Source: Roseateles puraquae
Lineage (GTDB): Bacteria; Pseudomonadota; Gammaproteobacteria; Burkholderiales; Burkholderiaceae_C
NCBI RefSeq assembly: GCF_002205845.1
Contig: NZ_NISI01000001.1
Coordinates: 372,001-436,000 of the forward strand
Length of the DNA: 64,000 bases
Reading direction: 5' to 3'
Positions 1 through 64,000 of the stretch are shown here, in pieces. Numbering within the stretch: the stretch's first letter is position 1; the number at the start of each line of letters is the position of its first letter. The translations under genes were made by a program, and so were the position numbers. Under the pieces are notes generated by a model. The model saw only the letters and a list, made by a program, of their open reading frames with translations, was not told the origin of the DNA and searched no databases.

Positions 1-151
1 GCTGGGTGTAGAGCTCCCGCAGCATCTTCGGCATGGCCGACGCCACCGGCCACCAGCGGTGCACCGCCCAGGGCCGGTTGATGCGCATGCCGATCAAGAA
101 GACGGCGAACTCACCGTCCAGCCGCGCCGTGAGGCGATCGCGATGGATCAT
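1..151 (-). CDS. DUF4188 family protein, N-terminal part only (cut by window edge)
   Basis: The first 50 codons are visible; the rest lies beyond the window edge. The start is ATG at 151-149, preceded by an AGGAGG ribosome-binding site about 5 nt upstream. The product begins [20 protein letters not shown] and continues with a '[17 protein letters not shown]' stretch and a PKML segment. This pattern fits the DUF4188 / monooxygenase af470-like family, a ferredoxin-like fold of unproven role. Assignment rests on recalled family pattern, and the C-terminal half cannot be checked. It is transcribed away from the toxin-antitoxin pair beside it. Confidence 0.6.
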
Positions 152-166
152 GGGGTCCTCCTGCAT

Positions 167-457
167 TCACCGGTGGCGCCAATAGCCAGGCCCGCGTCCA
201 TGGTGCGCAATGGCACTCACTCTGACCAGGCTGCCATCGACCCGATACAGGATGGAGAACGGATAGCGACCGATTGGATAGAGCCGCCGGCCACGCGATG
301 TGGGCGTACCCACGCCTGGAAAGGTTTCGATCAGCCGGATCTTGGCCTCAAAGCCGGCAAGAAAGTTCTGCGCCGCCGCCAGGCCGAATTGATGCCGGCA
401 GAACTCGGTCGCGTCCGCCAGCTCTGCGGCAGCCTCTGGCGCGAGGACAAACGTCAC
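167..457 (-). CDS. ParE/RelE-type toxin of a type II toxin-antitoxin pair
   Basis: A 96-residue protein. I place the start at GTG 457-455, which overlaps the antitoxin stop (TGA 456-454) by 2 nt, so translation is coupled. A longer in-frame start would bury most of the antitoxin and give an Arg/Gly-rich non-family N terminus. The product shows the RelE/ParE plan: an N-terminal helical part (PEAAAELADATEFCRHQFGL), a middle 'IRLIETFPGVGTP', and C-terminal strands 'YPIGRYPFSILYRVDGSLVRVSAIAHHGR'. The basic C-terminal segment with the HHGR motif is usual for the family. The target (gyrase for ParE, ribosome-bound mRNA for RelE) cannot be told from sequence. Confidence 0.85.
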   Translation of the reverse strand: MTFVLAPEAAAELADATEFCRHQFGLAAAQNFLAGFEAKIRLIETFPGVGTPTSRGRRLYPIGRYPFSILYRVDGSLVRVSAIAHHGRGPGYWRHR

Positions 458-678
458 TTCAGCCGCGCACGGGCCTGGGCCAAGGCCTGCTGGCCATCCA
501 CCCACTGCTGCGGGTCTTGCGCCAGGCGCGCCTCGCGACGATCGGCCTCGACGCCCCAGGTCTCCTCCCAAGCCGGGTCGTGGCCGAGACTGACCAGCAG
601 CTTGTCCACCAGTCGGGAGCGATCAGCCTGAGGGAGGCTGAGCAATTCGGCCTCCAGCACCTCGATCGGAATGGACAT
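454..678 (-). CDS. antitoxin, addiction-module component family
   Basis: A 74-residue protein starting at ATG 678-676, with a GGAGG site 6-7 nt upstream. The product starts MSIPIEVLEAELLSLP and contains 'DRSRLVDKLLVSLGHDPAWEETWGVEADRREARL'. This matches the short antitoxin family annotated as addiction module component (TIGR02574-like), which pairs with RelE/ParE toxins. It lies upstream of and overlaps the toxin gene, the usual antitoxin-first order, and probably represses its own promoter. A longer in-frame start exists at 714 but has no matching ribosome-binding site. Confidence 0.85.
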   Translation of the reverse strand: MSIPIEVLEAELLSLPQADRSRLVDKLLVSLGHDPAWEETWGVEADRREARLAQDPQQWVDGQQALAQARARLK

Positions 679-726
679 GCGGCACCTCCAAGAATCTGCG
701 CTCAAGCATGCCACAGGCCGTGGCGC

Positions 727-1356
727 TCAACCCATGGTCCCACGGCGCTGCATCGCCTCGCGCCAGCGCAGCAGGTGAGGATGCGCCTCGCCCGGCTTGA
801 CCTTCACGATGCGTGCGAAATCGACCGCAACGACGGCCGTGATGTCGGCCACGCTGAACTGCCCTGCGGCGATGAAGTCGCGGTGGGCCAGGTGGTCGTT
901 CAGCACGGCCAGGAAATGGTGCAACCGCGCCAGACCGCGTTCGGCCAGTGCGGGAATCTGGGCGTAGCCGACCGGGCCCGGCAAGGCCCGCCCCGCCATG
1001 GCCGGGCTGCTGTTGCGCACCGCTTCAGCAATGGCCATCAGGCCCTCGAACTCCACACGCCACTGCCAGCCGGCGATCTCGGCCTTGTCCAGCGGTGTGC
1101 GGCCCAACAGGGGCGGCTCGGGAAAACGGGCTTCCAGGTAGGCCGCGATGCTGGCGTTGTCGGTCAGCACCGGACCTTCGTCGGTCACCAGCGCCGGCAC
1201 GGTGCACTGCGGGTTGATGCGCCGGAAGGCCTCGCCGAGCTGCTCGCCGCTGCGCAGGTCGACCTGCACGGTCTCGTGCGGCACGTTCTTCTCGGCCAGG
1301 AAGATGCGCGCCCGGCGCGGGCTCGGGGCGGTGGCGCAGTCGTACAGGGTGATCAT
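727..1356 (-). CDS. glutathione S-transferase family protein
   Basis: A 209-residue cytosolic GST. Residues 1-80 form a thioredoxin-like domain ('MITLYDCATAPSPRRARIFL' with the N-terminal Ser active-site region, then 'NPQCTVPALVTDEGPVLTDNASIAAYLE', which carries the cis-Pro and the glutathione-binding Asp-Asn-Ala-Ser turn). Residues 90-205 are the all-helical C domain, with the conserved 'FSVADITAVVAVDFA' N-capping box. The start overlaps the stop of the upstream yghU-like gene by 4 bp (ATGA), so the two form one operon. Substrate unknown; detoxification or disulfide handling is inferred from family and neighbour. Confidence 0.9.
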   Translation of the reverse strand: MITLYDCATAPSPRRARIFLAEKNVPHETVQVDLRSGEQLGEAFRRINPQCTVPALVTDEGPVLTDNASIAAYLEARFPEPPLLGRTPLDKAEIAGWQWRVEFEGLMAIAEAVRNSSPAMAGRALPGPVGYAQIPALAERGLARLHHFLAVLNDHLAHRDFIAAGQFSVADITAVVAVDFARIVKVKPGEAHPHLLRWREAMQRRGTMG

Positions 1357-2216
1357 GGCGCGAGCTTGTCTTGCGTGCGGGTGTCGAAGTCGCTGGCGTC
1401 GTGCCGCTCATGGAGCTGCGTGGCGGGGTCGCCGTAGACGCGGTTGACCTTGCGACCGCGTTGCACCGCGGGCCGCTGGGCGATCTCGTCGGCCCAACGG
1501 ATGACGTGGCTGTATTCGTGCACCGACAGGAACTCACCCGCGCCATAGAGCTGCCCCTTGGCCAGCGCGCCGTACCAGGGCCAGGTGGCGATGTCGGCCA
1601 GCGTGTACTCGTCGCCCGCCAGGTAGCGGCGCTCGGCCAACAGCCGGTTGAGCACGTCCATCTGTCGCTTGACCTCCATCGCGTAGCGGTTGATGGGGTA
1701 CTCCAGCTTCTCCGGCGCATAGGCATAGAAGTGCCCGAAGCCACCGCCCAGGAAAGGCGCGCTGCCCATCTGCCAGAACAGCCAGCTCAGCGCCTCCGCA
1801 CGCGCCGCGCCCGACGCCGGCATGAAGGCGCCGCCGAACTTCTCCGACAGGTACATCAGGATGGCCCCCGACTCGAACACCCGCACCGGCTCGGAGCCGC
1901 TGCGGTCCATCAAGGCCGGAATCTTGGAGTTGGGATTGACCTCCACGAAGCCGCTGCCGAACTGCTGGCCCTCGTTGATGCGGATCAGCCAGGCGTCGTA
2001 CTCCGCGCCGGTGTGGCCCAGGGCCAGCAGCTCTTCCAGCAGGATGGTGACCTTGACGCCATTGGGCGTGCCGAGCGAATAGAGCTGCAGCGGATGGCGC
2101 CCCACGGGCAGCTCACGCTCGTGCGTGGCGCCGGCAATCGGACGGTTGATGTTGGCGAATTGACCGCCACTGGCGGTGTTCCAGGTCCAGACCTGGCGCG
2201 GCGTGTAGTCAGGCAT
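1353..2216 (-). CDS. yghU: glutathione-dependent disulfide-bond oxidoreductase, YghU type
   Basis: A 287-residue GST-fold protein, the usual length for YghU. The N terminus carries the family-specific extension 'PRQVWTWNTASGGQFANINRPIAGATHERELPVG' before the thioredoxin domain ('HPLQLYSLGTPNGVKVTILLEEL', 'INEGQQFGSGFVEVNPNSKIPALMD'). The C domain contains 'RRYLAGDEYTLADIATWPWY'. YghU/YfcG proteins reduce disulfides with two bound glutathiones and use a Thr/Asn rather than Cys at the active site; the TPNG motif here fits. It is the first gene of a two-gene operon with the GST that overlaps its end. Confidence 0.92.
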   Translation of the reverse strand: MPDYTPRQVWTWNTASGGQFANINRPIAGATHERELPVGRHPLQLYSLGTPNGVKVTILLEELLALGHTGAEYDAWLIRINEGQQFGSGFVEVNPNSKIPALMDRSGSEPVRVFESGAILMYLSEKFGGAFMPASGAARAEALSWLFWQMGSAPFLGGGFGHFYAYAPEKLEYPINRYAMEVKRQMDVLNRLLAERRYLAGDEYTLADIATWPWYGALAKGQLYGAGEFLSVHEYSHVIRWADEIAQRPAVQRGRKVNRVYGDPATQLHERHDASDFDTRTQDKLAP

Positions 2217-2231
2217 GAAGCGTTCCGGGTT

Positions 2232-3842
2232 TCAACCCGGCAACGCTAGCGCAAAAGCCAGTTTCCCGTTGCGCTTCACGTGATAAAGCGCTTCGTCGGC
2301 AGACCGCAGCAATGCGGCGGCCTGGTCGCCGTGCAGCGGCAGGCAGGCGACACCCAGGCTGACGCCCACGCGCACCACCTCGCCGCCAGCCAGCTCGATG
2401 GGTTGAGAAAGCCCGTCGATCAACTGGGTCATGACCTGCGTCAGCACCGCGTCGCCCGGCCCGACATCACGCAGCGCCACCAGGAACTCGTCACCGCCCA
2501 GGCGCGCCACCAGGTCCGACGAACGCCGCACCGCCGCCCGCATGCGCTCGGCGCAGGCCACCAACACCGCATCGCCTGCCGCATGCCCATGGGTGTCGTT
2601 GATGCGCTTGAAGCCATCCAGGTCAATGCAGACCACGCTGAGCGACGCCGCGCCTTCGCGGGCCTCGTGCACCAGCCGGGCCAGGGTCTGCTCACCCGCG
2701 GCCCGGTTCTTGAGCTGGGTCAGCCCATCGTGCTCGGCCCGGTGGCGCACCGCGTTCTCGTTCGTCTTGCGCTCGGTCACGTCGTAGATCACGCCCTCGA
2801 CCGTGCCGCCGTCAGGCGGCGCCGAGATCAGGCAGTGGACCCAGCGCCGCGCCTCGCCCACCGGCGCCAACTCCAGGTCCGCAGACACGGCTTCACAGCG
2901 CTGGGCGGCCTCCGCCATCATCTGGCGCACCTGCTCCGGGCGCTGGAAGACGCGGGCGATGAAGTCCTGCTCCCCCAGCGCGCGCAACTCGCCCATGCTC
3001 AAGCTGAGCAGACGCGAGACCGTCGGGTTGGCGTTGATCAGGCGGCCCTGCGCATCCACCACGAAGATGCCGGCGCTGCTGGCATCGAAGATCTGGCGGT
3101 ACTGTGCCTCCATGGCTTCCACGGCGGCCCGCAGCTGGCGCTCGGTCTGCAGGGCGCGCTCGTTGGAATCCAGCAGCGCGTTCGCACCCGCGATCAGCAC
3201 GCCGATCTCATCGTGCGCATGCCCCGCTGGCGTCTGCAGACGTTCTTCGGCACCAGGCTGCATCCGGCGCAGGGCGCTGGCCAGCCGCACGATGGGGCGC
3301 GACACCAGGCGTGCGGCCAGCAGGTAGAGCACGACGGCCAGCACCGCCGCCTGCCCGGCCATGGCCGCGGCCAGGGTGTAGGCCTCCCGGTCGGCGTCTG
3401 CTCGCACGCGGGCCTCGTTGATCTGGATGCGCAACTGCGCCAGGCGCTCGCTGCCGTCAAACGGCGACAGCACCGGCCGCTGCAGCCAGCTGCCCGGCAA
3501 GCCGGGGCCTACGCCCGGACGCGCGGCCCGGGCCAATCGACGACCGTCGGGTGCCACGACCTCAGCCACGTCCACCCATTCGTTGCGTGCCAGGCCGCTG
3601 ACGACCTCCTGCAGCAGCACCGGGTCGTTCGCAAAGGCGCCAATGGCAAGCGTCTTCTCGACCGCTGCCACCACCGCTTCGACATTGCTGCGGCTGCTGG
3701 CCAGCGCCCTCGCCTGCCCGAAGTGGTAGGCGATCGTCGCTGCCACGACGGCCAGCAAGGCCGCGCTCGCGAACGCCAGCAGCATGAAGCGCAGCTGCAG
3801 GCTGCGGGTACCGCGCACCCGCGAGACGGCCGGCGCGGTCAT
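2232..3842 (-). CDS. membrane diguanylate cyclase: periplasmic sensor, HAMP, PAS, GGDEF
   Basis: A 536-residue protein that should make cyclic di-GMP at the inner membrane. Order: TM1 about 17-40; periplasmic sensor about 41-155; TM2 about 158-180; HAMP-like linker 181-235; PAS 245-355 ('IFDASSAGIFVVDAQGRLINAN', ending 'VIYDVTERK'); GGDEF 365-530. The active-site Gly-Gly-Asp-Glu-Phe is at 449-453, and an RxxD inhibitory site (Arg440-Asp443) lies five residues before it, so product inhibition is likely. No EAL domain. Its start overlaps by 4 bp the end of a small periplasmic substrate-binding protein gene, which suggests that protein feeds the periplasmic sensor. Enzyme identity is firm; the input signal is unknown. 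Confidence 0.93.
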   Translation of the reverse strand: MTAPAVSRVRGTRSLQLRFMLLAFASAALLAVVAATIAYHFGQARALASSRSNVEAVVAAVEKTLAIGAFANDPVLLQEVVSGLARNEWVDVAEVVAPDGRRLARAARPGVGPGLPGSWLQRPVLSPFDGSERLAQLRIQINEARVRADADREAYTLAAAMAGQAAVLAVVLYLLAARLVSRPIVRLASALRRMQPGAEERLQTPAGHAHDEIGVLIAGANALLDSNERALQTERQLRAAVEAMEAQYRQIFDASSAGIFVVDAQGRLINANPTVSRLLSLSMGELRALGEQDFIARVFQRPEQVRQMMAEAAQRCEAVSADLELAPVGEARRWVHCLISAPPDGGTVEGVIYDVTERKTNENAVRHRAEHDGLTQLKNRAAGEQTLARLVHEAREGAASLSVVCIDLDGFKRINDTHGHAAGDAVLVACAERMRAAVRRSSDLVARLGGDEFLVALRDVGPGDAVLTQVMTQLIDGLSQPIELAGGEVVRVGVSLGVACLPLHGDQAAALLRSADEALYHVKRNGKLAFALALPG

Positions 3843-4273
3843 CGGGCGGCGGCCTCCTTGATGACCAGCACCGTGCGCAGGGCCGGGTCAGCCGGCTCCC
3901 GGCTCAGCCACCCCAGCGCGCCGGGGTTGCGGCGCAGGGCAGCGAGCATCGCCGTTTCATCAGGCAGGGCCTGGGGCGGCACACTCTGGCCGGAGAACAT
4001 CAGGCGCGACCAGTAGCTGTTCACCTGCGCCACGGTCATTCCGGTGAGCGCCTGGTAGAACGCGGCGCGGCGCGGATCGTCCCGCGGCAGATCCAGGATC
4101 AGCGCAATCTCGCCGTTCGTGAACGCACGGCTGCGGCCCATGTAGAGCGCAATCGCCTCCTTGGCGCTCAGGTTGCGCTCCGGATTGGCGGCGTTCACGA
4201 CCACATAGAAATCAGCCCGCGCCGCGCCGGCCAGCAGCAGGCTGGTCAGCAGGAGCGGCAGGCGCAAGCGCAT
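3839..4273 (-). CDS. small exported PstS-like substrate-binding protein
   Basis: A 144-residue protein with a clear signal peptide (MRLRLPLLLTSLLLAGAARA, cleavage after Ala-Arg-Ala about residue 20). The mature part 'DFYVVVNAANPERNLSAKEAIALYMGRSRAFTNGEIALILDLPRDDPRRAAFYQALTGM' and a later 'PGALGWLSR' match the short phosphate-type (PstS-like) periplasmic binding proteins found beside GGDEF proteins and porins in betaproteobacteria. No permease or ATPase genes are nearby, so a sensing rather than transport role is likely. Start chosen at the ATG before the signal peptide. It overlaps the downstream cyclase gene by 4 bp. Confidence 0.8.
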   Translation of the reverse strand: MRLRLPLLLTSLLLAGAARADFYVVVNAANPERNLSAKEAIALYMGRSRAFTNGEIALILDLPRDDPRRAAFYQALTGMTVAQVNSYWSRLMFSGQSVPPQALPDETAMLAALRRNPGALGWLSREPADPALRTVLVIKEAAAR

Positions 4274-4293
4274 CGGGGTCGCCTTCACACCGC

Positions 4294-5622
4294 TCAGAAG
4301 ATGAAGTCCAGCACGAGGCTGGTCAGGCGCGCCCGGGCGGCGCGGCTGTCGGCACCGGTCCAGAGCGATCCACCGCCGAAGGGCACGCGCACCTGGTCCC
4401 ACTGCAGCTTGACCGCCGCCTGCGGGTGCACATCCCAGCGCACGCCCACGGCGTTGCTGGACTGCTCGATGCGCCCGCCGTTCAGGAGCCCGGTGGCTGC
4501 ATCAGCGAGTTGCTGCGCCTGTGCCGCCGTGCTCGGCCCGAGCACCGGCGTGAGGCTCGCCTGCCAGGCTGGCGGGTTCAGGGCGTCAAGCCCATTGCGG
4601 ACCCGGCTGAAGCTGACGTAGGGCGTCCAGGCGCCGAACCTGCGGCCGAGGGTGAGGTAAGCCGCGTTCTCGATCGTCAGCGGCGATGCATCCACCCGCA
4701 CGAACTCCAGATTGGCCTGCCAGTCAGCGGATTCGTACCGGGCACCGAGCTCGGTGAACGTCGCCGGCATGTTGTTGGTACTGAGGCGATCCCTGAACGC
4801 CTGGGCTTGGGCCGCAATGTCCGGCAGCGGAAGTTGCGCCAGCTGGCCAAAAGTCTGGATGGCTGGCTGCAGCCCGGAAAGATCGAAATTCACCCGCCCG
4901 CGGGCTGCACTGGCGCGCAGGAACCATGGCCCCTCCTCGCGTGACACCATCACCCCGCGCACACCGGTCAGGCGGCCTGGCTTGGAGAAGTTCGTGTCTC
5001 CGATCCGTGTGGTGCCCGCCATGACCTTGACGCGCCACTGCGCATCGCCCACCCACCAGCTGCGGGCCACGTCCCCGCCGTCCAACGTGGTCGGCTGGCG
5101 GGCATACAGCTCGACCGGTGGACGCGCCGTCAGGAAGCCAAAGCCCACGTTGCGGTAGTCGGCCATCAAAAAGGCGTCGACGTTCACCCGCCCGAGGCGC
5201 AGCGTCCAGTCGGCGTCCGGGCGGTAGCTGGCGTAGGCCCATTCCAAGGCATCGGTGTCTGCGGCATAGGCGCCCCGCTTCTTGGCGATGACCTGACCGA
5301 CCAGCTCCAGCGCCGGGCTGGCCGCGTAGTTTAGCTGCACACCGAGGCGAGAGTCGACGTCGGTGCGCCAGGTGGACGCATGTCCGGGCTGCGTGAGCTC
5401 GCGTCGATAGCCCCAACCCTCAGGGCCGCTCAGGCCCGCCACGCCCAGCGTGCCGAAACCACTGAGCCGCAACGACGGACCCGCGACCGGCTCCGGGGGC
5501 GCATCGGCTGGACCCACGTCAGCAGAAACCGAGGCTGCCGCCAGGGCGCCCAGCAACAGGCCCACGGCCCACGACGCCGCTCGGCGGCCAGGGCGCGACG
5601 AACGCGGCGAATCGTCCAACAA
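4294..5622 (-). CDS. outer-membrane porin-like beta-barrel protein
   Basis: About 442 residues. A signal peptide ('WAVGLLLGALAAASVSADV') follows a charged N terminus. The mature part is rich in alternating polar/aromatic strands ('LRLSGFGTLGVAGL', 'DSRLGVQLNYAASPALELVGQVIAKKRG', 'WTLRLGRVNVDAFL', 'YVSFSRVRNGLDAL') and ends in Phe (LTSLVLDFIF), the outer-membrane barrel signature. The start is uncertain: I prefer TTG 5622-5620 because a GGGAG site lies 6-7 nt upstream; a GTG 15 bp further upstream is possible. It is the first gene of a set with the small binding protein (20 bp downstream) and the diguanylate cyclase, so it may supply or detect the same ligand. Confidence 0.75.
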   Translation of the reverse strand: MLDDSPRSSRPGRRAASWAVGLLLGALAAASVSADVGPADAPPEPVAGPSLRLSGFGTLGVAGLSGPEGWGYRRELTQPGHASTWRTDVDSRLGVQLNYAASPALELVGQVIAKKRGAYAADTDALEWAYASYRPDADWTLRLGRVNVDAFLMADYRNVGFGFLTARPPVELYARQPTTLDGGDVARSWWVGDAQWRVKVMAGTTRIGDTNFSKPGRLTGVRGVMVSREEGPWFLRASAARGRVNFDLSGLQPAIQTFGQLAQLPLPDIAAQAQAFRDRLSTNNMPATFTELGARYESADWQANLEFVRVDASPLTIENAAYLTLGRRFGAWTPYVSFSRVRNGLDALNPPAWQASLTPVLGPSTAAQAQQLADAATGLLNGGRIEQSSNAVGVRWDVHPQAAVKLQWDQVRVPFGGGSLWTGADSRAARARLTSLVLDFIF

Positions 5623-5759
5623 GGTGTCTCCCTTCACGCGACTGATTATTGGAGGCTGCGCCCCTGTCGGCCAGCCCCTGCCGCGCGCGAACCCCAAACC
5701 CTTCACGGTTGAAACGGCCGCTTGCAGGGGTCATGGCGGCCTGCCGTGACAATGGCGTC

Positions 5760-6404
5760 ATGCGTATCGACTTCATCTCCGACATCGTCTGCCCGTGGTG
5801 CGCCATCGGCCTGTACTCGCTCGAAGCGGCCGCCGCCCGCATCCCGGGCCTGACGCTGGATCTGCATTTCCACCCCTTCGAGCTCAACCCCGGCATGGGG
5901 CCCGAAGGCCAGGACATCGAGGAGCACCTGGCCGAGAAGTACGGCGCCAGCCCCGAACAGCTTGCCGGCACGCGCCAGGCCATCCGTGAGCGCGGCGCAG
6001 CGCTGGGTTTCGAGTTCCGGATGGAGGCGCGCAGCCGCATCTACAACACCCGTGACGGCCACCGCCTGCTGCACTGGGCCGGGGAAGCCTTCGGCGCCCA
6101 CGCGCAGCGATCGCTGAAGGTCGCCCTGCTCAAGGCCTACTTCACCGAGGGCCGTGATGTCTCCGATGCGGCCGTGTTGCTGGACGTGGCGACGTCGACC
6201 GGCCTGCCTGAGGCTGACGCGCGCGAGCTGCTGGCCAGCCGCCGCTATGACGCCGAGGTTGCCGCCGCAGAAGCCGAAGTCCAGCGCCAGGGCATCCACG
6301 CGGTGCCGGCCATCGTGGTCAATCAGCGCCACCTGATCCAGGGCGGCCAGTCGGTCGAGGTGTTCGAGCAACTGCTGCGGCAGGTGCTGGCGCAGCCAGC
6401 CTGA
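5760..6404 (+). CDS. DsbA family oxidoreductase, FrnE-like
   Basis: A 214-residue protein with no signal peptide, hence cytoplasmic. The thioredoxin-fold active site Cys-Pro-Trp-Cys sits in 'MRIDFISDIVCPWCAIGLYS'. The helical insertion and the cis-Pro loop 'GIHAVPAIVVNQRHLIQGGQ' follow the FrnE/HCCA-isomerase-like DsbA group, which act as dithiol oxidoreductases or polyketide-pathway isomerases; the reaction here is not known. It starts at the ATG before MRIDF; a longer in-frame start overlaps the divergent porin leader and adds no conserved residues. A stem-loop terminator follows at 6428-6456. Confidence 0.88.
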   Translation: MRIDFISDIVCPWCAIGLYSLEAAAARIPGLTLDLHFHPFELNPGMGPEGQDIEEHLAEKYGASPEQLAGTRQAIRERGAALGFEFRMEARSRIYNTRDGHRLLHWAGEAFGAHAQRSLKVALLKAYFTEGRDVSDAAVLLDVATSTGLPEADARELLASRRYDAEVAAAEAEVQRQGIHAVPAIVVNQRHLIQGGQSVEVFEQLLRQVLAQPA

Positions 6405-6427
6405 GACAATCCGGGCATTCCGTATCC

Positions 6428-6456
6428 GAAGCCCGCCGCTGGCGGGCTTCTTGTTT
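6428..6456 (+). terminator. rho-independent terminator after the FrnE-like gene
   Basis: A perfect 10-bp stem (GAAGCCCGCC / GGCGGGCTTC) with a 3-nt loop is followed by TTGTTT. It starts 24 bp after the upstream stop codon and ends 13 bp before the rdgC start, so rdgC must be expressed from sequence overlapping it or by read-through. Confidence 0.8.
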
Positions 6457-6468
6457 CCCAAGCGATCC

Positions 6469-7443
6469 ATGTTCAAGAACCTGATCACCTACCGCATCGG
6501 CGAAGGCTGGCAGACCGACGCCACCCAGCTCGCCGAGCAACTCGCCAAGGAACCTTTCCTCGCCTGCGGCCCGACCCAGCCCCTGGCCGTGGGCTGGGCT
6601 CCGCCCCGTGGCGTCGAGCACGCGCCCCTCGTCGAAGTGGTCGACGGCCACTGGCTGATCAAGCTCAAGCGCGAACAGCGCCTGCTGCCCTCCTCCGTCG
6701 TCAATGACCGCGTGGACGAACTGTGCGAGCAGATCGAAGAGCAGACCGGCCGCAAGCCCGGCAAGAAGGCAAAGAAGGAACTCAAGGAACAAGCCGCCCA
6801 CGAACTGCTGCCGCGCGCCTTCACCAAGACGTCGGCGACCCAGGTCTGGATCGCGCCCAACGAGCGCCTGCTCTTCGTGGATGCCGGCTCCAGCAGCCGG
6901 GCCGACGAGGTCATCACGCTGCTGATCCAGGCCAGCCCGGGCCTGAGCCTGCAGCTGGTGCAGACGGCCGAGAGCCCCGCGGCCTGCATGGCCGCCTGGC
7001 TGATGGACGGCGTGACGCCCGAGGGTTTCCAGATCGAGCGCGAGTGCGAACTCAAAGGCAGCGACGAGCAAAAGCCCGTGGTGCGCTACGCCCGCCATCC
7101 GCTGGACATCGACGAGGTTCGCGCCCACCTGACCAGCGGCAAGATGCCGACGCGGCTGGCGCTGAGCTGGAATGAACGGGTCGCCTTCACGCTGACGGAG
7201 GCGTTCGCGATCAAGAAGATCAGCTTCCTGGATCTGGCTTTCGAGGGACGGCCCGACGTCAGCGGCGACGAGGCCTTCGACGCCGACCTTGCGCTGGCCA
7301 CGGGCGAACTCGGCCGCCTCATTCCGGCGCTGATCGAGGGCCTGGGCGGCGAACACGACTTTGCTGCAGCTGCCGCCACCCCGGCACCCGCGCCGGCCGC
7401 GCTGCCCACCGAGCCCCTGCCCGAGGGCGCCGCGCCCTGGTGA
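6469..7443 (+). CDS. rdgC: recombination-associated protein RdgC
   Basis: A 324-residue protein beginning MFKNLITYRIGEGW, the conserved RdgC N terminus. It continues with 'FLACGPTQPLAVGWAPPRG', 'LIKLKREQRLLPSSVVND' and 'GRKPGKKAKKELKEQAAHELLPRAF', all family hallmarks. RdgC forms a ring-shaped dimer around double-stranded DNA on the nucleoid and limits RecA-promoted strand exchange. Length is close to the E. coli protein (about 300) with a short Ala/Pro-rich tail. The ATG at 6469 is chosen because it gives the conserved N terminus. Confidence 0.96.
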   Translation: MFKNLITYRIGEGWQTDATQLAEQLAKEPFLACGPTQPLAVGWAPPRGVEHAPLVEVVDGHWLIKLKREQRLLPSSVVNDRVDELCEQIEEQTGRKPGKKAKKELKEQAAHELLPRAFTKTSATQVWIAPNERLLFVDAGSSSRADEVITLLIQASPGLSLQLVQTAESPAACMAAWLMDGVTPEGFQIERECELKGSDEQKPVVRYARHPLDIDEVRAHLTSGKMPTRLALSWNERVAFTLTEAFAIKKISFLDLAFEGRPDVSGDEAFDADLALATGELGRLIPALIEGLGGEHDFAAAAATPAPAPAALPTEPLPEGAAPW

Positions 7444-7447
7444 GGCG

Positions 7448-9541
7448 TCAGAACCCGAGCTTGAGCGTCAGGCGCACCGTGCGCGGCTCGGCCGGGTGCA
7501 CGTGCCGGTCGGCCACGGCAGCCGCTTCGCCTGGCAGCCGCGACTCGTAGAAGTACTCGATGTCGTTCACCTTGCGGTCGGCGAGGTTGAACACGTCCAG
7601 CGTGAGCTCGCTGCGCAGACCCAGCCGCCGGCTCACGCGCAGGTTGGTCGTCAATGACGCGCGGGAACGCACGCTGTTGTCCTCGATCAACGCGCCGGAG
7701 CCCAGGTAGCGCCACTGCAGGCTGGCCGACCACGGCCCCAGATCGCGCAGCGTGACGGCCAGCGAGGCGACCTTGTCGACCGCGTTCGGGATGCGGTTGC
7801 CCGCAGGGTCGGTGTCGGCGAATCGCGCATGGGTCCAGGCCAGGTCGGCGTCGATCAGCAGCCAGGGCTCGGGCACGTAGCGGTTGTTCCATTCCACGCC
7901 GCGCCGCTTGCTGGGCCGGTTGGCCTCAGTGGCGCCCGCATCGCCGACGTAGACCAGCTCGGAATCGAAGTCGAGCTGCCACAGCGCCAGGGAGCTCTGC
8001 AGTCCGGGCAGCCATTCGGTGCGCGCCCCCAGTTCCAGGCCTCGGGCGGCCACCAGGCCCGGCACCGGCGCCAGCGCGTCGCCGGTCTTGGGGTCGATGC
8101 GGGTGGTCGTGCCGCGCGCGTCATTGCTGTGAAAACCGCGACCGGCGTTGAAGAAGAACTCGGTCCGCGCCCACGGCCCAGCGATCAGCGACAGCTTGGG
8201 CGACAGCAGATGGGCCGATGTCCGGCCGCTGTTGGCTGCCAGGGTCAGGCTGTTCACATCAAAGCGGGCCTCGTCGGCGCGCAGCCCGGCGACGGCGCGC
8301 AACCAGGCGGTGAGCTCAACCGACGTCTGGCCATAGACCCCGGCCTGCGTCTGGCGCACCTGGTCGTCGCGGGTCGTGGCGGTGATGCGGCGCTGCACCG
8401 TGTCGAACAACCCCACGCGGATGCGGTCCTGGCGCAGCTGCAGCCCGATCTCGGACCGCGCCGGCAGGCCGGCCCAAGCGTGGTCGATGCTGTGGCTGGC
8501 CGCCAGGCCGTAGACCCGGCGTTCGTCCTGCTGCGAGAACTGGTCGCCGTCATCCGGCCGATCCAGGGCGTAGGTGAAATTGCTGAAGAGCTGCAGCCGG
8601 TAGTCCATGGCGTAGGCCGAAACGCGGCTGCGGCTGGCGTCGGTTGCGCGATGCCATTCGCCGGAGAAACTGCTGCGGCGGGTGTTGCCGCCGTCGCTGG
8701 TGTCGACCGCATCGAAGCGGCCGAAGGGCTGGCCGTTGTAGCGGCCCGCGTCGATCAGGCGCTCAGGGACCTGGTCGGTCGAGTTCCAGCGAGCGTCGTA
8801 GCCCATCAGGCTGGCACTCCACCCCTCGGCCCGCGTACCCCCCGACAAGGTCAGCACGCCGTTGGACTTGCGCAGGCGCTCCGGCAGGCGCCAGGGGCCG
8901 TCGTTGTGCTGCACTTCGAGGGCCGCGAGCAGGTTCAGGCCACCGCCCAGCGTGGTGGCTCCCGCGCCAACAAAGCGCTGGAACTGGCGCTGGCCCAGGG
9001 TCAGCGCCGCAAAGTTGTCGTCCAGGGTCTGGCGATAGACGATGTCGGCCGAGCCGGCGGCCGCGAAGTCGCCGTTCTTCGCGAAGTACGGGCCTTTGCG
9101 GTATTCGATGCGCTCGACCAGTTCAGGAATGAGGAAGTTCAGGTCCGCATAGCCCTGGCCATGACCATGGGTGGGCATGTTGACGGGCAGGCCGTTGACG
9201 GTGGTGGCGAAGTCGGTGCCGTGGTCCAGGTTGAAGCCGCGCAGGAAGTACTGGTTGGCTTTGCCGTCGCCGGAGTGCTGGGTGACGATGAGGCCGGGCA
9301 CGAACTCCAGCACTTCGCCCGGACGCAATGCGGGGCGGCTCTTCAGCAGCTCGGCGCGGATCACGCCTTCCGAGGCGGCATCGCTGCTGCCCACGGCGTT
9401 GTCGTAGTGGCGACCTTCAACGGCCACGCGCTCCAGCGCAACGACGGCCGGCGCCGTCTGGCCATGTGCTCCGGCTGCACAAAGTGCGCTGGCCAGCACC
9501 AGCACTCGCGGCCTGCCGCGAGAGAAATGAAAAGAGGGCAT
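7448..9541 (-). CDS. TonB-dependent outer-membrane receptor
   Basis: A 697-residue receptor with a signal peptide (MPSFHFSRGRPRVLVLASAL, cleaved near AGAHG). The plug domain is about 45-165 ('LRPGEVLEFVPGLIVTQHSGDGKANQYFLRGFNLDHGTDF', 'VNMPTHGHGQGYADLNFLIPELVERIEYRKGPYFA'), followed by a 22-strand barrel ending in Phe (TVRLTLKLGF). It imports a scarce ligand using TonB energy; the ligand is not readable. The upstream gene 106 bp away encodes a His-rich exported protein, which hints at a metal or metal-chelate substrate (inference). The long frame open opposite this gene is a GC artefact. Confidence 0.92.
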   Translation of the reverse strand: MPSFHFSRGRPRVLVLASALCAAGAHGQTAPAVVALERVAVEGRHYDNAVGSSDAASEGVIRAELLKSRPALRPGEVLEFVPGLIVTQHSGDGKANQYFLRGFNLDHGTDFATTVNGLPVNMPTHGHGQGYADLNFLIPELVERIEYRKGPYFAKNGDFAAAGSADIVYRQTLDDNFAALTLGQRQFQRFVGAGATTLGGGLNLLAALEVQHNDGPWRLPERLRKSNGVLTLSGGTRAEGWSASLMGYDARWNSTDQVPERLIDAGRYNGQPFGRFDAVDTSDGGNTRRSSFSGEWHRATDASRSRVSAYAMDYRLQLFSNFTYALDRPDDGDQFSQQDERRVYGLAASHSIDHAWAGLPARSEIGLQLRQDRIRVGLFDTVQRRITATTRDDQVRQTQAGVYGQTSVELTAWLRAVAGLRADEARFDVNSLTLAANSGRTSAHLLSPKLSLIAGPWARTEFFFNAGRGFHSNDARGTTTRIDPKTGDALAPVPGLVAARGLELGARTEWLPGLQSSLALWQLDFDSELVYVGDAGATEANRPSKRRGVEWNNRYVPEPWLLIDADLAWTHARFADTDPAGNRIPNAVDKVASLAVTLRDLGPWSASLQWRYLGSGALIEDNSVRSRASLTTNLRVSRRLGLRSELTLDVFNLADRKVNDIEYFYESRLPGEAAAVADRHVHPAEPRTVRLTLKLGF

Positions 9542-9646
9542 AAGGTTCTCGGTGAACTCGGCGCGCGTGCGCACCCGTTCCCGCCGGCCATCCAGGCAGG
9601 CGGATTGCTGACAAGCCATGCAAGGCGCCTGCGGCGCCGGGGGTCG

Positions 9647-10228
9647 TCAGGCGCGCGGCGGTGCCAGCGGGGGCGGCACGACGCGATCGCGCCAGGCGCT
9701 CGTGGTGCCCATGACCGGCGGGAGCGCCTCGCCCTCGGCGAGCTTCCACCGCTGGGGCAGCCAGGCCAGGAACAGCGTGGCCCCCACCTGCCGGCCTTCA
9801 TCGCCGGGGTCGGGCAGATCGAGCACGTCCCGGGTGTCGGCATCGTGCGTGTGGAAGACGCCGTCGTGCGAGTGCAGGCCCTGTTCGTGCCAGCTGCCCT
9901 GCCCAACCAGGCGCAGGTCCTGGGCCGCATGCAGGCGGTCGAGCACCGCGCGCAGCGGGGCCGCCAGCCGCGCGGCCAGCGAGACCGGGCTGTCATGCCC
10001 TCCGGCCGCGATGCGGGAAGCGCCGGTATGCACATGGCGGTGGGCCTTCAGCCCGGCCGCCAGCTGCGCCACGCTGTGCAGCGGCAACACCACCACCAGC
10101 ATCACGAGGATGCCGGCACGGGCGCGACGCAGCAGCGATGACAGGGTGAGGTGCACAGGCTTCAAGAAAGTGTCAATACGGGCGGACGGCCGCCAGACGG
10201 CCAACGCCGGATCATCGACATCCGGCAT
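9647..10228 (-). CDS. exported His-rich protein of unknown function
   Basis: Up to 193 residues; not assigned to a named family. One hydrophobic segment ('AGILVMLVVVLPLHSVAQL') near residue 40 looks like a signal peptide or anchor. The following part is rich in His, including 'HRHVHTG', 'SWHEQGLHSHDGVFHTHDAD'. The ATG at 10228 is conventional, but its GAAGG site is only 3 nt away; a GTG or TTG near 10156 would place the hydrophobic segment at a normal signal-peptide distance and may be the true start. Same strand as, and 106 bp upstream of, the TonB-dependent receptor; a metal-binding helper is inferred from histidine content only. Confidence 0.55.
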   Translation of the reverse strand: MPDVDDPALAVWRPSARIDTFLKPVHLTLSSLLRRARAGILVMLVVVLPLHSVAQLAAGLKAHRHVHTGASRIAAGGHDSPVSLAARLAAPLRAVLDRLHAAQDLRLVGQGSWHEQGLHSHDGVFHTHDADTRDVLDLPDPGDEGRQVGATLFLAWLPQRWKLAEGEALPPVMGTTSAWRDRVVPPPLAPPRA

Positions 10229-10417
10229 TGCCTTCGTGTGACGAGACGGCAAACGGCCCTGAGCCTCTTTACGTAGCTGCAGGCCGGCTGGATGCAGCCG
10301 CAGCGACTTCAAACGTGGGATGGCCCCTGGTGGCCCCCCCGACACCACACCAGACGCCACACCAGGGACCAGCCCCCCGCACCCGCGCCGGCCTGCCCCG
10401 TGGCAGCGGTGCGGGCG

Positions 10418-10882
10418 CTACCAGCAGGTGTAAGGTCGCACAGCCAGGTTGGCGTTCACGTAGCGCCCATCGCCCGTGACCTCATCACCCAGCCAGGCCG
10501 GCCGCGTGAAGGGCTGCGCCTCATCTTCGAGTTCGATCTCGGCGAGCACCAGGCCGGCATTGGCCCCGAGGAACTCGTCCACCTCCCACGTCATGCCATC
10601 GCACAGGCAGAGGTGGCGGATCTTCTCCACCACGGGGCCGTCGCACATCGTCAGCAGCGCCTGGGCATCCTCCAGGGGAACGGCGTACTCGAATTCGGCA
10701 CGTGTGGCGCCGCGGGTGGCGCCCTTGATCGTCAGGAAGGCCTGCTCACCGGCGATGCGCACGCGCACCGTACGGGCCGGGTCGCGGCTCAGGTAGCCCT
10801 GGCTGAAGCGGGTGGCGCGCTGCGCCTGCGCGCGCCAGGTGTCATTCGCGACAAGGAATTTGCGTTCGATCTCAATGCCCAT
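10418..10882 (-). CDS. CYTH domain protein (triphosphate tunnel metalloenzyme)
   Basis: A 154-residue single-domain CYTH protein. It begins MGIEIERKFLV, carrying the diagnostic ExExK motif. Further tunnel residues follow in 'FSQGYLSRDPARTVRVRIAGEQAFLTIKG', 'EFEYAVPLEDAQALL' and 'WEVDEFLGANAGLVLAEIEL'. Members hydrolyse inorganic tripolyphosphate or related triphosphates with a divalent metal. The start overlaps the end of the upstream helicase gene by 11 bp. Residues before the MGIEIERK start in a longer frame are Arg/Pro-rich and not family-like. Confidence 0.93.
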   Translation of the reverse strand: MGIEIERKFLVANDTWRAQAQRATRFSQGYLSRDPARTVRVRIAGEQAFLTIKGATRGATRAEFEYAVPLEDAQALLTMCDGPVVEKIRHLCLCDGMTWEVDEFLGANAGLVLAEIELEDEAQPFTRPAWLGDEVTGDGRYVNANLAVRPYTCW

Positions 10883-12116
10883 GGCTCGCTGCCTTGGCTG
10901 CGGCCTCGCGCAGCTTGTCCTTCTTGCTCTTGCGGGTGGTGCTCTTGATGCCACCGGTGGCCTGCGCTTCGGTGGCCACGGCCTCGGGTTCGAAGCCGGG
11001 CAGGCGTTCACGCGGCACACGCTGGCCCTGGCGCTTCTCGATCAGGCGGAAGTGGCTCTCCGCGTTCTCGGGGCTGTCAGCGCAAATGAAGCTGACCGCC
11101 ACACCCTGGGCCCCTGCCCGGCCGGTGCGGCCGATGCGGTGGGTGTAGTCGGCCGCGGAACGAGGCAGCTCGTAGTTGACGACGGCCTCCAGCGCGTCGA
11201 TGTGCAGGCCACGCGCCGCGACGTCGGTCGCCACCAGCACCTGCACCTCGCCCGACTTCAACGCGGCCAGCACATCGCGCCGCGCGCCCTGGCTGAGCTC
11301 ACCGTGCAAGGCGCCGGCCTTGAATCCATGCGCGAAGAGCTTGTCCGAGACCAGCTCGGCGGTGTAGCGGCTGGCCACGAACACGAGCACCCGTTGCCAG
11401 CCTTCATCACGCAGCAGCTGACGCAGCGCGGGCAGGCGCTGGGCACGATCCAGCTGCACGGCACGCTGCGTGATCTGCGGCGGCGCCTCGTCGATGCTGA
11501 TCCGCACCGGCTCGTGCAGCAACTGCCCGGCCAGGCCCTGCACGGCTGGCGGGCAGGTGGCGGAGAACAGCAGCGACTGGCGACGTGCAGGCAGCAGCGC
11601 CAGTACGCGCTGCAGCTCCTCGGAGAAGCCCGCAGCCAGCAGGCGGTCGGCCTCGTCCAGCACCAGGCAGTCCACACCGGCCAGCGTGAGGCCGTTGTGA
11701 TCGATGAGGTCCAGCAGCCGGCCGGGCGTGGCCACCATCACGTCGCATCCGCCGCGCAACGCCATCAGCTGCGGGTTGATCGACACGCCGCCGAACGCCA
11801 GCGCCACCTTGGGACGATGCAGCAGCCGGCTGGCGAGTTCGCGCAGCAACTCGGCGGTCTGTGCCGCGAGCTCCCGCGTGGGTGCGAGCACCAAAGCTCG
11901 CGGGCCAGGGCGCGGCGGCGCAGCCACCAGCCGTTGCAGCAGGGGCAGCGCAAAGGCGGCAGTCTTGCCGGAGCCGGTCTGGGCCAGGGCCAGCACATCG
12001 GCGCCCGCCAGGATGGGTGGCAGGGCCGCCGCCTGGACGGGCGTGGGGGCGTGATAGCCCTGCTCACGCACGGCGCGCAGCAAGGCGGGCGAGAGGCCCA
12101 AGGAAGCGAAGGACAT
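10872..12116 (-). CDS. rhlE: DEAD-box ATP-dependent RNA helicase, RhlE type
   Basis: A 414-residue protein with the helicase motifs in order: Q motif with upstream Phe (MSFASLGLSPALLRAVREQG, 'PTPVQ'), motif I AQTGSGKT, Ia PTRELA, Ib TPGR, II DEAD, III SAT, motif V 'ATDVAARGLHID', VI HRIGRTGRAG. The C-terminal tail is short and basic ('KSTTRKSKKDKLREAAAKA'), as in RhlE proteins that remodel ribosome precursors or assist mRNA decay. The CYTH gene overlaps its end and the alkyltransferase gene ends 6 bp before its start, so transcription is probably shared. Confidence 0.92.
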   Translation of the reverse strand: MSFASLGLSPALLRAVREQGYHAPTPVQAAALPPILAGADVLALAQTGSGKTAAFALPLLQRLVAAPPRPGPRALVLAPTRELAAQTAELLRELASRLLHRPKVALAFGGVSINPQLMALRGGCDVMVATPGRLLDLIDHNGLTLAGVDCLVLDEADRLLAAGFSEELQRVLALLPARRQSLLFSATCPPAVQGLAGQLLHEPVRISIDEAPPQITQRAVQLDRAQRLPALRQLLRDEGWQRVLVFVASRYTAELVSDKLFAHGFKAGALHGELSQGARRDVLAALKSGEVQVLVATDVAARGLHIDALEAVVNYELPRSAADYTHRIGRTGRAGAQGVAVSFICADSPENAESHFRLIEKRQGQRVPRERLPGFEPEAVATEAQATGGIKSTTRKSKKDKLREAAAKAASHGH

Positions 12117-12122
12117 GCGCGA

Positions 12123-12692
12123 TTAGAACAAGGCTTGCTGGTCGCCGGCGAGCTGCCCGGCCGCACGGGCCTCGATCAGCAGCAGCCGGCGCTTGGTCTC
12201 GATGCCGCCGGGCGCCGAGAAGCCGGTCGGTTCACCACCGGCGCCCATCACGCGATGGCAAGGCACGATGGGCGGAAATGGGTTCTCGGCCTCGGCACGC
12301 CCGACGGCGCGGGCAGCGCCCGGCTCGCCCAGGGCGGCAGCGATCTCGCCGTAGGTACGGGTCTGGCCGGGCTCGATGGCCCGGGTCAGTGCATGCACCG
12401 CGCGGCGAAACGCCGGCAAGCCGCGCTCATCGAGCGCGACATGGCGCAGGTCACACAACTCGCCCCGCAACAGCGCCTGCACGCCGGCAATGGCCTCGGC
12501 GATGGCGGGCGGCCATTCGAGGCACTCCTGGGCTGATGGGAAGCGGCGGCGCAAGGTCTCCACGGTGACCTCGGGCAGGCGCGCAGCCACCACGCCCTGC
12601 GAGCTCCAGACCAGCCCGCAACGGCCCTGCGCCGTGTCGAACACCGTGCAGGCCAACGGTTCCTCGGGCGGGCGCGGCGGCAGGTCCTCCAC
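12123..12692 (-). CDS. ogt: methylated-DNA--protein-cysteine methyltransferase
   Basis: A 189-residue suicide repair protein that moves alkyl groups from O6-alkylguanine to its own cysteine. The active-site Pro-Cys-His-Arg-Val motif is in 'NPFPPIVPCHRVMGAGG', preceded by the DNA-binding 'TRTYGEIAAALGEPGAARAVGRAEAENP' (Arg finger region). I chose GTG 12692-12690 because it follows dusA by 14 bp, has a GAGGGG site upstream, and avoids a long Arg/Gly-rich extension that would lie inside dusA. No Ada-type regulatory domain is present. Confidence 0.88.
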   Translation of the reverse strand: MEDLPPRPPEEPLACTVFDTAQGRCGLVWSSQGVVAARLPEVTVETLRRRFPSAQECLEWPPAIAEAIAGVQALLRGELCDLRHVALDERGLPAFRRAVHALTRAIEPGQTRTYGEIAAALGEPGAARAVGRAEAENPFPPIVPCHRVMGAGGEPTGFSAPGGIETKRRLLLIEARAAGQLAGDQQALF

Positions 12693-12706
12693 GATGGGCC
12701 TGCCCC

Positions 12707-13729
12707 TCAGGCGGCCAGCGCCGCGCCGGAGAGCCGCGCCGCCGTGGCTTGGGCGGCGACCTCGCGCGGCGGCAGCGCCTTCAAGCGATGGTCGCTCCAG
12801 ACCTGGCGCCAACGTCGTGCACCCGGCGTGCCATTCCACAGGCCCAGGGCGTGCCGCATGGCGTGAGGCCAGGAACGACCGGCCGTATGAAAGCGATCGA
12901 GGTAGTCGAGCCAGGCCGCTTCCACCTGCTCACGCGAGTGGGCCGGGTCCGTCGCGCCAAAGAAGCGCGAATCCCATTGCGCCATGCTCCAGGGCTCGTG
13001 ATAGGCCTCGCGGCCGATCATCACGCCGTCCACGGCGGCGAGGTGCGCCTCGATCTCGTCGGGCGTCTTGATGCCGCCATTGACCGCGATCGTGAGTTGC
13101 GGGAACTCGCGCTTGAGCTGGGCAACGACCTCGTAGCGCAGCGGCGGGATCTCGCGGTTCTCCTTGGGGCTCAGGCCTTGCAGCCAGGCATTGCGGGCGT
13201 GCACGATGAACACCTCGCAACCCGCGGCGGCCACGGTGCCGACGAAGTCGCGCACGAAGTCGTAGCGCTCGATCTTGTCGACGCCGATGCGGTGCTTGAC
13301 GGTGACCGGCAAGCGGGTCGCGTCGCGCATCGCCTTGACGCAATCGGCCACCAACTGCGGCTCCGACATCAGGCAGGCCCCGAAGGCGCCTTTCTGCACC
13401 CGCTCGCTGGGGCAGCCACAGTTCAGGTTGACTTCGTCATAGCCCCAGCGTTCGGCGAGCTTGGCGCAGGCTGCCAGGTCGGCCGGCTCACTTCCCCCCA
13501 ATTGCAGCGCGACGGGATGCTCCTCGGCGTTGTAGTCGAGGTGGCGAGGCTGGTCGCCATGCAGCAAGGCGCCGGTCGTGACCATCTCGGTGTAGAGCAG
13601 CGCATGGCGCGTGATCAGCCGGTGCAGATAGCGGCAGTGACGGTCCGTCCAATCCATCATCGGAGCGACGGACAAGCGCCAAGGTGAGAAGGGAGCAGGC
13701 ATTGCGACGGATTGTGATCGGGACGACAT
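12707..13729 (-). CDS. dusA: tRNA-dihydrouridine(20/20a) synthase DusA
   Basis: About 340 residues. It reduces uridines 20 and 20a of tRNA using FMN and NADPH. The FMN-binding TIM barrel is evident: 'RLSVAPMMDWTDRHCRYLHRLI' at the N terminus, the catalytic Cys in 'DEVNLNCGCPSERVQKGAFGACLM', 'PVTVKHRIGVD', 'FIVHARNAWLQGLSPKENREIPPL' and 'NGGIKTPDEIEAHL', followed by the helical tRNA-binding domain. The HARNAWLQGLSPKENR motif is specific to the DusA subgroup. ATG 13729 is used; a second ATG at 13702 starting MPAPFSPW is also possible. Confidence 0.95.
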   Translation of the reverse strand: MSSRSQSVAMPAPFSPWRLSVAPMMDWTDRHCRYLHRLITRHALLYTEMVTTGALLHGDQPRHLDYNAEEHPVALQLGGSEPADLAACAKLAERWGYDEVNLNCGCPSERVQKGAFGACLMSEPQLVADCVKAMRDATRLPVTVKHRIGVDKIERYDFVRDFVGTVAAAGCEVFIVHARNAWLQGLSPKENREIPPLRYEVVAQLKREFPQLTIAVNGGIKTPDEIEAHLAAVDGVMIGREAYHEPWSMAQWDSRFFGATDPAHSREQVEAAWLDYLDRFHTAGRSWPHAMRHALGLWNGTPGARRWRQVWSDHRLKALPPREVAAQATAARLSGAALAA

Positions 13730-13739
13730 CACCACCCGG

Positions 13740-15755
13740 TCATCGAGGCGGTTGCGCCGTCGACGACGCGGCTGGCATCAGAGGCAGCAGATGCTGGCCC
13801 AGCGTCGGGGCGAGCGCGCGCACGAAGGGTTCGCTCAGGTGGGTTCTGTCGCGATACATCGGCATGTCGCCCTGCCGGGTCGGGCAGCGGGCCGAGGTGC
13901 ACAGCAGGGGTGACAGATCCACATACGGGATGCCGAGGCCGCGCGCGGTCTCCTGTTCAGCCTGGGCCACCTGAGGCAGGCGATCCTGCGGGCCCAAGGC
14001 CGGATAAGTGCAGGCGTCCGCCGGCGTCCACCCCCACCAGACGACGCGGGCCCAGCAGGTGGGCACATCCAGGCCAGTGTGCGGGGTGTCACGCAGATAG
14101 GCGACCTGACTGCCCAGGCCCTGCAGATGCTTCACGGTGCGCGACATGCCGTCTTGCCAGCGCGGCAGCGGCACGTCGTGGTAGCCCGCGGAGTTGGCCA
14201 GCACCACCAGTTGGGGCCGGAGTTGGTCGATGCGCGTCAGCATGCGCGCACGCCAGGTCTCGCATTGTTCAAAGCGTCGGCGCGTGACGTAGAAGTCCAC
14301 CGGCGTGTCCACCGAAGGGCAGACCGCCTTGGTCAGCGCCACCACGCGCCAGCCCTGTTGGCGCGCCAGCATGTCGATGGCGGGCAGCCATTGGGCGGCG
14401 TGCGAGTCCCCGAACAACACCACGGTCTTGTCAGACGAGGTCACGCCGAACTCGCACGGCGGCTGATCAACCGCGTCGAACTGCACGAGGCAGCCGGAGG
14501 GGTCGACCAGCGGCCAGGTCGCAGCGGCCATGTAGCGATCGCCTTCGGTCGCACGCGGGATCTGGCCGCGCATGAACTGCGCGGCGGCCGCCACGGCGAT
14601 GCAGGCCACGAGCCCGATCACCACGACATGCGATGGCCGCGCCTGCAGGGCGACCCGGCGCATGAAGACCTGCTCCACGAAGCGGTAGGACAACCAGCCC
14701 AGCAGCAGCGACAGCGCGAGCAGCCCCGCCGTGAGCCACGGCCCCTTGACCGGCGCCACCACCGCAGCAGCAATGATCACGGGCCAGTGCCACAGGTACA
14801 GCGAGTAGGAGCAGTCGCCCACCCAGCGCAGCGGCGGTAGTTGCAACCAGCGCCCGGCGACGCTGTCGGCGCCGCGCTCGGCCACCAGCAGCAAGCCCAT
14901 CGCGCCGAGCACGGGCAGCGCGGCCCAGAAGCCGGGGAATCGCAGGCTGCCGTCGTAGGCCAGCGTGACCGCCGTCAGCAGCAGCAAGGCACCGGCGCCC
15001 AGCCCCTGCAGCGCACGCGGCCCCAGCGCGCGCGACCAAGCCGGGTTGAACGCAATCAGCATGCCGGCACCGAACTCCCACATGCGCATCGGCGTCAGGA
15101 AGAAGGCGTACTTGAACTGGATCTGTGAGATGGCTACACAGGCGACCAGGCTCAAGAGCCCGGTCACCGCAACGAGTGCGATGACGCTGCCGCGCGGCCC
15201 CGCACGCCGGCCGACGCGACAGGCCGCGAGCATCAACAGCGGCCAGACGAGATAGAACTGCTCCTCCACGGCCAGCGACCACAGGTGCAGCAGCGGGTTG
15301 GCTTCCGTGTGGCCGCCGAAATAGTCCGTAGGCCGGCTGGCAAACCACAGGTTGGCCGCGTAGAGGGCCGACGCACGGACTGACGAGAGCAACTCGTCCT
15401 GCTCATGCGGTGCGTACAACAGCCGAACGCCCAGCAGCACCGTCGCGATCACGAGCAGCGACGCGGGCAGCAGCCGCCGCACCCGACGCGCGAAGAAGGC
15501 CCACAGGTCGATGCGGCCGGTGGCCTGCATCTCGCGCAGCAGCAGGCCGCCGATCAGGTAGCCGGAGATCACGAAGAAGACGTCCACGCCGACGAATCCG
15601 CCGTGAAAGCCAGGGATCTCGGCATGATTGAGCAACACCAGCAGGATGGCGATGCCCCGCATGCCCTGCAGGCCGAGGTTGTAGGCGTGCTGCGCCGAAG
15701 CGCCAGCCGGCTCGGCGGGCGCAAGGGTCCCGCCGAGAACGGCGGCTGCGGTCAC
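13740..15755 (-). CDS. acyltransferase-3 / SGNH membrane O-acetyltransferase
   Basis: A 671-residue inner-membrane protein of the OafA/YrhL class. The first ~380 residues form the acyltransferase-3 domain with about ten membrane helices ('YNLGLQGMRGIAILLVLLNHAEIPGFHGGFVGVDVFFVISGYLI', with catalytic His and the R/G motifs; 'RRVRRLLPASLLVI'; 'LHLWSLAVEEQFYLVWPLL'). The C-terminal ~250 residues are an SGNH domain with block I 'VVLFGDSHAAQWLPAIDML' and a terminal 'YRDRTHLSEPF' that supplies the catalytic Asp-x-x-His. It probably O-acetylates a surface polysaccharide. The GTG start overlaps the upstream stop (GTGA). Confidence 0.93.
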   Translation of the reverse strand: MTAAAVLGGTLAPAEPAGASAQHAYNLGLQGMRGIAILLVLLNHAEIPGFHGGFVGVDVFFVISGYLIGGLLLREMQATGRIDLWAFFARRVRRLLPASLLVIATVLLGVRLLYAPHEQDELLSSVRASALYAANLWFASRPTDYFGGHTEANPLLHLWSLAVEEQFYLVWPLLMLAACRVGRRAGPRGSVIALVAVTGLLSLVACVAISQIQFKYAFFLTPMRMWEFGAGMLIAFNPAWSRALGPRALQGLGAGALLLLTAVTLAYDGSLRFPGFWAALPVLGAMGLLLVAERGADSVAGRWLQLPPLRWVGDCSYSLYLWHWPVIIAAAVVAPVKGPWLTAGLLALSLLLGWLSYRFVEQVFMRRVALQARPSHVVVIGLVACIAVAAAAQFMRGQIPRATEGDRYMAAATWPLVDPSGCLVQFDAVDQPPCEFGVTSSDKTVVLFGDSHAAQWLPAIDMLARQQGWRVVALTKAVCPSVDTPVDFYVTRRRFEQCETWRARMLTRIDQLRPQLVVLANSAGYHDVPLPRWQDGMSRTVKHLQGLGSQVAYLRDTPHTGLDVPTCWARVVWWGWTPADACTYPALGPQDRLPQVAQAEQETARGLGIPYVDLSPLLCTSARCPTRQGDMPMYRDRTHLSEPFVRALAPTLGQHLLPLMPAASSTAQPPR

Positions 15756-16870
15756 TTCAAGTCCCTCAGCGGATGCGCCTGCGGCGCCCAGGGGCTGATG
15801 AAGAAGGCGGCCACCTCGGCCGCATCCACCTCGGCCACCGAGGCCGGGCGCCAGCGGGGCGCGTGGTCCTTGTCGACGGCCAGCGCGCGAATGCCTTCCA
15901 CGGTTTCGCTGCGATCCGCGCCGCCCCTCAGGTGGAAGCAATGGTGCACGAGGTCGCGCTCCAGCCGGAGATCGTCTGCCAGGCTCAGCCTCCGCCCGCG
16001 GCGCACCAGTTCGAGCGTGACGGCCATCATCGTCGGGGAACGGTGCTGCAGCAGCTCGAGCGTCTGGTGTGACCAGTCGTCACCCGCGGCGGCCAGGGAC
16101 GCCATGATGCGGTCGAGCGAAGCCTCGCCGAAATGACGATCGATCCGCTCGGCAGCGGCCTTGGGGTCCGACGCCGGCGCAAGGTCGGCACGCTCCATGA
16201 CGGTAGCCACCACATGCTCGGCGCTCGGCTGCGGGCTGGACTTCAATGCCGCCACCAGATCCGCCCATTGCGCCCCGGGCACGAACACGTCGCCCAGCCC
16301 CCACTCGATGGCATCGCCAGCGGCGATCGTCTGGCCGGTCAGCGCCAGCCACTCCCCCACATGGCCCGGGCACTGCGCGAGGAAGTAGCCGCCCCCGACG
16401 TCCGGAAAAAGGCCGATCGCCGTTTCCGGCATCGCGAGCTTGGAGCGCTCCGACAGAACCCGCAGCTTGGCGCCCTGGCTGATGCCCATGCCGCCGCCCA
16501 TGACGATGCCATCCATCAGCGCGATGTAGGGCTTGGGGTAGGCGTGAATGAGGTGGTTGAGCCGGTACTCCTCAGTGAAGAAATCGCCGAGTGCTGAGTC
16601 ACCGGCGTGAGCGGCCTGGTGGAAGAAACGGATGTCACCGCCAGCACAGAAGGCCGGCGCCTTGCCCTCGCGGCCCGCGCCCAGCACAGCCACGGCCTGG
16701 ATCTCCGGGCGACTCGCCCAGTGCAACAGCAGCGTGGTCATGTCGCGGACCATGCCGAGCGACAGCGCGTTGAGCGCCTGCGGGCGGTTCAGGGTGATCA
16801 GGCCCAGGCAGCCATTCACCTCGGCGAGGATCTGGCCCTCGGACACCAGGGGCGGAATCAGGTCGTTCAT
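15752..16870 (-). CDS. enoyl-CoA hydratase/isomerase family protein, 3-hydroxyisobutyryl-CoA hydrolase-like
   Basis: A 372-residue crotonase-fold protein. Length and the motifs 'APAFCAGGDIRFFHQAA', 'YPKPYIALMDGIVMGGGMGISQGAKLRVLSERSKLAMPETAIGLFPDVGGGYFL' fit the ECH_2 group that cleaves 3-hydroxyisobutyryl-CoA in valine breakdown, rather than the ~260-residue hydratases. The oxyanion-hole glycines (CAGGD, GGGMG) and the catalytic Glu of PETAIGLFPD are present. Its start overlaps the exporter gene upstream by 4 bp and its end overlaps the acyltransferase. Substrate assignment is by family only. Confidence 0.87.
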   Translation of the reverse strand: MNDLIPPLVSEGQILAEVNGCLGLITLNRPQALNALSLGMVRDMTTLLLHWASRPEIQAVAVLGAGREGKAPAFCAGGDIRFFHQAAHAGDSALGDFFTEEYRLNHLIHAYPKPYIALMDGIVMGGGMGISQGAKLRVLSERSKLAMPETAIGLFPDVGGGYFLAQCPGHVGEWLALTGQTIAAGDAIEWGLGDVFVPGAQWADLVAALKSSPQPSAEHVVATVMERADLAPASDPKAAAERIDRHFGEASLDRIMASLAAAGDDWSHQTLELLQHRSPTMMAVTLELVRRGRRLSLADDLRLERDLVHHCFHLRGGADRSETVEGIRALAVDKDHAPRWRPASVAEVDAAEVAAFFISPWAPQAHPLRDLK

Positions 16871-17748
16871 GCGTTCTTGGAGACGGATTGGACGGAAGAC
16901 GGCGCCAGTGCTTCGTTGGCGATCAGCGCACCGAGCACGAGGCTACCGCCGATCAAGGCGGCGCTGCCCGGATGTTCTCCCGCAAACAGCCAGGCCCACA
17001 ACACCCCGAGCAGGGTCTCGGCTTGACCCAGCAGCGCGATCTCATGACCGGGCAGTTCACGCGCCAGGCGCACGGCGAGGAGACAAGGCACGGCGAGCTG
17101 GAACACGCCGAGGAAGGCGAGCAGCCCCAGATCGTGCGCACCAGACTGCAACGGCCAGGCCAGAGGCAGCGTCGCCACCGCCGACACGCAGGCGCCGATC
17201 AGCACGGCAGGCAGCATGTCCGTGCCGCCGCCCTGCTGCCCCACTTTTTGCAGCAGACACCAGTTGATGGCCGCGGCCAGCGGCACGCCGAGGGCGACCA
17301 GGACGCCAGCGAGGCTTCCACCTGCCCCGGCCTGCTGGCCGAACATCCAGGCGATGCCCACACTGGCCACGATGATCGCGGCCCACGTGCGCACCGGGAT
17401 GTGCTGGTGCAGGAATAGCCGCGCGAACAAGGCGGTCAGCAGCGGGCCGAGCGACATCGTCACCAGCACATTGGCCACGGTGGTCAGCGACAGCGCCACC
17501 ATGAACGCCGTGAACATGACCGCCCAGCACACGCCCGACGCCCACACCGCGACGCCCCTGAGTGCCGGCAGCAGCGCCCTGCCCCGCATCAGGCCCAGGA
17601 TGACCACCAGGGCCAGCGCATTGAAGCTGCTGCGCCAGAACGTGATTTCAAACCCGCGCGCCGCCTCCAGCTGCCGCGTGACCACGCCCGCCGAACTCCA
17701 CATCAGCGTGACCAGCAGCATCAAAGAGACCGCGGTTCGATGGCGCAT
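16867..17748 (-). CDS. EamA/DMT family transporter
   Basis: A 293-residue membrane protein with about ten helices in two EamA repeats ('VSLMLLVTLMWSSAGVVTRQLEAARGFEITFWRSSFNALALVVIL' in the first, 'GVPLAAAINWCLLQKVG' starting the second). Such drug/metabolite exporters move small metabolites, often amino acids; the substrate is not readable. Start is the ATG before MRHRTAVSL. An in-frame extension runs into the intergenic inverted repeat and is unlikely to be translated. Confidence 0.88.
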   Translation of the reverse strand: MRHRTAVSLMLLVTLMWSSAGVVTRQLEAARGFEITFWRSSFNALALVVILGLMRGRALLPALRGVAVWASGVCWAVMFTAFMVALSLTTVANVLVTMSLGPLLTALFARLFLHQHIPVRTWAAIIVASVGIAWMFGQQAGAGGSLAGVLVALGVPLAAAINWCLLQKVGQQGGGTDMLPAVLIGACVSAVATLPLAWPLQSGAHDLGLLAFLGVFQLAVPCLLAVRLARELPGHEIALLGQAETLLGVLWAWLFAGEHPGSAALIGGSLVLGALIANEALAPSSVQSVSKNA

Positions 17749-17773
17749 GGAAGACGAAACAAAGCGACAGAGA

Positions 17774-17841
17774 CACAGAGGCACAGAGAGGCTTGGATGC
17801 CGCGCAGAGGCGCTCGTCCTCTGTGTCTCTGTGCCTCTGTG
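17774..17841. repeat. inverted repeat with 16-bp arms (CACAGAGGCACAGAGA) between typA and the EamA gene
   Basis: Arms at 17774-17789 and 17826-17841 are exact reverse complements, 36 nt apart, with partial extension outward (GACAG / CTGTC). The sequence is a CAGAGACACAGAGG-type simple motif. It lies downstream of typA and upstream of the exporter start and could fold in RNA of either strand, acting as a transcription or mRNA-stability barrier. Confidence 0.75.
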
Positions 17842-17853
17842 GCTGTCTTGAGA

Positions 17854-17873
17854 GATCGGCCGTCAGGCCGATC
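17854..17873 (-). terminator. stem-loop just after typA (possible terminator)
   Basis: 8-bp stem GATCGGCC / GGCCGATC with a 4-nt loop lies 5 bp after the typA stop. There is no clean T run after it on the minus strand, so it may end transcription only together with the larger inverted repeat beyond it. Confidence 0.45.
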
Positions 17874-17878
17874 ACCGA

Positions 17879-19708
17879 TCAAGCGTTCTCTCGGGCGGCA
17901 CGCTTGCGTTCGTTCTCCGAGAGGTGGCGCTTGCGCAGCCGCACCGACTTGGGCGTGATCTCGACCAGTTCGTCGTCATCGATGAAGTCGACGCCGTACT
18001 CCAGCGTCAGGTCGATCGGCGGTGTGATCTTGATGGCGTCTTCCTTGCCCGACACGCGGAAGTTGGTCAGCTGCTTGGTGCGCGTCGCGTTGACCACCAG
18101 ATCGTTGTCACGGTTGTGGATGCCAACGATCATGCCTTCGTAGACCGGGTCGTTGGGCTTCACGAACATGCGGCCGCGGTCGTCGAGCTTGCCCAGCGCG
18201 TAGGTGAAGATCTCGCCGTCGTCCATCGAGATGAGCACGCCGTTCTTGCGGCCGCCGATGTCGCCCTTGTGCGGCTCGTAGCCGTCGAAGATGGACGAGA
18301 TCAGGCCAGAGCCGCGCGTCAGGTTCATGAACTCGTTGGCGAAGCCGATCAGGCCGCGCGCCGGAATGCGGTACTCCAGGCGCACGCGGCCGTTGCCGTC
18401 CGGCTCCATGTTGAGCATCTCGCCCTTGCGCAGGCCCAGCGCCTGCATGACGCCGCCCTGGTGGGTTTCCTCAACGTCGGCCGTCACCAGCTCCATCGGC
18501 TCGCTCTTGACGCCGTCGATGTCCTTGAACATCACGCGCGGCTTGGAGACGGCCAGCTCGTAGCCCTCGCGGCGCATGTTCTCCAGCAGGATGGTCAGGT
18601 GCAGTTCACCGCGGCCGCAGACCTCGAAGACGCCGTCTTCGTCGGTCTCGGACACACGCAGGGCCACGTTGTGCTGCAGTTCCTTCTGCAGGCGGTCCCA
18701 GATCTGGCGGCTGGTGACGAACTTGCCTTCGCGGCCTGCCAGCGGGCTGGTGTTGACGCAGAAGTTCATCGTGAGCGTCGGCTCGTCGACCTTGAGCATC
18801 GGCAGCGGCTGCGGATTGGCGGGGTCGGTCACGGTCACGCCGATGCCGATCTCCTCGATACCGTTGATCAGCACGATGTTGCCCGGGCCGGCTTCGGTGA
18901 CCTGCACGCGGTCCAGCCCCTGGAAAGTCAGCACCTGGTTGATCCGGCCATTGACGGACTTGCCATCCGGGCCTTCCATCACGGCGACCTGCATGCCCGG
19001 CTTGATGGTGCCCTGGCTGATGCGACCCACGCCAATGCGGCCGACGAAGGTGGAGAAGTCCAGCGCCGAAATCTGCAGCTGCAGCGGGGCGCTCGCGTCA
19101 CCCGACTGCGGAGGCACGTGCTTCAGGATGGTCTCGAACAGGGCCGACATGTCGGGGCCCCACTTCTCGCCGGGCGCGCCTTCGGTCAGCGAGGTCCAGC
19201 CATTGATGCCGGAAGCGTAGACGACCGGGAAATCCAGCTGTTCATCGTTGGCGCCCAGGTTGGCGAACAAGTCGAAGGCGGCGTTGATGACGGCGTCGGG
19301 CTTGGCACCCGGCTTGTCCACCTTGTTGACCACGACGATGGGCTTCAAGCCCAGGGCCAGCGCCTTCTTCGTGACGAAGCGGGTCTGGGGCATCGGGCCT
19401 TCCTGGGCGTCGATCAGCAGCACGACGCCGTCGACCATCGACAGGGCGCGCTCCACCTCGCCGCCAAAGTCCGCGTGTCCGGGCGTGTCGACGATGTTGA
19501 TGTGGGTGCCGCCCCAGCTGACCGCGCAGTTCTTGGCCAGGATGGTGATACCGCGCTCGCGTTCGATGGCATTGCTGTCCATGACGGTGTCGACGACCTT
19601 CTCGTGGTCGGCGAAGGTGCCGCTCTGGCGCAGGAGCTGGTCGACCATGGTGGTCTTGCCGTGGTCAACGTGGGCAATGATGGCGATGTTGCGGATCGGG
19701 GTGGTCAT
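17879..19708 (-). CDS. typA: translational GTPase TypA/BipA
   Basis: A 609-residue ribosome-binding GTPase, standard length. G motifs: 'IAIIAHVDHGKTTMVDQLL' (P loop), 'RERGITILAKN' (switch I), 'DTPGHADFGGEVERAL' (G3), 'NKVDKPGAKPD' (G4). The EF-G-like domains III-V and the TypA-specific C-terminal domain ('GEIFTYALGKLDDRGRMFVKPNDPVYEGMIVGIHNRDNDLVVN') follow. It assists 50S assembly and stress adaptation. Last gene of the rimP-to-typA run, 45 bp after truB. Confidence 0.98.
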   Translation of the reverse strand: MTTPIRNIAIIAHVDHGKTTMVDQLLRQSGTFADHEKVVDTVMDSNAIERERGITILAKNCAVSWGGTHINIVDTPGHADFGGEVERALSMVDGVVLLIDAQEGPMPQTRFVTKKALALGLKPIVVVNKVDKPGAKPDAVINAAFDLFANLGANDEQLDFPVVYASGINGWTSLTEGAPGEKWGPDMSALFETILKHVPPQSGDASAPLQLQISALDFSTFVGRIGVGRISQGTIKPGMQVAVMEGPDGKSVNGRINQVLTFQGLDRVQVTEAGPGNIVLINGIEEIGIGVTVTDPANPQPLPMLKVDEPTLTMNFCVNTSPLAGREGKFVTSRQIWDRLQKELQHNVALRVSETDEDGVFEVCGRGELHLTILLENMRREGYELAVSKPRVMFKDIDGVKSEPMELVTADVEETHQGGVMQALGLRKGEMLNMEPDGNGRVRLEYRIPARGLIGFANEFMNLTRGSGLISSIFDGYEPHKGDIGGRKNGVLISMDDGEIFTYALGKLDDRGRMFVKPNDPVYEGMIVGIHNRDNDLVVNATRTKQLTNFRVSGKEDAIKITPPIDLTLEYGVDFIDDDELVEITPKSVRLRKRHLSENERKRAARENA

Positions 19709-19753
19709 GGGACTTCTCGGGGTAAAACGTGTGCGGGCGGCCTGTGCCGGGCG

Positions 19754-20710
19754 TCAGGCGGTGAGGAGAGCCTGGACCTCCGGCGGGGTCAACAGGCGGT
19801 CGGCGATCAGGTCGCCAGCGGTGATGTGGGCACTGCCGAGAAAGGCGCGCGGCTCGGGGCCGTAGACGCGCACGCGCTCGGCATCCGGCGCCTCCACGCG
19901 GCGGCGCAGGCCGCTCAGGAAGCGCACGGCGTCGGCCATGTTCAGACGCAGCTCCGGAGCATCGGCCAGCAGGCAATCGGGCGAGGCCAGCAGGCCGGCG
20001 CGCTGTTCGTCGGGCAGGGCCTCGATCTGCGACAGCGTCACGGCGCCCTGCAGGGTCAGCCCACCGGAGCCGGTGCGGCGCAACGCGGCCAGGCTCGCGC
20101 CGCAGCCGAGCGCCGTGCCGATGTCTTCGGCCAGCGTGCGGATGTAAGTCCCTTTGGTGCAGCGAACATCGAGCGTCACGGTATCAGCGTGCATGGCGAC
20201 GATGTCGATGGCGTGAATCGTGACCCGACGGCTCTTGCGCTCGATCTCGATCCCCTGCCGCGCGTATTCGTACAGCGCCTTGCCCTCGTGCTTGAGCGCG
20301 GAGTACATCGGCGGCATCTGGTCGATCTCGCCGACATAAGCCGCGCAGGCGGCGGCGATCTGCTCGGCCGTGACGCCGCCCACGTCGCGCCGCTCCAGCA
20401 CTTCGCCTTCCGCGTCGCCCGTGGTCGTGCGGATGCCCAGCGCCAGCGTGGCGAGATAACGCTTGTCTGCATCCAGGCTCAGCTGGCTGAACTTGGTGGC
20501 GGCACCGAAGCACAGCGGCAGCAGGCCGGTGGCCAGCGGATCAAGCGTGCCGGTGTGGCCCGCCTTCTCGGCGCGCAACAGCCATTTGGCCTTCTGCAGC
20601 GCGTCGTTGCTCGACAGGCCCAGCGGCTTGTCGAGCAACAACACGCCATGCAGCGGCCTGCGCTGGATGCGCACGCGCGGCGGGCGGGCCTCGGCGGCGA
20701 CCTCAGTCAT
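19754..20710 (-). CDS. truB: tRNA pseudouridine(55) synthase TruB
   Basis: A 318-residue enzyme that makes pseudouridine 55 in the T loop of tRNAs. Key motifs: '[22 protein letters not shown]', the catalytic Asp in '[20 protein letters not shown]', '[20 protein letters not shown]', and '[19 protein letters not shown]'. The C-terminal domain ends '[20 protein letters not shown]'. Start at ATG 20710, overlapping rbfA by 8 bp. An N-terminal extension '[18 protein letters not shown]' is common in this order. Confidence 0.97.
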
Positions 20711-21086
20711 TCGGTTCCTCGTCGGCGTCCGCGGCACGGGTGGCGTTCGCCTTGGTGATGAGCGCACTCATCTCGGCTGCACGCTCCGTCGTGCGGTCGA
20801 ACTGGAAGTGCAGCGTCGGCACGGTGTGGATCTGCAGTCGCTTGAAAAGGCCGTTACGCAGGAAACCGGCCGCTTCGTTCAGCGCAGCCTGCGTCTGCTC
20901 AGGATCACCGATCAGGACCGAGAAGAACACCTTGGCATGGGCGTAATCCGGCGTGACCTCGACCGCACTGATCGTGGCCATGCCGATGCGCGGGTCCTTC
21001 AGCTCACGGATGAGCTCCGCCAGATCGCGCTGGATCTGGTCGGCGACCCGGAAGGAGCGGTTGGGGATGGCGCGTTTGTGTCTCAT
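20703..21086 (-). CDS. rbfA: 30S ribosome-binding factor RbfA
   Basis: 127 residues with a KH-like fold: '[52 protein letters not shown]', '[26 protein letters not shown]'. It binds 16S rRNA near the 5' helix and is needed for 30S maturation and cold growth. It sits between infB and truB, with a hairpin terminator just upstream of its start that may reduce read-through from infB. Confidence 0.97.
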
Positions 21087-21107
21087 GCTGGGTTCCCTTC
21101 AAAGAAC

Positions 21108-21133
21108 AAACCCCGCCCGACGGGGCGGGGTTT
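21108..21133 (-). terminator. stem-loop terminator or attenuator between infB and rbfA
   Basis: An 11-bp perfect stem AAACCCCGCCC / GGGCGGGGTTT with a 4-nt loop. On the minus strand it is followed by TTTGTTCTTTG. It lies 20 bp after the infB stop and 22 bp before the rbfA start, so it should lower rbfA-truB-typA transcription relative to infB. Confidence 0.75.
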
Positions 21134-21152
21134 GGCCCCGGGGTTCGGGTGA

Positions 21153-24100
21153 TCAGAGCGTTCGGGCCACTTCCTTGATCTCGAAGAACTCGAGCTGGTC
21201 GCCCTCGGCGATGTCGTTGTAGTTCTTGAGCTTGATACCGCACTCGAAGCCTTCCTTGACTTCGCGCACGTCGTCCTTCTCGCGCCGCACCGACTCCACT
21301 TCACCGGTGTAGATGACGGTGTTGTCGCGCAGCAGGCGGAAGCGTGCACCACGGCGCACCAGACCGCTGGTGACCATGGAACCTGCGACCGTACCGATCT
21401 TGGAGGCCACGAACACCACGCGGATCTCGGCGGTACCGAGGGCTTCCTCGCGCTGCTCGGGCGCCAGCATGCCGGACATGGCCTTGGTCACATCGTCCAC
21501 GGCGTCGTAGATGATGCTGTAGTAGCGCAGGTCGACCGCGTTGCCCTCGGCCAGCTTGCGCGCACCGGCGTCGGCACGCACGTTGAAGCCAATGATGACG
21601 GCCTTGGAGGCGATGGCGAGGTTGATGTCGCTCTCGCTGATGCCACCGACCGCCGCGTGGACGATCTGCACCTTGACCTCGGCGTTGCTGAGCTTGAGCA
21701 GCGAAGCGGCCAGCGCTTCCTGCGAACCCTGCACGTCGGCCTTGATGATGAGGGGCAGCGTCTGCACGTCGCCCTGGCCCATCTCGTTGAACATGTTCTC
21801 GAGCTTGGCGGCCTGCTGCTTGGCCAGCTTGACGTCGCGGTACTTGCCTTGACGGAAGGTGGCCACTTCGCGGGCGCGGCGCTCGTCGGCCAGCACCATG
21901 AACTCGTCACCGGCTTGCGGCACTTCGGTCAGGCCCTGGATCTCGACCGGGATGGACGGGCCGGCCTCGTTGGTGGCCTTGCCGTCTTCGTCCAGCATGG
22001 CGCGCACGCGGCCATAGGTGGAGCCGGCCAGCACCACGTCGCCGCGCTTGAGCGTGCCGCTCTGCACGAGCACCGTGGCGACCGGGCCGCGGCCCTTGTC
22101 CAGCTTGGCTTCGATGACCAGGCCCTTGGCCATGGATTCGACCGGCGCCTTCAGTTCCAGCACTTCGGCCTGCAGCAGCACTTGCTCCAGCAGATCGTCG
22201 ATGCCCTGCCCCGTCTTGGACGACACGCCCACGAACGGCGAGTCACCACCGAAGTCTTCCGGCACGACCTCTTCACCGACGAGTTCGCTCTTGACGCGCT
22301 CGACGTTGGCATCGGGCTTGTCGATCTTGGTCATGGCGACCACGATCGGCACGCCGGCAGCCTTGGCGTGGTGGATGGCTTCCTTGGTCTGAGGCATCAC
22401 GCCGTCATCGGCCGCACAGACCAGGATGACGATGTCGGTGGCCTTGGCACCGCGCGCACGCATGGCCGTGAAGGCCGCGTGACCCGGGGTGTCCAGGAAG
22501 GTGATCATGCCGCGCGGGGTTTCCACGTGGTAGGCGCCGATGTGCTGCGTGATGCCGCCGGCTTCGCCTGCGGCCACCCGGCTGCGGCGGATGTAGTCCA
22601 GCAGCGAGGTCTTGCCGTGGTCGACGTGACCCATGACGGTGACGACCGGCGCACGCGGCAGGGCCTCGTGCTGCTGCTCGGCGGTACCCTCTTCTTCGAG
22701 GAAGGCGTCCGGGTCGTCCAGCTTGGCGGCGAAGGCCTTGTGGCCCATTTCCTCGACCACGATCATGGCCGTTTCCTGGTCCAGCTGCTGGTTGATGGTG
22801 ACCATCTGGCCCAGCTTCATCAGTTGCTTGATGACCTCGGCCGCCTTCACGGACATCTTGTGGGCAAGGTCGGCCACCGAGATGGTCTCGGGAACATGCA
22901 CCTCTTGCACCTGCTGCTCGACCGGCGGTTGGAAGGTCGATTGACCGTTGCCATTGCGGTCACCGCGACGACCCGCGGCACCACGCGCCGGAGCGCGCCA
23001 GTTGCCACCACCACCCGGGCGACCGGCACCGGCCGGGCCAGCCCCGATGGTCTTGAGGCCACGCTTCTTGGCGGCGTCATCAGCCCAGCTGGAAGACAGC
23101 TTCTCGGACTTGACCGACTTCTTGTCGCCCGGCTTGCCAGCACCAGCGCTCGGCGCTGCTGCAGCAGGCGTCGGGGCGCCGGCCTTCTTGTGGATGGTGC
23201 CCTTGATGCCGGCGGCTTCCGCAGGCTTGGGCTCTTCCTTCTTGGGCGCGACCAGCACCTTCTTCGGCGCGTTCATCATCGCGCGAATCTTGGCGGCTTC
23301 TTCCTCGGCGGCCTTGCGGCGGCGGGCCAGGTCGTCCTGCTTCTGCTTCTCTTCGGCCGCAGCATCGACCGCCTTCACCACACGGAGGGCGGGCTTGGCC
23401 ACCTCGGGCGCAGGCGTCGGTGCGGGCGGCGGCGGAGCGACCACCTCGGGCGCCGGCGCGGGGGCCGGCGGCGGCGGGGCAACGACTTCCGGCGCCGGCG
23501 CGGCAGCCACCGTCTTGGCACCACGCTTGGCAGCCGCCTTGTTCAGGGCGGCAGCCTCCGCAGCGGCGGCAGCCGCATTGCGGGCACGGGCCTGGGCCGC
23601 GTCGTCCACTTTCGTCTCGGCCTTGGCGGCAGCCTCGGCAGCGGCAGCTTCAGCCGCGGCCTTGGCGGCAGCTTCAGCCGCGGCAGCCTCGGCGGCGGCC
23701 TTGGCTGCAGCGGCAGCCTCGCGAGCCGCACGTTCGGCTTCTTCGCGGGCCTTGACCTTCGCAGCCAGCTCTTCTTCCTGCGCACGCAGGGCGGCAGCCT
23801 GGGCCTGGGCCTCTTCCTCGCGGCGGGCGAGATCGGCTTCATCCGGGCCGGCCGTCGTCTCGTCGACGGAATCGTCACGCTTGACGAAGGTGCGCTTCTT
23901 GCGCACCTCGACCTGGATGGTGCGGGCCTTGCCAGAGGCATCGGCCTGCTTGATCTCGGTGGTCGACTTCTTGACCAGCGTGATCTTCTTGCGCTCGGTA
24001 CCAGCGGTGCCATGGGCGGTACGCAGGTGGTCGAGCAGGCGTTCCTTGTCGGACTCGGAGAGCGAGTCGTCGACGGAAGACTTCTTGACGCCCGCGGCTT

Positions 24101-24173
24101 GCAGCTGCTCCAGCAGCGTGCCCGCCGGCTTGCTCAGCTCGGCGGCAAATTGGGCGACGGTAGTCACGGCCAT
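21153..24173 (-). CDS. infB: translation initiation factor IF-2
   Basis: A 1006-residue GTPase that brings fMet-tRNA to the 30S subunit. N-terminal IF2_N module '[28 protein letters not shown]'; a long Ala/Glu/Lys- then Pro-rich linker (about 115-380) with two near-identical Pro/Ala blocks; a second IF2_N-type segment '[25 protein letters not shown]'; G domain from about 510 ('[19 protein letters not shown]', '[16 protein letters not shown]', '[10 protein letters not shown]'); then the C1/C2 domains. The Ala-rich linker is why other frames stay open here; only the minus frame is coding. Confidence 0.98.
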
Positions 24174-24222
24174 GTGGGGATCCTTCAGATTACTTTCGAT
24201 GCGGCGCGGCGTGTGGGGTTGA

Positions 24223-25701
24223 TCAGGCGTTGAACCAGTGTTCGCGTGCCTTCATGATCAATGCGCGCGCGGCCGCCTCGTCCATGCCGGACAGGTCGAC
24301 CAATTCGTCCACGGCCAGGTCGGCCAGGTCGTCGCGGGTGTTGATGCCGCCCTCGGCCAGCTTGGCCAGCAGTTCGGGCGTCACGCCTTCCAGGTCGCGC
24401 AGGTCCTGGGAGACTTCCTCGACCTTCTCTTCCTTGGCGATTTCCATCGTCAGCAGCGCATCCTTGGCACGGGTGCGCAGCTCGGTGACGGTGTCCTCGT
24501 CGAAGGCTTCGATCTCGAGCATTTCCTGCATCGGCACGTAGGCGACTTCTTCCAGGCTGGTGAAGCCCTCGGCGATGAGGATGTCGGCGACTTCGGCGTC
24601 CACGTCGAGCTTCTCGACGAAGAGCTTGCGGACGCTTTCAGCTTCCTGCTCGTGCTTGGCGGCCGATTCTTCGGCCGACATGATGTTGATGCGCCAGCCG
24701 GTCAGCTCGGACGCGAGGCGCACGTTCTGGCCGCCGCGCCCGATGGCGATCGCGAGGTTTTCTTCGTCCACCACCACATCCATGGCGTGACGCTCCTCAT
24801 CCACCACGATGGACTGCACATTGGCCGGAGCCAGCGCGCCAATGACGAACTGGGCCGGATCCTCGCTCCACAACACGATGTCCACGCGCTCGCCAGCGAG
24901 TTCGGTCGTCACGCCATTGACGCGCGAGCCCCGCACACCGACGCAGGTGCCGATCGGGTCGACACGGCGGTCGTGGCTGATGACCGCGATCTTGGCGCGG
25001 CTGCCCGAGTCACGGGCGCAGCTCTTGATCTCCAGCAGACCCTGCTCGATTTCCGGCACTTCCTGGGCGAAGAGCTCCTTCATGAACTCCGGCGAGGAGC
25101 GCGACAGCATGATCTGCGGGCCCCGCTGGGTCGGATCGACGCCGAGGATGACGGCGCGCACGCGGTCACCCGTGCGCAGGTTTTCCTTCGGGATCATCTC
25201 GTTGCGCTTCAGGCGCCCTTCGACGCGACCGCTCTCGACAATGATGTCGCCCTTGTCCAGGCGCTTGACGGTACCGACGAAGATCTTCTCGCCGCGCGAC
25301 ATGAAGTCGTTCAGCAGCTGTTCACGCTCGGCGTCACGGATCTTCTGCAGGATCACCTGCTTCGCAGCCTGCGCGCCAATACGGCCGATGGGCACAGATT
25401 CGACAGGCTCTTCGATGTGGTCGTCGATCTCGATGTCGGGAATCTGTTCCTGGGCTTCAAACAGCAGGATCTCGGCATCCGGGTTCTGCAAGCCGGCCTC
25501 GTTGGGCACGACGTGCCAGCGGCGGAAGGTCTCGTATTCGCCGGATTCACGGTCGACGCTCACGCGGATGTCGGCTTCACCGCCATAAATCTTCTTGGTG
25601 GCCGAGGCCAGTGCGGCTTCCACCGCACCGAACACGACATCGCGCTCCACGCTCTTCTCGCGCGAGATCGCGTCCACCAGCATCAACATTTCGCGGTTCA
25701 T
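24223..25701 (-). CDS. nusA: transcription termination/antitermination protein NusA
   Basis: 492 residues. NusA N-terminal domain ('[37 protein letters not shown]'), S1 domain about 135-200 ('[16 protein letters not shown]'), two KH domains ('[29 protein letters not shown]', '[24 protein letters not shown]') and two C-terminal acidic repeats ending in a helix-hairpin-helix-like region ('[28 protein letters not shown]'). It binds RNA polymerase and modulates pausing. It overlaps rimP by 4 bp and precedes infB by 49 bp. Confidence 0.98.
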
Positions 25702-26321
25702 TGCTTGAGACCTCCGTCAACCTTGTCTTGGCCGGGTGCAGCCGCTTCGGCTCCACCCTCTTGTTTCTTGGATGCCGCTTTCTTCGGCTTGATGACGCCA
25801 CGCTGGCCCGGCTTGCGGTCGGGTGCCGGCTCACCGCCTCGCCCCTTGAAGCTGAAGGCCGGCACGAGGCGGGCTTCGCGCACCTCGTCGAGCGTGAAAT
25901 CCAGGGCCTGCTCGGCAGCGCCGTCGTCAAACACCAGGCGCCAGGCCTGGTCGCTCTCAACGCCGGGCTGGCTGCCGAGGACGCCGCGGTACTTCTTGCG
26001 CCCCTGGAAAGGCAGCTTCAGGGTGATGTCGATTTCCTGGCCCGTGAAGCGCGCGTAATGCGCTGCGTTCTTGAGCGGCCGATCCAGCCCCGGCGAGGAC
26101 ACCTCGAGCCGGGCGTAATCGAAACCCTCGACCTCCAGCACGTACTGCAGCTGGCGAGTGACCTTCTCGCAGTCGTCCACCGTGATCAGCTCACCAGCCT
26201 CGGCCTGGGCCTGCAGCTTGTCGATCGTCACGCGCAGCAAACCGCCGGCACTGCGTTCACAGTCCACGAGTTCGTAACCGAGTCCGGTCACGGTGGTCTC
26301 AACAGCGGCTTGCCAACTCAT
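25698..26321 (-). CDS. rimP: ribosome maturation factor RimP
   Basis: 207 residues. N-terminal domain '[29 protein letters not shown]', the conserved '[21 protein letters not shown]' and '[31 protein letters not shown]', and an SH3-like C domain, then a low-complexity Lys/Ala tail of about 40 residues typical of this order. It is required for 30S maturation. Start at ATG 26321 (MSWQAAVE); upstream in-frame residues are not conserved. First gene of the operon. Confidence 0.96.
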
Positions 26322-26581
26322 GCGTCTGGTGGGTTCCTGGGGGGAAAGCGAAGAAATCAAAAAAACGAAAAAGCAAAAAAAATGGGCTGGATGAATCCGC
26401 CCACTCGTTCACCAGAATCCTGCGCCGGGGGATATCGTCCGGAGCTCGCGACAACCGGAAAAACGCCGGTTCTCATTTCTGCTGAAGCTCGGATTGTACT
26501 GTGCAAGTCCCGTGCCGGCAAGCCACGGGCATCGGCGCATGCCAGAATCGCAGGCTGTTTGAGACCTCACAGGAGACACGA
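26322..26581. other. divergent intergenic region between rimP and fabI
   Basis: 260 bp that must hold the promoters for the rimP operon (minus) and fabI (plus). It is more AT-rich than its surroundings, with an A-rich run around 26356-26381 (poly-T on the rimP leader strand). A small dyad AACCGG/CCGGTT lies around 26453-26471. fabI has a CAGGAG site before its ATG. I cannot point to convincing -35/-10 pairs. Confidence 0.5.
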
Positions 26582-27364
26582 ATGGGCTTTCTCGCCGGCA
26601 AGCGGCTGCTGATCACGGGCGTGCTGTCCAACCGCTCCATCGCCTACGGCATCGCCCGCGCCTGCCACCGCGAAGGCGCCGAGCTGGCCTTCAGCTACCA
26701 GGGCGAGCGCTTCAAAGAGCGCATCACAGAATTTGCCGCGGAGTTCGGCTCCAGCCTGGTGTACGACTGCGACGTGACCAGCGATGAACAGATGGAGGCG
26801 CTGTTCAACCAATTGGGCGAGGTCTGGCCGGAGTTCGACGGCTTCGTGCACTCCATCGGCTTCGCGCCGCGCGAGGCGATTGCCGGCAACTTTCTTGATG
26901 GCATGACCCGCGAGAACTTCCGCATCGCCCACGACATCTCGGCCTACAGCTTCCCGGCGATGGCCAAATTGGCGGCCCCGCGCCTGCGCCCGGGCGCGGC
27001 CCTGCTGACGCTGAGCTACCTGGGTGCCGAGCGCTTCGTGCCCAACTACAACACCATGGGCCTGGCCAAGGCGGCGCTGGAAGCCAGCGTGCGCTACCTT
27101 GCCTACGACCTGGGCGCCAAGGGCGTGCGGGTGAACGGCATTTCGGCCGGCCCGATCAAGACACTGGCCGCGTCGGGCATCAAGGACTTCGGCAAGCTGC
27201 TCAACCAGTTCGCGGCCTCGGCGCCGATCCGCCGCAATGTGACCATCGAAGACGTCGGCAACGCTGCCGCCTTCCTGCTGTCCGACCTGGCCGCAGGCGT
27301 CAGCGCGGAGATCATGTATGTCGATGGCGGCTTCAGCCATGTCGCACTGGCCAGCGGCGAGTGA
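26582..27364 (+). CDS. fabI: enoyl-ACP reductase FabI
   Basis: A 260-residue NADH-dependent enoyl-[acyl-carrier-protein] reductase, the last step of each fatty-acid elongation round. Short-chain dehydrogenase fold with the ENR-type nucleotide motif '[25 protein letters not shown]', '[14 protein letters not shown]', 'VHSIGFAP' and the catalytic Tyr-x6-Lys in '[19 protein letters not shown]'. The product ends '[14 protein letters not shown]'. Start at ATG 26582 after a CAGGAG ribosome-binding site. A strong stem-loop terminator follows 19 bp after the stop. Confidence 0.97.
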
Positions 27365-27383
27365 ACGGTCAGCACTGACGCAG

Positions 27384-27408
27384 AAAAGGGCCCCGCGGGG
27401 CCCTTTTT
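27384..27408. terminator. bidirectional terminator between fabI and the decarboxylase
   Basis: A GGGCCCCG/CGGGGCCC stem flanked by AAAA on the left and TTTTT on the right makes a symmetrical hairpin. It can serve fabI (plus) and the convergent decarboxylase gene (minus). Confidence 0.88.
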
Positions 27409-27429
27409 CATGGTCATTCAACGGCGACC

Positions 27430-29697
27430 TTACTGCTTCACGCAGTCCACGTAGTAGTGACCGCGCCCGGTCTCCTCGTCCACCTCGTGCACGAGGCCAT
27501 GCACGTCGGTCGCGAAGCCGGGGAACTTCGCGTTGAAGGCGCGCGTGAACTTCAGATAGTCCACGATCTTCTTGTTGAAGCGCTCACCCGGGATCAACAG
27601 CGGGATGCCCGGCGGGTACGGCGTCAGCAGCGAGGTGGTGATGCGGCCTTCCAGTTCGTCGATGCCGACGCGCTCGGTCTTGCGCTGGGCGATGTGGGCG
27701 TAGGCGTCAGTCGGCGTCATGGCCGGCTGCAGGTTGGACAGGTACATGTCCGTGGTCAGCCGCGCGATGTCGCCTTCAGCGTAAGCCTGATGGATGCTCT
27801 GGCAGAGATCACGCAGGCCCATGCGCTCGTACTTCGGGAACTGGGCGCAGAACTCCGGCAGGATCCGCCACAGTGGGGCGTTCTTGTCGTAGTCGTCCTT
27901 GAACTGCTGCAGCGCGGTGAGCAGCGTGTTCCAGCGGCCCTTGGTGATGCCGATGGTGAACATGATGAAGAACGAGTAGAGCCCCGTCTTCTCGACGACC
28001 ACGCCATGCTCGACGAGGAACTTGGTGACGACTGACGCAGGGATGCCAGACGCCGCGAAGCGCCCTTCCATGTCCAGCCCGGGCGTGATGATGGTGGACT
28101 TGATCGGGTCCAGCATGTTGAAGCCTTCGGCCAGTGCCCCGAAGCCATGCCATTCCTCGTCCGCGTGCAGCATCCAGTCGGCCGAGACCGGCTCGCTGCC
28201 CTCCTCCGCCCGCAGGAAGTCCGGCCCCCAGACCTTGAACCACCAGTCGTCGCCGTAGTCCCCCTCGACCTTGCGCATTGCACGACGGAAGTCGAGCGAC
28301 TCACGGATGCTCTCTTCCACCAGCGCCGTGCCGCCCGGGGGCTCCATCATGGCGGCAGCGACGTCGCAGCTGGCGATGATGGAGTACTGGGGACTGGTGC
28401 TGGTGTGCATCAGGTAGGCCTCGTTGAAGAGGTGCTTGTCCAGCTTGACCGTCTGCGAGTCTTGCACCAACACCTGCGAAGCCTGGGAGATGCCAGCCAG
28501 CAGCTTGTGTGTCGACTGCGTGGCGTAGACGACGGCCTCCTTCGGGCGCGGGCGGTTCTTGCCCATCGCATGGAACTGACCGTAGAAGTCGTGGAAGGCC
28601 GCGTGCGGCAGCCAGGCCTCGTCGAAGTGCAAGGTCGGGATGTAGCCGTCGAGCTTCTTCTTGATGGTCTCGGTGTTGTAGAGCACACCGTCGTAGGTGC
28701 TCTGCGTCAGCGTCAGGATGGCGGGCTTGATCTTGTCGGGATCGACACCGGCCAGCAGCGGGTTCGCCGCGATCTTGGCGCGAATCGCCTCCGGGCTGAA
28801 CTCGCTTTCCGGGATGGGGCCGATGATGCCGTAGTGGTTGCGCGTCGGCGGGAGGAAGACCGGAATGGCCCCGCACATGATGATCGCGTGCAGATTGCTC
28901 TTGTGGCAGTTGCGGTCGATAACCACCACATCACCCGGCGCCACGGTGTGGTGCCACACCATCTTGTTGGAGGTGGAGGTCCCGTTCGTCACGAAGAAGC
29001 AGTGGTCGGCATTGAAGATGCGCGCTGCGTTCTTCTCGGATGCCGCGACGGGGCCGGTGTGGTCGAGCAACTGGCCGAGTTCTTCCACGGCGTTGCAGAC
29101 GTCAGCGCGGAGCATGTTCTCGCCGAAGAACTGATGGAACATCTGCCCCACTGGGCTCTTCAGAAAGGCGACGCCGCCAGAATGCCCGGGGCAATGCCAG
29201 GAGTACGAGCCGTCCTGGGCGTAGTCCATCAACGCCTTGAAGAACGGCGGCGCCAGACCGTCGAGGTAGCTCTTGGCCTCGCGGATGATGTGGCGCGCCA
29301 CAAACTCCGGCGTGTCCTCGAACATGTGAATGAAGCCGTGCAACTCGCGCAGCACGTCATTGGGCAAATGCTGGCTGGTGCGCGTCTCGCCGTAGACGTA
29401 GATCGGGATGTCCGGATTGCGGAAACGGATTTCCTCAATGAACTTGCGCAGGTTCAGCACGGCCGGATCGAGGTCGGGGCCGGAGGTGAACTCCTCGTCG
29501 TCGATCGACAGGATGAAGGCGGAGGCGCGGCTTTGCTGCTGGGCGAACTGCGACAGGTCGCCGTAGCTCGTCACCCCCAACACCTCCATGCCCTCTTTCT
29601 GGATGGCCTCGGCCAGCGCGCGGATACCCAGGCCCGAGGTGTTCTCGGAGCGATAGTCCTCGTCAATGATGACGATGGGGAAATGAAAACGGATCAT
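27430..29697 (-). CDS. Orn/Lys/Arg family PLP-dependent amino-acid decarboxylase
   Basis: A 755-residue fold-type I decarboxylase, the size of inducible arginine, lysine and ornithine decarboxylases. N-terminal receiver-like wing domain ('MIRFHFPIVIIDEDYRSENTSGLGIRALAEAIQKEG'), PLP core with 'SWHCPGHSGGVAFLKSPVG', 'TNGTSTSNKMVWHHTV', 'LHFDEAWLPHAAFHDFYG' and the Schiff-base lysine in 'TQSTHKLLAGISQAS', then the C domain 'TPYPPGIPLLIPGERF'. Makes a polyamine or its precursor; which amino acid is not certain, arginine or lysine being most likely. ATG 29697 follows a GGAGG site; a longer frame adds non-family residues. Confidence 0.92.
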   Translation of the reverse strand: MIRFHFPIVIIDEDYRSENTSGLGIRALAEAIQKEGMEVLGVTSYGDLSQFAQQQSRASAFILSIDDEEFTSGPDLDPAVLNLRKFIEEIRFRNPDIPIYVYGETRTSQHLPNDVLRELHGFIHMFEDTPEFVARHIIREAKSYLDGLAPPFFKALMDYAQDGSYSWHCPGHSGGVAFLKSPVGQMFHQFFGENMLRADVCNAVEELGQLLDHTGPVAASEKNAARIFNADHCFFVTNGTSTSNKMVWHHTVAPGDVVVIDRNCHKSNLHAIIMCGAIPVFLPPTRNHYGIIGPIPESEFSPEAIRAKIAANPLLAGVDPDKIKPAILTLTQSTYDGVLYNTETIKKKLDGYIPTLHFDEAWLPHAAFHDFYGQFHAMGKNRPRPKEAVVYATQSTHKLLAGISQASQVLVQDSQTVKLDKHLFNEAYLMHTSTSPQYSIIASCDVAAAMMEPPGGTALVEESIRESLDFRRAMRKVEGDYGDDWWFKVWGPDFLRAEEGSEPVSADWMLHADEEWHGFGALAEGFNMLDPIKSTIITPGLDMEGRFAASGIPASVVTKFLVEHGVVVEKTGLYSFFIMFTIGITKGRWNTLLTALQQFKDDYDKNAPLWRILPEFCAQFPKYERMGLRDLCQSIHQAYAEGDIARLTTDMYLSNLQPAMTPTDAYAHIAQRKTERVGIDELEGRITTSLLTPYPPGIPLLIPGERFNKKIVDYLKFTRAFNAKFPGFATDVHGLVHEVDEETGRGHYYVDCVKQ

Positions 29698-29821
29698 CAG
29701 CGGCCTCCAGCGGGCGGGCATCAAAAAAGCGAAGCCGCGAAGTGTAGGGCCGCAGCGTGTCCCGGCCGTGTCGATGGTTGAACGCAGCGCTGGCACGTCA
29801 ACGTCGAAGGGCCGGGCAAGC

Positions 29822-29866
29822 GGAAACAAAAAAGCCCGCGAGGGCCCCGGTGGGGCGGTCGCGGGC
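29822..29866 (-). terminator. strong terminator at the end of the short-ORF transcript
   Basis: Outer stem GCCCGCGA / TCGCGGGC with an inner CCCC/GGGG pairing, followed on the minus strand by TTTTTTGTTT. The only minus-strand coding sequences it can serve are the 16-codon ORF at 29988-29938 and luxR. It insulates them from the decarboxylase gene about 125 bp further on. Confidence 0.9.
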
Positions 29867-29872
29867 ATAAGA

Positions 29873-29914
29873 CGTTCGGGGGGCGCCGAACGAAAGCGAT
29901 GGAGGTGTCGCTTT
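29873..29914 (-). other. two adjacent hairpins in the 3' region of the short-ORF transcript
   Basis: Hairpin A: AAAGCGA / TCGCTTT, arms 29893-29899 and 29908-29914. Hairpin B: CGTTCGG / CCGAACG, arms 29873-29879 and 29886-29892. They touch each other and end 6 nt before the terminator stem. Together the three hairpins occupy almost all of the sequence from about 25 nt after the short-ORF stop to the end, which suggests a stable, structured small transcript. Confidence 0.7.
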
Positions 29915-29937
29915 ACTGAGATTCCTCCGCAAGCGGG

Positions 29938-29988
29938 TCAACCGCCGGTGTAGGGCAAACCAAAAACTTCAGCAATGAGCTTCCACAT
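29938..29988 (-). CDS. candidate 16-residue peptide gene under a lux-type promoter
   Basis: ATG 29988-29986 to TGA 29940-29938, reading MWKLIAEVFGLPYTGG. A GGAG ribosome-binding site lies 7 nt before the ATG. It is preceded by a lux/las-type box (30060-30075) and a -10-like CACACT, giving a predicted leader of about 36 nt, and followed by two hairpins and a strong terminator, so it looks like the only reading frame of an RNA of about 200 nt. Codons end often in A/T (ATT, GCT, GAA, GTT, TTT), unlike the GC-ending codons of neighbouring genes. I recognise no family. It may be a secreted or cytoplasmic signal peptide, a leader peptide, or an incidental frame on a small regulatory RNA. No processing or export gene is adjacent. 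Confidence 0.55.
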   Translation of the reverse strand: MWKLIAEVFGLPYTGG

Positions 29989-30030
29989 GTTTCACTCCGT
30001 CTGGCCTTACGCCGTGATTCGATGGAGTTC

Positions 30031-30075
30031 AGTGTGCGGGAGCGTGCAATTTTGAGGAACTACAAACCCTGGTAG
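30031..30075 (-). promoter_or_regulatory. lux/las-type box and -10 for the short ORF
   Basis: The minus strand reads CTACCAGGGTTTGTAG (30075-30060), which fits CT-N12-AG, the form known for LasR/RhlR boxes, with CTAC/GTAG ends. Exactly 23 nt later comes CACACTGA (30036-30029), a plausible -10. This places the box centre near -42, the normal position for LuxR-type activation. It starts 21 bp after the luxR stop codon. Confidence 0.75.
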
Positions 30076-30096
30076 GGCGGCCAAGCCACAACCGCT

Positions 30097-30801
30097 CTAC
30101 AGCAGTCCGAGTTCCATGGCCTTCAAGACCGCATGATTCTTGTTCGAAACATCCAGCTGCTTGAAAAGCTGCTTGAGGTGGTAGTTCACCGTGTTTTCGC
30201 TGATGCCTAGCAAACTACCGACTACCCAGGCGCTTTTGCCCTCCATGGTCAGACGGAGGATCTCAAGTTGCCTGGCCGGAAGCCGCGGCACCTTGGTAGG
30301 CACAAGCAGCCTCGCGGCAGCATCTTGGGCGTGGACGGCCAGCAATTGCAAATCCGCGATCATTCGGTTGAGCTTGATCGGGTCCGACGGGAGCGGCTCA
30401 TGCCGATCAACCCCGAGAAGAAATCGCCGATAGCCCGGCATGTGAACGCTGACGGCCAGCCCGGTTCTATAGCCGAACGGGGCTTGCATCTCCCAAAGAT
30501 CTCCGGAGCCGGCATCGACGTAAAGCCGCTGGTCGTAGATGAGCGGAGCAGCGTTCGTCATCACATGCCGATGCACTGGATCACGCTTCGCGTTCTCCGG
30601 GTTGACCTGAGCAGCCAGGAACTCCGCAGGTGTGTTGCCCACTGAGAAGTACTCCGTCTTGGCTCCGGGGCCCTTGCGCTCCACGGCAAGGACTCCGGAG
30701 ATCAGCCCGAAGTCCAGGTCACCCGCGAAGTCGATCAACCCCTGTCGGAAGGAGTCGAAATCTGCCGCTTGACTGACTTGTTCGTACCGCTGCAGGTTCA
30801 T
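30097..30801 (-). CDS. LuxR-type autoinducer-domain transcriptional regulator (no luxI in window)
   Basis: 234 residues. Residues 15-160 match the autoinducer-binding domain and 172-230 the GerE helix-turn-helix ('LPARQLEILRLTMEGKSAWVVGSLLGISENTVNYHLKQLFKQLDV'). In the WxxxY-N8-DP pattern that holds acyl-homoserine lactones, Asp74-Pro75 are kept, but the Trp, Tyr and second Trp (TraR W57, Y61, W85) align with Phe61, Gln65 and Tyr89. The ligand may therefore be altered or not an acyl-homoserine lactone (inference). The ATG has no obvious Shine-Dalgarno, and a lux-type box lies only 3 nt before it, which would suit autorepression. Divergent from a DUF4902/RsaM-like gene; the short ORF lies downstream on the same strand. 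Confidence 0.9.
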   Translation of the reverse strand: MNLQRYEQVSQAADFDSFRQGLIDFAGDLDFGLISGVLAVERKGPGAKTEYFSVGNTPAEFLAAQVNPENAKRDPVHRHVMTNAAPLIYDQRLYVDAGSGDLWEMQAPFGYRTGLAVSVHMPGYRRFLLGVDRHEPLPSDPIKLNRMIADLQLLAVHAQDAAARLLVPTKVPRLPARQLEILRLTMEGKSAWVVGSLLGISENTVNYHLKQLFKQLDVSNKNHAVLKAMELGLL

Positions 30802-30804
30802 GCG

Positions 30805-30849
30805 CTACTAGGGTTGGTAGGCGCAGCGCGCCCTCGATGAACGCAAACT
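30805..30849 (+). promoter_or_regulatory. lux/las-type box and -10 for the RsaM-like gene
   Basis: CTACTAGGGTTGGTAG at 30805-30820 matches the short-ORF box at 14 of 16 positions. CAAACTGA starts exactly 23 nt after it (30844), the same spacing as at the other promoter. The predicted transcription start is near 30856, about 23 nt before the ATG at 30879. On the other strand the box lies directly before the luxR ATG. Confidence 0.75.
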
Positions 30850-30878
30850 GACAGCCATCCAAATGACGGGAGATCCGA

Positions 30879-31253
30879 ATGCAGATAGCTGCTTGGCAAC
30901 TGATGGCCTGCGAGACGGTTATCAAGACTGTAAACGAGTTCCAATTGGCAACCCATGAACTGCGTCAAGTCGGAAGCAGCGTTAGGGTGCACGATGCACG
31001 GTCCGGCCTGCGATGCGGCCAGGAGGTCTGGGCGACGATCGACGAGGGTGGTCCGATCCAGATTGCATGGGAATGGACGGAGATCCAACCCAACGTCGTG
31101 GCCCTGTTCGATCCGATGAACATCCTTTGCAACGTCGCGCTGGTCGATGGCCATGGGCACACGCTGGCGCGCTCGCGCCGCATGCTGCACCTCAACAATG
31201 TCGTGCACCAGCTCGAATGGCGTGACGCCCTGTGCACACGCAAGGCGGCCTGA
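30879..31253 (+). CDS. DUF4902/RsaM-like protein
   Basis: 124 residues; ATG 30879 after a GGGAG site. The C-terminal two thirds ('GQEVWATIDEGGPIQIAWEWTEIQ', 'VVALFDPMNILCNVALVDGHGHTLARSRRMLHLNNVVHQLEWRDAL') follow the pattern I recall for DUF4902/RsaM proteins: a W...I.I.W.W core, then N..LVD..G..L and a final LxW helix. RsaM is known as a negative modulator encoded between luxI and luxR in Burkholderia and some Pseudomonas. Here it is divergent from luxR with a lux-type box between. Family assignment is from memory of the pattern and needs a profile search. The product is probably cytoplasmic. Confidence 0.65.
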   Translation: MQIAAWQLMACETVIKTVNEFQLATHELRQVGSSVRVHDARSGLRCGQEVWATIDEGGPIQIAWEWTEIQPNVVALFDPMNILCNVALVDGHGHTLARSRRMLHLNNVVHQLEWRDALCTRKAA

Positions 31254-31288
31254 GGCGAGAACTCCTGCGCCGGCCGCCCATCCTGGGT

Positions 31289-31294
31289 TATGAT
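31289..31294 (+). promoter_or_regulatory. -10 element of tRNA-Ser
   Basis: TATGAT, 12 nt before the tRNA 5' end, 35 bp after the RsaM-like stop codon. A matching -35 is weak (CTGCGC region, about 17 bp upstream). Confidence 0.5.
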
Positions 31295-31306
31295 GTCGGG
31301 CTTGCA

Positions 31307-31398
<92 letters not shown>

Positions 31399-31404
31399 AT
31401 CGAG

Positions 31405-31436
31405 ACCCAAGTGACGCAAGCCACTTGGGTTTTTTC
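31405..31436 (+). terminator. terminator of tRNA-Ser
   Basis: 9-bp stem ACCCAAGTG / CACTTGGGT with an 8-nt loop and a T run (TTTTTT), starting 8 nt after the tRNA. Confidence 0.9.
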
Positions 31437-32060
31437 TTGGGCGGGCTCATCGATTGCATCGGGGTCGGCCACCGCATTGACCCGCCGCAGGTCATGCACC
31501 GCCCTCGTTGAATTGTCGACACAGGCAGACGCCGATCGTCTTCTCTGCTCGCCTCGATTCAGGCACGGCGTAGCGCCAGACAACCCCGAATTCATTGGCA
31601 CAACCAGAGAGACGCGGACAGGCCGCGTACGCACTGCGAAACCACGCTTGGGGCCATGGCAACGCAGCCTCAGCACACGGCGCCGCAGCCGGCTCGCCAC
31701 TGACACCCTCGTCATTCGGGGCAGTCGCCGACTGCAACCGGTCACGCAAACGATTGAGGCTCATTCGCCAACTCTCAGGATCAGGCCATGGTGTTCGAAG
31801 CAGTTCGTCAGGCGAAACTAGGCGCGTGCGGCTCGGTGCACTATTGGTTGTCACCACCCTCAAGCGACCTCATCAGACATCGCGATTCACATCCGCCAAC
31901 GCCTCGGCAGGGCAACTGCAAGCCGGCATTCCACCTTTCACGCAGGTGCTTCGCAATTCATCCCCAGGAAAGCGCAGTTCGTCGCGCGACGCTGGCTTGC
32001 ATGGGCCGGATGGCAAACACTGCGACGCGTGCCTTGCCGTCTGCAAGGTGGGAGGTCGGG
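31437..32060. other. gene-poor 624-bp stretch after tRNA-Ser
   Basis: No frame here has both a good start with ribosome-binding site and normal codon use. The best candidate, minus 31863-31492 (TTG start, 123 codons), has scattered third-position A/T unlike real genes of this genome and no recognisable motif. Base composition is more mixed than in flanking genes. No integrase, transposase or copy of the tRNA 3' end was found, so an integrated element is not supported; it may be eroded coding sequence. Confidence 0.5.
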
Positions 32061-32312
32061 ATGCCGAAGATGTCGAAACGCTGGATGAGTCTGTGCTTGG
32101 CGCTAGGAATGATCGCTGGCGCCATGCCGTCGCAGGCCAGCGAAGTGGTGAAGTTGGCGCGGCTCGTGGTCAGCGGAAAACGCAACCCGGCTGATGTCAG
32201 CAAGCCCGCGCCGGCGGAGGCTCGGTCGCCGGCCACTGGCAGCCAAGTGCACGGCAGCGTTGGAAGCAATGACGCGGGCACGGCACCCGCACCGCCGCGT
32301 GGCGTCTCCTGA
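32061..32312 (+). CDS. small exported protein of unknown function
   Basis: 83 residues from ATG 32061, with a GGGAGG site 5 nt upstream. Signal peptide MPKMSKRWMSLCLALGMIAG ending near MPSQAS. The mature part starts 'SEVVKLARLVVSGKRN' and continues as a Pro/Ala/Ser-rich tail ('PAPAEARSPATGSQVHGSVGS') with no cysteine pair or membrane helix. I do not recognise a family. It stands alone between tRNA genes and is convergent with the tRNA cluster terminator. Confidence 0.55.
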   Translation: MPKMSKRWMSLCLALGMIAGAMPSQASEVVKLARLVVSGKRNPADVSKPAPAEARSPATGSQVHGSVGSNDAGTAPAPPRGVS

Positions 32313-32329
32313 TTCGAGATCGACAGGCC

Positions 32330-32368
32330 AAAAACAAATGCGCCGATTCCGCGAGGAATCGGCGCATT
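32330..32368 (-). terminator. terminator of the tRNA Ala-Glu-Asp cluster
   Basis: 14-bp perfect stem AATGCGCCGATTCC / GGAATCGGCGCATT with a GCGA loop; on the minus strand followed by TTTGTTTTT. It begins 7 nt after the last tRNA-Asp and also faces the small exported protein gene. Confidence 0.92.
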
Positions 32369-32375
32369 GAATACT

Positions 32376-32452
32376 TGGCGGAGTGGACGGGGCTCGAACC
32401 CGCGACCCCCGGCGTGACAGGCCGGTATTCTAACCAACTGAACTACCACTCC
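32376..32452 (-). tRNA. tRNA-Asp(GTC), second copy
   Basis: 77 nt with encoded CCA. Acceptor GGAGTGG/CCACTCC, D loop AGTTCAGTTGGTTAGAA, anticodon GTC in CTGTCAC. Its mature sequence is the same as the copy at 32806-32882. Confidence 0.97.
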
Positions 32453-32535
32453 GCGTGGGATGATTTCGATATCGTCTTTCGACTCAATCCAAGCTCATCA
32501 AACTCGCCTGTCTTGCAACAGGAAACCAGTATAAC

Positions 32536-32611
32536 TGGCGTCCCCTAGGGGATTCGAACCCCTGTAATCACCGTGAAAGGGTGGTGTCCTAGGCCTCTAG
32601 ACGAAGGGGAC
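32536..32611 (-). tRNA. tRNA-Glu(TTC), second copy
   Basis: 76 nt with encoded CCA. Acceptor GTCCCCT/AGGGGAC, anticodon TTC in CTTTCAC, T arm GGGGTTCGAATCCCC. Same sequence as the copy at 32935-33010. Confidence 0.97.
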
Positions 32612-32656
32612 TTCAACTTTCACACTTTCTGAGTCCGGCCAATTCCCTCGGGAATT

Positions 32657-32732
<76 letters not shown>

Positions 32733-32745
32733 GGGAACCAGTCTC

Positions 32746-32775
32746 AAAAAGCAAACGGCCAATAAATTGGCCGTT
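32746..32775 (-). terminator. terminator-like palindrome inside the tRNA cluster
   Basis: 10-bp stem AACGGCCAAT / ATTGGCCGTT with a 2-nt loop, followed on the minus strand by TTTGCTTTTT. It lies between the first tRNA-Asp and the second tRNA-Ala, 14 nt before the latter's 5' end, and should stop part of the transcription before the second triplet. Confidence 0.75.
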
Positions 32776-32805
32776 CGTTGCTCGGGCAAGCCCGACGAAA
32801 ACCTT

Positions 32806-32882
32806 TGGCGGAGTGGACGGGGCTCGAACCCGCGACCCCCGGCGTGACAGGCCGGTATTCTAACCAACTGAACTACCACTCC
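32806..32882 (-). tRNA. tRNA-Asp(GTC), first copy
   Basis: 77 nt with encoded CCA; identical to the copy at 32376-32452, with about 17 bp of the 5' flank (CGCGTGGGATGATTTCGAT) also shared. Confidence 0.97.
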
Positions 32883-32934
32883 GCGTGGGATGATTTCGAT
32901 AACGCTTTGCAGCACTATCCAAGTTCATCAAACT

Positions 32935-33010
32935 TGGCGTCCCCTAGGGGATTCGAACCCCTGTAATCACCGTGAAAGGGTGGTGTCCTAGGCCTCTAGA
33001 CGAAGGGGAC
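32935..33010 (-). tRNA. tRNA-Glu(TTC), first copy
   Basis: 76 nt with encoded CCA; identical to the copy at 32536-32611. gltX, which charges it, lies just upstream on the same strand. Confidence 0.97.
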
Positions 33011-33060
33011 TAAACCTTCGTGGCTTGAACTGCGCGCCACTCAAATCTCGTTGGAGATTT

Positions 33061-33136
<76 letters not shown>

Positions 33137-33213
33137 GTTTTGATTATCGATTCAGCTGTTGCCAGCTTGGTCGCCAATCGCTTCGTTTGCAGCGCTGTTC
33201 AAGCGAGACCAAG

Positions 33214-33243
33214 AGTATATGACGAAATTTAAACAGCTTGCAA
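33214..33243 (-). promoter_or_regulatory. promoter of the tRNA cluster
   Basis: -35 TTGCAA (33243-33238), an 18-bp AT-rich spacer, and -10 TATACT (33219-33214) on the minus strand. The -35 lies within the last codons of gltX. The start is predicted near 33207, about 70 nt before tRNA-Ala. Confidence 0.6.
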
Positions 33244-34629
33244 GCGTTCAAGCACTTTTTTCTGGTCGAAGTGCTCAAGGACGGCATCGAGGCTTGGCGT
33301 CTGTGCGCGACCGCACACCAGAACCCGCACCGGCACGGCCAATTGGGGCATCTTCAGGCCCGTCGCCGCCAGTGTGTCCTTCAGCGCCTGCTGGATGTTG
33401 CCCTTGTTCCAGTCGCCCACGGCTGACAGCTTGCCAGCCAGATGAGCGATCGCCGGACGGACGGCTTCGGTGACATGCGTCGCCAGATCTTCTGCCGACG
33501 GTGACACCGGCGCGAAGTACATCGACAACCAGTCCGCCAACGCCGCCACGGTGGCGCAGCGATCCTTGAAGAGGCCGACCTTGGGCTGCACCTGCGCCGC
33601 CGAGACCGCCAAACCCTTGCCGGCCAATTGCTCGACGACGAGGGCCGCGAGGCGCCCTTCGTCGACCGTCTTCACGTAGTGGCCATTGACCCAGTCCAGC
33701 TTGGCCGGGTCCCATTGGGCGGGGCTGCGGGACAGGTGGCTCCCATCGAACCAGGCCACCATCTGCGCCGCCGAGAACAATTCGTCGTCGCCATGGCTCC
33801 AGCCCAGGCGGGCCAGGTAGTTCAACATCGCCTCGGGCAGGTAGCCATTGGCGGCATAGTCCATCACGCTGACGGCCCCGCGGCGTTTGGACAACTTCAG
33901 CCCGTCGTCACCCAGGATGATCGGCAAGTGGCCGAACTGCGGTAGCGGCGCCCCAAGCGCATTGAAGATGTTGATCTGCCAGGGCGTGTTGTTGACGTGC
34001 TCGTCGCCCCGGAAGACGTGGCTGATGCGCATGTCCCAGTCGTCCACCACGACGGCGAAGTTGTAGGTCGGCACACCGTCCGTGCGGGCGATGATCAGGT
34101 CATCGATTTCGCGGTTGTTGATGGTGATCGGGCCCTTGACGAGGTCGTTCCAGGTCACGTCGCCCTCGATCGGGTTCGCAAAACGGATGACCGGCTTCAC
34201 CCCTTCCGGCGGCGTCGGGAGCACCTTGCCCGGCTCGGGACGCCAACGGCGGTCGTACAGCGTCTTCTCGCCCCTGGCCTTCTGCGCCTCGCGCATTTCA
34301 TTGAGCTCTTCTGGCGTGGCATAGCAGCGGTAGGCCTTGCCCTCGGCGATCAACTGGTCGATGACAGCCTGGTAGCGGTCCAGGCGCTGCATCTGGTAGA
34401 TCGGGCCCTCGTCGTAACTCAGGCCCAGCCAGTTCATCGCCTGGATGATCTGCTCCACGGAATCCTGGGTCGAGCGGGCAACGTCGGTGTCTTCGATGCG
34501 CAGCACGAACTGGCCACCATGATGGCGGGCGTAAGCCCAGGAGAACAACGCTGTGCGCGCCGTGCCCAGGTGAAGGAAGCCGGTCGGCGACGGCGCGATG
34601 CGCGTGCGGATCTTGTCGAAGGAGCTCAT
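33229..34629 (-). CDS. gltX: glutamate--tRNA ligase
   Basis: 466-residue class I aminoacyl-tRNA synthetase that charges tRNA-Glu. HIGH-type motif in 'TRIAPSPTGFLHLGTARTALF', 'RIEDTDVARS', 'VLRGDEH'-equivalent 'VFRGDEHVNNTPWQINIF', and the KMSKS-equivalent 'KLSKRRGAVSVMDY'. The C-terminal anticodon-binding helices follow. No zinc-finger insertion is obvious. The start overlaps the stop of metZ by 4 bp. It lies immediately upstream of the tRNA cluster that contains its substrate. Confidence 0.97.
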   Translation of the reverse strand: MSSFDKIRTRIAPSPTGFLHLGTARTALFSWAYARHHGGQFVLRIEDTDVARSTQDSVEQIIQAMNWLGLSYDEGPIYQMQRLDRYQAVIDQLIAEGKAYRCYATPEELNEMREAQKARGEKTLYDRRWRPEPGKVLPTPPEGVKPVIRFANPIEGDVTWNDLVKGPITINNREIDDLIIARTDGVPTYNFAVVVDDWDMRISHVFRGDEHVNNTPWQINIFNALGAPLPQFGHLPIILGDDGLKLSKRRGAVSVMDYAANGYLPEAMLNYLARLGWSHGDDELFSAAQMVAWFDGSHLSRSPAQWDPAKLDWVNGHYVKTVDEGRLAALVVEQLAGKGLAVSAAQVQPKVGLFKDRCATVAALADWLSMYFAPVSPSAEDLATHVTEAVRPAIAHLAGKLSAVGDWNKGNIQQALKDTLAATGLKMPQLAVPVRVLVCGRAQTPSLDAVLEHFDQKKVLERLQAV

Positions 34630-35852
34630 GCGTGATTCAAGGTGGAAAGGCCGCGCGCCAGGTCATCGCAGATGTCGTCGACATGCTCGAGACCGACGGC
34701 GAGCCGGATCAGGCCCTGGCCGATGCCGGCTGACAGGCGCTGCGCTTCAGTGAGGCGGCCATGCGACGTGGTGGCGGGGTGCGTGATGATGGACTTGGTA
34801 TCGCCCAGGTTGGTGGCGATGGAAATGACGCGCGTGCTGTCAATGACATGGAAAGCCGCCGCGCGCGCGGCGTCGGGCGTATCCGCCTTCAGGTCGAAAG
34901 ACAGCACCGCCCCACCCTGCCCTGATTGCTGGCGCATCGCCAGCTCATGCTGAGGGTGCGACGGCAGCGATGGGTAGTAGACGCGCGCCACCTGGGGCTG
35001 GGCCTCCAGCCAGCGGGCCACAGCCAGCGCCTGCTCGCTCTGGGCCTTCATGCGCAGCGCCAGCGTCTCGAGCCCCTTCAGCACCACCCAGGCGTTGAAC
35101 GGCGCCAGCGTCATGCCGACCGTGCGAAGGATGGGGCCGAACACGTCACGGATGAGCTTGTTCGGGCCACACAGCGCTCCAGCCATGACACGCCCCTGCC
35201 CGTCCATGTACTTGGTGGCCGAATGCATGACGATGTCTGCACCCATCTCGGCGGGGCGCTGCAGCGCGGGCGTCGAGTAGGTGTTGTCGACGGCAAGGAT
35301 GGCGCCCGCCGCATGCGCCATGTCCGCCAGCGCGCGGATGTCGCAGACCTCGGTCAGCGGATTGGTCGGCGTCTCGGCGAAAAAGAGTTTGGTGCTGGGG
35401 CGAACCGCGGCCTGCCATTCGGCCAAATCGGTCTGCGAGACGAAGGAGGTCTCGACGCCGAACTTGCCGAATTCCTTCGCAAAGAGATTGATCGTCGAGC
35501 CGAACACCGAGCGCGAGCAGACGACATGGTCCCCCGCCTTCAGCATGCCCATGGCGAGCAACAGGATGGCGCTCATGCCGGTCGAGGTGGCGATGGCGGC
35601 TTCAGTGCCCTCCAGCGCCGCCAGTCGAGCCTCCAGGCTGCGCACCGTCGGGTTGCTGGTGCGCGAGTAGGTGAAGTCTTCCGAGTTGGAGAACTTGCGT
35701 GCCGAGGTCTCCGCGTCGGACTGCACGTAGGCGGTCGTCAGGAAGAGCGCCTCGGAGTTTTCGCCATGCTGGCTGGGCGCCAGGGCCGTGCGCACGGCCA
35801 GCGTCTCGCGGCGCAGGCCTTCAGGCAAGGGGCGGCGGGGAGCGTCGCTCAT
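34626..35852 (-). CDS. metZ: O-succinylhomoserine sulfhydrylase
   Basis: 408-residue Cys/Met-metabolism PLP enzyme that makes homocysteine directly from O-succinylhomoserine and sulfide. Motifs: 'FLTTAYVQSDAETSARKF', 'YSRTSNPTVRSLEARLAALEG', 'FAETPTNPLTEVCDI', 'VDNTYSTPALQRPAEMGADIVMHSATKYMDGQGRVMAG' with the PLP-binding Lys, and 'SIATNLGDTKSIITHPATTSH'. ATG 35852 chosen; it starts 4 bp after the purF stop. Confidence 0.94.
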   Translation of the reverse strand: MSDAPRRPLPEGLRRETLAVRTALAPSQHGENSEALFLTTAYVQSDAETSARKFSNSEDFTYSRTSNPTVRSLEARLAALEGTEAAIATSTGMSAILLLAMGMLKAGDHVVCSRSVFGSTINLFAKEFGKFGVETSFVSQTDLAEWQAAVRPSTKLFFAETPTNPLTEVCDIRALADMAHAAGAILAVDNTYSTPALQRPAEMGADIVMHSATKYMDGQGRVMAGALCGPNKLIRDVFGPILRTVGMTLAPFNAWVVLKGLETLALRMKAQSEQALAVARWLEAQPQVARVYYPSLPSHPQHELAMRQQSGQGGAVLSFDLKADTPDAARAAAFHVIDSTRVISIATNLGDTKSIITHPATTSHGRLTEAQRLSAGIGQGLIRLAVGLEHVDDICDDLARGLSTLNHA

Positions 35853-35856
35853 GGCA

Positions 35857-37368
<1,512 letters not shown>

Positions 37369-37379
37369 GGTGGGGTTCC

Positions 37380-37922
37380 TTATTCAGGCGAATCCGCGTC
37401 AGATGGGGTCATCGAGCGGGAAACAAAGCGGGAAACGGGTTCGGGCAGCAGCGGCGCGAGGTCATGCAGCACGCCGGTCAGTACCGGTGCTGCGCGCGAG
37501 GCCTGCCAGGTGGGCGACTGCGCCAAGGGCGACGCACCGATGACGAGCACCAGCAGCAAGGCAATGAACACGCCGCGCAGCGCACCGAAACCGGCGCCAC
37601 CCAGGCGGTCCACCACCGACAAGGGCGTGGCGTGGATGAGCGTCTTGATCAGGCGCGACGCCAAGCTCCAGACGATCAGCACGGCGAAGAAGGCGATAAC
37701 CAGCGTCACGAGGTGCAGAACAGCCGGGCCGAACTGGCTCGTGACGCCTTCGGGCAGCAGATCCGCCACGAGCGGCGCCAGCGGCGCGGCCGCGAAATAG
37801 GCGACCACCCAGCCCGCCAGGGACATCACCTCGAACACCAGGCCGCGCCACAGGCCGATGCCGATCGAAATCAGCAGCAGCCCTGCGAGCGCAAGATCGA
37901 CCCAGCTGAGCGAGACGTCCAT
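37380..37922 (-). CDS. cvpA: CvpA family membrane protein
   Basis: 180 residues with four or five membrane helices ('[39 protein letters not shown]', '[23 protein letters not shown]', '[14 protein letters not shown]'). This is the conserved CvpA/colicin V production family, whose exact function is unsettled. It sits between the SPOR protein gene and purF, the usual place. Confidence 0.92.
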
Positions 37923-37933
37923 GGCCTCGGGCG

Positions 37934-38746
37934 TCAGAGCGTGAGGATGGAACCGGGCAGACCGGCGCCCTTGAGCTTGGACGCAGCGCGCTCGGCTTCG
38001 TCGCGCGTCGCAAACGGGCCCAGGCGCACCCGCACCCGGCGGCCGTCGGCCGTATCGACGGCCTGGGCGTAGGTCTTGAGGCCGAGCTTCTCGACCTTGG
38101 CCCGCATGTCCTGAGCCGCCTTGTTCTCGCCGTAGGCGCCCACCTGGACGATGTAGCGCGCGCCAGCGGCGGCGGCAGGCTCCTTGCCTTCCAGCAGTGC
38201 CTGCGCACGCGCGCCGTCGTTCGCCGGCTTGGGCTTGTCAGCCGGCTTCTCCACGGGTTTGACGGCAGGCTTCTCAACCGGCTTCTCAACCGGTTTCTCA
38301 GCGGGCTTGCTGGCGGCCTTCTCTGCAGGCTTCTCCGCGGGCCTGGCGACCGGCTTCTCGGCTGGCTTGACATCCGCCGGCTTGGGCTCGGGCGGGAGTT
38401 CCGCACTGGCCGCCTGCGCGACCTGCGAGGGCACGGCGGCAGGCGTGGCCTCGGCCTGAGCCAGCGGCTCGCGCGTCGGCACGGTCAGCGGCGGTGCGCT
38501 TTCCTTGCGCGGGATGTCAATCGGCAGGTCGACCGGAATCGGGCGAGGCTGGGTTTCGAAGATCAACGGGAAGCCCACCACGCCGGCTGCCACCAGCACG
38601 GCCGCACCGATCAGGCGGCGCCGGGCACGCACCCGCAACACCTGAACGTCATCGGCCGCGGAGGCCTTGGCGCCGGACTTGGCCGACTTCTTGGGCGCCG
38701 CCGCGGCGGCAGCGTCATCGCGCTTGAGGAAGGAAAACAGGCCCAT
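37934..38746 (-). CDS. SPOR domain cell-division protein (DedD-like)
   Basis: 270 residues: a short basic cytoplasmic part, one membrane helix ('[19 protein letters not shown]'), a long periplasmic linker with repeated Pro-Ala/Glu-Lys-Pro units (about 130-180), and a C-terminal SPOR domain ('[70 protein letters not shown]'). SPOR domains bind denuded peptidoglycan at the division site. 18 bp downstream of folC and upstream of cvpA. Confidence 0.92.
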
Positions 38747-38763
38747 CGGCGGTGTCGCTGGCG

Positions 38764-40074
38764 TCAGTGAAGGGTGGGAGGCTGTTCGGCCGGGCGGCCG
38801 GCGGTCACGCGAGGCAGGCCGGCCTGGAGCACCCCGCCCACGGTGTAGAAGGAACCGAAGACCAGGATTCTATCGGCCGGTGTCGCCTCGGCCGCCGCGG
38901 CATGCAGGGCGTCCAGCGGGGACGCATGCGTCGTGGTGGTGACACCCGCCGGCGTCTTGAGACCCGCCGCCAGGAAGGCCGATTCCAGCTGTTCCGCCGT
39001 CGCCGCGCGGGGCAGCGGCAGGTTGGTGAAATGCCAATGGTCCACCAGCGGCGCAATGCGGGCCAGGATGCCGGCCAAATCTTTGTCTGCCATCGCGCCG
39101 AACACCGCATGGGTGCGCGGGAAATAGCCCATCTGGTCGAGGTTCTGCGCCAGCGCCGCAACGGCATGCGGGTTGTGGGCCACATCCAGCACCACCGCGG
39201 GCTGGCCCGCCAGCACCTGGAAGCGGCCCGGCAGCTCGACCAGTGCGAGCCCGGTGCGCACCGCCTGGGCACTCACCGGCAGGCGATCTGCGAGCGCCTC
39301 GAAGGCCGCCAGCACACCCGAGGCATTGAGCAACTGATTCACACCACGCAGCGCTGGGTAGGCCATGCCCGAGAAGCGCTTGTCGCGGCCCGCCCACTGC
39401 CACTGGGTGCGGTCCCCGCTGAAGGTGAAGTCGCGACCCAACTGGCGCAGGTCGGCCCCCAGCTCAGCAGCCCGCGCGGCGAGGGACTGCGGCGGCATCG
39501 GGTCGCTGACGACCACCGGGCGGCCGGCGCGCATGATGCCGGCCTTCTCGCGCCCGATGGCTTCACGGTCAGGCCCGAGGAACTCGGTGTGGTCCAGGTC
39601 GATGCTGGTGATCACGGCGCAGTCGGCGTCCACCACGTTCACGGCGTCGAGCCGTCCGCCCAGGCCCACTTCCAGGATGACGACATCCAGTGGCTCGTGC
39701 TGCAGGCGCCGCATGATGGCCAGAGTGGTGAACTCGAAGTAGGTCAGCGTGATGTCACCCCGCGCAGCCTCGACCGCTGCGAAATGCGGCTCCAGCGACT
39801 CGGCCGACACCGGCGCGCCGCCCACGCGGCAGCGCTCCTGGAAATGCACCAGGTGCGGCTTGATGTAGAGCCCCACCCGGTAGCCGGCATGCAGGGCGAT
39901 GGCTTCGAGCATCGCGCAGGTCGAGCCCTTGCCGTTGGTGCCGGCCACGACGATGGTCGGGCAGTCGAAGGCGATGCCCAGCCGCTCCTTGACCGCCTTC
40001 ACGCGGTCCAGCGTCATGTCGATGGTCTTGGGGTGCAGTCGCTCGCAATGGGCGAGCCAGTCGTCAAGCGTCAT
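38764..40074 (-). CDS. folC: bifunctional dihydrofolate/folylpolyglutamate synthase
   Basis: 436 residues of the Mur-ligase family. ATP loop '[25 protein letters not shown]', '[20 protein letters not shown]', '[34 protein letters not shown]', and the C domain '[19 protein letters not shown]'. It adds glutamate to dihydropteroate and then to folates. It lies between accD and the SPOR gene; a terminator sits between accD and it. Confidence 0.96.
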
Positions 40075-40083
40075 GGCGGGTCG

Positions 40084-40114
40084 AAAAAAACAAAGCCAGG
40101 CGCAGGGCCTGGCT
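40084..40114 (-). terminator. terminator after accD
   Basis: 7-bp stem AGCCAGG / CCTGGCT with a GC-rich loop, followed on the minus strand by TTTGTTTTTTT. It begins 20 bp after the accD stop and ends 10 bp before the folC start, so folC expression needs read-through or its own promoter. Confidence 0.88.
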
Positions 40115-40134
40115 CGGGTTCATGGCGGCGCCGG

Positions 40135-41007
40135 TCAGGCCACGGCATCAGCGCTCTGGCGCTGCAGCATGGCGAGCTGACGGGCGATGGTTTCGCGGAG
40201 CTGGCGGCGATCCACGATCATGTCGACCGCGCCCTTCTCCATCAGGAACTCGGCGCGCTGGAAGCCCGGGGGCAGCTTTTCGCGCACGGTGTTCTCGATG
40301 ACGCGCGGGCCGGCGAAGCCGATCAGCGCCTTGGGCTCGGCCAGCACGATGTCCCCCACGAACGCGAAGGAGGCCGACACGCCGCCCATGGTGGGGTCGG
40401 TCAGCACGCTGATGTAGGGCAGCTTCGCCTTGGCCAGGCGCGTGAGCGACGCGTTGGTCTTGGCCATCTGCATGAGGCTGAGCAGGCCTTCCTGCATGCG
40501 CGCGCCGCCCGTGGCGGTGAAGCAGATGAAGGGCGTCTTCTGTTCGATGGCGGTCTCGACACCGCGCACGAAGCGCTCACCGACCACCGACCCCATGGAG
40601 CCGCCCATGAAGTCGAACTCGAAGCAGGCCACCACCACCGGCACGCTCATGACCGCGCCGCCCATGACCACCAGCGCGTCGGTCTCGCCGGTGTTCTCCA
40701 GCGCTTCCTTCAGGCGGTCGGGGTACTTCTTGCTGTCCTTGAACTTCAGCGCGTCGACGGGCAGGACTTCCTGGCCGATCTCGTAGCGGCCTTCGCCGTC
40801 GAGGAAGGCGTCCAGGCGCGCCCGCGCGCCGATGCGGTGGTGATGCGAGCACTTGGGGCAGACGTTGATGTTCTGCTCCAGGTCGGTCTTGTAGAGCACC
40901 GTCTCGCAGCTGGGGCACTTGATCCACAAGCCCTCGGGCACGGTGCGGCGGTCGGCCGGGTCCCCTTGCTGAATCTTGGGCGGGAGCAGTTTGTCGAGCC
41001 AGCTCAT
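40135..41007 (-). CDS. accD: acetyl-CoA carboxylase carboxyltransferase subunit beta
   Basis: 290 residues. N-terminal four-cysteine zinc finger ('[30 protein letters not shown]') followed by the crotonase-like carboxyltransferase core ('[18 protein letters not shown]', '[40 protein letters not shown]'). It pairs with AccA to make malonyl-CoA for fatty-acid synthesis. 21 bp after trpA. Confidence 0.97.
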
Positions 41008-41028
41008 GCGTTCTCTTCCTTGTGGGAC

Positions 41029-41829
41029 TTAGAGGGTGTCCAGCGCCGCACGGATCTCGCGGATGAAGGCGGCGCCAGTCGAGGCGACATTATCGACCGG
41101 CTGGCGCTCCAGCAGTTCGACCAGCTTGGAACCGATGACCACCGCGTCAGACACCGCCCCCACCGCCTTGGCGGTGGCCGCGTCGCGGATGCCGAAGCCC
41201 ACGCCCACCGGCACGCTGACGTGGCGACGGATGCGCGGCACGGCTTCGGCTACCGCGTCGGTGTTGAGGTGCCCGGCGCCGGTCACGCCCTTGAGCGACA
41301 CGTAATAGACGTAGCCGCTGGCCAGTTGCCCCACCTGGGCCATGCGCGCCTCGGTGGAGGTCGGCGCCAGCAGGAAGATGGCGTCCATGCCGGCGGCACG
41401 CAATTGGCCCGCGAACTCCGCGCACTCCTCGGGCGGATAGTCGACGATGAGCACGCCATCGACACCGGCGACCTGCGCGTCAGCCACAAAGGCTGCGGTG
41501 CCGTAGCGCTCGACGGGGTTGGCGTAGCCCATCAGCACGATGGGCGTGCGGTCGTTGCTTGCGCGGAACTCGCGCACGTAGGCCAGCACGTCGCGCAGGG
41601 AGATGCCCTTGGCCAGCGCCCGCTCACCGGCGCGCTGGATGACCGGGCCATCCGCCATGGGGTCGGAGAACGGCACACCCAGCTCGATGACATCCGCGCC
41701 CGCCTCGGCCATGGCCTGCATCAGCGCGACCGTGGCGGCTGGGTGCGGGTCGCCCGCCGTCACAAAGGGAATGAGGGCCTTGCGGCCCTGCGCCTTGAGG
41801 CTGTCGAAGGTGGTGGCGATGCGGCTCAT
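41029..41829 (-). CDS. trpA: tryptophan synthase alpha chain
   Basis: 266-residue TIM barrel that splits indole-3-glycerol phosphate. Catalytic Glu in '[25 protein letters not shown]' and Asp in '[20 protein letters not shown]'; phosphate loop '[15 protein letters not shown]'. Its start overlaps the trpB stop by 4 bp, giving coupled synthesis of the two subunits. Confidence 0.98.
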
Positions 41830-43115
41830 GCGCGGGCTCCCGGCAGGCTGACGACCGCGTCACCGCCCTTGACGGACTGACCGCGGCAGCTCGGGCGACA
41901 GTAGAAATCGGCGTTGGACAGATCGGCCACGGTGCCGATGTCCTTGTCGCCGCGACCGGAAAGGTTGACCAGCAGGACCTGATCCTTCGCCATCGTCGGG
42001 GCGATCTTCATCGCGTGGGCCACGGCGTGGCTCGATTCCAGGGCCGGGATGATGCCCTCGGTGCGGCAGAGGTGATGAAACGCCGCCAGCGCCTCGGCAT
42101 CGGTCACACCCACGTACTCCGCCCGGCCGATGTCCTTCAGGTGGGCATGCTCGGGGCCGACGCCGGGATAGTCGAGGCCGGCCGAGATGGAGTGCGTCTC
42201 GATGATCTGGCCATTGGCGTCCTGCAGCAGGTAGGTGCGGTTGCCATGCAGCACGCCCGGCGTGCCGGCTGACAGCGTCGCTGCGTGCTTGCCGCTGTCG
42301 ATGCCCTCGCCGGCTGCTTCGACGCCAATCAGGCGCGTCGCCTGATGCGGGATGTAAGGGTAGAAGATGCCGATGGCATTGCTGCCGCCGCCCACGCAGG
42401 CGAGCACGGCGTCGGGCTGGCGCCCGACCATCTCAGGCATCTGTACCAGGCACTCGTCACCGATGACGCGCTGGAAGTCGCGCACCATCATCGGGTAGGG
42501 GTGCGGGCCGGCCACGGTGCCGATGATGTAGAAGGTGTTCTCCACATTCGTCACCCAGTCGCGCATCGCCTCGTTGAGGGCGTCTTTCAGGGTCTTGCTG
42601 CCACTGTCGACGGGCACGACGGTCGCGCCGAGCAGCTTCATGCGGTAGACATTGGGCGACTGGCGCTTGACGTCTTCGCTGCCCATGTAAACGACGCATT
42701 CCAGCCCGTAGCGGGCGCAGATGGTGGCCGTGGCCACGCCGTGCTGGCCGGCGCCCGTCTCCGCAATGACGCGCGGCTTGCCCATGCGCTTGGCGAGCAG
42801 GGCCTGGCCGATGACGTTGTTGATCTTGTGCGCGCCGGTGTGATTGAGGTCCTCGCGCTTGAGGTAGATCTGGGCGCCGCCCAGCTCGCGGCTCAGGCGC
42901 TCGGCGTGATAGATCGGGCTCGGCCGGCCCACGAAGTGCGCGAGTTCCTTCTTGAACTCGGCGATGAATTCGGGATCGTTTCGGTAGTGCGCGTAGGCGT
43001 CCTTGAGCTGGTCCAGGGCATGGACCAAGGTCTCGGACACGAAGCTGCCGCCAAAGGCGGGGCCGGCGGGTGAGCGGAAATGCCCGGTGGCATCGGGCTG
43101 CTGGTAATCGAACAT
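41826..43115 (-). CDS. trpB: tryptophan synthase beta chain
   Basis: 429 residues; joins indole to serine with PLP. '[30 protein letters not shown]' carries the PLP lysine; '[19 protein letters not shown]' and the phosphate-binding '[16 protein letters not shown]' follow. A C-terminal tail of about 25 residues ('[26 protein letters not shown]') is longer than in enterics. The ATG shares one base with the trpF stop (TGATG). Confidence 0.98.
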
Positions 43116-43756
43116 CAGGAGGTCTCTCTGGCGAGAGCCGCGTCGGCGTCACGCACGGCGCGGCAGAAGGCTTGGATCAGGCCGGCGTCCTTGATGCCCT
43201 TGGCGGACTCGACGCCGGAACTCACATCAACGGCCCAGGGCCGGATGCGCGCCATGCCATCGGCGACGTTGGCCGCACTCAACCCACCAGACAAAACGAC
43301 CGGAAAGGGAGCGCTTGGAGGAAGAAGTGACCAATCGAAAACCTTGCCGCCGCCGCCATACCCCTCGACGACGGCGTCGAGCAGGATGGCCTGGGCGCTG
43401 GAGAAAGACTGCCTGAAGTTTAGCAAGTCGAAGCCCGGCCCCACGCCAGCCGCCCGAATGAACGGACGCCCGACGCGGTCACAGTCGGCCGGCGCCTCGT
43501 CGCCATGGAACTGGATGAGCATGTTCGGCAATGCGTCCAAACCAGCCTGCAGCTCGGCGTCGGTCGCGTTGACGAACAGGCCCACTGGCGTCACGAAGGG
43601 CGGCAGCAAGCGGGCCAGCACCTTCGCACGCTCGGGCGTCACCGCGCGCGGACTCTTGGCATAGAACACAAAGCCAATGGCATCGGCGCCCGCCTCCACG
43701 GCGGCTTCCACATCGACCTCACGGGTGAGGCCGCAGATCTTGATTCGGGTCTTCAT
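43115..43756 (-). CDS. trpF: phosphoribosylanthranilate isomerase
   Basis: 213-residue TIM barrel. '[42 protein letters not shown]' carries the general-base Cys and '[30 protein letters not shown]' the acid Asp and phosphate site. Third step of the tryptophan branch. Coupled to trpB, and 36 bp after truA. Confidence 0.97.
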
Positions 43757-43792
43757 CGGAGCCTCTCGGCGTTCAGGCGGGTGTCGACGCCA

Positions 43793-44575
43793 TCACGGCA
43801 GCCAGTCCAGCGCAGCGACATGCTGCGGGATGTCGAACGCCGCATCGTAGGTCGGGCCCAGAAAGTACAGGCCGTCCGGGGAAAACGTGGGCGCCGCCAC
43901 CTTGCGGTCGCGCGCTGCCAGCACCTCGCTGACCCAATCTGGCGAGCGCGTACCGGTCCCGGCCGCCAACAGGCAGCCCATCAGATTGCGCACCATGTGG
44001 TGCAGGAAGGCGTTCGCCTCGAACTCGAAGCGCCAGTACACGCCTCGCCGCTGGACCTTGATCTCACGCAGCGTCTTGACCGGCGAGGCCGCCTGGCACT
44101 CCGACGAACGGAAAGACGAAAAATCGTGCTCGCCGATCAAGCGGTCAGCCGCGGCCTCCAGCGCTGCCTGGTCCAACGGGCGGAAGATCCAGCCGCACTG
44201 GCCGGACTCGATGGCCGGCCGCACCGCGGACTCCAGCAGCAGATAGGCGTAACGGCGCCCGCGTGCGGAGTTGCGCGCATGGAAGGTGTCGCCCGGAAAG
44301 CGACTCCACTGGATGGCGATGTCCGGCGGCAGGTAGCGGTTGACGCCACGCACCCAGGAGAACGGCTCGCGTTCGACCTCGGTGTCGAAGTGCACCACCT
44401 GGTTGATACCGTGCACCCCGGTGTCGGTACGGCCGGCACAGAGGGTGCGAATGGGCTGCGCTGCGAAGGTCGACAGCCCCTTCTCCAGCGCATCCTGCAC
44501 GGTGCGGCCGCCCGGCTGGCTCTGCCAACCGTTGTAGCCGCCGCCGCGGTAACTCACGCCAAGTGCAACTCTCAT
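43793..44575 (-). CDS. truA: tRNA pseudouridine(38-40) synthase TruA
   Basis: 260 residues. 'MRVALGVSYRGGGYNGWQSQPGGRTVQDALE', the catalytic Asp in 'TLCAGRTDTGVHGINQVVHF', 'FHARNSARGRRYAYLLL', 'EFEANAFLHHMVRNLMGCLLAAGTG'. Modifies the anticodon stem of many tRNAs. Start at ATG 44575; an in-frame extension upstream overlaps the fimV terminator hairpin and is not conserved. Confidence 0.96.
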   Translation of the reverse strand: MRVALGVSYRGGGYNGWQSQPGGRTVQDALEKGLSTFAAQPIRTLCAGRTDTGVHGINQVVHFDTEVEREPFSWVRGVNRYLPPDIAIQWSRFPGDTFHARNSARGRRYAYLLLESAVRPAIESGQCGWIFRPLDQAALEAAADRLIGEHDFSSFRSSECQAASPVKTLREIKVQRRGVYWRFEFEANAFLHHMVRNLMGCLLAAGTGTRSPDWVSEVLAARDRKVAAPTFSPDGLYFLGPTYDAAFDIPQHVAALDWLP

Positions 44576-44592
44576 CGGGGTCTGGAAGTGAC

Positions 44593-44615
44593 AACGCCCG
44601 GCGGGGCCGGGCGTT
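44593..44615 (-). terminator. stem-loop between fimV and truA
   Basis: 10-bp stem AACGCCCGGC / GCCGGGCGTT with a 3-nt loop, 32 bp after the fimV stop. A T-rich tail is short (TTGTCACTTCC), so it is probably a partial terminator. Confidence 0.6.
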
Positions 44616-44647
44616 GGAGTATCGCGGCTCACGCCGCGCGCATCGCG

Positions 44648-47152
44648 TCAACGCAGTTGGTTCAGCATCGCCTCAGCCCGCGCCTTGAGCGGACCGCTGG
44701 CACGCTGGATCAACTCCTGCAGCACTTCGCGCGCACCTTCGGTGTCGCCGATCTGGCGGAACTCGTCTGCCAGTTCGAGCTGGCGCATCAGCGGGTCGCC
44801 GTCATCGTCGCCCAGGGCTTCGATGGCTTTGGCCAGTTGGTCCGGCGCTTCAGCGGCAGGCACATCCACGCCGAGATCGAAGTCGAGGTCGGTCGATGCC
44901 GCTGGCGCCGGCGTCGCGGTCACCGGCAGGTCGCCCATGCCGCTGAGGTCGAAGCTCAGGTCAGGCGCGGGCGGTGCGGTACGGGTGCCGCGGCTGGAGA
45001 TGTCGAAGTCCATCGTCATCGGCGCATGCTCGACCGAGGCCGGCATGGCCTGGGTGGCTGCCATGGCGTTGGGCGACACCGGCTCCGGGGCGTCCAGGTC
45101 CAGGTCCAGCGCGAGGTCGAAGCCGCTGACCGGGCCTGTGTCGGGGCCGCTGCGCATCGCGTCGGTCGACAGATGGGCCGCCGCAGCCGCCGCAGCCGCC
45201 GCCCCCGGCGGCAGCGCCGTCTGGGGCAGCGTGCTGGCATTCATCGGCTCCGGACGCAGTTCGGGGCCGTCATCGCTGAGCGCCGGTGCGCCACCAGGCT
45301 GGTAGAGCGGATTGTCCGGATCGATGCCACGGCCCAGCTCCTGCGCCTTGCTCCAGTCTTCGCCCGAGCCCTTGGTCTCGGCGTAGAGCTGCACGGCCAG
45401 TTGCTCAAAGCCCTTGATGTCACGCCGCTTGGCGTAGACCTCCAGCAGCTTCAGGCGGATGGCCAGGCGCGTCGGGTTGGCGCGCAGGGCTTCCTTCAGG
45501 ATTTCCTCGGCCTGCAGGTCGCGGCCGTAGGCCAGGTAGACGTCGGCCTCGGCGACCGGGTCCACATCGCCGATGGCATCGAGCTGGCTCAGCGAGTAGC
45601 TCATGGACGACTGGCCGCTGTTCTGCGTATCGCGGGTGTCCACGCGCTGACCGCCAGTGCCGCCGAAGAAGGAGTCCGGCTGCAGGCGGCTTTCGTGGAA
45701 GCCCGTCTCGGCCGCGTGGGCCGGGCGACGCGAGCGCAGACGGTACAGACCGAAGCCCCCCAGCACGGCCACGAGGGCGCCCACCAGAGGCAGCACCACG
45801 GGGCTGTCGAGCAGCTGCTCAATCAAACCAGGCGGCTCGGCAGCCGGCGGGGGCGGCAGCGGCGCGCTGGCGCGCGGTGCCGGGCGCGATGCCGCGCTGG
45901 CAGCCGCCACCGGCGCAGAGGCCGCCACCGCTGCGGAAGCGGGTTCGGCTGCCGCGACGACCGGGGCGGGAGCTGGCAGGGCTGGCGTTGGCACCACGGC
46001 CGGCGCCGGCGCCGGTGCGGAGGCTGCCGGCTTGGCGGCGCTGGAGAGCTTCTTGAGCTCTTCCACGTTGCGCGTCAGCTCCGCCACGCGGGCGGCCGCG
46101 TCCTTCTTCTCGGTGTCTTTGGACAGCTTGGCTTCAGCCGCGCTGGCCGAGCCCCCCGCCTTGCTGAGCGTGAGCTTGTCGGGCGTCGGCGCTGCCGCCG
46201 GCTTGCGATCGTCCACGGCCGCTTGCACCTGCCCCTTGGACTGGCGCTCGCTCTCGGTGTTTTGCAGCGTCGGCGCGGCCGACGCCAGGCGTTGGCGGTA
46301 AGCCGAGAAGTCGGCGCTCTGCGCCAGGATGATTTGACGCGCCTCGCTCTGCGGCACCGCGGCCAGCGCGTCGCTGCCCGGCACCTGCAGGACCGTACCG
46401 GCCTTCAGACGGTTCATGTTGCCGTCGATGAAGGCGTCGGGGTTGTTGCGGAACAGGCCTACCAGCATCTGGTCAAGCGAGATGCCGCTGACCTGCGTGC
46501 GGGAAGCCACCTTGGAAAGCGTGTCGCCGGGGCGAACCGGCACTTCGGAGGCGGCAGTCACGGGCGGACGCACCACCGGCGCCGGGGCGGCCGGTGCGCG
46601 GGCTGCCGCCACGGGAGCCGGGACGTTGCCGTTGCGCGGCAGGGCCGACGTGACGGCCGGTGCCGGCGCGGGCACGGCCTCGCTGGAGGCTGCACCGGCC
46701 GGCGCAGGCGCGGCGGAGATGGCGGGCTGCGCGGTCACCACCGGCGCAGGCTTGGCCAGGCTCGGAGGATCGAACAGCAGCGTGTATTCGCGCACGAGAC
46801 GACCACCGGTCCACGTCAGCTCCAGGATGACGTCGACGAACGGCTCCTGCACCGAGCGGTCGCTGCTGACCCGCAGCACGGTACGGCCGCCGTTGCGAAC
46901 GACCTGCACCTGGGTGGAGGTGAGCACCGGGTTGTATTCGATGCCGCTGCTGCGGTAGGAATCAGGCGGCGCGACTCGAACCTTCAGGCTGGCAGCCTCT
47001 TCAGGCGTCAGGCTGGTGATGTCGATCTCAGCCCGCATGGTTTCGCCGAGCGCCGACTGGACGCTCAGTTTGCCCAGGCCCAGAGCCTGTGCGCCGCTGC
47101 CGGCCACGAGCAGCGCAGCAGCCAACGCGAGATGATGGCGAGCAAAGCCCAT
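44648..47152 (-). CDS. fimV: FimV-like pilus-assembly/polar-hub protein
   Basis: 834 residues. Signal peptide MGFARHHLALAAALLVAGSG, FimV N-terminal domain 'LGLGKLSVQSALGETMRAEIDITSLTPEEAASLKVRVAPPDSYRSSGIEYN', then a LysM domain ('VPVRPGDTLSKVASRTQVSG'), a coiled coil, a Pro/Ala-rich stretch, one membrane helix ('VVLPLVGALVAVLGGFGLYRLRS'), and a large acidic cytoplasmic part ending in the FimV C-terminal TPR-like module ('LELADEFRQIGDTEGAREVLQELIQRA'). Supports type IV pili and cell-pole organisation. ATG 47152 has a GAGGGAG site. Confidence 0.93.
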   Translation of the reverse strand: MGFARHHLALAAALLVAGSGAQALGLGKLSVQSALGETMRAEIDITSLTPEEAASLKVRVAPPDSYRSSGIEYNPVLTSTQVQVVRNGGRTVLRVSSDRSVQEPFVDVILELTWTGGRLVREYTLLFDPPSLAKPAPVVTAQPAISAAPAPAGAASSEAVPAPAPAVTSALPRNGNVPAPVAAARAPAAPAPVVRPPVTAASEVPVRPGDTLSKVASRTQVSGISLDQMLVGLFRNNPDAFIDGNMNRLKAGTVLQVPGSDALAAVPQSEARQIILAQSADFSAYRQRLASAAPTLQNTESERQSKGQVQAAVDDRKPAAAPTPDKLTLSKAGGSASAAEAKLSKDTEKKDAAARVAELTRNVEELKKLSSAAKPAASAPAPAPAVVPTPALPAPAPVVAAAEPASAAVAASAPVAAASAASRPAPRASAPLPPPPAAEPPGLIEQLLDSPVVLPLVGALVAVLGGFGLYRLRSRRPAHAAETGFHESRLQPDSFFGGTGGQRVDTRDTQNSGQSSMSYSLSQLDAIGDVDPVAEADVYLAYGRDLQAEEILKEALRANPTRLAIRLKLLEVYAKRRDIKGFEQLAVQLYAETKGSGEDWSKAQELGRGIDPDNPLYQPGGAPALSDDGPELRPEPMNASTLPQTALPPGAAAAAAAAAHLSTDAMRSGPDTGPVSGFDLALDLDLDAPEPVSPNAMAATQAMPASVEHAPMTMDFDISSRGTRTAPPAPDLSFDLSGMGDLPVTATPAPAASTDLDFDLGVDVPAAEAPDQLAKAIEALGDDDGDPLMRQLELADEFRQIGDTEGAREVLQELIQRASGPLKARAEAMLNQLR

Positions 47153-47213
47153 GGGTCGAACTCCCTCGATTGCGTCGCGGATGTGGTCTTTCAAGGCATT
47201 CCCCAAAGCAACA

Positions 47214-47239
47214 AGGCGGGGCTGTTGAGGGCCCCGCCT
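47214..47239 (-). terminator. stem-loop in the fimV leader region
   Basis: 9-bp stem AGGCGGGGC / GCCCCGCCT with an 8-nt loop, followed on the minus strand by TTGTTGCTTTG, about 60 bp before the fimV start. It may be an attenuator. Confidence 0.55.
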
Positions 47240-47450
47240 GTCTCGATCTTCAGCAAGCAAATGCACGAACCGGCTGGTAACACGGGTTTGCACGATGTGG
47301 CCTGCGTCGAGTTTCAAATCAAAAACACAACGACATCAAGCATATACGCTGAATTGCTCAAGCGGTATGTGATGTGTCGCTTGGTTTCAATATCAACGCC
47401 CGGGTGAACCCTAGGTCGGCACGTAAAAGACCGTAAGCAAATCACGAAGA

Positions 47451-47475
47451 CGGCCGTTACGCGAGGGAACGGCCG
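47451..47475 (-). terminator. stem-loop after asd
   Basis: 8-bp stem CGGCCGTT / AACGGCCG with a 9-nt loop lies 11 bp after the asd stop. The tail on the minus strand is TCTTCGTGATTTGC, weakly T-rich. Confidence 0.6.
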
Positions 47476-47486
47476 CCAGCACCCGA

Positions 47487-48599
47487 TCAGCGCTCGATCA
47501 GGATGCGCAGCATGCGGCGCAGCGGCTCGGCGGCGCCCCACAGGAGCTGGTCGCCGATGGTGAAGGCGCCCAAGTACTCGGGACCCATGGCGAGCTTGCG
47601 CAGACGGCCGACCGGGATGGTCATCGTGCCCGTCACGGCCACGGGCGTCAGGTCGCGGATGGTGGCTTCACGGGTGTTCGGGACCACCTTCACCCAGGCG
47701 TTGTCGGCGGCGATCATGGCCTCGATGTCGGCCAGCGGCACGTCCTTCTTGAGCTTGAAGGTCAGGGCCTGGCTGTGGCAGCGCATGGCGCCCACACGCA
47801 CGCAGAAGCCATCGACAGGGATCGCGCCGGAGCCGAGGATCTTGTTCGTCTCGGCCATGCCCTTCCACTCTTCCTTGGACTGGCCGTTGCCCAGGTCCTT
47901 GTCGATCCACGGGATCAGCGAACCGCCCAGCGGCACGCCGAAGTTGGCGGTTTCTTCCGCAGACAGCGAGCGCTGCTTGGCGATGACCTGGCGATCAATC
48001 TCGAGGATGGCGCTCTTGGGGTCATCCAGCAGCGACTTCACCGAGGCGTTCAGCGTGCCGTACTGCGTCAGCAATTCACGCATGTGCTGGGCGCCACCGC
48101 CGGAAGCGGCCTGGTAGGTCTGGGTAGACATCCACTCGACCAGCCCGGCCTTGTACAGCGCGCCCACACCCATCAGCATGCAGCTCACGGTGCAATTGCC
48201 GCCAATCCAGTTCTTGCCGCCGCTGGCCAGCGCCTTGTCGATGACGGGGCGGTTGACCGGATCCAGGATGATGACCGCGTCGTCGGCCATGCGCAGCGTG
48301 GAGGCGGCATCGATCCAGTGGCCGTTCCAGCCCGCAGCGCGCAGCTTGGGGTAGACCTCGGTCGTGTAGTCGCCGCCCTGGGCGGTGATGATGATGTCGC
48401 AGCGCTTGAGCTGGTCGATGTCGAAGGCGTTTTGCAGCGTCTTCTCGTTCTTGGCCTGGGCTGGGGCAGCGCCGCCGGCGTTGGAGGTCGAGAAGAACAG
48501 CGGCTCGATCAGGTCGAAATCCGATTCGGCGGTCATGCGCTCCATGAGCACCGAACCCACCATGCCGCGCCAGCCTACGAGGCCTACCAAGGTCGTCAT
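47487..48599 (-). CDS. asd: aspartate-semialdehyde dehydrogenase
   Basis: 370 residues; makes aspartate semialdehyde for lysine, threonine, methionine and cell-wall diaminopimelate. '[19 protein letters not shown]' binds NADP; the catalytic Cys is in '[20 protein letters not shown]'. Length and the GGNCTVS motif fit the gammaproteobacterial-type enzyme. Three in-frame starts (TTG, ATG, ATG) lie together at 48605-48597; ATG 48599 has the best spacing (6 nt) to AAGGA. Confidence 0.96.
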
Positions 48600-48692
48600 C
48601 ATCAATCCTTTCGTCTTTCGGTCACCAAACCCCTTCCACTTCGGGCCCCGGCTCGTTCGCCGGGTCTGGTGGGGGCGAGACGAGACGGAGCG

Positions 48693-49790
48693 TTAGCTCT
48701 TAATGGTTTTGGTGGTGGTGATGGCTTTGACGACGGCGTCGCCCATCTCGACGGTCGAAACCTTCGAGGTGCCTTCACTCCAGATGTCGGCGGTGCGCAA
48801 GCCCTGGGCCAGCACCGACTGCACCGCAGCTTCGATACGAGCAGCGGCGTAGGGCAGGTTGAGGGAGAACTTGAGCATCATGGCAGCGGACAGGATTGTA
48901 GCCAGCGGGTTGGCGATGCCCTTGCCGGCGATGTCCGGCGCGCTGCCGTGGGAGGGTTCGTAGAGGCCCTTGTTGTTTACGTCCAACGAGGCGGACGGCA
49001 GCATGCCGATCGACCCCGTGAGCATCGCGGCTTCGTCGGACAGGATGTCGCCGAACATATTGCCCGTCACGACCACGTCGAACTTCTTGGGCGCCTTGAC
49101 GAGCTGCATCGCGGCGTTGTCCACGTACATGTGGTCGAGTTCGACGTCCGGGTAGTCCTTGTGGACCTCGGTGACCACGTCCTTCCAGAACTGGAAGGTC
49201 TCCAGCACGTTCGCCTTGTCGACGCTGGTCACCTTCTTGTTGCGCTTGCGCGCCGCCTGGAAGGCCACGTGGGCGATGCGCTCGATCTCGGGGCGCGAGT
49301 AGCGCATCGTGTCGAACGCTTCCTCGGCACCCGGGAAGTGGCCGTCAACTGCCGTGCGGCGACCGCGCGGCTGGCCGAAGTAGATGTCGCCGGTCAACTC
49401 GCGAATGATGAGGATGTCGAGCCCCGCCACCAGCTCGGGCTTGAGCGACGACGCATGCGTCAGCTGCTCGTAGCAGATGGCCGGGCGGAAATTCGCGAAC
49501 AGGCCCAGGGCCTTGCGCAGGCCCAGGATGGCTTGCTCGGGGCGCAGCGCGCGTTCGAGCTTGTCGTACTTCCAGTCGCCGACGGCACCGAACAGCACCG
49601 CGTCGGCTTCCTGGGCGAGCTTCAAGGTGGCCGGCGGCAGCGGGTGGCCACTGTTCTCGTAAGCCTTGCCGCCCACGTCGGCCCATTCGAGCGTCAGCGG
49701 CAGGTCCAGCGCCTGCAGGACCTTGACGGCCTCGGCCATGATTTCCGGGCCGATGCCATCGCCGGGGAGAACTGCAATCTTCTTGGTCAT
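48693..49790 (-). CDS. leuB: 3-isopropylmalate dehydrogenase
   Basis: 365 residues. '[21 protein letters not shown]', '[19 protein letters not shown]', '[16 protein letters not shown]', '[30 protein letters not shown]', '[24 protein letters not shown]': all catalytic and Mg/NAD-binding segments of the beta-decarboxylating dehydrogenases. Third enzyme of leucine synthesis. 1 bp separates it from leuD. Confidence 0.98.
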
Positions 49791-49791
49791 G

Positions 49792-50439
49792 TCAGACGAT
49801 GCGATGGTTGAGCCAGGGTTTGGCGGCGATGCGCTGCGCCTCGTAGGCGCGAATCTTGTCTGCGTGCTGCAGGGTCAGGCCGATCTCGTCCAGACCGCCG
49901 ATCAGGCATTCCTTGCGGAAGGGCTCGATGTCGAAAGGCAACTCGGCGCCATCCGGCTTCACAACGACCTGGCGCGGCAGGTCGATGGTGAGCTGGTAGC
50001 CCGGGAAGGCGGCGACTTCGTCGAACAGGCGCGCGATGGCCCCTTCCGGCAAGACGATGGGCAGCAGGCCGTTCTTGAAGCAGTTGTTGAAGAAGATGTC
50101 GGCGAAGCTCGGTGCCAGGATGGCGCGGAAGCCGTACTGCTGCAGCGCCCACGGCGCGTGCTCGCGGCTGGAGCCGCAGCCGAAATTCTGGCGCGCGATC
50201 AGCACGCTGGCGCCAGCGAAGCGCGGCTGGTTCAGCACGAAGTCGGGGTTGGGCTTGCGGCTGCTCGGGTCCTGACCCGGCTCGCCGTGGTCGAGGTAGC
50301 GCCATTCGTCGAACAGGTTGGGGCCGAACCCCGTGCGCTTGATCGACTTCAGGAACTGCTTCGGAATGATCGCGTCGGTGTCGACGTTCTCGCGGTCTAT
50401 GGGGGCCACGAGACCCGTGTGGAGGGTGAACTTATCCAT
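49792..50439 (-). CDS. leuD: 3-isopropylmalate dehydratase small subunit
   Basis: 215 residues of the aconitase swivel-domain fold: '[26 protein letters not shown]', '[50 protein letters not shown]'. It pairs with LeuC. It starts 2 bp after the leuC stop. Confidence 0.98.
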
Positions 50440-50441
50440 GC

Positions 50442-51854
50442 TCAGCTCAGGGTCCGGACGTCAACGAAGTGGCCGGTCATCGCGGCAGCAGCGGCCATGG
50501 CGGGGCTGACGAGGTGGGTGCGGCCACCAGCGCCCTGGCGGCCTTCGAAATTGCGGTTGCTGGTGGAGGCGCAGCGCTCGCCCGGCTCCAGCCGGTCGGC
50601 GTTCATCGCCAGGCACATCGAGCAGCCGGGCTCACGCCATTCGAAGCCGGCCGCCTTGAAGACCTGATCCAGGCCTTCGGCTTCCGCCTGCGCCTTCACG
50701 AGGCCGGACCCCGGCACGACCAGGGCCAACTTGATATTGCGAGCCACGCGGCCGCCGACGCGCTTGACGACGGCCGCCGCCTCACGCATGTCCTCGATGC
50801 GGCTGTTGGTACAGGAGCCGATGAAGACCTTGTCGACATGGATGTCGCTGATCGCCTTGTTCGGCTCCAATGCCATGTAGGTCAGCGCGCGCTCGATGGC
50901 GCCACGCTTGACGGCATCCTTCTCCTTGTCGGGGTCGGGCACGCGGTCGTCGATGGCCAGCACCATCTCGGGCGAAGTGCCCCAGGTCACCTGCGGGCGG
51001 ATCTGCGCGGCATCGATCTCGACGACCTTGTCGAAGTGTGCGCCGGGGTCGGAATGCAGCGTGCGCCAGTAGGCGACGGCCTGGTCCCACTCCACGCCTT
51101 GTGGCGAGAAGGGGCGGCCCTTGACGTAGTTGATCGTGGTGTCGTCAACCGCGATGAGGCCGGCGCGCGCACCGGCTTCGATGGCCATGTTGCAGACCGT
51201 CATGCGGCCTTCCATGCTGAGCGCGCGAATGGCCGAGCCGGCAAACTCGATGGTGTAGCCCGTACCGCCGGCGGTGCCGATGCGGCCGATGATGGCCAGC
51301 ACGATGTCCTTGGCGCCGCAGCCGCGGGGCAACTGCCCCTCGACCTTGACGAGCAGGTTCTTGGCCTTCTTGGCCGACAGCGTCTGGGTAGCGAGCACAT
51401 GCTCGACCTCGCTGGTGCCGATGCCGTGCGCAAGCGCACCGAAGGCGCCATGCGTGGAGGTGTGGCTGTCACCGCAGACGACGGTCATGCCGGGCAGCGT
51501 GGCGCCCTGCTCCGGGCCGATGACGTGGACGATGCCCTGCCGCTTGTCGCTCATCTTGAACTGCGTGATGCCGAAGCGGTCGCAGTTCGCGTCGAGCGTA
51601 TCGACCTGGAGCTTGGACACCGGGTCGGCGATGCCCTGGCTGCGGTCGGTGGTGGGCACGTTGTGATCGCTGACCGCGAGGTTCGCGCTCAGGCGCCAGA
51701 CCTTGCGGCCGGCAATGTCCAGGCCTTCGAAGGCTTGCGGGCTGGTCACCTCGTGCACGAGGTGCCGGTCGATGTAGAGCAGCGCCGTGCCGTCCGGCTC
51801 GGTGTGCACGACATGCTCGTCCCAGAGCTTGTCGTAAAGGGTTCTTGAAGTCAT
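50442..51854 (-). CDS. leuC: 3-isopropylmalate dehydratase large subunit
   Basis: 470-residue aconitase-fold protein with the 4Fe-4S cysteines in '[21 protein letters not shown]' and '[13 protein letters not shown]', plus '[33 protein letters not shown]'. Isomerises 2- to 3-isopropylmalate with LeuD. ATG 51854 ([16 protein letters not shown]) overlaps the lysR stop by 4 bp; a longer upstream frame would lie inside lysR. Confidence 0.98.
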
Positions 51855-52744
51855 TGCTTCTCTCGCGGGATGAGGGTGTCCACGAAGCGTTGCACCACGG
51901 TAGGCAAGCGCTGTTGGCGCAGCACACCCAGGTAATAGTCGCGCTCGGCCCACGACTCTTCAAGCCGCAGGGCGCGCACGCCGAACACGCGGGTGAAGCG
52001 CTCGGCGGGATGTTCAGGAAGGACGGCCACGCCCAGGCCCGACTCCACGAGCTGGGCAATGCCGTCGAAGCCGCGCACCTGCAGGCGGGCGTTGAGCGTC
52101 TTGCCGCGGGCCGCAGCCTGTTCACGCATCAGCTCCTGGGCGCTGGCGCCGGCATGCAGGCCGATGAGGTCATACGCCAGGAGATCGTCGAAGCTGACCG
52201 CCTCGCGGTTGGCCAGCGGATGCTTGAGCGGCACCAGCGCGGCCAGACGGCCACGGGCGAAGACCCAGGTCTGCACGCGGTTGTCCAGCACCGGGGCGGT
52301 GAAGACGCCGACGTCGGCCCGGCCTTCAGCGACCGCGGCCTGCACCTCGGCACTGGTGAGGTCTTCCAGGCTGATGCGGATCTGCGCATGCGCCTGGGAG
52401 AACTCCACCAGATACGGCGGCAGGCACTCGGCGATGGCACTGGTGTTGGAGGCGATGCGCAGATGCCCCTTGATGCCGCGCGAGAACTCCATCACCTCCG
52501 TCTCGAGGGCATAGAGCGATGCATGCAGCGAACGGATGTGACGCACCAACGCACGCCCCGCCTCGGTCGGCTCGACGCCGCGCGCGCGACGCTCGAAGAG
52601 CTGCACGCCGAGACGGCTTTCCAGGTCTGACAGCCGCTTGCTCGCCGCCGCCAGCGCCAGGTGCTCCTGGGCCGCGCCGCGGGTGATCGAGCGGGTCTGC
52701 TCGATGGCCAGCACGAGATTGAGGGTGGTGAGGTCGTGTCGCAT
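51851..52744 (-). CDS. LysR family transcriptional regulator coupled to leuCDB
   Basis: 297 residues. N-terminal winged helix-turn-helix ('[56 protein letters not shown]') and a type 2 periplasmic-binding-like effector domain ('[20 protein letters not shown]', '[23 protein letters not shown]'). Unusually for LysR genes it is not divergent from its neighbour: it is co-directional and overlaps leuC by 4 bp, so it should be made with the leu enzymes. Its ligand and target are not known; control of leu genes is inference. Confidence 0.93.
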
Positions 52745-52825
52745 GGTGGGGTGGACTCCAGCATAGCCTTCGCGAAGAAGGCAATTCTGCGCCAGAAAGC
52801 GACTTTGGCTTCGCCGTTTGCGAAT

Positions 52826-54166
52826 TTACGACGGCACTTGCCCCGCCGCTTGGCGCAGTCCCCGCAACGCATTGCGGCTATGGGCGCCGAAGTGCCCCAG
52901 CAGGTTGGCAATCGCCCGATGCAACGCGTCCCGCTGCCCCTGCAGATCCCTCGCCAGCTCCGGCCCCAGCTGCGCCTCGTTCGCTGCAAAGTCGAAATTG
53001 GGGTCAGAGACGAATTTTGCCGGCGCCCCCACCACGACCGCCGCATCGGTGGCGGGCCCGGCCGCAAAGGCCTCGGCCGCCACCACCTCGCGCACGTAGG
53101 CCGGGCTCCAAGGCGGGTAACGCGCATCCAACGCGGCATCTCGCAGGGCCAGCTCCAGCGGACCATCGCGGCGTTGGCGGGCGTTTTCGAGAATCCAGCG
53201 CGTCTGGAACTGCTCCAGCACGAAATGCCGGTTGCCCTGCAGGACCACCAGCCCCTGCCGGTCTGCCGGCGCGCCCAGCTGCGCCTTCAGGTTGACCCAC
53301 ATCATGTGTCCGAGCGTCGCGCCCGGCGCCGCGCTGGCATGGTACGGCTGGGTCAGGTCCTGCACGTGGTGCAGCGCCAGGCCGGCGAAGCGCCAGCCCC
53401 AGTAGGCATGGCCCGTCTGCCAGGCGAGCACCGCCAGGCCACCGTATTGCTGCACGCGCAGCTCGGTGAAGGTGCGCGCAAAGCTGGGGGCCAGCGTGTT
53501 GAAGATCGCCCCCTGGTGGAAGAAGCCCATGTGGAACGGCGCCTGCGAGCCGATGGCCACCGCCGGATTGCCGAAGGGCTGCTTGCCAAAGCCGTAGTCC
53601 GGATGCCCCGGGTTGTCGTCAAAGAGGTTCAGGTCGTGCCCGTAGTCGGGCTCGTCGCAGGCCGATGCAAGCACGGCCAACGGCGCCACACCATCGCCTG
53701 GCGCCAAGGCCACGAAACGCTGCGTGGCCCCCTTGGACGGCGTGACCGCACTCACCACCGACGCGTCCAGCCGCGGCCCGCTCGGTTCCGCCTCGCGCGG
53801 GTCGGGTTGCAGGTAAAGCGCCAGGCGTGTTTGAGGAGACAGCCTCAGCGCCCGCAAGAACGCTGCCCGGCGCTGCTCGTCCGAGCGCGCAGCGTCAACC
53901 CTGAAGCGCAAGGCCTCAGGCCGCGGCGCGTGTTGCGGCAGATGCTGCCGCGCCCAGGCCTCTTGCGCCTCCAAGGTGCGAGCGATGGCCGCCTCCTGTG
54001 CCCGCAGAAAGTCCACCAGCGGCTCAGCGCGCACCGGTGCCGCCTGCGCGACCTCAGGCATGCGCTCGAACGCCCGGTAGCACATGGGCGTGTGATTGCC
54101 CCAGGCCAGCGCCGGGCCAGACGCGCAACCGGCAAGCAAGAAGAGCAGGACGAATCGACGAAGCAT
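52826..54166 (-). CDS. phospholipase C/P1-nuclease-like lipoprotein
   Basis: 446 residues. Lipoprotein signal 'MLRRFVLLFLLAGCASG' (lipobox LAGC). The mature N terminus 'WGNHTPMCYRAF' starts with Trp and an early His, and a later 'GLALHHVQDLTQPYHAS' carries the H-x3-D...P-x-H zinc pattern of the phospholipase C/S1-P1 nuclease fold. The middle 'DNPGHPDYGFGKQPFGN' may hold further ligands. Predicted to be a zinc hydrolase in the periplasm or on the outer membrane; phospholipid versus nucleic-acid substrate is open. About 70 bp before the two-component genes. Confidence 0.65.
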   Translation of the reverse strand: MLRRFVLLFLLAGCASGPALAWGNHTPMCYRAFERMPEVAQAAPVRAEPLVDFLRAQEAAIARTLEAQEAWARQHLPQHAPRPEALRFRVDAARSDEQRRAAFLRALRLSPQTRLALYLQPDPREAEPSGPRLDASVVSAVTPSKGATQRFVALAPGDGVAPLAVLASACDEPDYGHDLNLFDDNPGHPDYGFGKQPFGNPAVAIGSQAPFHMGFFHQGAIFNTLAPSFARTFTELRVQQYGGLAVLAWQTGHAYWGWRFAGLALHHVQDLTQPYHASAAPGATLGHMMWVNLKAQLGAPADRQGLVVLQGNRHFVLEQFQTRWILENARQRRDGPLELALRDAALDARYPPWSPAYVREVVAAEAFAAGPATDAAVVVGAPAKFVSDPNFDFAANEAQLGPELARDLQGQRDALHRAIANLLGHFGAHSRNALRGLRQAAGQVPS

Positions 54167-54237
54167 GAACGGACAGTGGGCGGCGGCCGGGTCGGGAAGC
54201 TGCGCATTCTGGCCTGCCCGGGCGCCGCGCCGGCACG

Positions 54238-54996
54238 CTACATCTGCCGGAACCGCGCCTGATAGCTCTGGCTCACGCTCAGGATGGCGTCATGCTGCTT
54301 CAGGTGGATGCGCATGCGGCCCAGCGCGCTGCGCTCCACCCAGTCGACGTGCGCCAGATTGACGATGGCATTGCGATGCACCTGCCAGAACGCCTGGGCG
54401 TCGAGCTGACCCGCAAGCTCCTTCAGGCTGAGCCGGATCCACCAGTCGCCGGCCTTCGTGACCACCTGGGTGTATTTGGTCTCGGCGCGGAAGAACAGCA
54501 CGTCGGCCACCGTCACCAGCCGCAAATGCTCCCCCTGCCCCACCTGCAGCCAGCGCAGCGGCTCGGCGCGCGCGGACACAGGATCGGTCGATGGCCGCTG
54601 CAGTTGCTGCAGCAGCCGGCTCAGATCCGGCGGCGCCGACTGCAGGCGCTCGCGCAGCCGTTGCACCGTCTGCGCCAATCGCACCGGCTGCAGCGGCTTG
54701 AGCAGGTAGTCCACCGCGCCCTGCTCGAACGCCTTCACGGCATGCTGGTCGTAGGCCGTGACGAACACCAGATGCAACGAGCCGCGCACTGCCTGCGCCA
54801 GCTCCAGGCCGCCCAGGCCCGGCAGGCGGATGTCGACGAAGGCCACATCAGGCCGCTGGGCGTGCAAGAGCGCCAAACCCTGCAGGCCATCGTCGGCTTC
54901 ACCCACGATGCGCAACTCGGGCCAGAGCTGGGCGAGGCGCTCGCGCAGGTCAGCGCGCGGCAGGGCTTCGTCTTCGATGAGGACAGCGGTCGGCAT
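54238..54996 (-). CDS. LytTR-type response regulator
   Basis: 252 residues. Receiver domain 1-115 with acidic pair ('AVLIEDEALPRADLRERLAQL'), phospho-acceptor Asp in 'RPDVAFVDIRLPGLGG', Thr/Lys switch 'VFVTAYDQHAVKAFEQGAVDYLLKPL'. LytTR DNA-binding domain 145-250 ('VADVLFFRAETKYTQVVTKAGDWWIRLSLKELAGQLDAQAFWQVHRNAIVNLAHV'). AlgR/LytR-like. It starts 3 bp after the stop of its sensor kinase gene. Confidence 0.95.
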   Translation of the reverse strand: MPTAVLIEDEALPRADLRERLAQLWPELRIVGEADDGLQGLALLHAQRPDVAFVDIRLPGLGGLELAQAVRGSLHLVFVTAYDQHAVKAFEQGAVDYLLKPLQPVRLAQTVQRLRERLQSAPPDLSRLLQQLQRPSTDPVSARAEPLRWLQVGQGEHLRLVTVADVLFFRAETKYTQVVTKAGDWWIRLSLKELAGQLDAQAFWQVHRNAIVNLAHVDWVERSALGRMRIHLKQHDAILSVSQSYQARFRQM

Positions 54997-54999
54997 GGG

Positions 55000-56079
55000 T
55001 CAGGTCGGTGGGGCGTCAGGCAGGCGGATGGTGGCCACCACACCGCCCTGAGGCCGCCCGGTGACGTCCAGGCTCGCCGCCGGCCCGTAGATCAATTGCA
55101 GACGCTGCTGCAGGCTGGTCAGGCCCAGGCCGCTGCCGGCAGTCGCCGCCTGAGGCTGCAGGCCTATGCCGGTGTCGCTCACGACGAGCTCCAGCGCACC
55201 ATGCTGCGTGCGAGCCTGTACCGTCAGATGGCCGCCACCCGGCTTGGGCTCGATGCCGTGCTGCAGCGCGTTCTCGATCAGCGTGCCCAGCATCAGGGGT
55301 GGGAACGGGCGCTGCGCCAAGTCCGCCGGCAGGTCCAGCCTGACAGTGAGCCGCTCGCCCAGACGCATCTGCATCAGCGCGAGGTAGGCCTCGGCCAGCG
55401 CGAACTCCTGTGCCAGCGTGGACATCGGCGCGCGCATCGCCGGCAGCGCCAGGCGCAGGTAGTCGTGCAGCCGGCCCAGCATGCGGTCAGCCAGCAGCGC
55501 GTTGTGCCTTACCAGGTACTGGATGCCCGCCAGCGTGTTGTAGAGAAAGTGCGGCTCGACTTGGGCCTGCAGTGTCTTCAGCTCGGCCAGCGTGACCTGT
55601 CGCGACAGGTCGGCCACGGCGGCGGCGTCGCGCAGGCGCTTCGCTTCGGCCGCATGCCGGCGCTGCTCGCGCCAACGCGCGGCCAGCGGCAGCAGATGCA
55701 GCACCGCCGCAAGAGACACGGCCGGCAGCAGCTGCGCAAGCAGTGCCGAGCTCAAGGCGAGGCGATGCCAGGCGAAGTCGGCCGTCAAGGGCAACCCCAG
55801 CAAGGCGCCCAACAGCGCCGCGGGCACCAGCGCGAAACCGATCAGCCAGAGCGGGCCGCCGTGCCTGGCCGATAGCCGGGCGGCCACCGCCGACAGCGCC
55901 CACCAGGCCAGCGAGTAAGCCAGCCAGAACTGCGCCGCCACGCCCAGCGCGCGCTGTCCCGTGCCTGGGGGCAGCTGCCAGCGCAGCAGCCCCCAGGCCA
56001 GCCAGAACAGCAGCACCGGCCACCAATTCGCGTGGCGCGGGCGGTAGTCCTGCAACAGCTCGCTCGCCAGCCTCGTCAT
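55000..56079 (-). CDS. LytS/YehU-type sensor histidine kinase
   Basis: 359 residues. Four to five membrane helices in the first 150 residues, then a His_kinase domain with the phospho-acceptor His in 'LKTLQAQVEPHFLYNTLAGIQYLVRHN' and an HATPase with 'MLGTLIENALQHGIEPKPGGG', 'VVSDTGIGLQ', 'GSGLGLTSLQQRLQLIYG'. No separate periplasmic sensor domain, so the membrane helices probably sense. Partner of the response regulator downstream; overlaps the upstream exported-protein gene by 4 bp. Confidence 0.95.
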   Translation of the reverse strand: MTRLASELLQDYRPRHANWWPVLLFWLAWGLLRWQLPPGTGQRALGVAAQFWLAYSLAWWALSAVAARLSARHGGPLWLIGFALVPAALLGALLGLPLTADFAWHRLALSSALLAQLLPAVSLAAVLHLLPLAARWREQRRHAAEAKRLRDAAAVADLSRQVTLAELKTLQAQVEPHFLYNTLAGIQYLVRHNALLADRMLGRLHDYLRLALPAMRAPMSTLAQEFALAEAYLALMQMRLGERLTVRLDLPADLAQRPFPPLMLGTLIENALQHGIEPKPGGGHLTVQARTQHGALELVVSDTGIGLQPQAATAGSGLGLTSLQQRLQLIYGPAASLDVTGRPQGGVVATIRLPDAPPT

Positions 56080-56747
56080 TCCAGGCTCAGGTTGGGCGGA
56101 ATACGGCGCGACGCCTTCTCGGCCAGCCGCTTGGCCTCGGCCGCGCGCTGCTCGGGCGTGGGTAGCGGCATGCCGATGCGGGCCGTTGTGAGCGGCACGT
56201 CGAGGCCGACCTCTTCGAAGCGCATGGCACTCAGCCAGACCTTGCCTTCGCCGACCACCATGGCGCCCATGGACACCATGGCCGTCGGTGTGTTGGGCAC
56301 GTCGACCACGAGGCTGACTTCAGTCCAACGATCAACGCTGACAGCCCCACCGGCACCGAAAGGCAGGTCGTCTTCCTTCAAATCGGGCCGCCTCGAACCA
56401 AAGAAGCGCTCCGCCCCTGACGGTGCCACGTGAATGAAGGCACCCGCCCAGCCCGTCACATCGCTGCTTCGCAGCCATCCACTGAACCGGACACGCTTGC
56501 CGGCGTAGCCATAGCCATACTGGATCACAGCACCGTGGGAGTCGTGCTGAACCAGCCCTGACTGCGCCTGAACAGAAATGCTGCGCTGACCCTGAAATTG
56601 CATCGCCGGATCGATGCCCATGCGGTAAGCGCCAGAGGTAGTACCCGTCGACCCGGACGACCAGCCATTCAGCGGCGCCAACGGCGCCGCGCTCGCTACC
56701 AGCAAGACAGCGGCCAACGGTGCGGCCGCGAAGATTTTCCAATCCAT
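56076..56747 (-). CDS. exported protein of unknown function coupled to the two-component pair
   Basis: 223 residues with signal peptide MDWKIFAAAPLAAVLLVASA. The mature part ('NGWSSGSTGTTSGAYRMGIDP', 'RSISVQAQSGLVQHDSHGAVIQYGYGYAGKRVRFSGWLRSSDVTGWAGAFIHVAP', 'WTEVSLVVDVPNTPTAMVSMGAMVVGEGKVWLSAMRFEEVG') looks like a beta-sandwich carbohydrate-binding-type module. Its stop overlaps the kinase start, so the three genes form an operon. It may present a ligand to the kinase (inference). ATG 56747 precedes the signal peptide. Confidence 0.75.
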   Translation of the reverse strand: MDWKIFAAAPLAAVLLVASAAPLAPLNGWSSGSTGTTSGAYRMGIDPAMQFQGQRSISVQAQSGLVQHDSHGAVIQYGYGYAGKRVRFSGWLRSSDVTGWAGAFIHVAPSGAERFFGSRRPDLKEDDLPFGAGGAVSVDRWTEVSLVVDVPNTPTAMVSMGAMVVGEGKVWLSAMRFEEVGLDVPLTTARIGMPLPTPEQRAAEAKRLAEKASRRIPPNLSLE

Positions 56748-56867
56748 GGATGCTCTCGAAGAAGTGGATGACGCTGCCACTGTGCGGCAGCAGCGCCCGC
56801 ATCGGGGCCTGACGCGACGAGCGCGCCCCTCGGGCGACAAGCCAGCCCGGCGCGCGACGATCGGGCC

Positions 56868-57338
<471 letters not shown>

Positions 57339-57349
57339 GGGAATCATCC

Positions 57350-58558
57350 TCAGAGTTTGAGCCGCCCCCAGAGCCAGCCGGTCTTGTAGCCAGCCAGGGT
57401 GGCGATGGATTGTTGATGGATGTAGGGCAGGCGGCCGCCCCAGCCGAAAAAGCGGTCACGCAGCCAAGGCGCGACGACGGCGTGGGACTGGAACATGGGC
57501 GTGAGGCCCTTGCTGGCCTGGCCGTAGAAACGCAGGTGGGCGCGGCGGCGGCGCGTGTAGCGCGCAAAGACAGCGGGCCAGTCGCGCCCAGCGTCGGAGC
57601 CCAGTTCCGCTGACAGCTCGTGCGCGTCGATCAAGGCCATGTTGGCACCCTGCCCCAGCTGCGGGCTCATGCCGTGGGCACAGTCACCGATGGCCAGCAC
57701 GCGGCCGTCGTGCCAACGCTGCATCCACACGTCGGCGTAGCGGGCTTCGCGAAGCTGAGACGGCTCGGTCAGGCCGGCCAGCAGCGGCGCCACGTCGGGG
57801 AACAGGTCCGTCATCTGGCGCTTCAGCGGTGCCAGCCCGATGCGCGTGGCCCAGCCGTCGAGTGCCGCCACCGGCAGGCTCCAGAACAGGTTGATACCGC
57901 GCGCCGGATCGTCGTGAGACGCCCGGCCCACCGGCATGAGTCCGAGCATCTGCGACGCCGCCCGGAAGCGCTGGCGCAGCTCGATCTGAGGAAACCCGTC
58001 AGGCGCTGGCAGCACCGTCCACACCGCGCCCCACGGGAACGGCCGCACCTGCTGCGGCACCCGCAGGCCCTCGCGCAAGCGCGAGAAGCTGCCGTTGGCG
58101 AGGATGAGGGCGTCATGCCGGGCCGTGGCGCCGCCGGCCAACTGCACCGTCACGCCACCCGCATCCTGCGTGAAACCATCGACCGCCATGCCGCACCGCC
58201 AGCGCACGCCCAGCGTCTGCAGGCGCGACCACAACAGCCCCATCAAGGCGCCGCGCTGGATGCCCAGACCGTAGGCATCCGCCTGGAAGCGGCGGTAGCT
58301 CATGTCAAGCACCGCACGACCTGCCGGCGTGTCACCGAAGAGCCGGTCCACGCGCGTGCCCAGCGCCAGCGCTTCGTCCAGCAGGCCCATGGCGGCCAGC
58401 ACGCGCTGGCCCGTGGGCTGCAGCAGCAGGCCCGCGCCGATGGGGCGCGGCTGGGGCACGGCCTCGTACAGGTCGACCGCCATCCCGCGCTCAGCGAGCC
58501 GGATGGCCGCCGCCGCGCCGGCCACGCCGGCGCCAACGATGGCGACGGACTCAGGCAA
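57350..58558 (-). CDS. FAD-dependent monooxygenase/oxidoreductase
   Basis: 402 residues of the UbiH/PHBH class. Dinucleotide fold '[31 protein letters not shown]', the DG-type motif '[18 protein letters not shown]', and the FAD ribityl-binding '[34 protein letters not shown]'. Substrate unknown. It overlaps the end of the carboxylase alpha gene by 8 bp, and its product is not part of the known propionyl-CoA route, so its role there is open. Confidence 0.9.
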
Positions 58559-60596
58559 ACCGCAAGATGGGCTGGTCCACCGACAGGCTCTCGCCCGGCT
58601 TGGCCAGGATCTCGGCGACGGTCACGTCCTGCACGGCGGACAGGATGTTCTCCATCTTCATCGCCTCGATGACGGCCAAACGCTCACCGGCCTGCACGGT
58701 CTGGCCGACCTGCGCCGCCAGATGCACCAGCAAGCCCGGCATGGGCGACAGCAGCAGCTTGGAGGTGTCGGGCGGCGCCTTGTAGGGCATCAGCGCCTGC
58801 AACTCGGCCGCGCGCGGGCTCAGCACGGTCAGCTCCATGGAGCGCCCCCCGTGCTGGATGCGGTAGGCCAGCGGGTTCTTGGCCGTGCCGCGCTCGGCCT
58901 GGGCCGTGAAAGGCTGGCCGTTGACCGTGCCGGTGATGCGCACATCGTTCAGTCGCGAGCGCGAGACGATGCGGTAGGCCCGGTCGCCGACCTTCACCAA
59001 GGCCTCACCCAGCGCGCCGGCGAACTCGCTGATGTGCAGCGCATGGCGTTCGCTCTGGCCCGCCCCCAGGTTCACGACGGCCACGTAGTCATGCTCGATC
59101 TGCACCTCATGGCCCGGCAGCTGGCCGCTGATGCCGGCCTCGCGCTCGCGCGCCTTGCGGCGGATGAAGCCGGCCAGGGCCACGAGGAACAAGGGATCGT
59201 CGTGCGGCACGTCTTCCGCGCGGAAGCCGCCAGCGTAGTGCTGCGCAATAAAGCCGGTGTTGAAGTTGCCGGTGCCGAAGTCCGGGTGTGCCAGCAGCGC
59301 CGCCTGGAAGGGGATGTTGCTGGACACGCCGCGGATGACAAAGCCGTTGAGCGCCTCGCGCATCTTGGCGATGGCCTCCGCACGGTCCTTCCCGTGCACG
59401 ATGAGCTTGGCGATCATCGAGTCGTAGAACATCGGGATCTCGCCGCCTTCGTACACGCCGGTGTCCACGCGCACGCCGAAGCGGCTGGGCTCGGCCTGCA
59501 CCATCGTCGCCTCCGGCGGCTGGTAGCGCACCAGGCGGCCGGTGGACGGCAGGAAGTTGCGGAAGGGGTCTTCCGCATTGATGCGGCACTCGATGGCCCA
59601 GCCGTCGCGCTTGATGTCGGCCTGGGTGAAGCCGAGCGGCTCGCCTGCCGCCACGCGGATCATCTGCTCCACCAGGTCCAGCCCCGTGATGCACTCCGTC
59701 ACGGGGTGCTCCACCTGCAGGCGGGTGTTCATCTCCAGGAAGTAGAAGTCCTGGTCCTTGCCGACGACAAACTCCACCGTGCCTGCGCTCTGGTACCTCA
59801 CCGCCTTGGCCAGCGCCACGGCCTGCTCGCCCATGGCTTTGCGCGTGGCTTCGCTGATGAAGGGCGACGGCGCCTCCTCGATCACCTTCTGGTGGCGGCG
59901 CTGGATGGAGCACTCGCGCTCGTGCAAGTAGACGACGTTGCCCTGCGAGTCACCCAGCACCTGGATCTCGATGTGGCGCGGCTGCTCGACGAACTTCTCC
60001 ATGAAGACGCGGTCGTCGCCGAAGCTGTTGCGCGCCTCGTTGCGGCACGACGTGAAGCCCTCGAAACATTCCTTGTCGTTGAACGCGACGCGCAAGCCCT
60101 TGCCGCCGCCGCCCGCACTGGCCTTGATCATGACCGGGTAGCCAATGCGCTGGGCGATGCTGACTGCCTCGTCGGGCGTCAGGATGGGCTCGTTGTGGCC
60201 TGGGATGGTGCTGACCTTGGCCTCGTTGGCGAGCTTCTTGGAAGCGATCTTGTCGCCCATGGCCGCGATGCTGTAGTGCTTGGGGCCGATGAAGGCGATG
60301 CCCTCTTCCTCGCAGCGGCGGGCGAAGTCCTCGTTCTCGCTCAGGAAGCCATAGCCCGGATGCAGGGCCTGGGCGCCGGTCTGCTTGCAGGCGGCAATGA
60401 TCTTGTCGGCCACAAGGTAGCTCTCGCGCGACGGCGCGGGGCCGAGCAGCACGGCCTCGTCGGCCAGGGCCACGTGGCGCGCGTCCTTGTCGGCCTCGGA
60501 GTAGACAGCAACGGTCGCGATGCCCATCTTGCGGGCGGTGGCGATGACGCGGCAGGCGATTTCACCGCGGTTGGCGATCAGGATCTTCTTGAACAT
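58551..60596 (-). CDS. pccA: acetyl/propionyl-CoA carboxylase biotin-carrying alpha subunit
   Basis: 681 residues: biotin carboxylase 1-450 ('FKKILIANRGEIACRVIATARKMGI', ATP-grasp 'VMIKASAGGGGKGLRVAF', 'EMNTRLQVEHPVTE'), a linker BT domain, and a C-terminal biotinyl domain with the biotin Lys in 'VIEAMKMENILSAVQ'. With the beta subunit it makes methylmalonyl-CoA from propionyl-CoA. Propionyl is preferred because MeaB lies in the same cluster. Confidence 0.93.
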   Translation of the reverse strand: MFKKILIANRGEIACRVIATARKMGIATVAVYSEADKDARHVALADEAVLLGPAPSRESYLVADKIIAACKQTGAQALHPGYGFLSENEDFARRCEEEGIAFIGPKHYSIAAMGDKIASKKLANEAKVSTIPGHNEPILTPDEAVSIAQRIGYPVMIKASAGGGGKGLRVAFNDKECFEGFTSCRNEARNSFGDDRVFMEKFVEQPRHIEIQVLGDSQGNVVYLHERECSIQRRHQKVIEEAPSPFISEATRKAMGEQAVALAKAVRYQSAGTVEFVVGKDQDFYFLEMNTRLQVEHPVTECITGLDLVEQMIRVAAGEPLGFTQADIKRDGWAIECRINAEDPFRNFLPSTGRLVRYQPPEATMVQAEPSRFGVRVDTGVYEGGEIPMFYDSMIAKLIVHGKDRAEAIAKMREALNGFVIRGVSSNIPFQAALLAHPDFGTGNFNTGFIAQHYAGGFRAEDVPHDDPLFLVALAGFIRRKAREREAGISGQLPGHEVQIEHDYVAVVNLGAGQSERHALHISEFAGALGEALVKVGDRAYRIVSRSRLNDVRITGTVNGQPFTAQAERGTAKNPLAYRIQHGGRSMELTVLSPRAAELQALMPYKAPPDTSKLLLSPMPGLLVHLAAQVGQTVQAGERLAVIEAMKMENILSAVQDVTVAEILAKPGESLSVDQPILRFA

Positions 60597-60606
60597 GGGA
60601 GGCCTC

Positions 60607-60897
60607 TTAAGTCGTTGAACCCAGCAGCCGCTTGCGCTGCTCGGTGAAGTTCCACCACGGCTGGGCAGGCCCGCCGTTCATGAAGTCGTGCGCGGCCATG
60701 AAGGTGTCGAGCACGCAGGGGTCGTGCAGGCGGCCCTGCGCGTCGCGCAGTCGGTCGTAGGCCTGCAGCGGGTCCATCCCCTTCACGTCAGCCGGTGTCG
60801 GAAAGCCCAGCGCGATCAGGTCGGCCGCAGCCGCCTTGCCGATGTTCGGGATGTCGGTAAGCCGCTTCGCTTCAGCGGCACAGGTCGCCTTGGCCAT
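60607..60897 (-). CDS. small helix-hairpin-helix (Cdd1-like) protein
   Basis: 96 residues: 'KRLTDIPNIGKAAAADLIALGFPTPADVKGMDPLQAYDRLRDAQGRLHDPCVLDTFMAAHDFMNGGPAQPWWNFTEQRK'. The IPNIGKAAAADLIALG helix-hairpin-helix and the following LhDpCVLDtF match the pattern of the Cdd1 'pathogenicity locus'/TfoX-C-like family; function unknown. It lies between the carboxylase subunits, 4 bp after pccB and 10 bp before pccA, as part of the same operon. ATG 60897. Confidence 0.75.
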   Translation of the reverse strand: MAKATCAAEAKRLTDIPNIGKAAAADLIALGFPTPADVKGMDPLQAYDRLRDAQGRLHDPCVLDTFMAAHDFMNGGPAQPWWNFTEQRKRLLGSTT

Positions 60898-60901
60898 GGC
60901 G

Positions 60902-62434
<1,533 letters not shown>

Positions 62435-62450
62435 GGTGTGGACGCTTTCG

Positions 62451-62840
62451 TCAGAACGGGAAATTGATCTCCACGCCGTTGCCGGCGGGATCCTGGAGGA
62501 AGAACTGGTGCTGGCCGGTGACGGCCGAGCGCGATTCGTGGAAGCGCACGCCGTGTGAGCGCAGCCGCTCGGCCGTGGCCTCGGGGTCGGTGCCGGCAAA
62601 GGCGGTGTGGTCGTAGGTGCTCGGCGCGGCCGGATCGACCGGGCCACGGGGCACTTCGTCGGGCCGCTGGGTGGACAGGTGCAGCACCGGGTGCCCGCCG
62701 GCGTAGAGCCAGAAACCGGCGGTGCCGAAATCGGGCCGGGGCCCGACCTCCAGGCCGAGCACGTCGCGGTAGAAGTCACGCAGCACGGCCAGCAACTCGG
62801 CCGGCGCGCGCAGGTTGATGTGATGCAGGCCGGTGATCAT
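62451..62840 (-). CDS. VOC family protein
   Basis: 129 residues of a single glyoxalase/bleomycin-resistance-type unit: '[36 protein letters not shown]', '[10 protein letters not shown]', '[25 protein letters not shown]', '[17 protein letters not shown]'. Metal ligands His, His, Glu are visible. Overlaps meaB by 4 bp. Substrate unknown; a second VOC gene lies at the other end of the cluster. Confidence 0.88.
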
Positions 62841-63802
62841 GGGGTACTCCTGAACAGGGCCAGCAACTGGCGGGCGGCCGTCGAGGCAGGGATGCGCCCC
62901 TCGCGGACCGCGGTGGTGCTGGTTGCCAAGGCCGTCTGCACGGCCGGGTGGGCGGTGAAAGCCTGGCGCAGCCCGGCCTGGATACGCTCCCACATCCAGG
63001 CCAGCGCCTGCTCACGGCGCTTGGCGGCCCAGGCACCGCTGGCCTCGCGATCGTCGCGCAGCGCCGTGACGGCGGCCCACAGCGGCGCGATGCCGTCCGC
63101 CTTCAATGCGCTGACCTGCAGCACGCGCTGCACCGTTTGCGCATGCGTGGGCAGCAGGCGCAGGGCCGAGGTGATCTGGGCCTGGGCGCGGGTGGCGGCG
63201 GCGGCATCGAGATCAGCCTTGTTGATGACCACCAGATCGGCGAGCTCCATGACGCCCTTCTTGATCGCCTGAAGATCATCACCCGCATTGGGCAGTTGAA
63301 GCAGCACGTACAGGTCGGTCATGCCGGCTACCGCGGTTTCGCTCTGGCCCACGCCCACGGTCTCGACGATGACGACGTCGTAGCCCGCCGCCTCGCACAG
63401 CAGCATCGCCTCGCGCGTCTTCTCGGCCACGCCGCCCAGCGTGCCGCTGCTGGGGCTCGGGCGGATGAAGGCCCGCGTGTCCATGGAGAGCCGCTCCATG
63501 CGCGTCTTGTCGCCGAGGATGGCGCCGCCGGACACACTGCTGGACGGGTCGATGGTCAGCACCGCCACGCGGTGCCCCTGCGCCAGCAAGAAGACGCCCA
63601 GCGCCTCGATGAAGGTGCTCTTGCCCACGCCGGGCACGCCGGAGATGCCCAGGCGCAGCGCATGGCCGGTGGCGGGCATCAGGCCTGTCAGCAGCGCGTC
63701 GGCCTGCTCGCGGTGGTCGGCGCGGGTCGACTCGATCAACGTGATGGCCTTGGCCAGCGCGCGGCGCTCGCCGGACTGGAGGCGCTGGGCCAGATCGCTC
63801 AT
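62837..63802 (-). CDS. meaB: methylmalonyl-CoA mutase-associated GTPase MeaB
   Basis: 321-residue G3E-type P-loop GTPase: '[27 protein letters not shown]', '[25 protein letters not shown]', '[44 protein letters not shown]', '[18 protein letters not shown]'. It protects and reloads B12-dependent methylmalonyl-CoA mutase, whose gene probably lies beyond the window. Overlaps the GNAT gene by 4 bp. Confidence 0.96.
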
Positions 63803-64000
63803 GCGATCGGCTCCCAGCGGTATTCGATGTCGAAGTCCTGCTCCTCCACGGCGCGGAAGCCGTGACGGCGGTAGAAGTCATTGGCCCGGCTTTCCCGCAG
63901 GGCCGCCAGCGAGATGGGCAGGCCGCGCGCCTTGAGCTTGTCGATCACCCAGGCGCCGATGCCCTGTCCTTGTGCGGCGGGCGCGAGGTAGAGGTGGTGA
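63799..64000 (-). CDS. GNAT family N-acetyltransferase, C-terminal part (cut by window edge)
   Basis: The last 66 residues are visible: '[20 protein letters not shown]', with acetyl-CoA-binding QGQGIG loop, then '[33 protein letters not shown]'. Substrate unknown. Its stop overlaps the meaB start (ATGA). Confidence 0.85.

Follow-up and report, generated by a model that had tools for sequence, protein, structure and literature searches.

A LuxR-type receptor gene paired with a lux-boxed small peptide gene in Roseateles puraquae: a candidate ribosomal pheromone unit

What does a LuxR-type receptor respond to when the slot expected for luxI holds a gene of only 16 codons? In textbook accounts, Gram-negative quorum sensing relies on LuxR-type receptors. 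Gene-encoded peptide pheromones are framed, in section 7 of PMC13220807, as a Gram-positive way of signaling. The locus analyzed here lies in a 64,000-nucleotide stretch of Roseateles puraquae contig NZ_NISI01000001.1 (the window). A sequence-only reading of this DNA had listed a LuxR gene, a divergent gene, two lux boxes, a 16-codon ORF, and a terminator, all of which are present, and had placed the tiny gene in the regulated luxI slot. That reading had staked its case on conservation of the ORF and boxes, and comparison bears it out: in 16 of 16 relatives, luxR is followed by a box and a small ORF and is accompanied by the divergent gene. Because all 16 keep these elements and codon-level selection on the ORF is clear, the arrangement is not due to chance.

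Genes and matched promoters of the window locus

The luxR gene (30097..30801, minus strand) encodes a receptor/regulator of 234 amino acids, recognized by clade model A3 and by its Pfam domains, Autoind_bind (2.1e-15) and GerE (9.6e-13). With these domains and no linked luxI, the protein qualifies as a LuxR solo. The absence of luxI had also been claimed earlier, and a PF00765 search of this genome (G000) indeed gave no matches; the search itself works, because other family members give strong ones. Only N-terminal partial matches, at 25–34.5 bits and thus formally above the Pfam cut-off of 24, were found in 8 of 20 genomes of the genus, and two or more genomes with the clade, among them G013 and G028, carry a true luxI on other contigs.

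The small ORF, MWKLIAEVFGLPYTGG plus a stop codon (29938..29988, minus strand), is our proposed leaderless peptide pheromone. Its ribosome-binding site, GGAG, ends 6 nt 5' of the ATG. An intrinsic terminator (29828..29866, minus strand) follows, with its stem at 29834–29866 and a U run at 29828–29833; a simple terminator scan returned a smaller stem at the same terminator. The lux box upstream of the ORF, CTACCAGGGTTTGTAG (30060..30075, minus strand), occurs in all 15 close loci, and variant boxes are seen in L018 and L019. The second box, CTACTAGGGTTGGTAG (30805..30820, plus strand), points to the RsaM-like gene and sits 3 nt upstream of the luxR start codon; L018 has no clean box on this divergent side. 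The two boxes agree at 14 of 16 bases, in the same orientation.

Both promoters share one layout, in which the box is followed after 23 nt by a putative −10-like CANACTG element: CACACTG on the ORF side (30030..30036, minus strand) and CAAACTG on the RsaM side (30844..30850, plus strand). At the 23-nt spacing, the ORF-side element is exact in 12 of the 15 close loci, with one mismatch in L007, L008, and L017, and the RsaM-side element is exact in 13 of 15, with one mismatch in L009 and a shift of one base in L013. We infer from box position and spacing that the LuxR protein would bind both boxes and activate the peptide transcript together with the divergent RsaM-like modulator.

Across the 6.06-Mb genome, exact matches to CTACYAGGGTTKGTAG were confined to the two boxes; no site had one mismatch, and four sites had two, compared with three for a reversed-pattern control. 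A wider regulon under the window boxes was therefore ruled out, as no other near-exact box exists in the genome. The whole unit is duplicated elsewhere in the same genome, where a second complete copy comes with a matching pair of boxes of its own, CTGGCAGACTTGTCAG and CTGGAAGACTTGCTAG, and encodes the peptide MSLIDAILVTLGLPRLGG. A genome scan with the box of this second unit gave one site with one mismatch and 17 sites with two mismatches, the latter equal to the 17 in the control. This second unit, the shared promoter spacing, a hairpin at the ribosome-binding site, and two further hairpins were all absent from the sequence-only reading.

The divergent gene (30879..31253, plus strand) encodes 124 amino acids, for which a likeness to RsaM (DUF4902) had been proposed. 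Judged by profiles, the likeness is probably real but distant: the family profile matches the RsaM structure 4o2h/BCAM1869 (E 2.3e-4, and 1e-4 in a second search), and of 40 homologues, 31 reach E ≤ 0.01 against DUF4902. The window protein is outside those 31 and on its own scores 14.7 bits against PF16245, below the Pfam cut-off of 25. Its predicted structure had a mean pLDDT of 51.8, too poor for use.

The 16-codon ORF is under purifying selection, with a pN/pS of 0.375 and no value as low in 400 column shuffles. The N-terminal residues of its peptide are not fixed: when the first ten were written as a degenerate DNA pattern, the window's own genome was the sole match among 399 of the family. 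The C-terminal core is GLPYTGG. A sortase substrate of the LPXTG type was ruled out, as LPYTG is replaced by LPYFG, LPYGG, and FPITG in close relatives. No known peptide family scored above its cut-off when eight peptides were compared with NCBIfam and three with Pfam; the best NCBIfam scores were weak and mostly to RiPP-leader models. In the 5' UTR, a hairpin CUCCAUC...GACGGAG (29995..30027, minus strand) holds the Shine-Dalgarno GGAG in its 3' arm. Compensatory changes between loci were spotted by eye; RNAalifold on a MAFFT alignment did not recover the hairpin, and the minimum-energy fold of the window's own sequence pairs this stretch differently.

Spread of the receptor clade and its peptides in other genera

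Sampling of 399 family genomes showed the LuxR clade (model A3) in 103 of them and in 39 of 141 genera; all 20 genomes of the window's genus carry it. No match at E ≤ 1e-45 appeared in 228 other genomes of a class-wide sample. Spread on plasmids was also rejected: among 72,556 plasmid records, L026, a relative of the LuxR, had no match at E ≤ 1e-30.

At 80 loci outside the genus, the slot mostly encodes a double-glycine peptide of 45–80 residues with an xPxxxW core, and the peptide genes are mostly followed by genes for HlyD and a C39 peptidase/exporter. The RsaM-like gene lies divergently upstream in 76 of these loci; a downstream box is found in 68 (117 of 1600 base shuffles) and an upstream box in 56. 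By the criteria of the script, the downstream box is absent in 12. At least two PxxxW cores, in 2–5 repeats, occur in 21 of the 80 (for example, GPNGGW five times and DPSPKGTW four times). Taken over 100 regions outside the genus, the slot almost always codes for a peptide of one motif family. A fixed rule, derived on the 79 loci of its first count, found a peptide ORF in 74 of those 79; on the reverse strand it was satisfied at 2 of 79 loci, and in Markov resampling 242 times in 3160. Among 20 further regions, the rule found a peptide in 13, four more were recognized by eye, and no peptide was found in three (L178, L181, and L183).

A C39 exporter adjoins 56 of 66 leader-type units and none of 26 leaderless units, in an automatic table corrected by eye in which the leaderless units are not independent, because 17 of the 26 are the close-relative set plus the second unit. 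By eye, L089 (wrong ORF picked), L091, L105, L134, L135, L141, L142, and L156 were reclassed to leader-type, L093 (VVGS) and L095 (no credible peptide) were dropped, and L160 stayed outside the table for insufficient flank. One of the ten leader-type units lacking a C39 match lies at a contig end. The median distance from box to ATG is 72 nt in 32 loci without C39 and 76.5 nt in 50 loci with it.

Leaderless peptides of 10–27 residues, with no C39 exporter adjoining, characterize the window's genus and some others. The window ORF has no double-glycine leader, and a C39 domain search of its genome gave no matches. The window locus is the reduced end of a larger system. Its GLPYTGG has neither the tryptophan nor the basic residue of the majority core; therefore its kinship with the xPxxxW peptides, a likeness with no alignment statistic behind it, rests on position, promoter, and the intermediates GLPRLGG and GLPRVGGW.

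Receptor ligand domain and peptide core

Our analysis links the receptor to the peptide through its ligand-binding domain. In permutation (Mantel-type) tests, which shared ancestry can inflate and which use same-locus genes as controls rather than a full phylogenetic model, ligand-domain distance tracked core distance over all loci with a partial r of 0.29 given the HTH domain and 0.35 given RsaM (each p = 0.001). Within the C39 units, the partial r was 0.25 given the exporter, 0.22 given HlyD (each p = 0.001), and 0.33 given the chromosomal neighbor MnmG (n = 29, p = 0.001). The association was robust to several controls at once, and none of HTH, RsaM, exporter, HlyD, or MnmG was associated with the core after accounting for the ligand domain. 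Single core positions gave weaker signals (r = 0.09, p = 0.034, for the residue before P in C39 units).

The covarying columns lie at equivalents of the LasR pocket: the mean z was 2.95 for 19 pocket columns versus 0.03 for the 113 other ligand-domain columns (p = 1.7e-6, all loci), and the effect persisted in C39 units only (p = 5.7e-4). Pocket residues were taken from a table row of PMC9654057, in which two entries printed as Leu38 were taken as 39 and 40, with Tyr56, Trp60, Asp73, and Ser129 added from PMC10613653, as far as these sources give them. A test with offset numbering and another residue list pointed in the same direction as the LasR-aligned one. The sample comprised the 92 of 98 loci with a core; the window's own copy is outside the 98, and near kin are inside. 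L027, L102, and L122 (no peptide) and, by hand, L093, L095, and L115 were left out, and cores were set by hand for L014–L016 and L147.

These data suggest that the unit is probably self-contained, encoding a ribosomal peptide pheromone that is read by its own LuxR receptor. The peptide would be the signal, and its C-terminal core (GLPYTGG here, mostly xPxxxW elsewhere) may bind the ligand pocket, as the covariation indicates, which would close a positive feedback loop. At most loci of other genera, the double-glycine precursor is presumably cut and exported by the adjoining C39 peptidase/ABC transporter with HlyD, and the exported peptide would need re-uptake; no importer was recognized beside the units among neighbor frames of at least 110 amino acids, clustered without family assignment. 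A leaderless peptide with no such exporter, as in the window's genus and some others, would need either a different way out or an intracellular role. On balance, we lean toward the broader view that a whole branch of LuxR proteins, present in about one-quarter of the genomes sampled from a single Burkholderiales family and in most cases beside a dedicated C39 exporter, switched from AHLs to ribosomally encoded pheromones with a P-x-x-x-W core, and that the window's genus has a leaderless 16-residue pheromone on a transcript doubling as a regulatory RNA.

The strongest competing explanation, which we nevertheless consider unlikely, makes the peptide an output: a LuxR solo senses a small molecule (an AHL from neighbors, a plant compound, or another) and switches on a secreted effector peptide, such as a small bacteriocin or a surface-active peptide. 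A double-glycine leader with a C39 exporter is also the microcin arrangement, which the related units resemble, and small immunity genes would escape our neighbor screen with its minimum frame length. The residues that we take to contact AHLs are, in TraR numbering, W57, Y61, D70, P71, W85, and G113. Across 92 loci, their equivalents are W in 5, Y in 12, D in 90, P in 92, W in 70, and G in 92, and the window LuxR has F, Q, D, P, Y, and G, so that the set as a whole is not kept by the clade. Because the D70 and G113 equivalents are retained, the ligand could still be a non-peptide amide, and LuxR solos with non-peptide ligands are known, according to the parts of PMC10134790 consulted. Against an output role, the pocket columns covary with the core when the HTH, RsaM, exporter, HlyD, and MnmG do not after correction for the ligand domain, and the cores are short and, in those 21 of 80 loci, repeated.

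The pheromone reading differs from known systems in its combination of parts. With LuxI/LuxR quorum sensing, the locus shares the domain make-up of LuxR and two promoters with CT-N12-AG boxes; in contrast, a peptide gene fills the luxI slot, the genome gave no luxI match, and the AHL head-group tryptophan is replaced. Solos of the OryR and PipR kind likewise lack luxI (PMC4981722 and PMC10134790 in part). PipR responds to peptides such as Ser-His-Ser, to the latter only from ~1 mM and with a need for the ABC importer adjoining pipR; here, the gene for the candidate ligand adjoins that of the receptor and has a box of its own. The double-glycine pheromones and the short hydrophobic peptides of Gram-positive bacteria (PMC13220807 in part) share with the proposed model a ribosomal precursor, C39 cleavage or a leaderless form, a cytoplasmic receptor, and positive feedback. 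Their receptors are RRNPP proteins or histidine kinases, whereas the present one has a LuxR/AHL domain and a Gram-negative host. Our window receptor, with Autoind_bind and GerE domains, is not of the RRNPP type. RRNPP receptors are TPR proteins with an HTH. A literature search, which most subscription papers and all preprints lay beyond, yielded no LuxR-linked peptide gene of this kind. If the pheromone reading is true, a LuxR receptor whose peptide ligand is encoded with it joins the Gram-negative and Gram-positive modes of signaling, a large set of LuxR solos gains natural ligands, and, the ligand being readable from the genome, receptor-ligand specificity becomes directly testable.

The 3' RNA module and the divergent gene pair

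In the window's genus, two conserved hairpins precede the terminator: hairpin 1 (29893..29914, minus strand, model R1) with the loop CACCUCCA and hairpin 2 (29873..29892, minus strand) with the loop CGCCCC. The module, with its CCUCC and CCCC loops, is nearly invariant, at a majority identity of 0.91 versus 0.77 for the ORF and 0.51 for the stretch between. Model R1 found one copy in each of six genus genomes sampled and none in 363 other genomes under strict filters, with the best few candidates per genome scored. A match to a known small RNA was rejected, Rfam giving only tRNA-related matches and none over the module.

The module and terminator may act as a regulatory RNA in this genus, in which case the mRNA would be bifunctional; the transcript, a possible dual-function small RNA, has an ORF and a structured 3' module that are both conserved. 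The sequence-only reading had suggested a peptide or a small RNA as the output, and this is supported; both may hold in the genus, because each is conserved. If so, the pheromone of the Roseateles/Pelomonas form would have neither leader nor exporter, and an RNA module would have been added to its mRNA.

An explanation that we regard as quite improbable goes further and treats the RNA as the functional product: a small RNA, switched on by LuxR, that would use its CCUCC and CCCC loops to pair with the ribosome-binding sites of target mRNAs, the ORF being a relic or a translation-coupled switch. In its favor, no other part of the transcript is as well conserved as the module, which is restricted to the genus by the counts above, and with only two exact boxes in the genome, the circuit needs a trans-acting product to reach other genes. 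However, selection acts on the codons of the ORF, the genome's second unit has a peptide but lacks the module, the peptide persists outside the genus where the module was not found (an R1 search of 12 other loci gave none), and the lack of an Rfam match over the module also counts against it. VqmA is a LuxR-HTH regulator that senses via a PAS domain and switches on the adjoining small RNA VqmR, and SgrS is a dual-function RNA with a small ORF. The window locus is like these in placing a LuxR-HTH regulator beside a putative small RNA and in combining RNA with a small ORF, but it senses through an autoinducer-binding domain, and of its two products the peptide is the older and more widespread.

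That the locus is simply an ordinary divergent rsaM-luxR solo, next to an ORF that arose by chance and an unremarkable terminator, is highly improbable: such a pair (type 6, likewise a divergent rsaM-like gene and luxR without luxI) is published for Pelomonas and four other genera (PMC10710839), but conservation, selection, matched boxes, unit duplication, exporter linkage, and covariation contradict this explanation. The type 6 account in section 4 of PMC10710839 mentions neither a peptide gene under a lux box nor an exporter or a structured RNA, and the word "peptide" occurs nowhere in the main text. In an order-wide search with the RsaM-like profile, at least 4 of 399 genomes gave matches, the best 10 candidates being scored in most genomes. 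Two of these matches fell outside the family: L028, a short contig without a LuxR match, and L027, in which the RsaM-like gene is accompanied by a distant LuxR but no peptide was seen downstream of the latter.

Architecture and conservation of the luxR unit

The sequence-only reading had described a LuxR-type gene, a divergent gene, a 16-codon ORF with a terminator, and two near-identical boxes, and we confirmed this arrangement and located every part. luxR (30097–30801, minus strand) is followed 21 nt past its stop codon by a lux box (30060–30075, minus strand) and then by the 16-codon ORF (29938–29988, minus strand) and the terminator. The divergent gene, which encodes an RsaM-like (DUF4902) protein of 124 amino acids, lies at 30879–31253 on the plus strand, with the second lux box between it and luxR at 30805–30820 (plus strand). 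The boxes differ in 2 of 16 bases and are equal in orientation, one facing the ORF and the other the RsaM-like gene; a whole-genome scan for their shared pattern revealed no further exact copies. Among 15 close loci (the window and L004–L017), the ORF-side box is followed after 23 nt by CANACTG in 12, with one mismatch in L007, L008, and L017. The same spacing holds on the RsaM side in 13; of the other two, L009 has one mismatch and L013 is shifted by one base.

An Orn/Lys/Arg decarboxylase ORF (27430–29868) lies downstream of the small ORF's terminator; because its listed start overlaps the terminator, the true start is probably further in. A tRNA-Ser (31307–31397) lies near two tandem repeats of an Asp-Glu-Ala tRNA trio (32376–33136, minus strand).

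Scanning genomes with the window's LuxR yielded 16 loci (L005 and L019 from one genome), hereafter the named loci, in Roseateles, Pelomonas, Rubrivivax, and Burkholderiales classified less precisely. In all 16, luxR is followed by a box and a 16–24-codon ORF ending in GLPYTGG, GLPYFGG, GFPITGN, GLPRVGGW, or similar, and the divergent gene is present; its side in L018 has no clean box. Over 14 aligned codons of 15 sequences, the ORF has a pN/pS of 0.375, with 0 of 400 column shuffles equally low, and per-site differences of 0.37, 0.13, and 0.57 at codon positions 1, 2, and 3. Its N-terminal residues vary, and the DNA pattern for them matches 1 of 399 family genomes. Within the Roseateles/Pelomonas group (the genus), the LuxR clade occurs in all 20 genomes searched, in at least two copies in 16, and the peptide is evident in 29 of 30 fetched loci. 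The exception, L038, was read in a wrong frame close to the edge of a contig; its coordinates suggest that it coincides with L010, which carries the peptide. The ORF and its box are thus conserved in relatives, as the earlier reading had proposed to check, and comparison with these relatives supports and extends its view that a tiny gene fills the regulated luxI slot.

The peptide slot and its exporter across the family

A six-sequence LuxR model detected the clade in 103 of 399 sampled family genomes and 39 of 141 genera (E ≤ 1e-38), and in 0 of 228 other genomes of the class sample (E ≤ 1e-45). By hand count the family scan gave 147 places, 135 of them outside the genus, from which we fetched 80 regions (L083–L162) and then 20 more, a few containing several places. 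In the 80 loci, an RsaM-like gene stands divergently upstream of the best LuxR in 76. A CT-N12-AG box, defined by the pairing of 5 or more of 8 arms, was identified on the downstream side in 68 loci, compared with 117 of 1600 base shuffles, and on the upstream side in 56. A putative MnmG-like gene, named by its motif, lies downstream in 49 of the 80, and a presumed ABC-2-like permease, named likewise, upstream in 44; these shared neighbors suggest that the units occupy an old, fixed chromosomal place.

Most of the 80 loci carry in the slot a peptide of 45–80 residues, with a short core, mostly xPxxxW, behind a double-glycine leader that ends in LxxVSGG or a similar sequence. Examples are VTGGLPRVGGW, VAGGTSLPVKGW, VSGGAPKSTW..APKSTW, five copies of GPNGGW, and four of DPSPKGTW; two or more PxxxW cores occur in 21 of the 80. 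A fixed rule, devised after viewing the same loci, found a peptide ORF in 74 of 79 loci (L102 was left out for its short flank, and L095, one of the 74, was judged spurious) versus 2 of 79 on the reverse strand and 242 of 3160 Markov resamples. Of the 20 further regions, 13 were rule-positive; L184 and L186 of this set were already known as short loci, and L167 is similar to L141. L169, L170, L176, and L177 show the motif by eye, and neither rule nor eye found a peptide in L178, L181, or L183. Variant peptides with residues past the core (LPRVGGLGG..., FPTTGGW...) occur in L090, L092, L153, L176, and L177, and peptides bearing four PSPKGTW-like cores in L141, L142, and L167; by eye, L141 and L142 have a nearby C39-like reading frame without ECGLAC. 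In L112, L124, L125, L135, and L152, three to five LuxR paralogues stand in tandem beside one peptide gene, and the usual box follows only the peptide-adjoining copy.

HlyD and a C39-peptidase ABC transporter (identities checked with Pfam on one of each) are encoded on the same strand, some 1.1 and 2.3 kb away from the start of luxR. Scoring C39 where an ECGLAC-type frame falls 0.9–5.2 kb on, in the 94 peptide-bearing loci that had over 4.5 kb of room, gave 52 with leader and C39, 6 with leader only, 4 with C39 only, and 32 with neither. Correction by eye, which dropped L093 and L095, changed these to 56, 10, 0, and 26, leaving no leaderless unit in the table with the exporter; 17 of the 26 leaderless units are the named loci plus a second unit in the window's genome, which makes the sample non-independent. 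Ten leader units lack C39; two of them, L110 and L152, have a related exporter at greater distance, and a third, L150, reaches a contig end. Among the 20 further regions, all six C39-bearing ones (L168, L169, L171, L180, L184, and L186) have leaders. C39 matched in 10 of 20 genus genomes, and a domain search of the window's genome returned no match. The median box-to-ATG distance is 76.5 nt with C39 (50 loci) and 72 nt without (32 loci), a similarity that argues that long peptides and short ones occupy one slot.

The peptide as a candidate ligand of LuxR

In agreement with the description of the circuit as lacking luxI, a profile search with PF00765 (luxI type) found no match anywhere in the window's genome. 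The search works, because strong matches turn up in relatives: 34 of 149 matched, including strong matches in G013, G028, G035, G049, and G071. Eight genus genomes match by N-terminal pieces only (25–34.5 bits, above the Pfam cut-off), and G013 and G028 have both the unit and luxI, on separate contigs.

We compared LuxR distances with mismatches in the six-residue core in 80 loci dereplicated from 92, using tests that model phylogeny incompletely. Ligand-domain and core distances gave partial r values of 0.29 given HTH and 0.35 given RsaM (n = 79); the raw correlations of HTH (0.41) and RsaM (0.36) with the core were gone once the ligand domain was removed. In C39 units (n = 47), partial r was 0.19–0.25 with HTH, RsaM, exporter, or HlyD as the control; with the neighbor gene named by its motif as a putative MnmG, it was 0.33 (n = 29). 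Each partial r had p = 0.001 in 1000 permutations. The correlation persisted when four genes were controlled together in C39 units (r = 0.20, p = 0.001) and when genus and named loci were left out (r = 0.16, p = 0.002, n = 64). Taken by itself, the residue preceding P gave a weak signal within C39 units (r = 0.09, p = 0.034).

Columns equivalent to LasR ligand contacts, as listed in PMC9654057 and PMC10613653, had a mean z of 2.95 (19 columns) versus 0.03 for 113 other ligand-domain columns (p = 1.7e-6); the 46 HTH/linker columns averaged −0.26. Within C39 units (n = 48), the values were 1.72 (16) and −0.11 (100; p = 5.7e-4). Among 92 LuxR proteins, the position of W57, the AHL head-group tryptophan, is Y or F in 85 and that of Y61 is Y in 12, and those of D70, P71, and G113 are retained. 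Judged from these sequence comparisons, the most likely mechanism would be that LuxR reads the peptide.

According to PMC10710839, the divergent rsaM-luxR solo pair forms topology type 6, with Pelomonas named; the window's pair is alike. LuxR solos with diverse ligands are reviewed in PMC10134790, the LuxR homologue PipR responds to peptide at high dose (PMC4981722), and a 2026 review (PMC13220807) handles ribosomal peptide signals as a Gram-positive paradigm. The literature searched yielded no description of a LuxR-linked peptide gene.

Transcript structure and a second unit

The 5' end of the transcript can form a hairpin with the ribosome site in its 3' arm and compensatory changes by eye; RNAalifold did not recover it from the alignment, and the window's minimum-energy fold pairs this stretch differently. 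At the 3' end, two hairpins with loops CACCUCCA and CGCCCC precede the terminator. Majority identity is 0.91 in this 3' module, from which L013 deviates, 0.77 in the ORF, 0.67 in the 5' UTR, and 0.51 between ORF and module. Under strict filters, the module was found as a single copy per genome in 6 sampled members of the genus and in none of 363 other genomes, nor was it found in the second unit of the window's genome. Its conservation and genus-only occurrence make it plausible that the transcript acts as a regulatory RNA in the genus, added to an older peptide.

That second unit (L025, contig C6, ~60.6–62.1 kb) is complete and diverged, with LuxR2 and an RsaM-like gene, the peptide MSLIDAILVTLGLPRLGG, and the box pair CTGGCAGACTTGTCAG / CTGGAAGACTTGCTAG; it resembles L019 and second units found in many genus genomes. 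The boxes agree within each unit and differ between the two, the pattern to be expected were each LuxR to recognize its own boxes.
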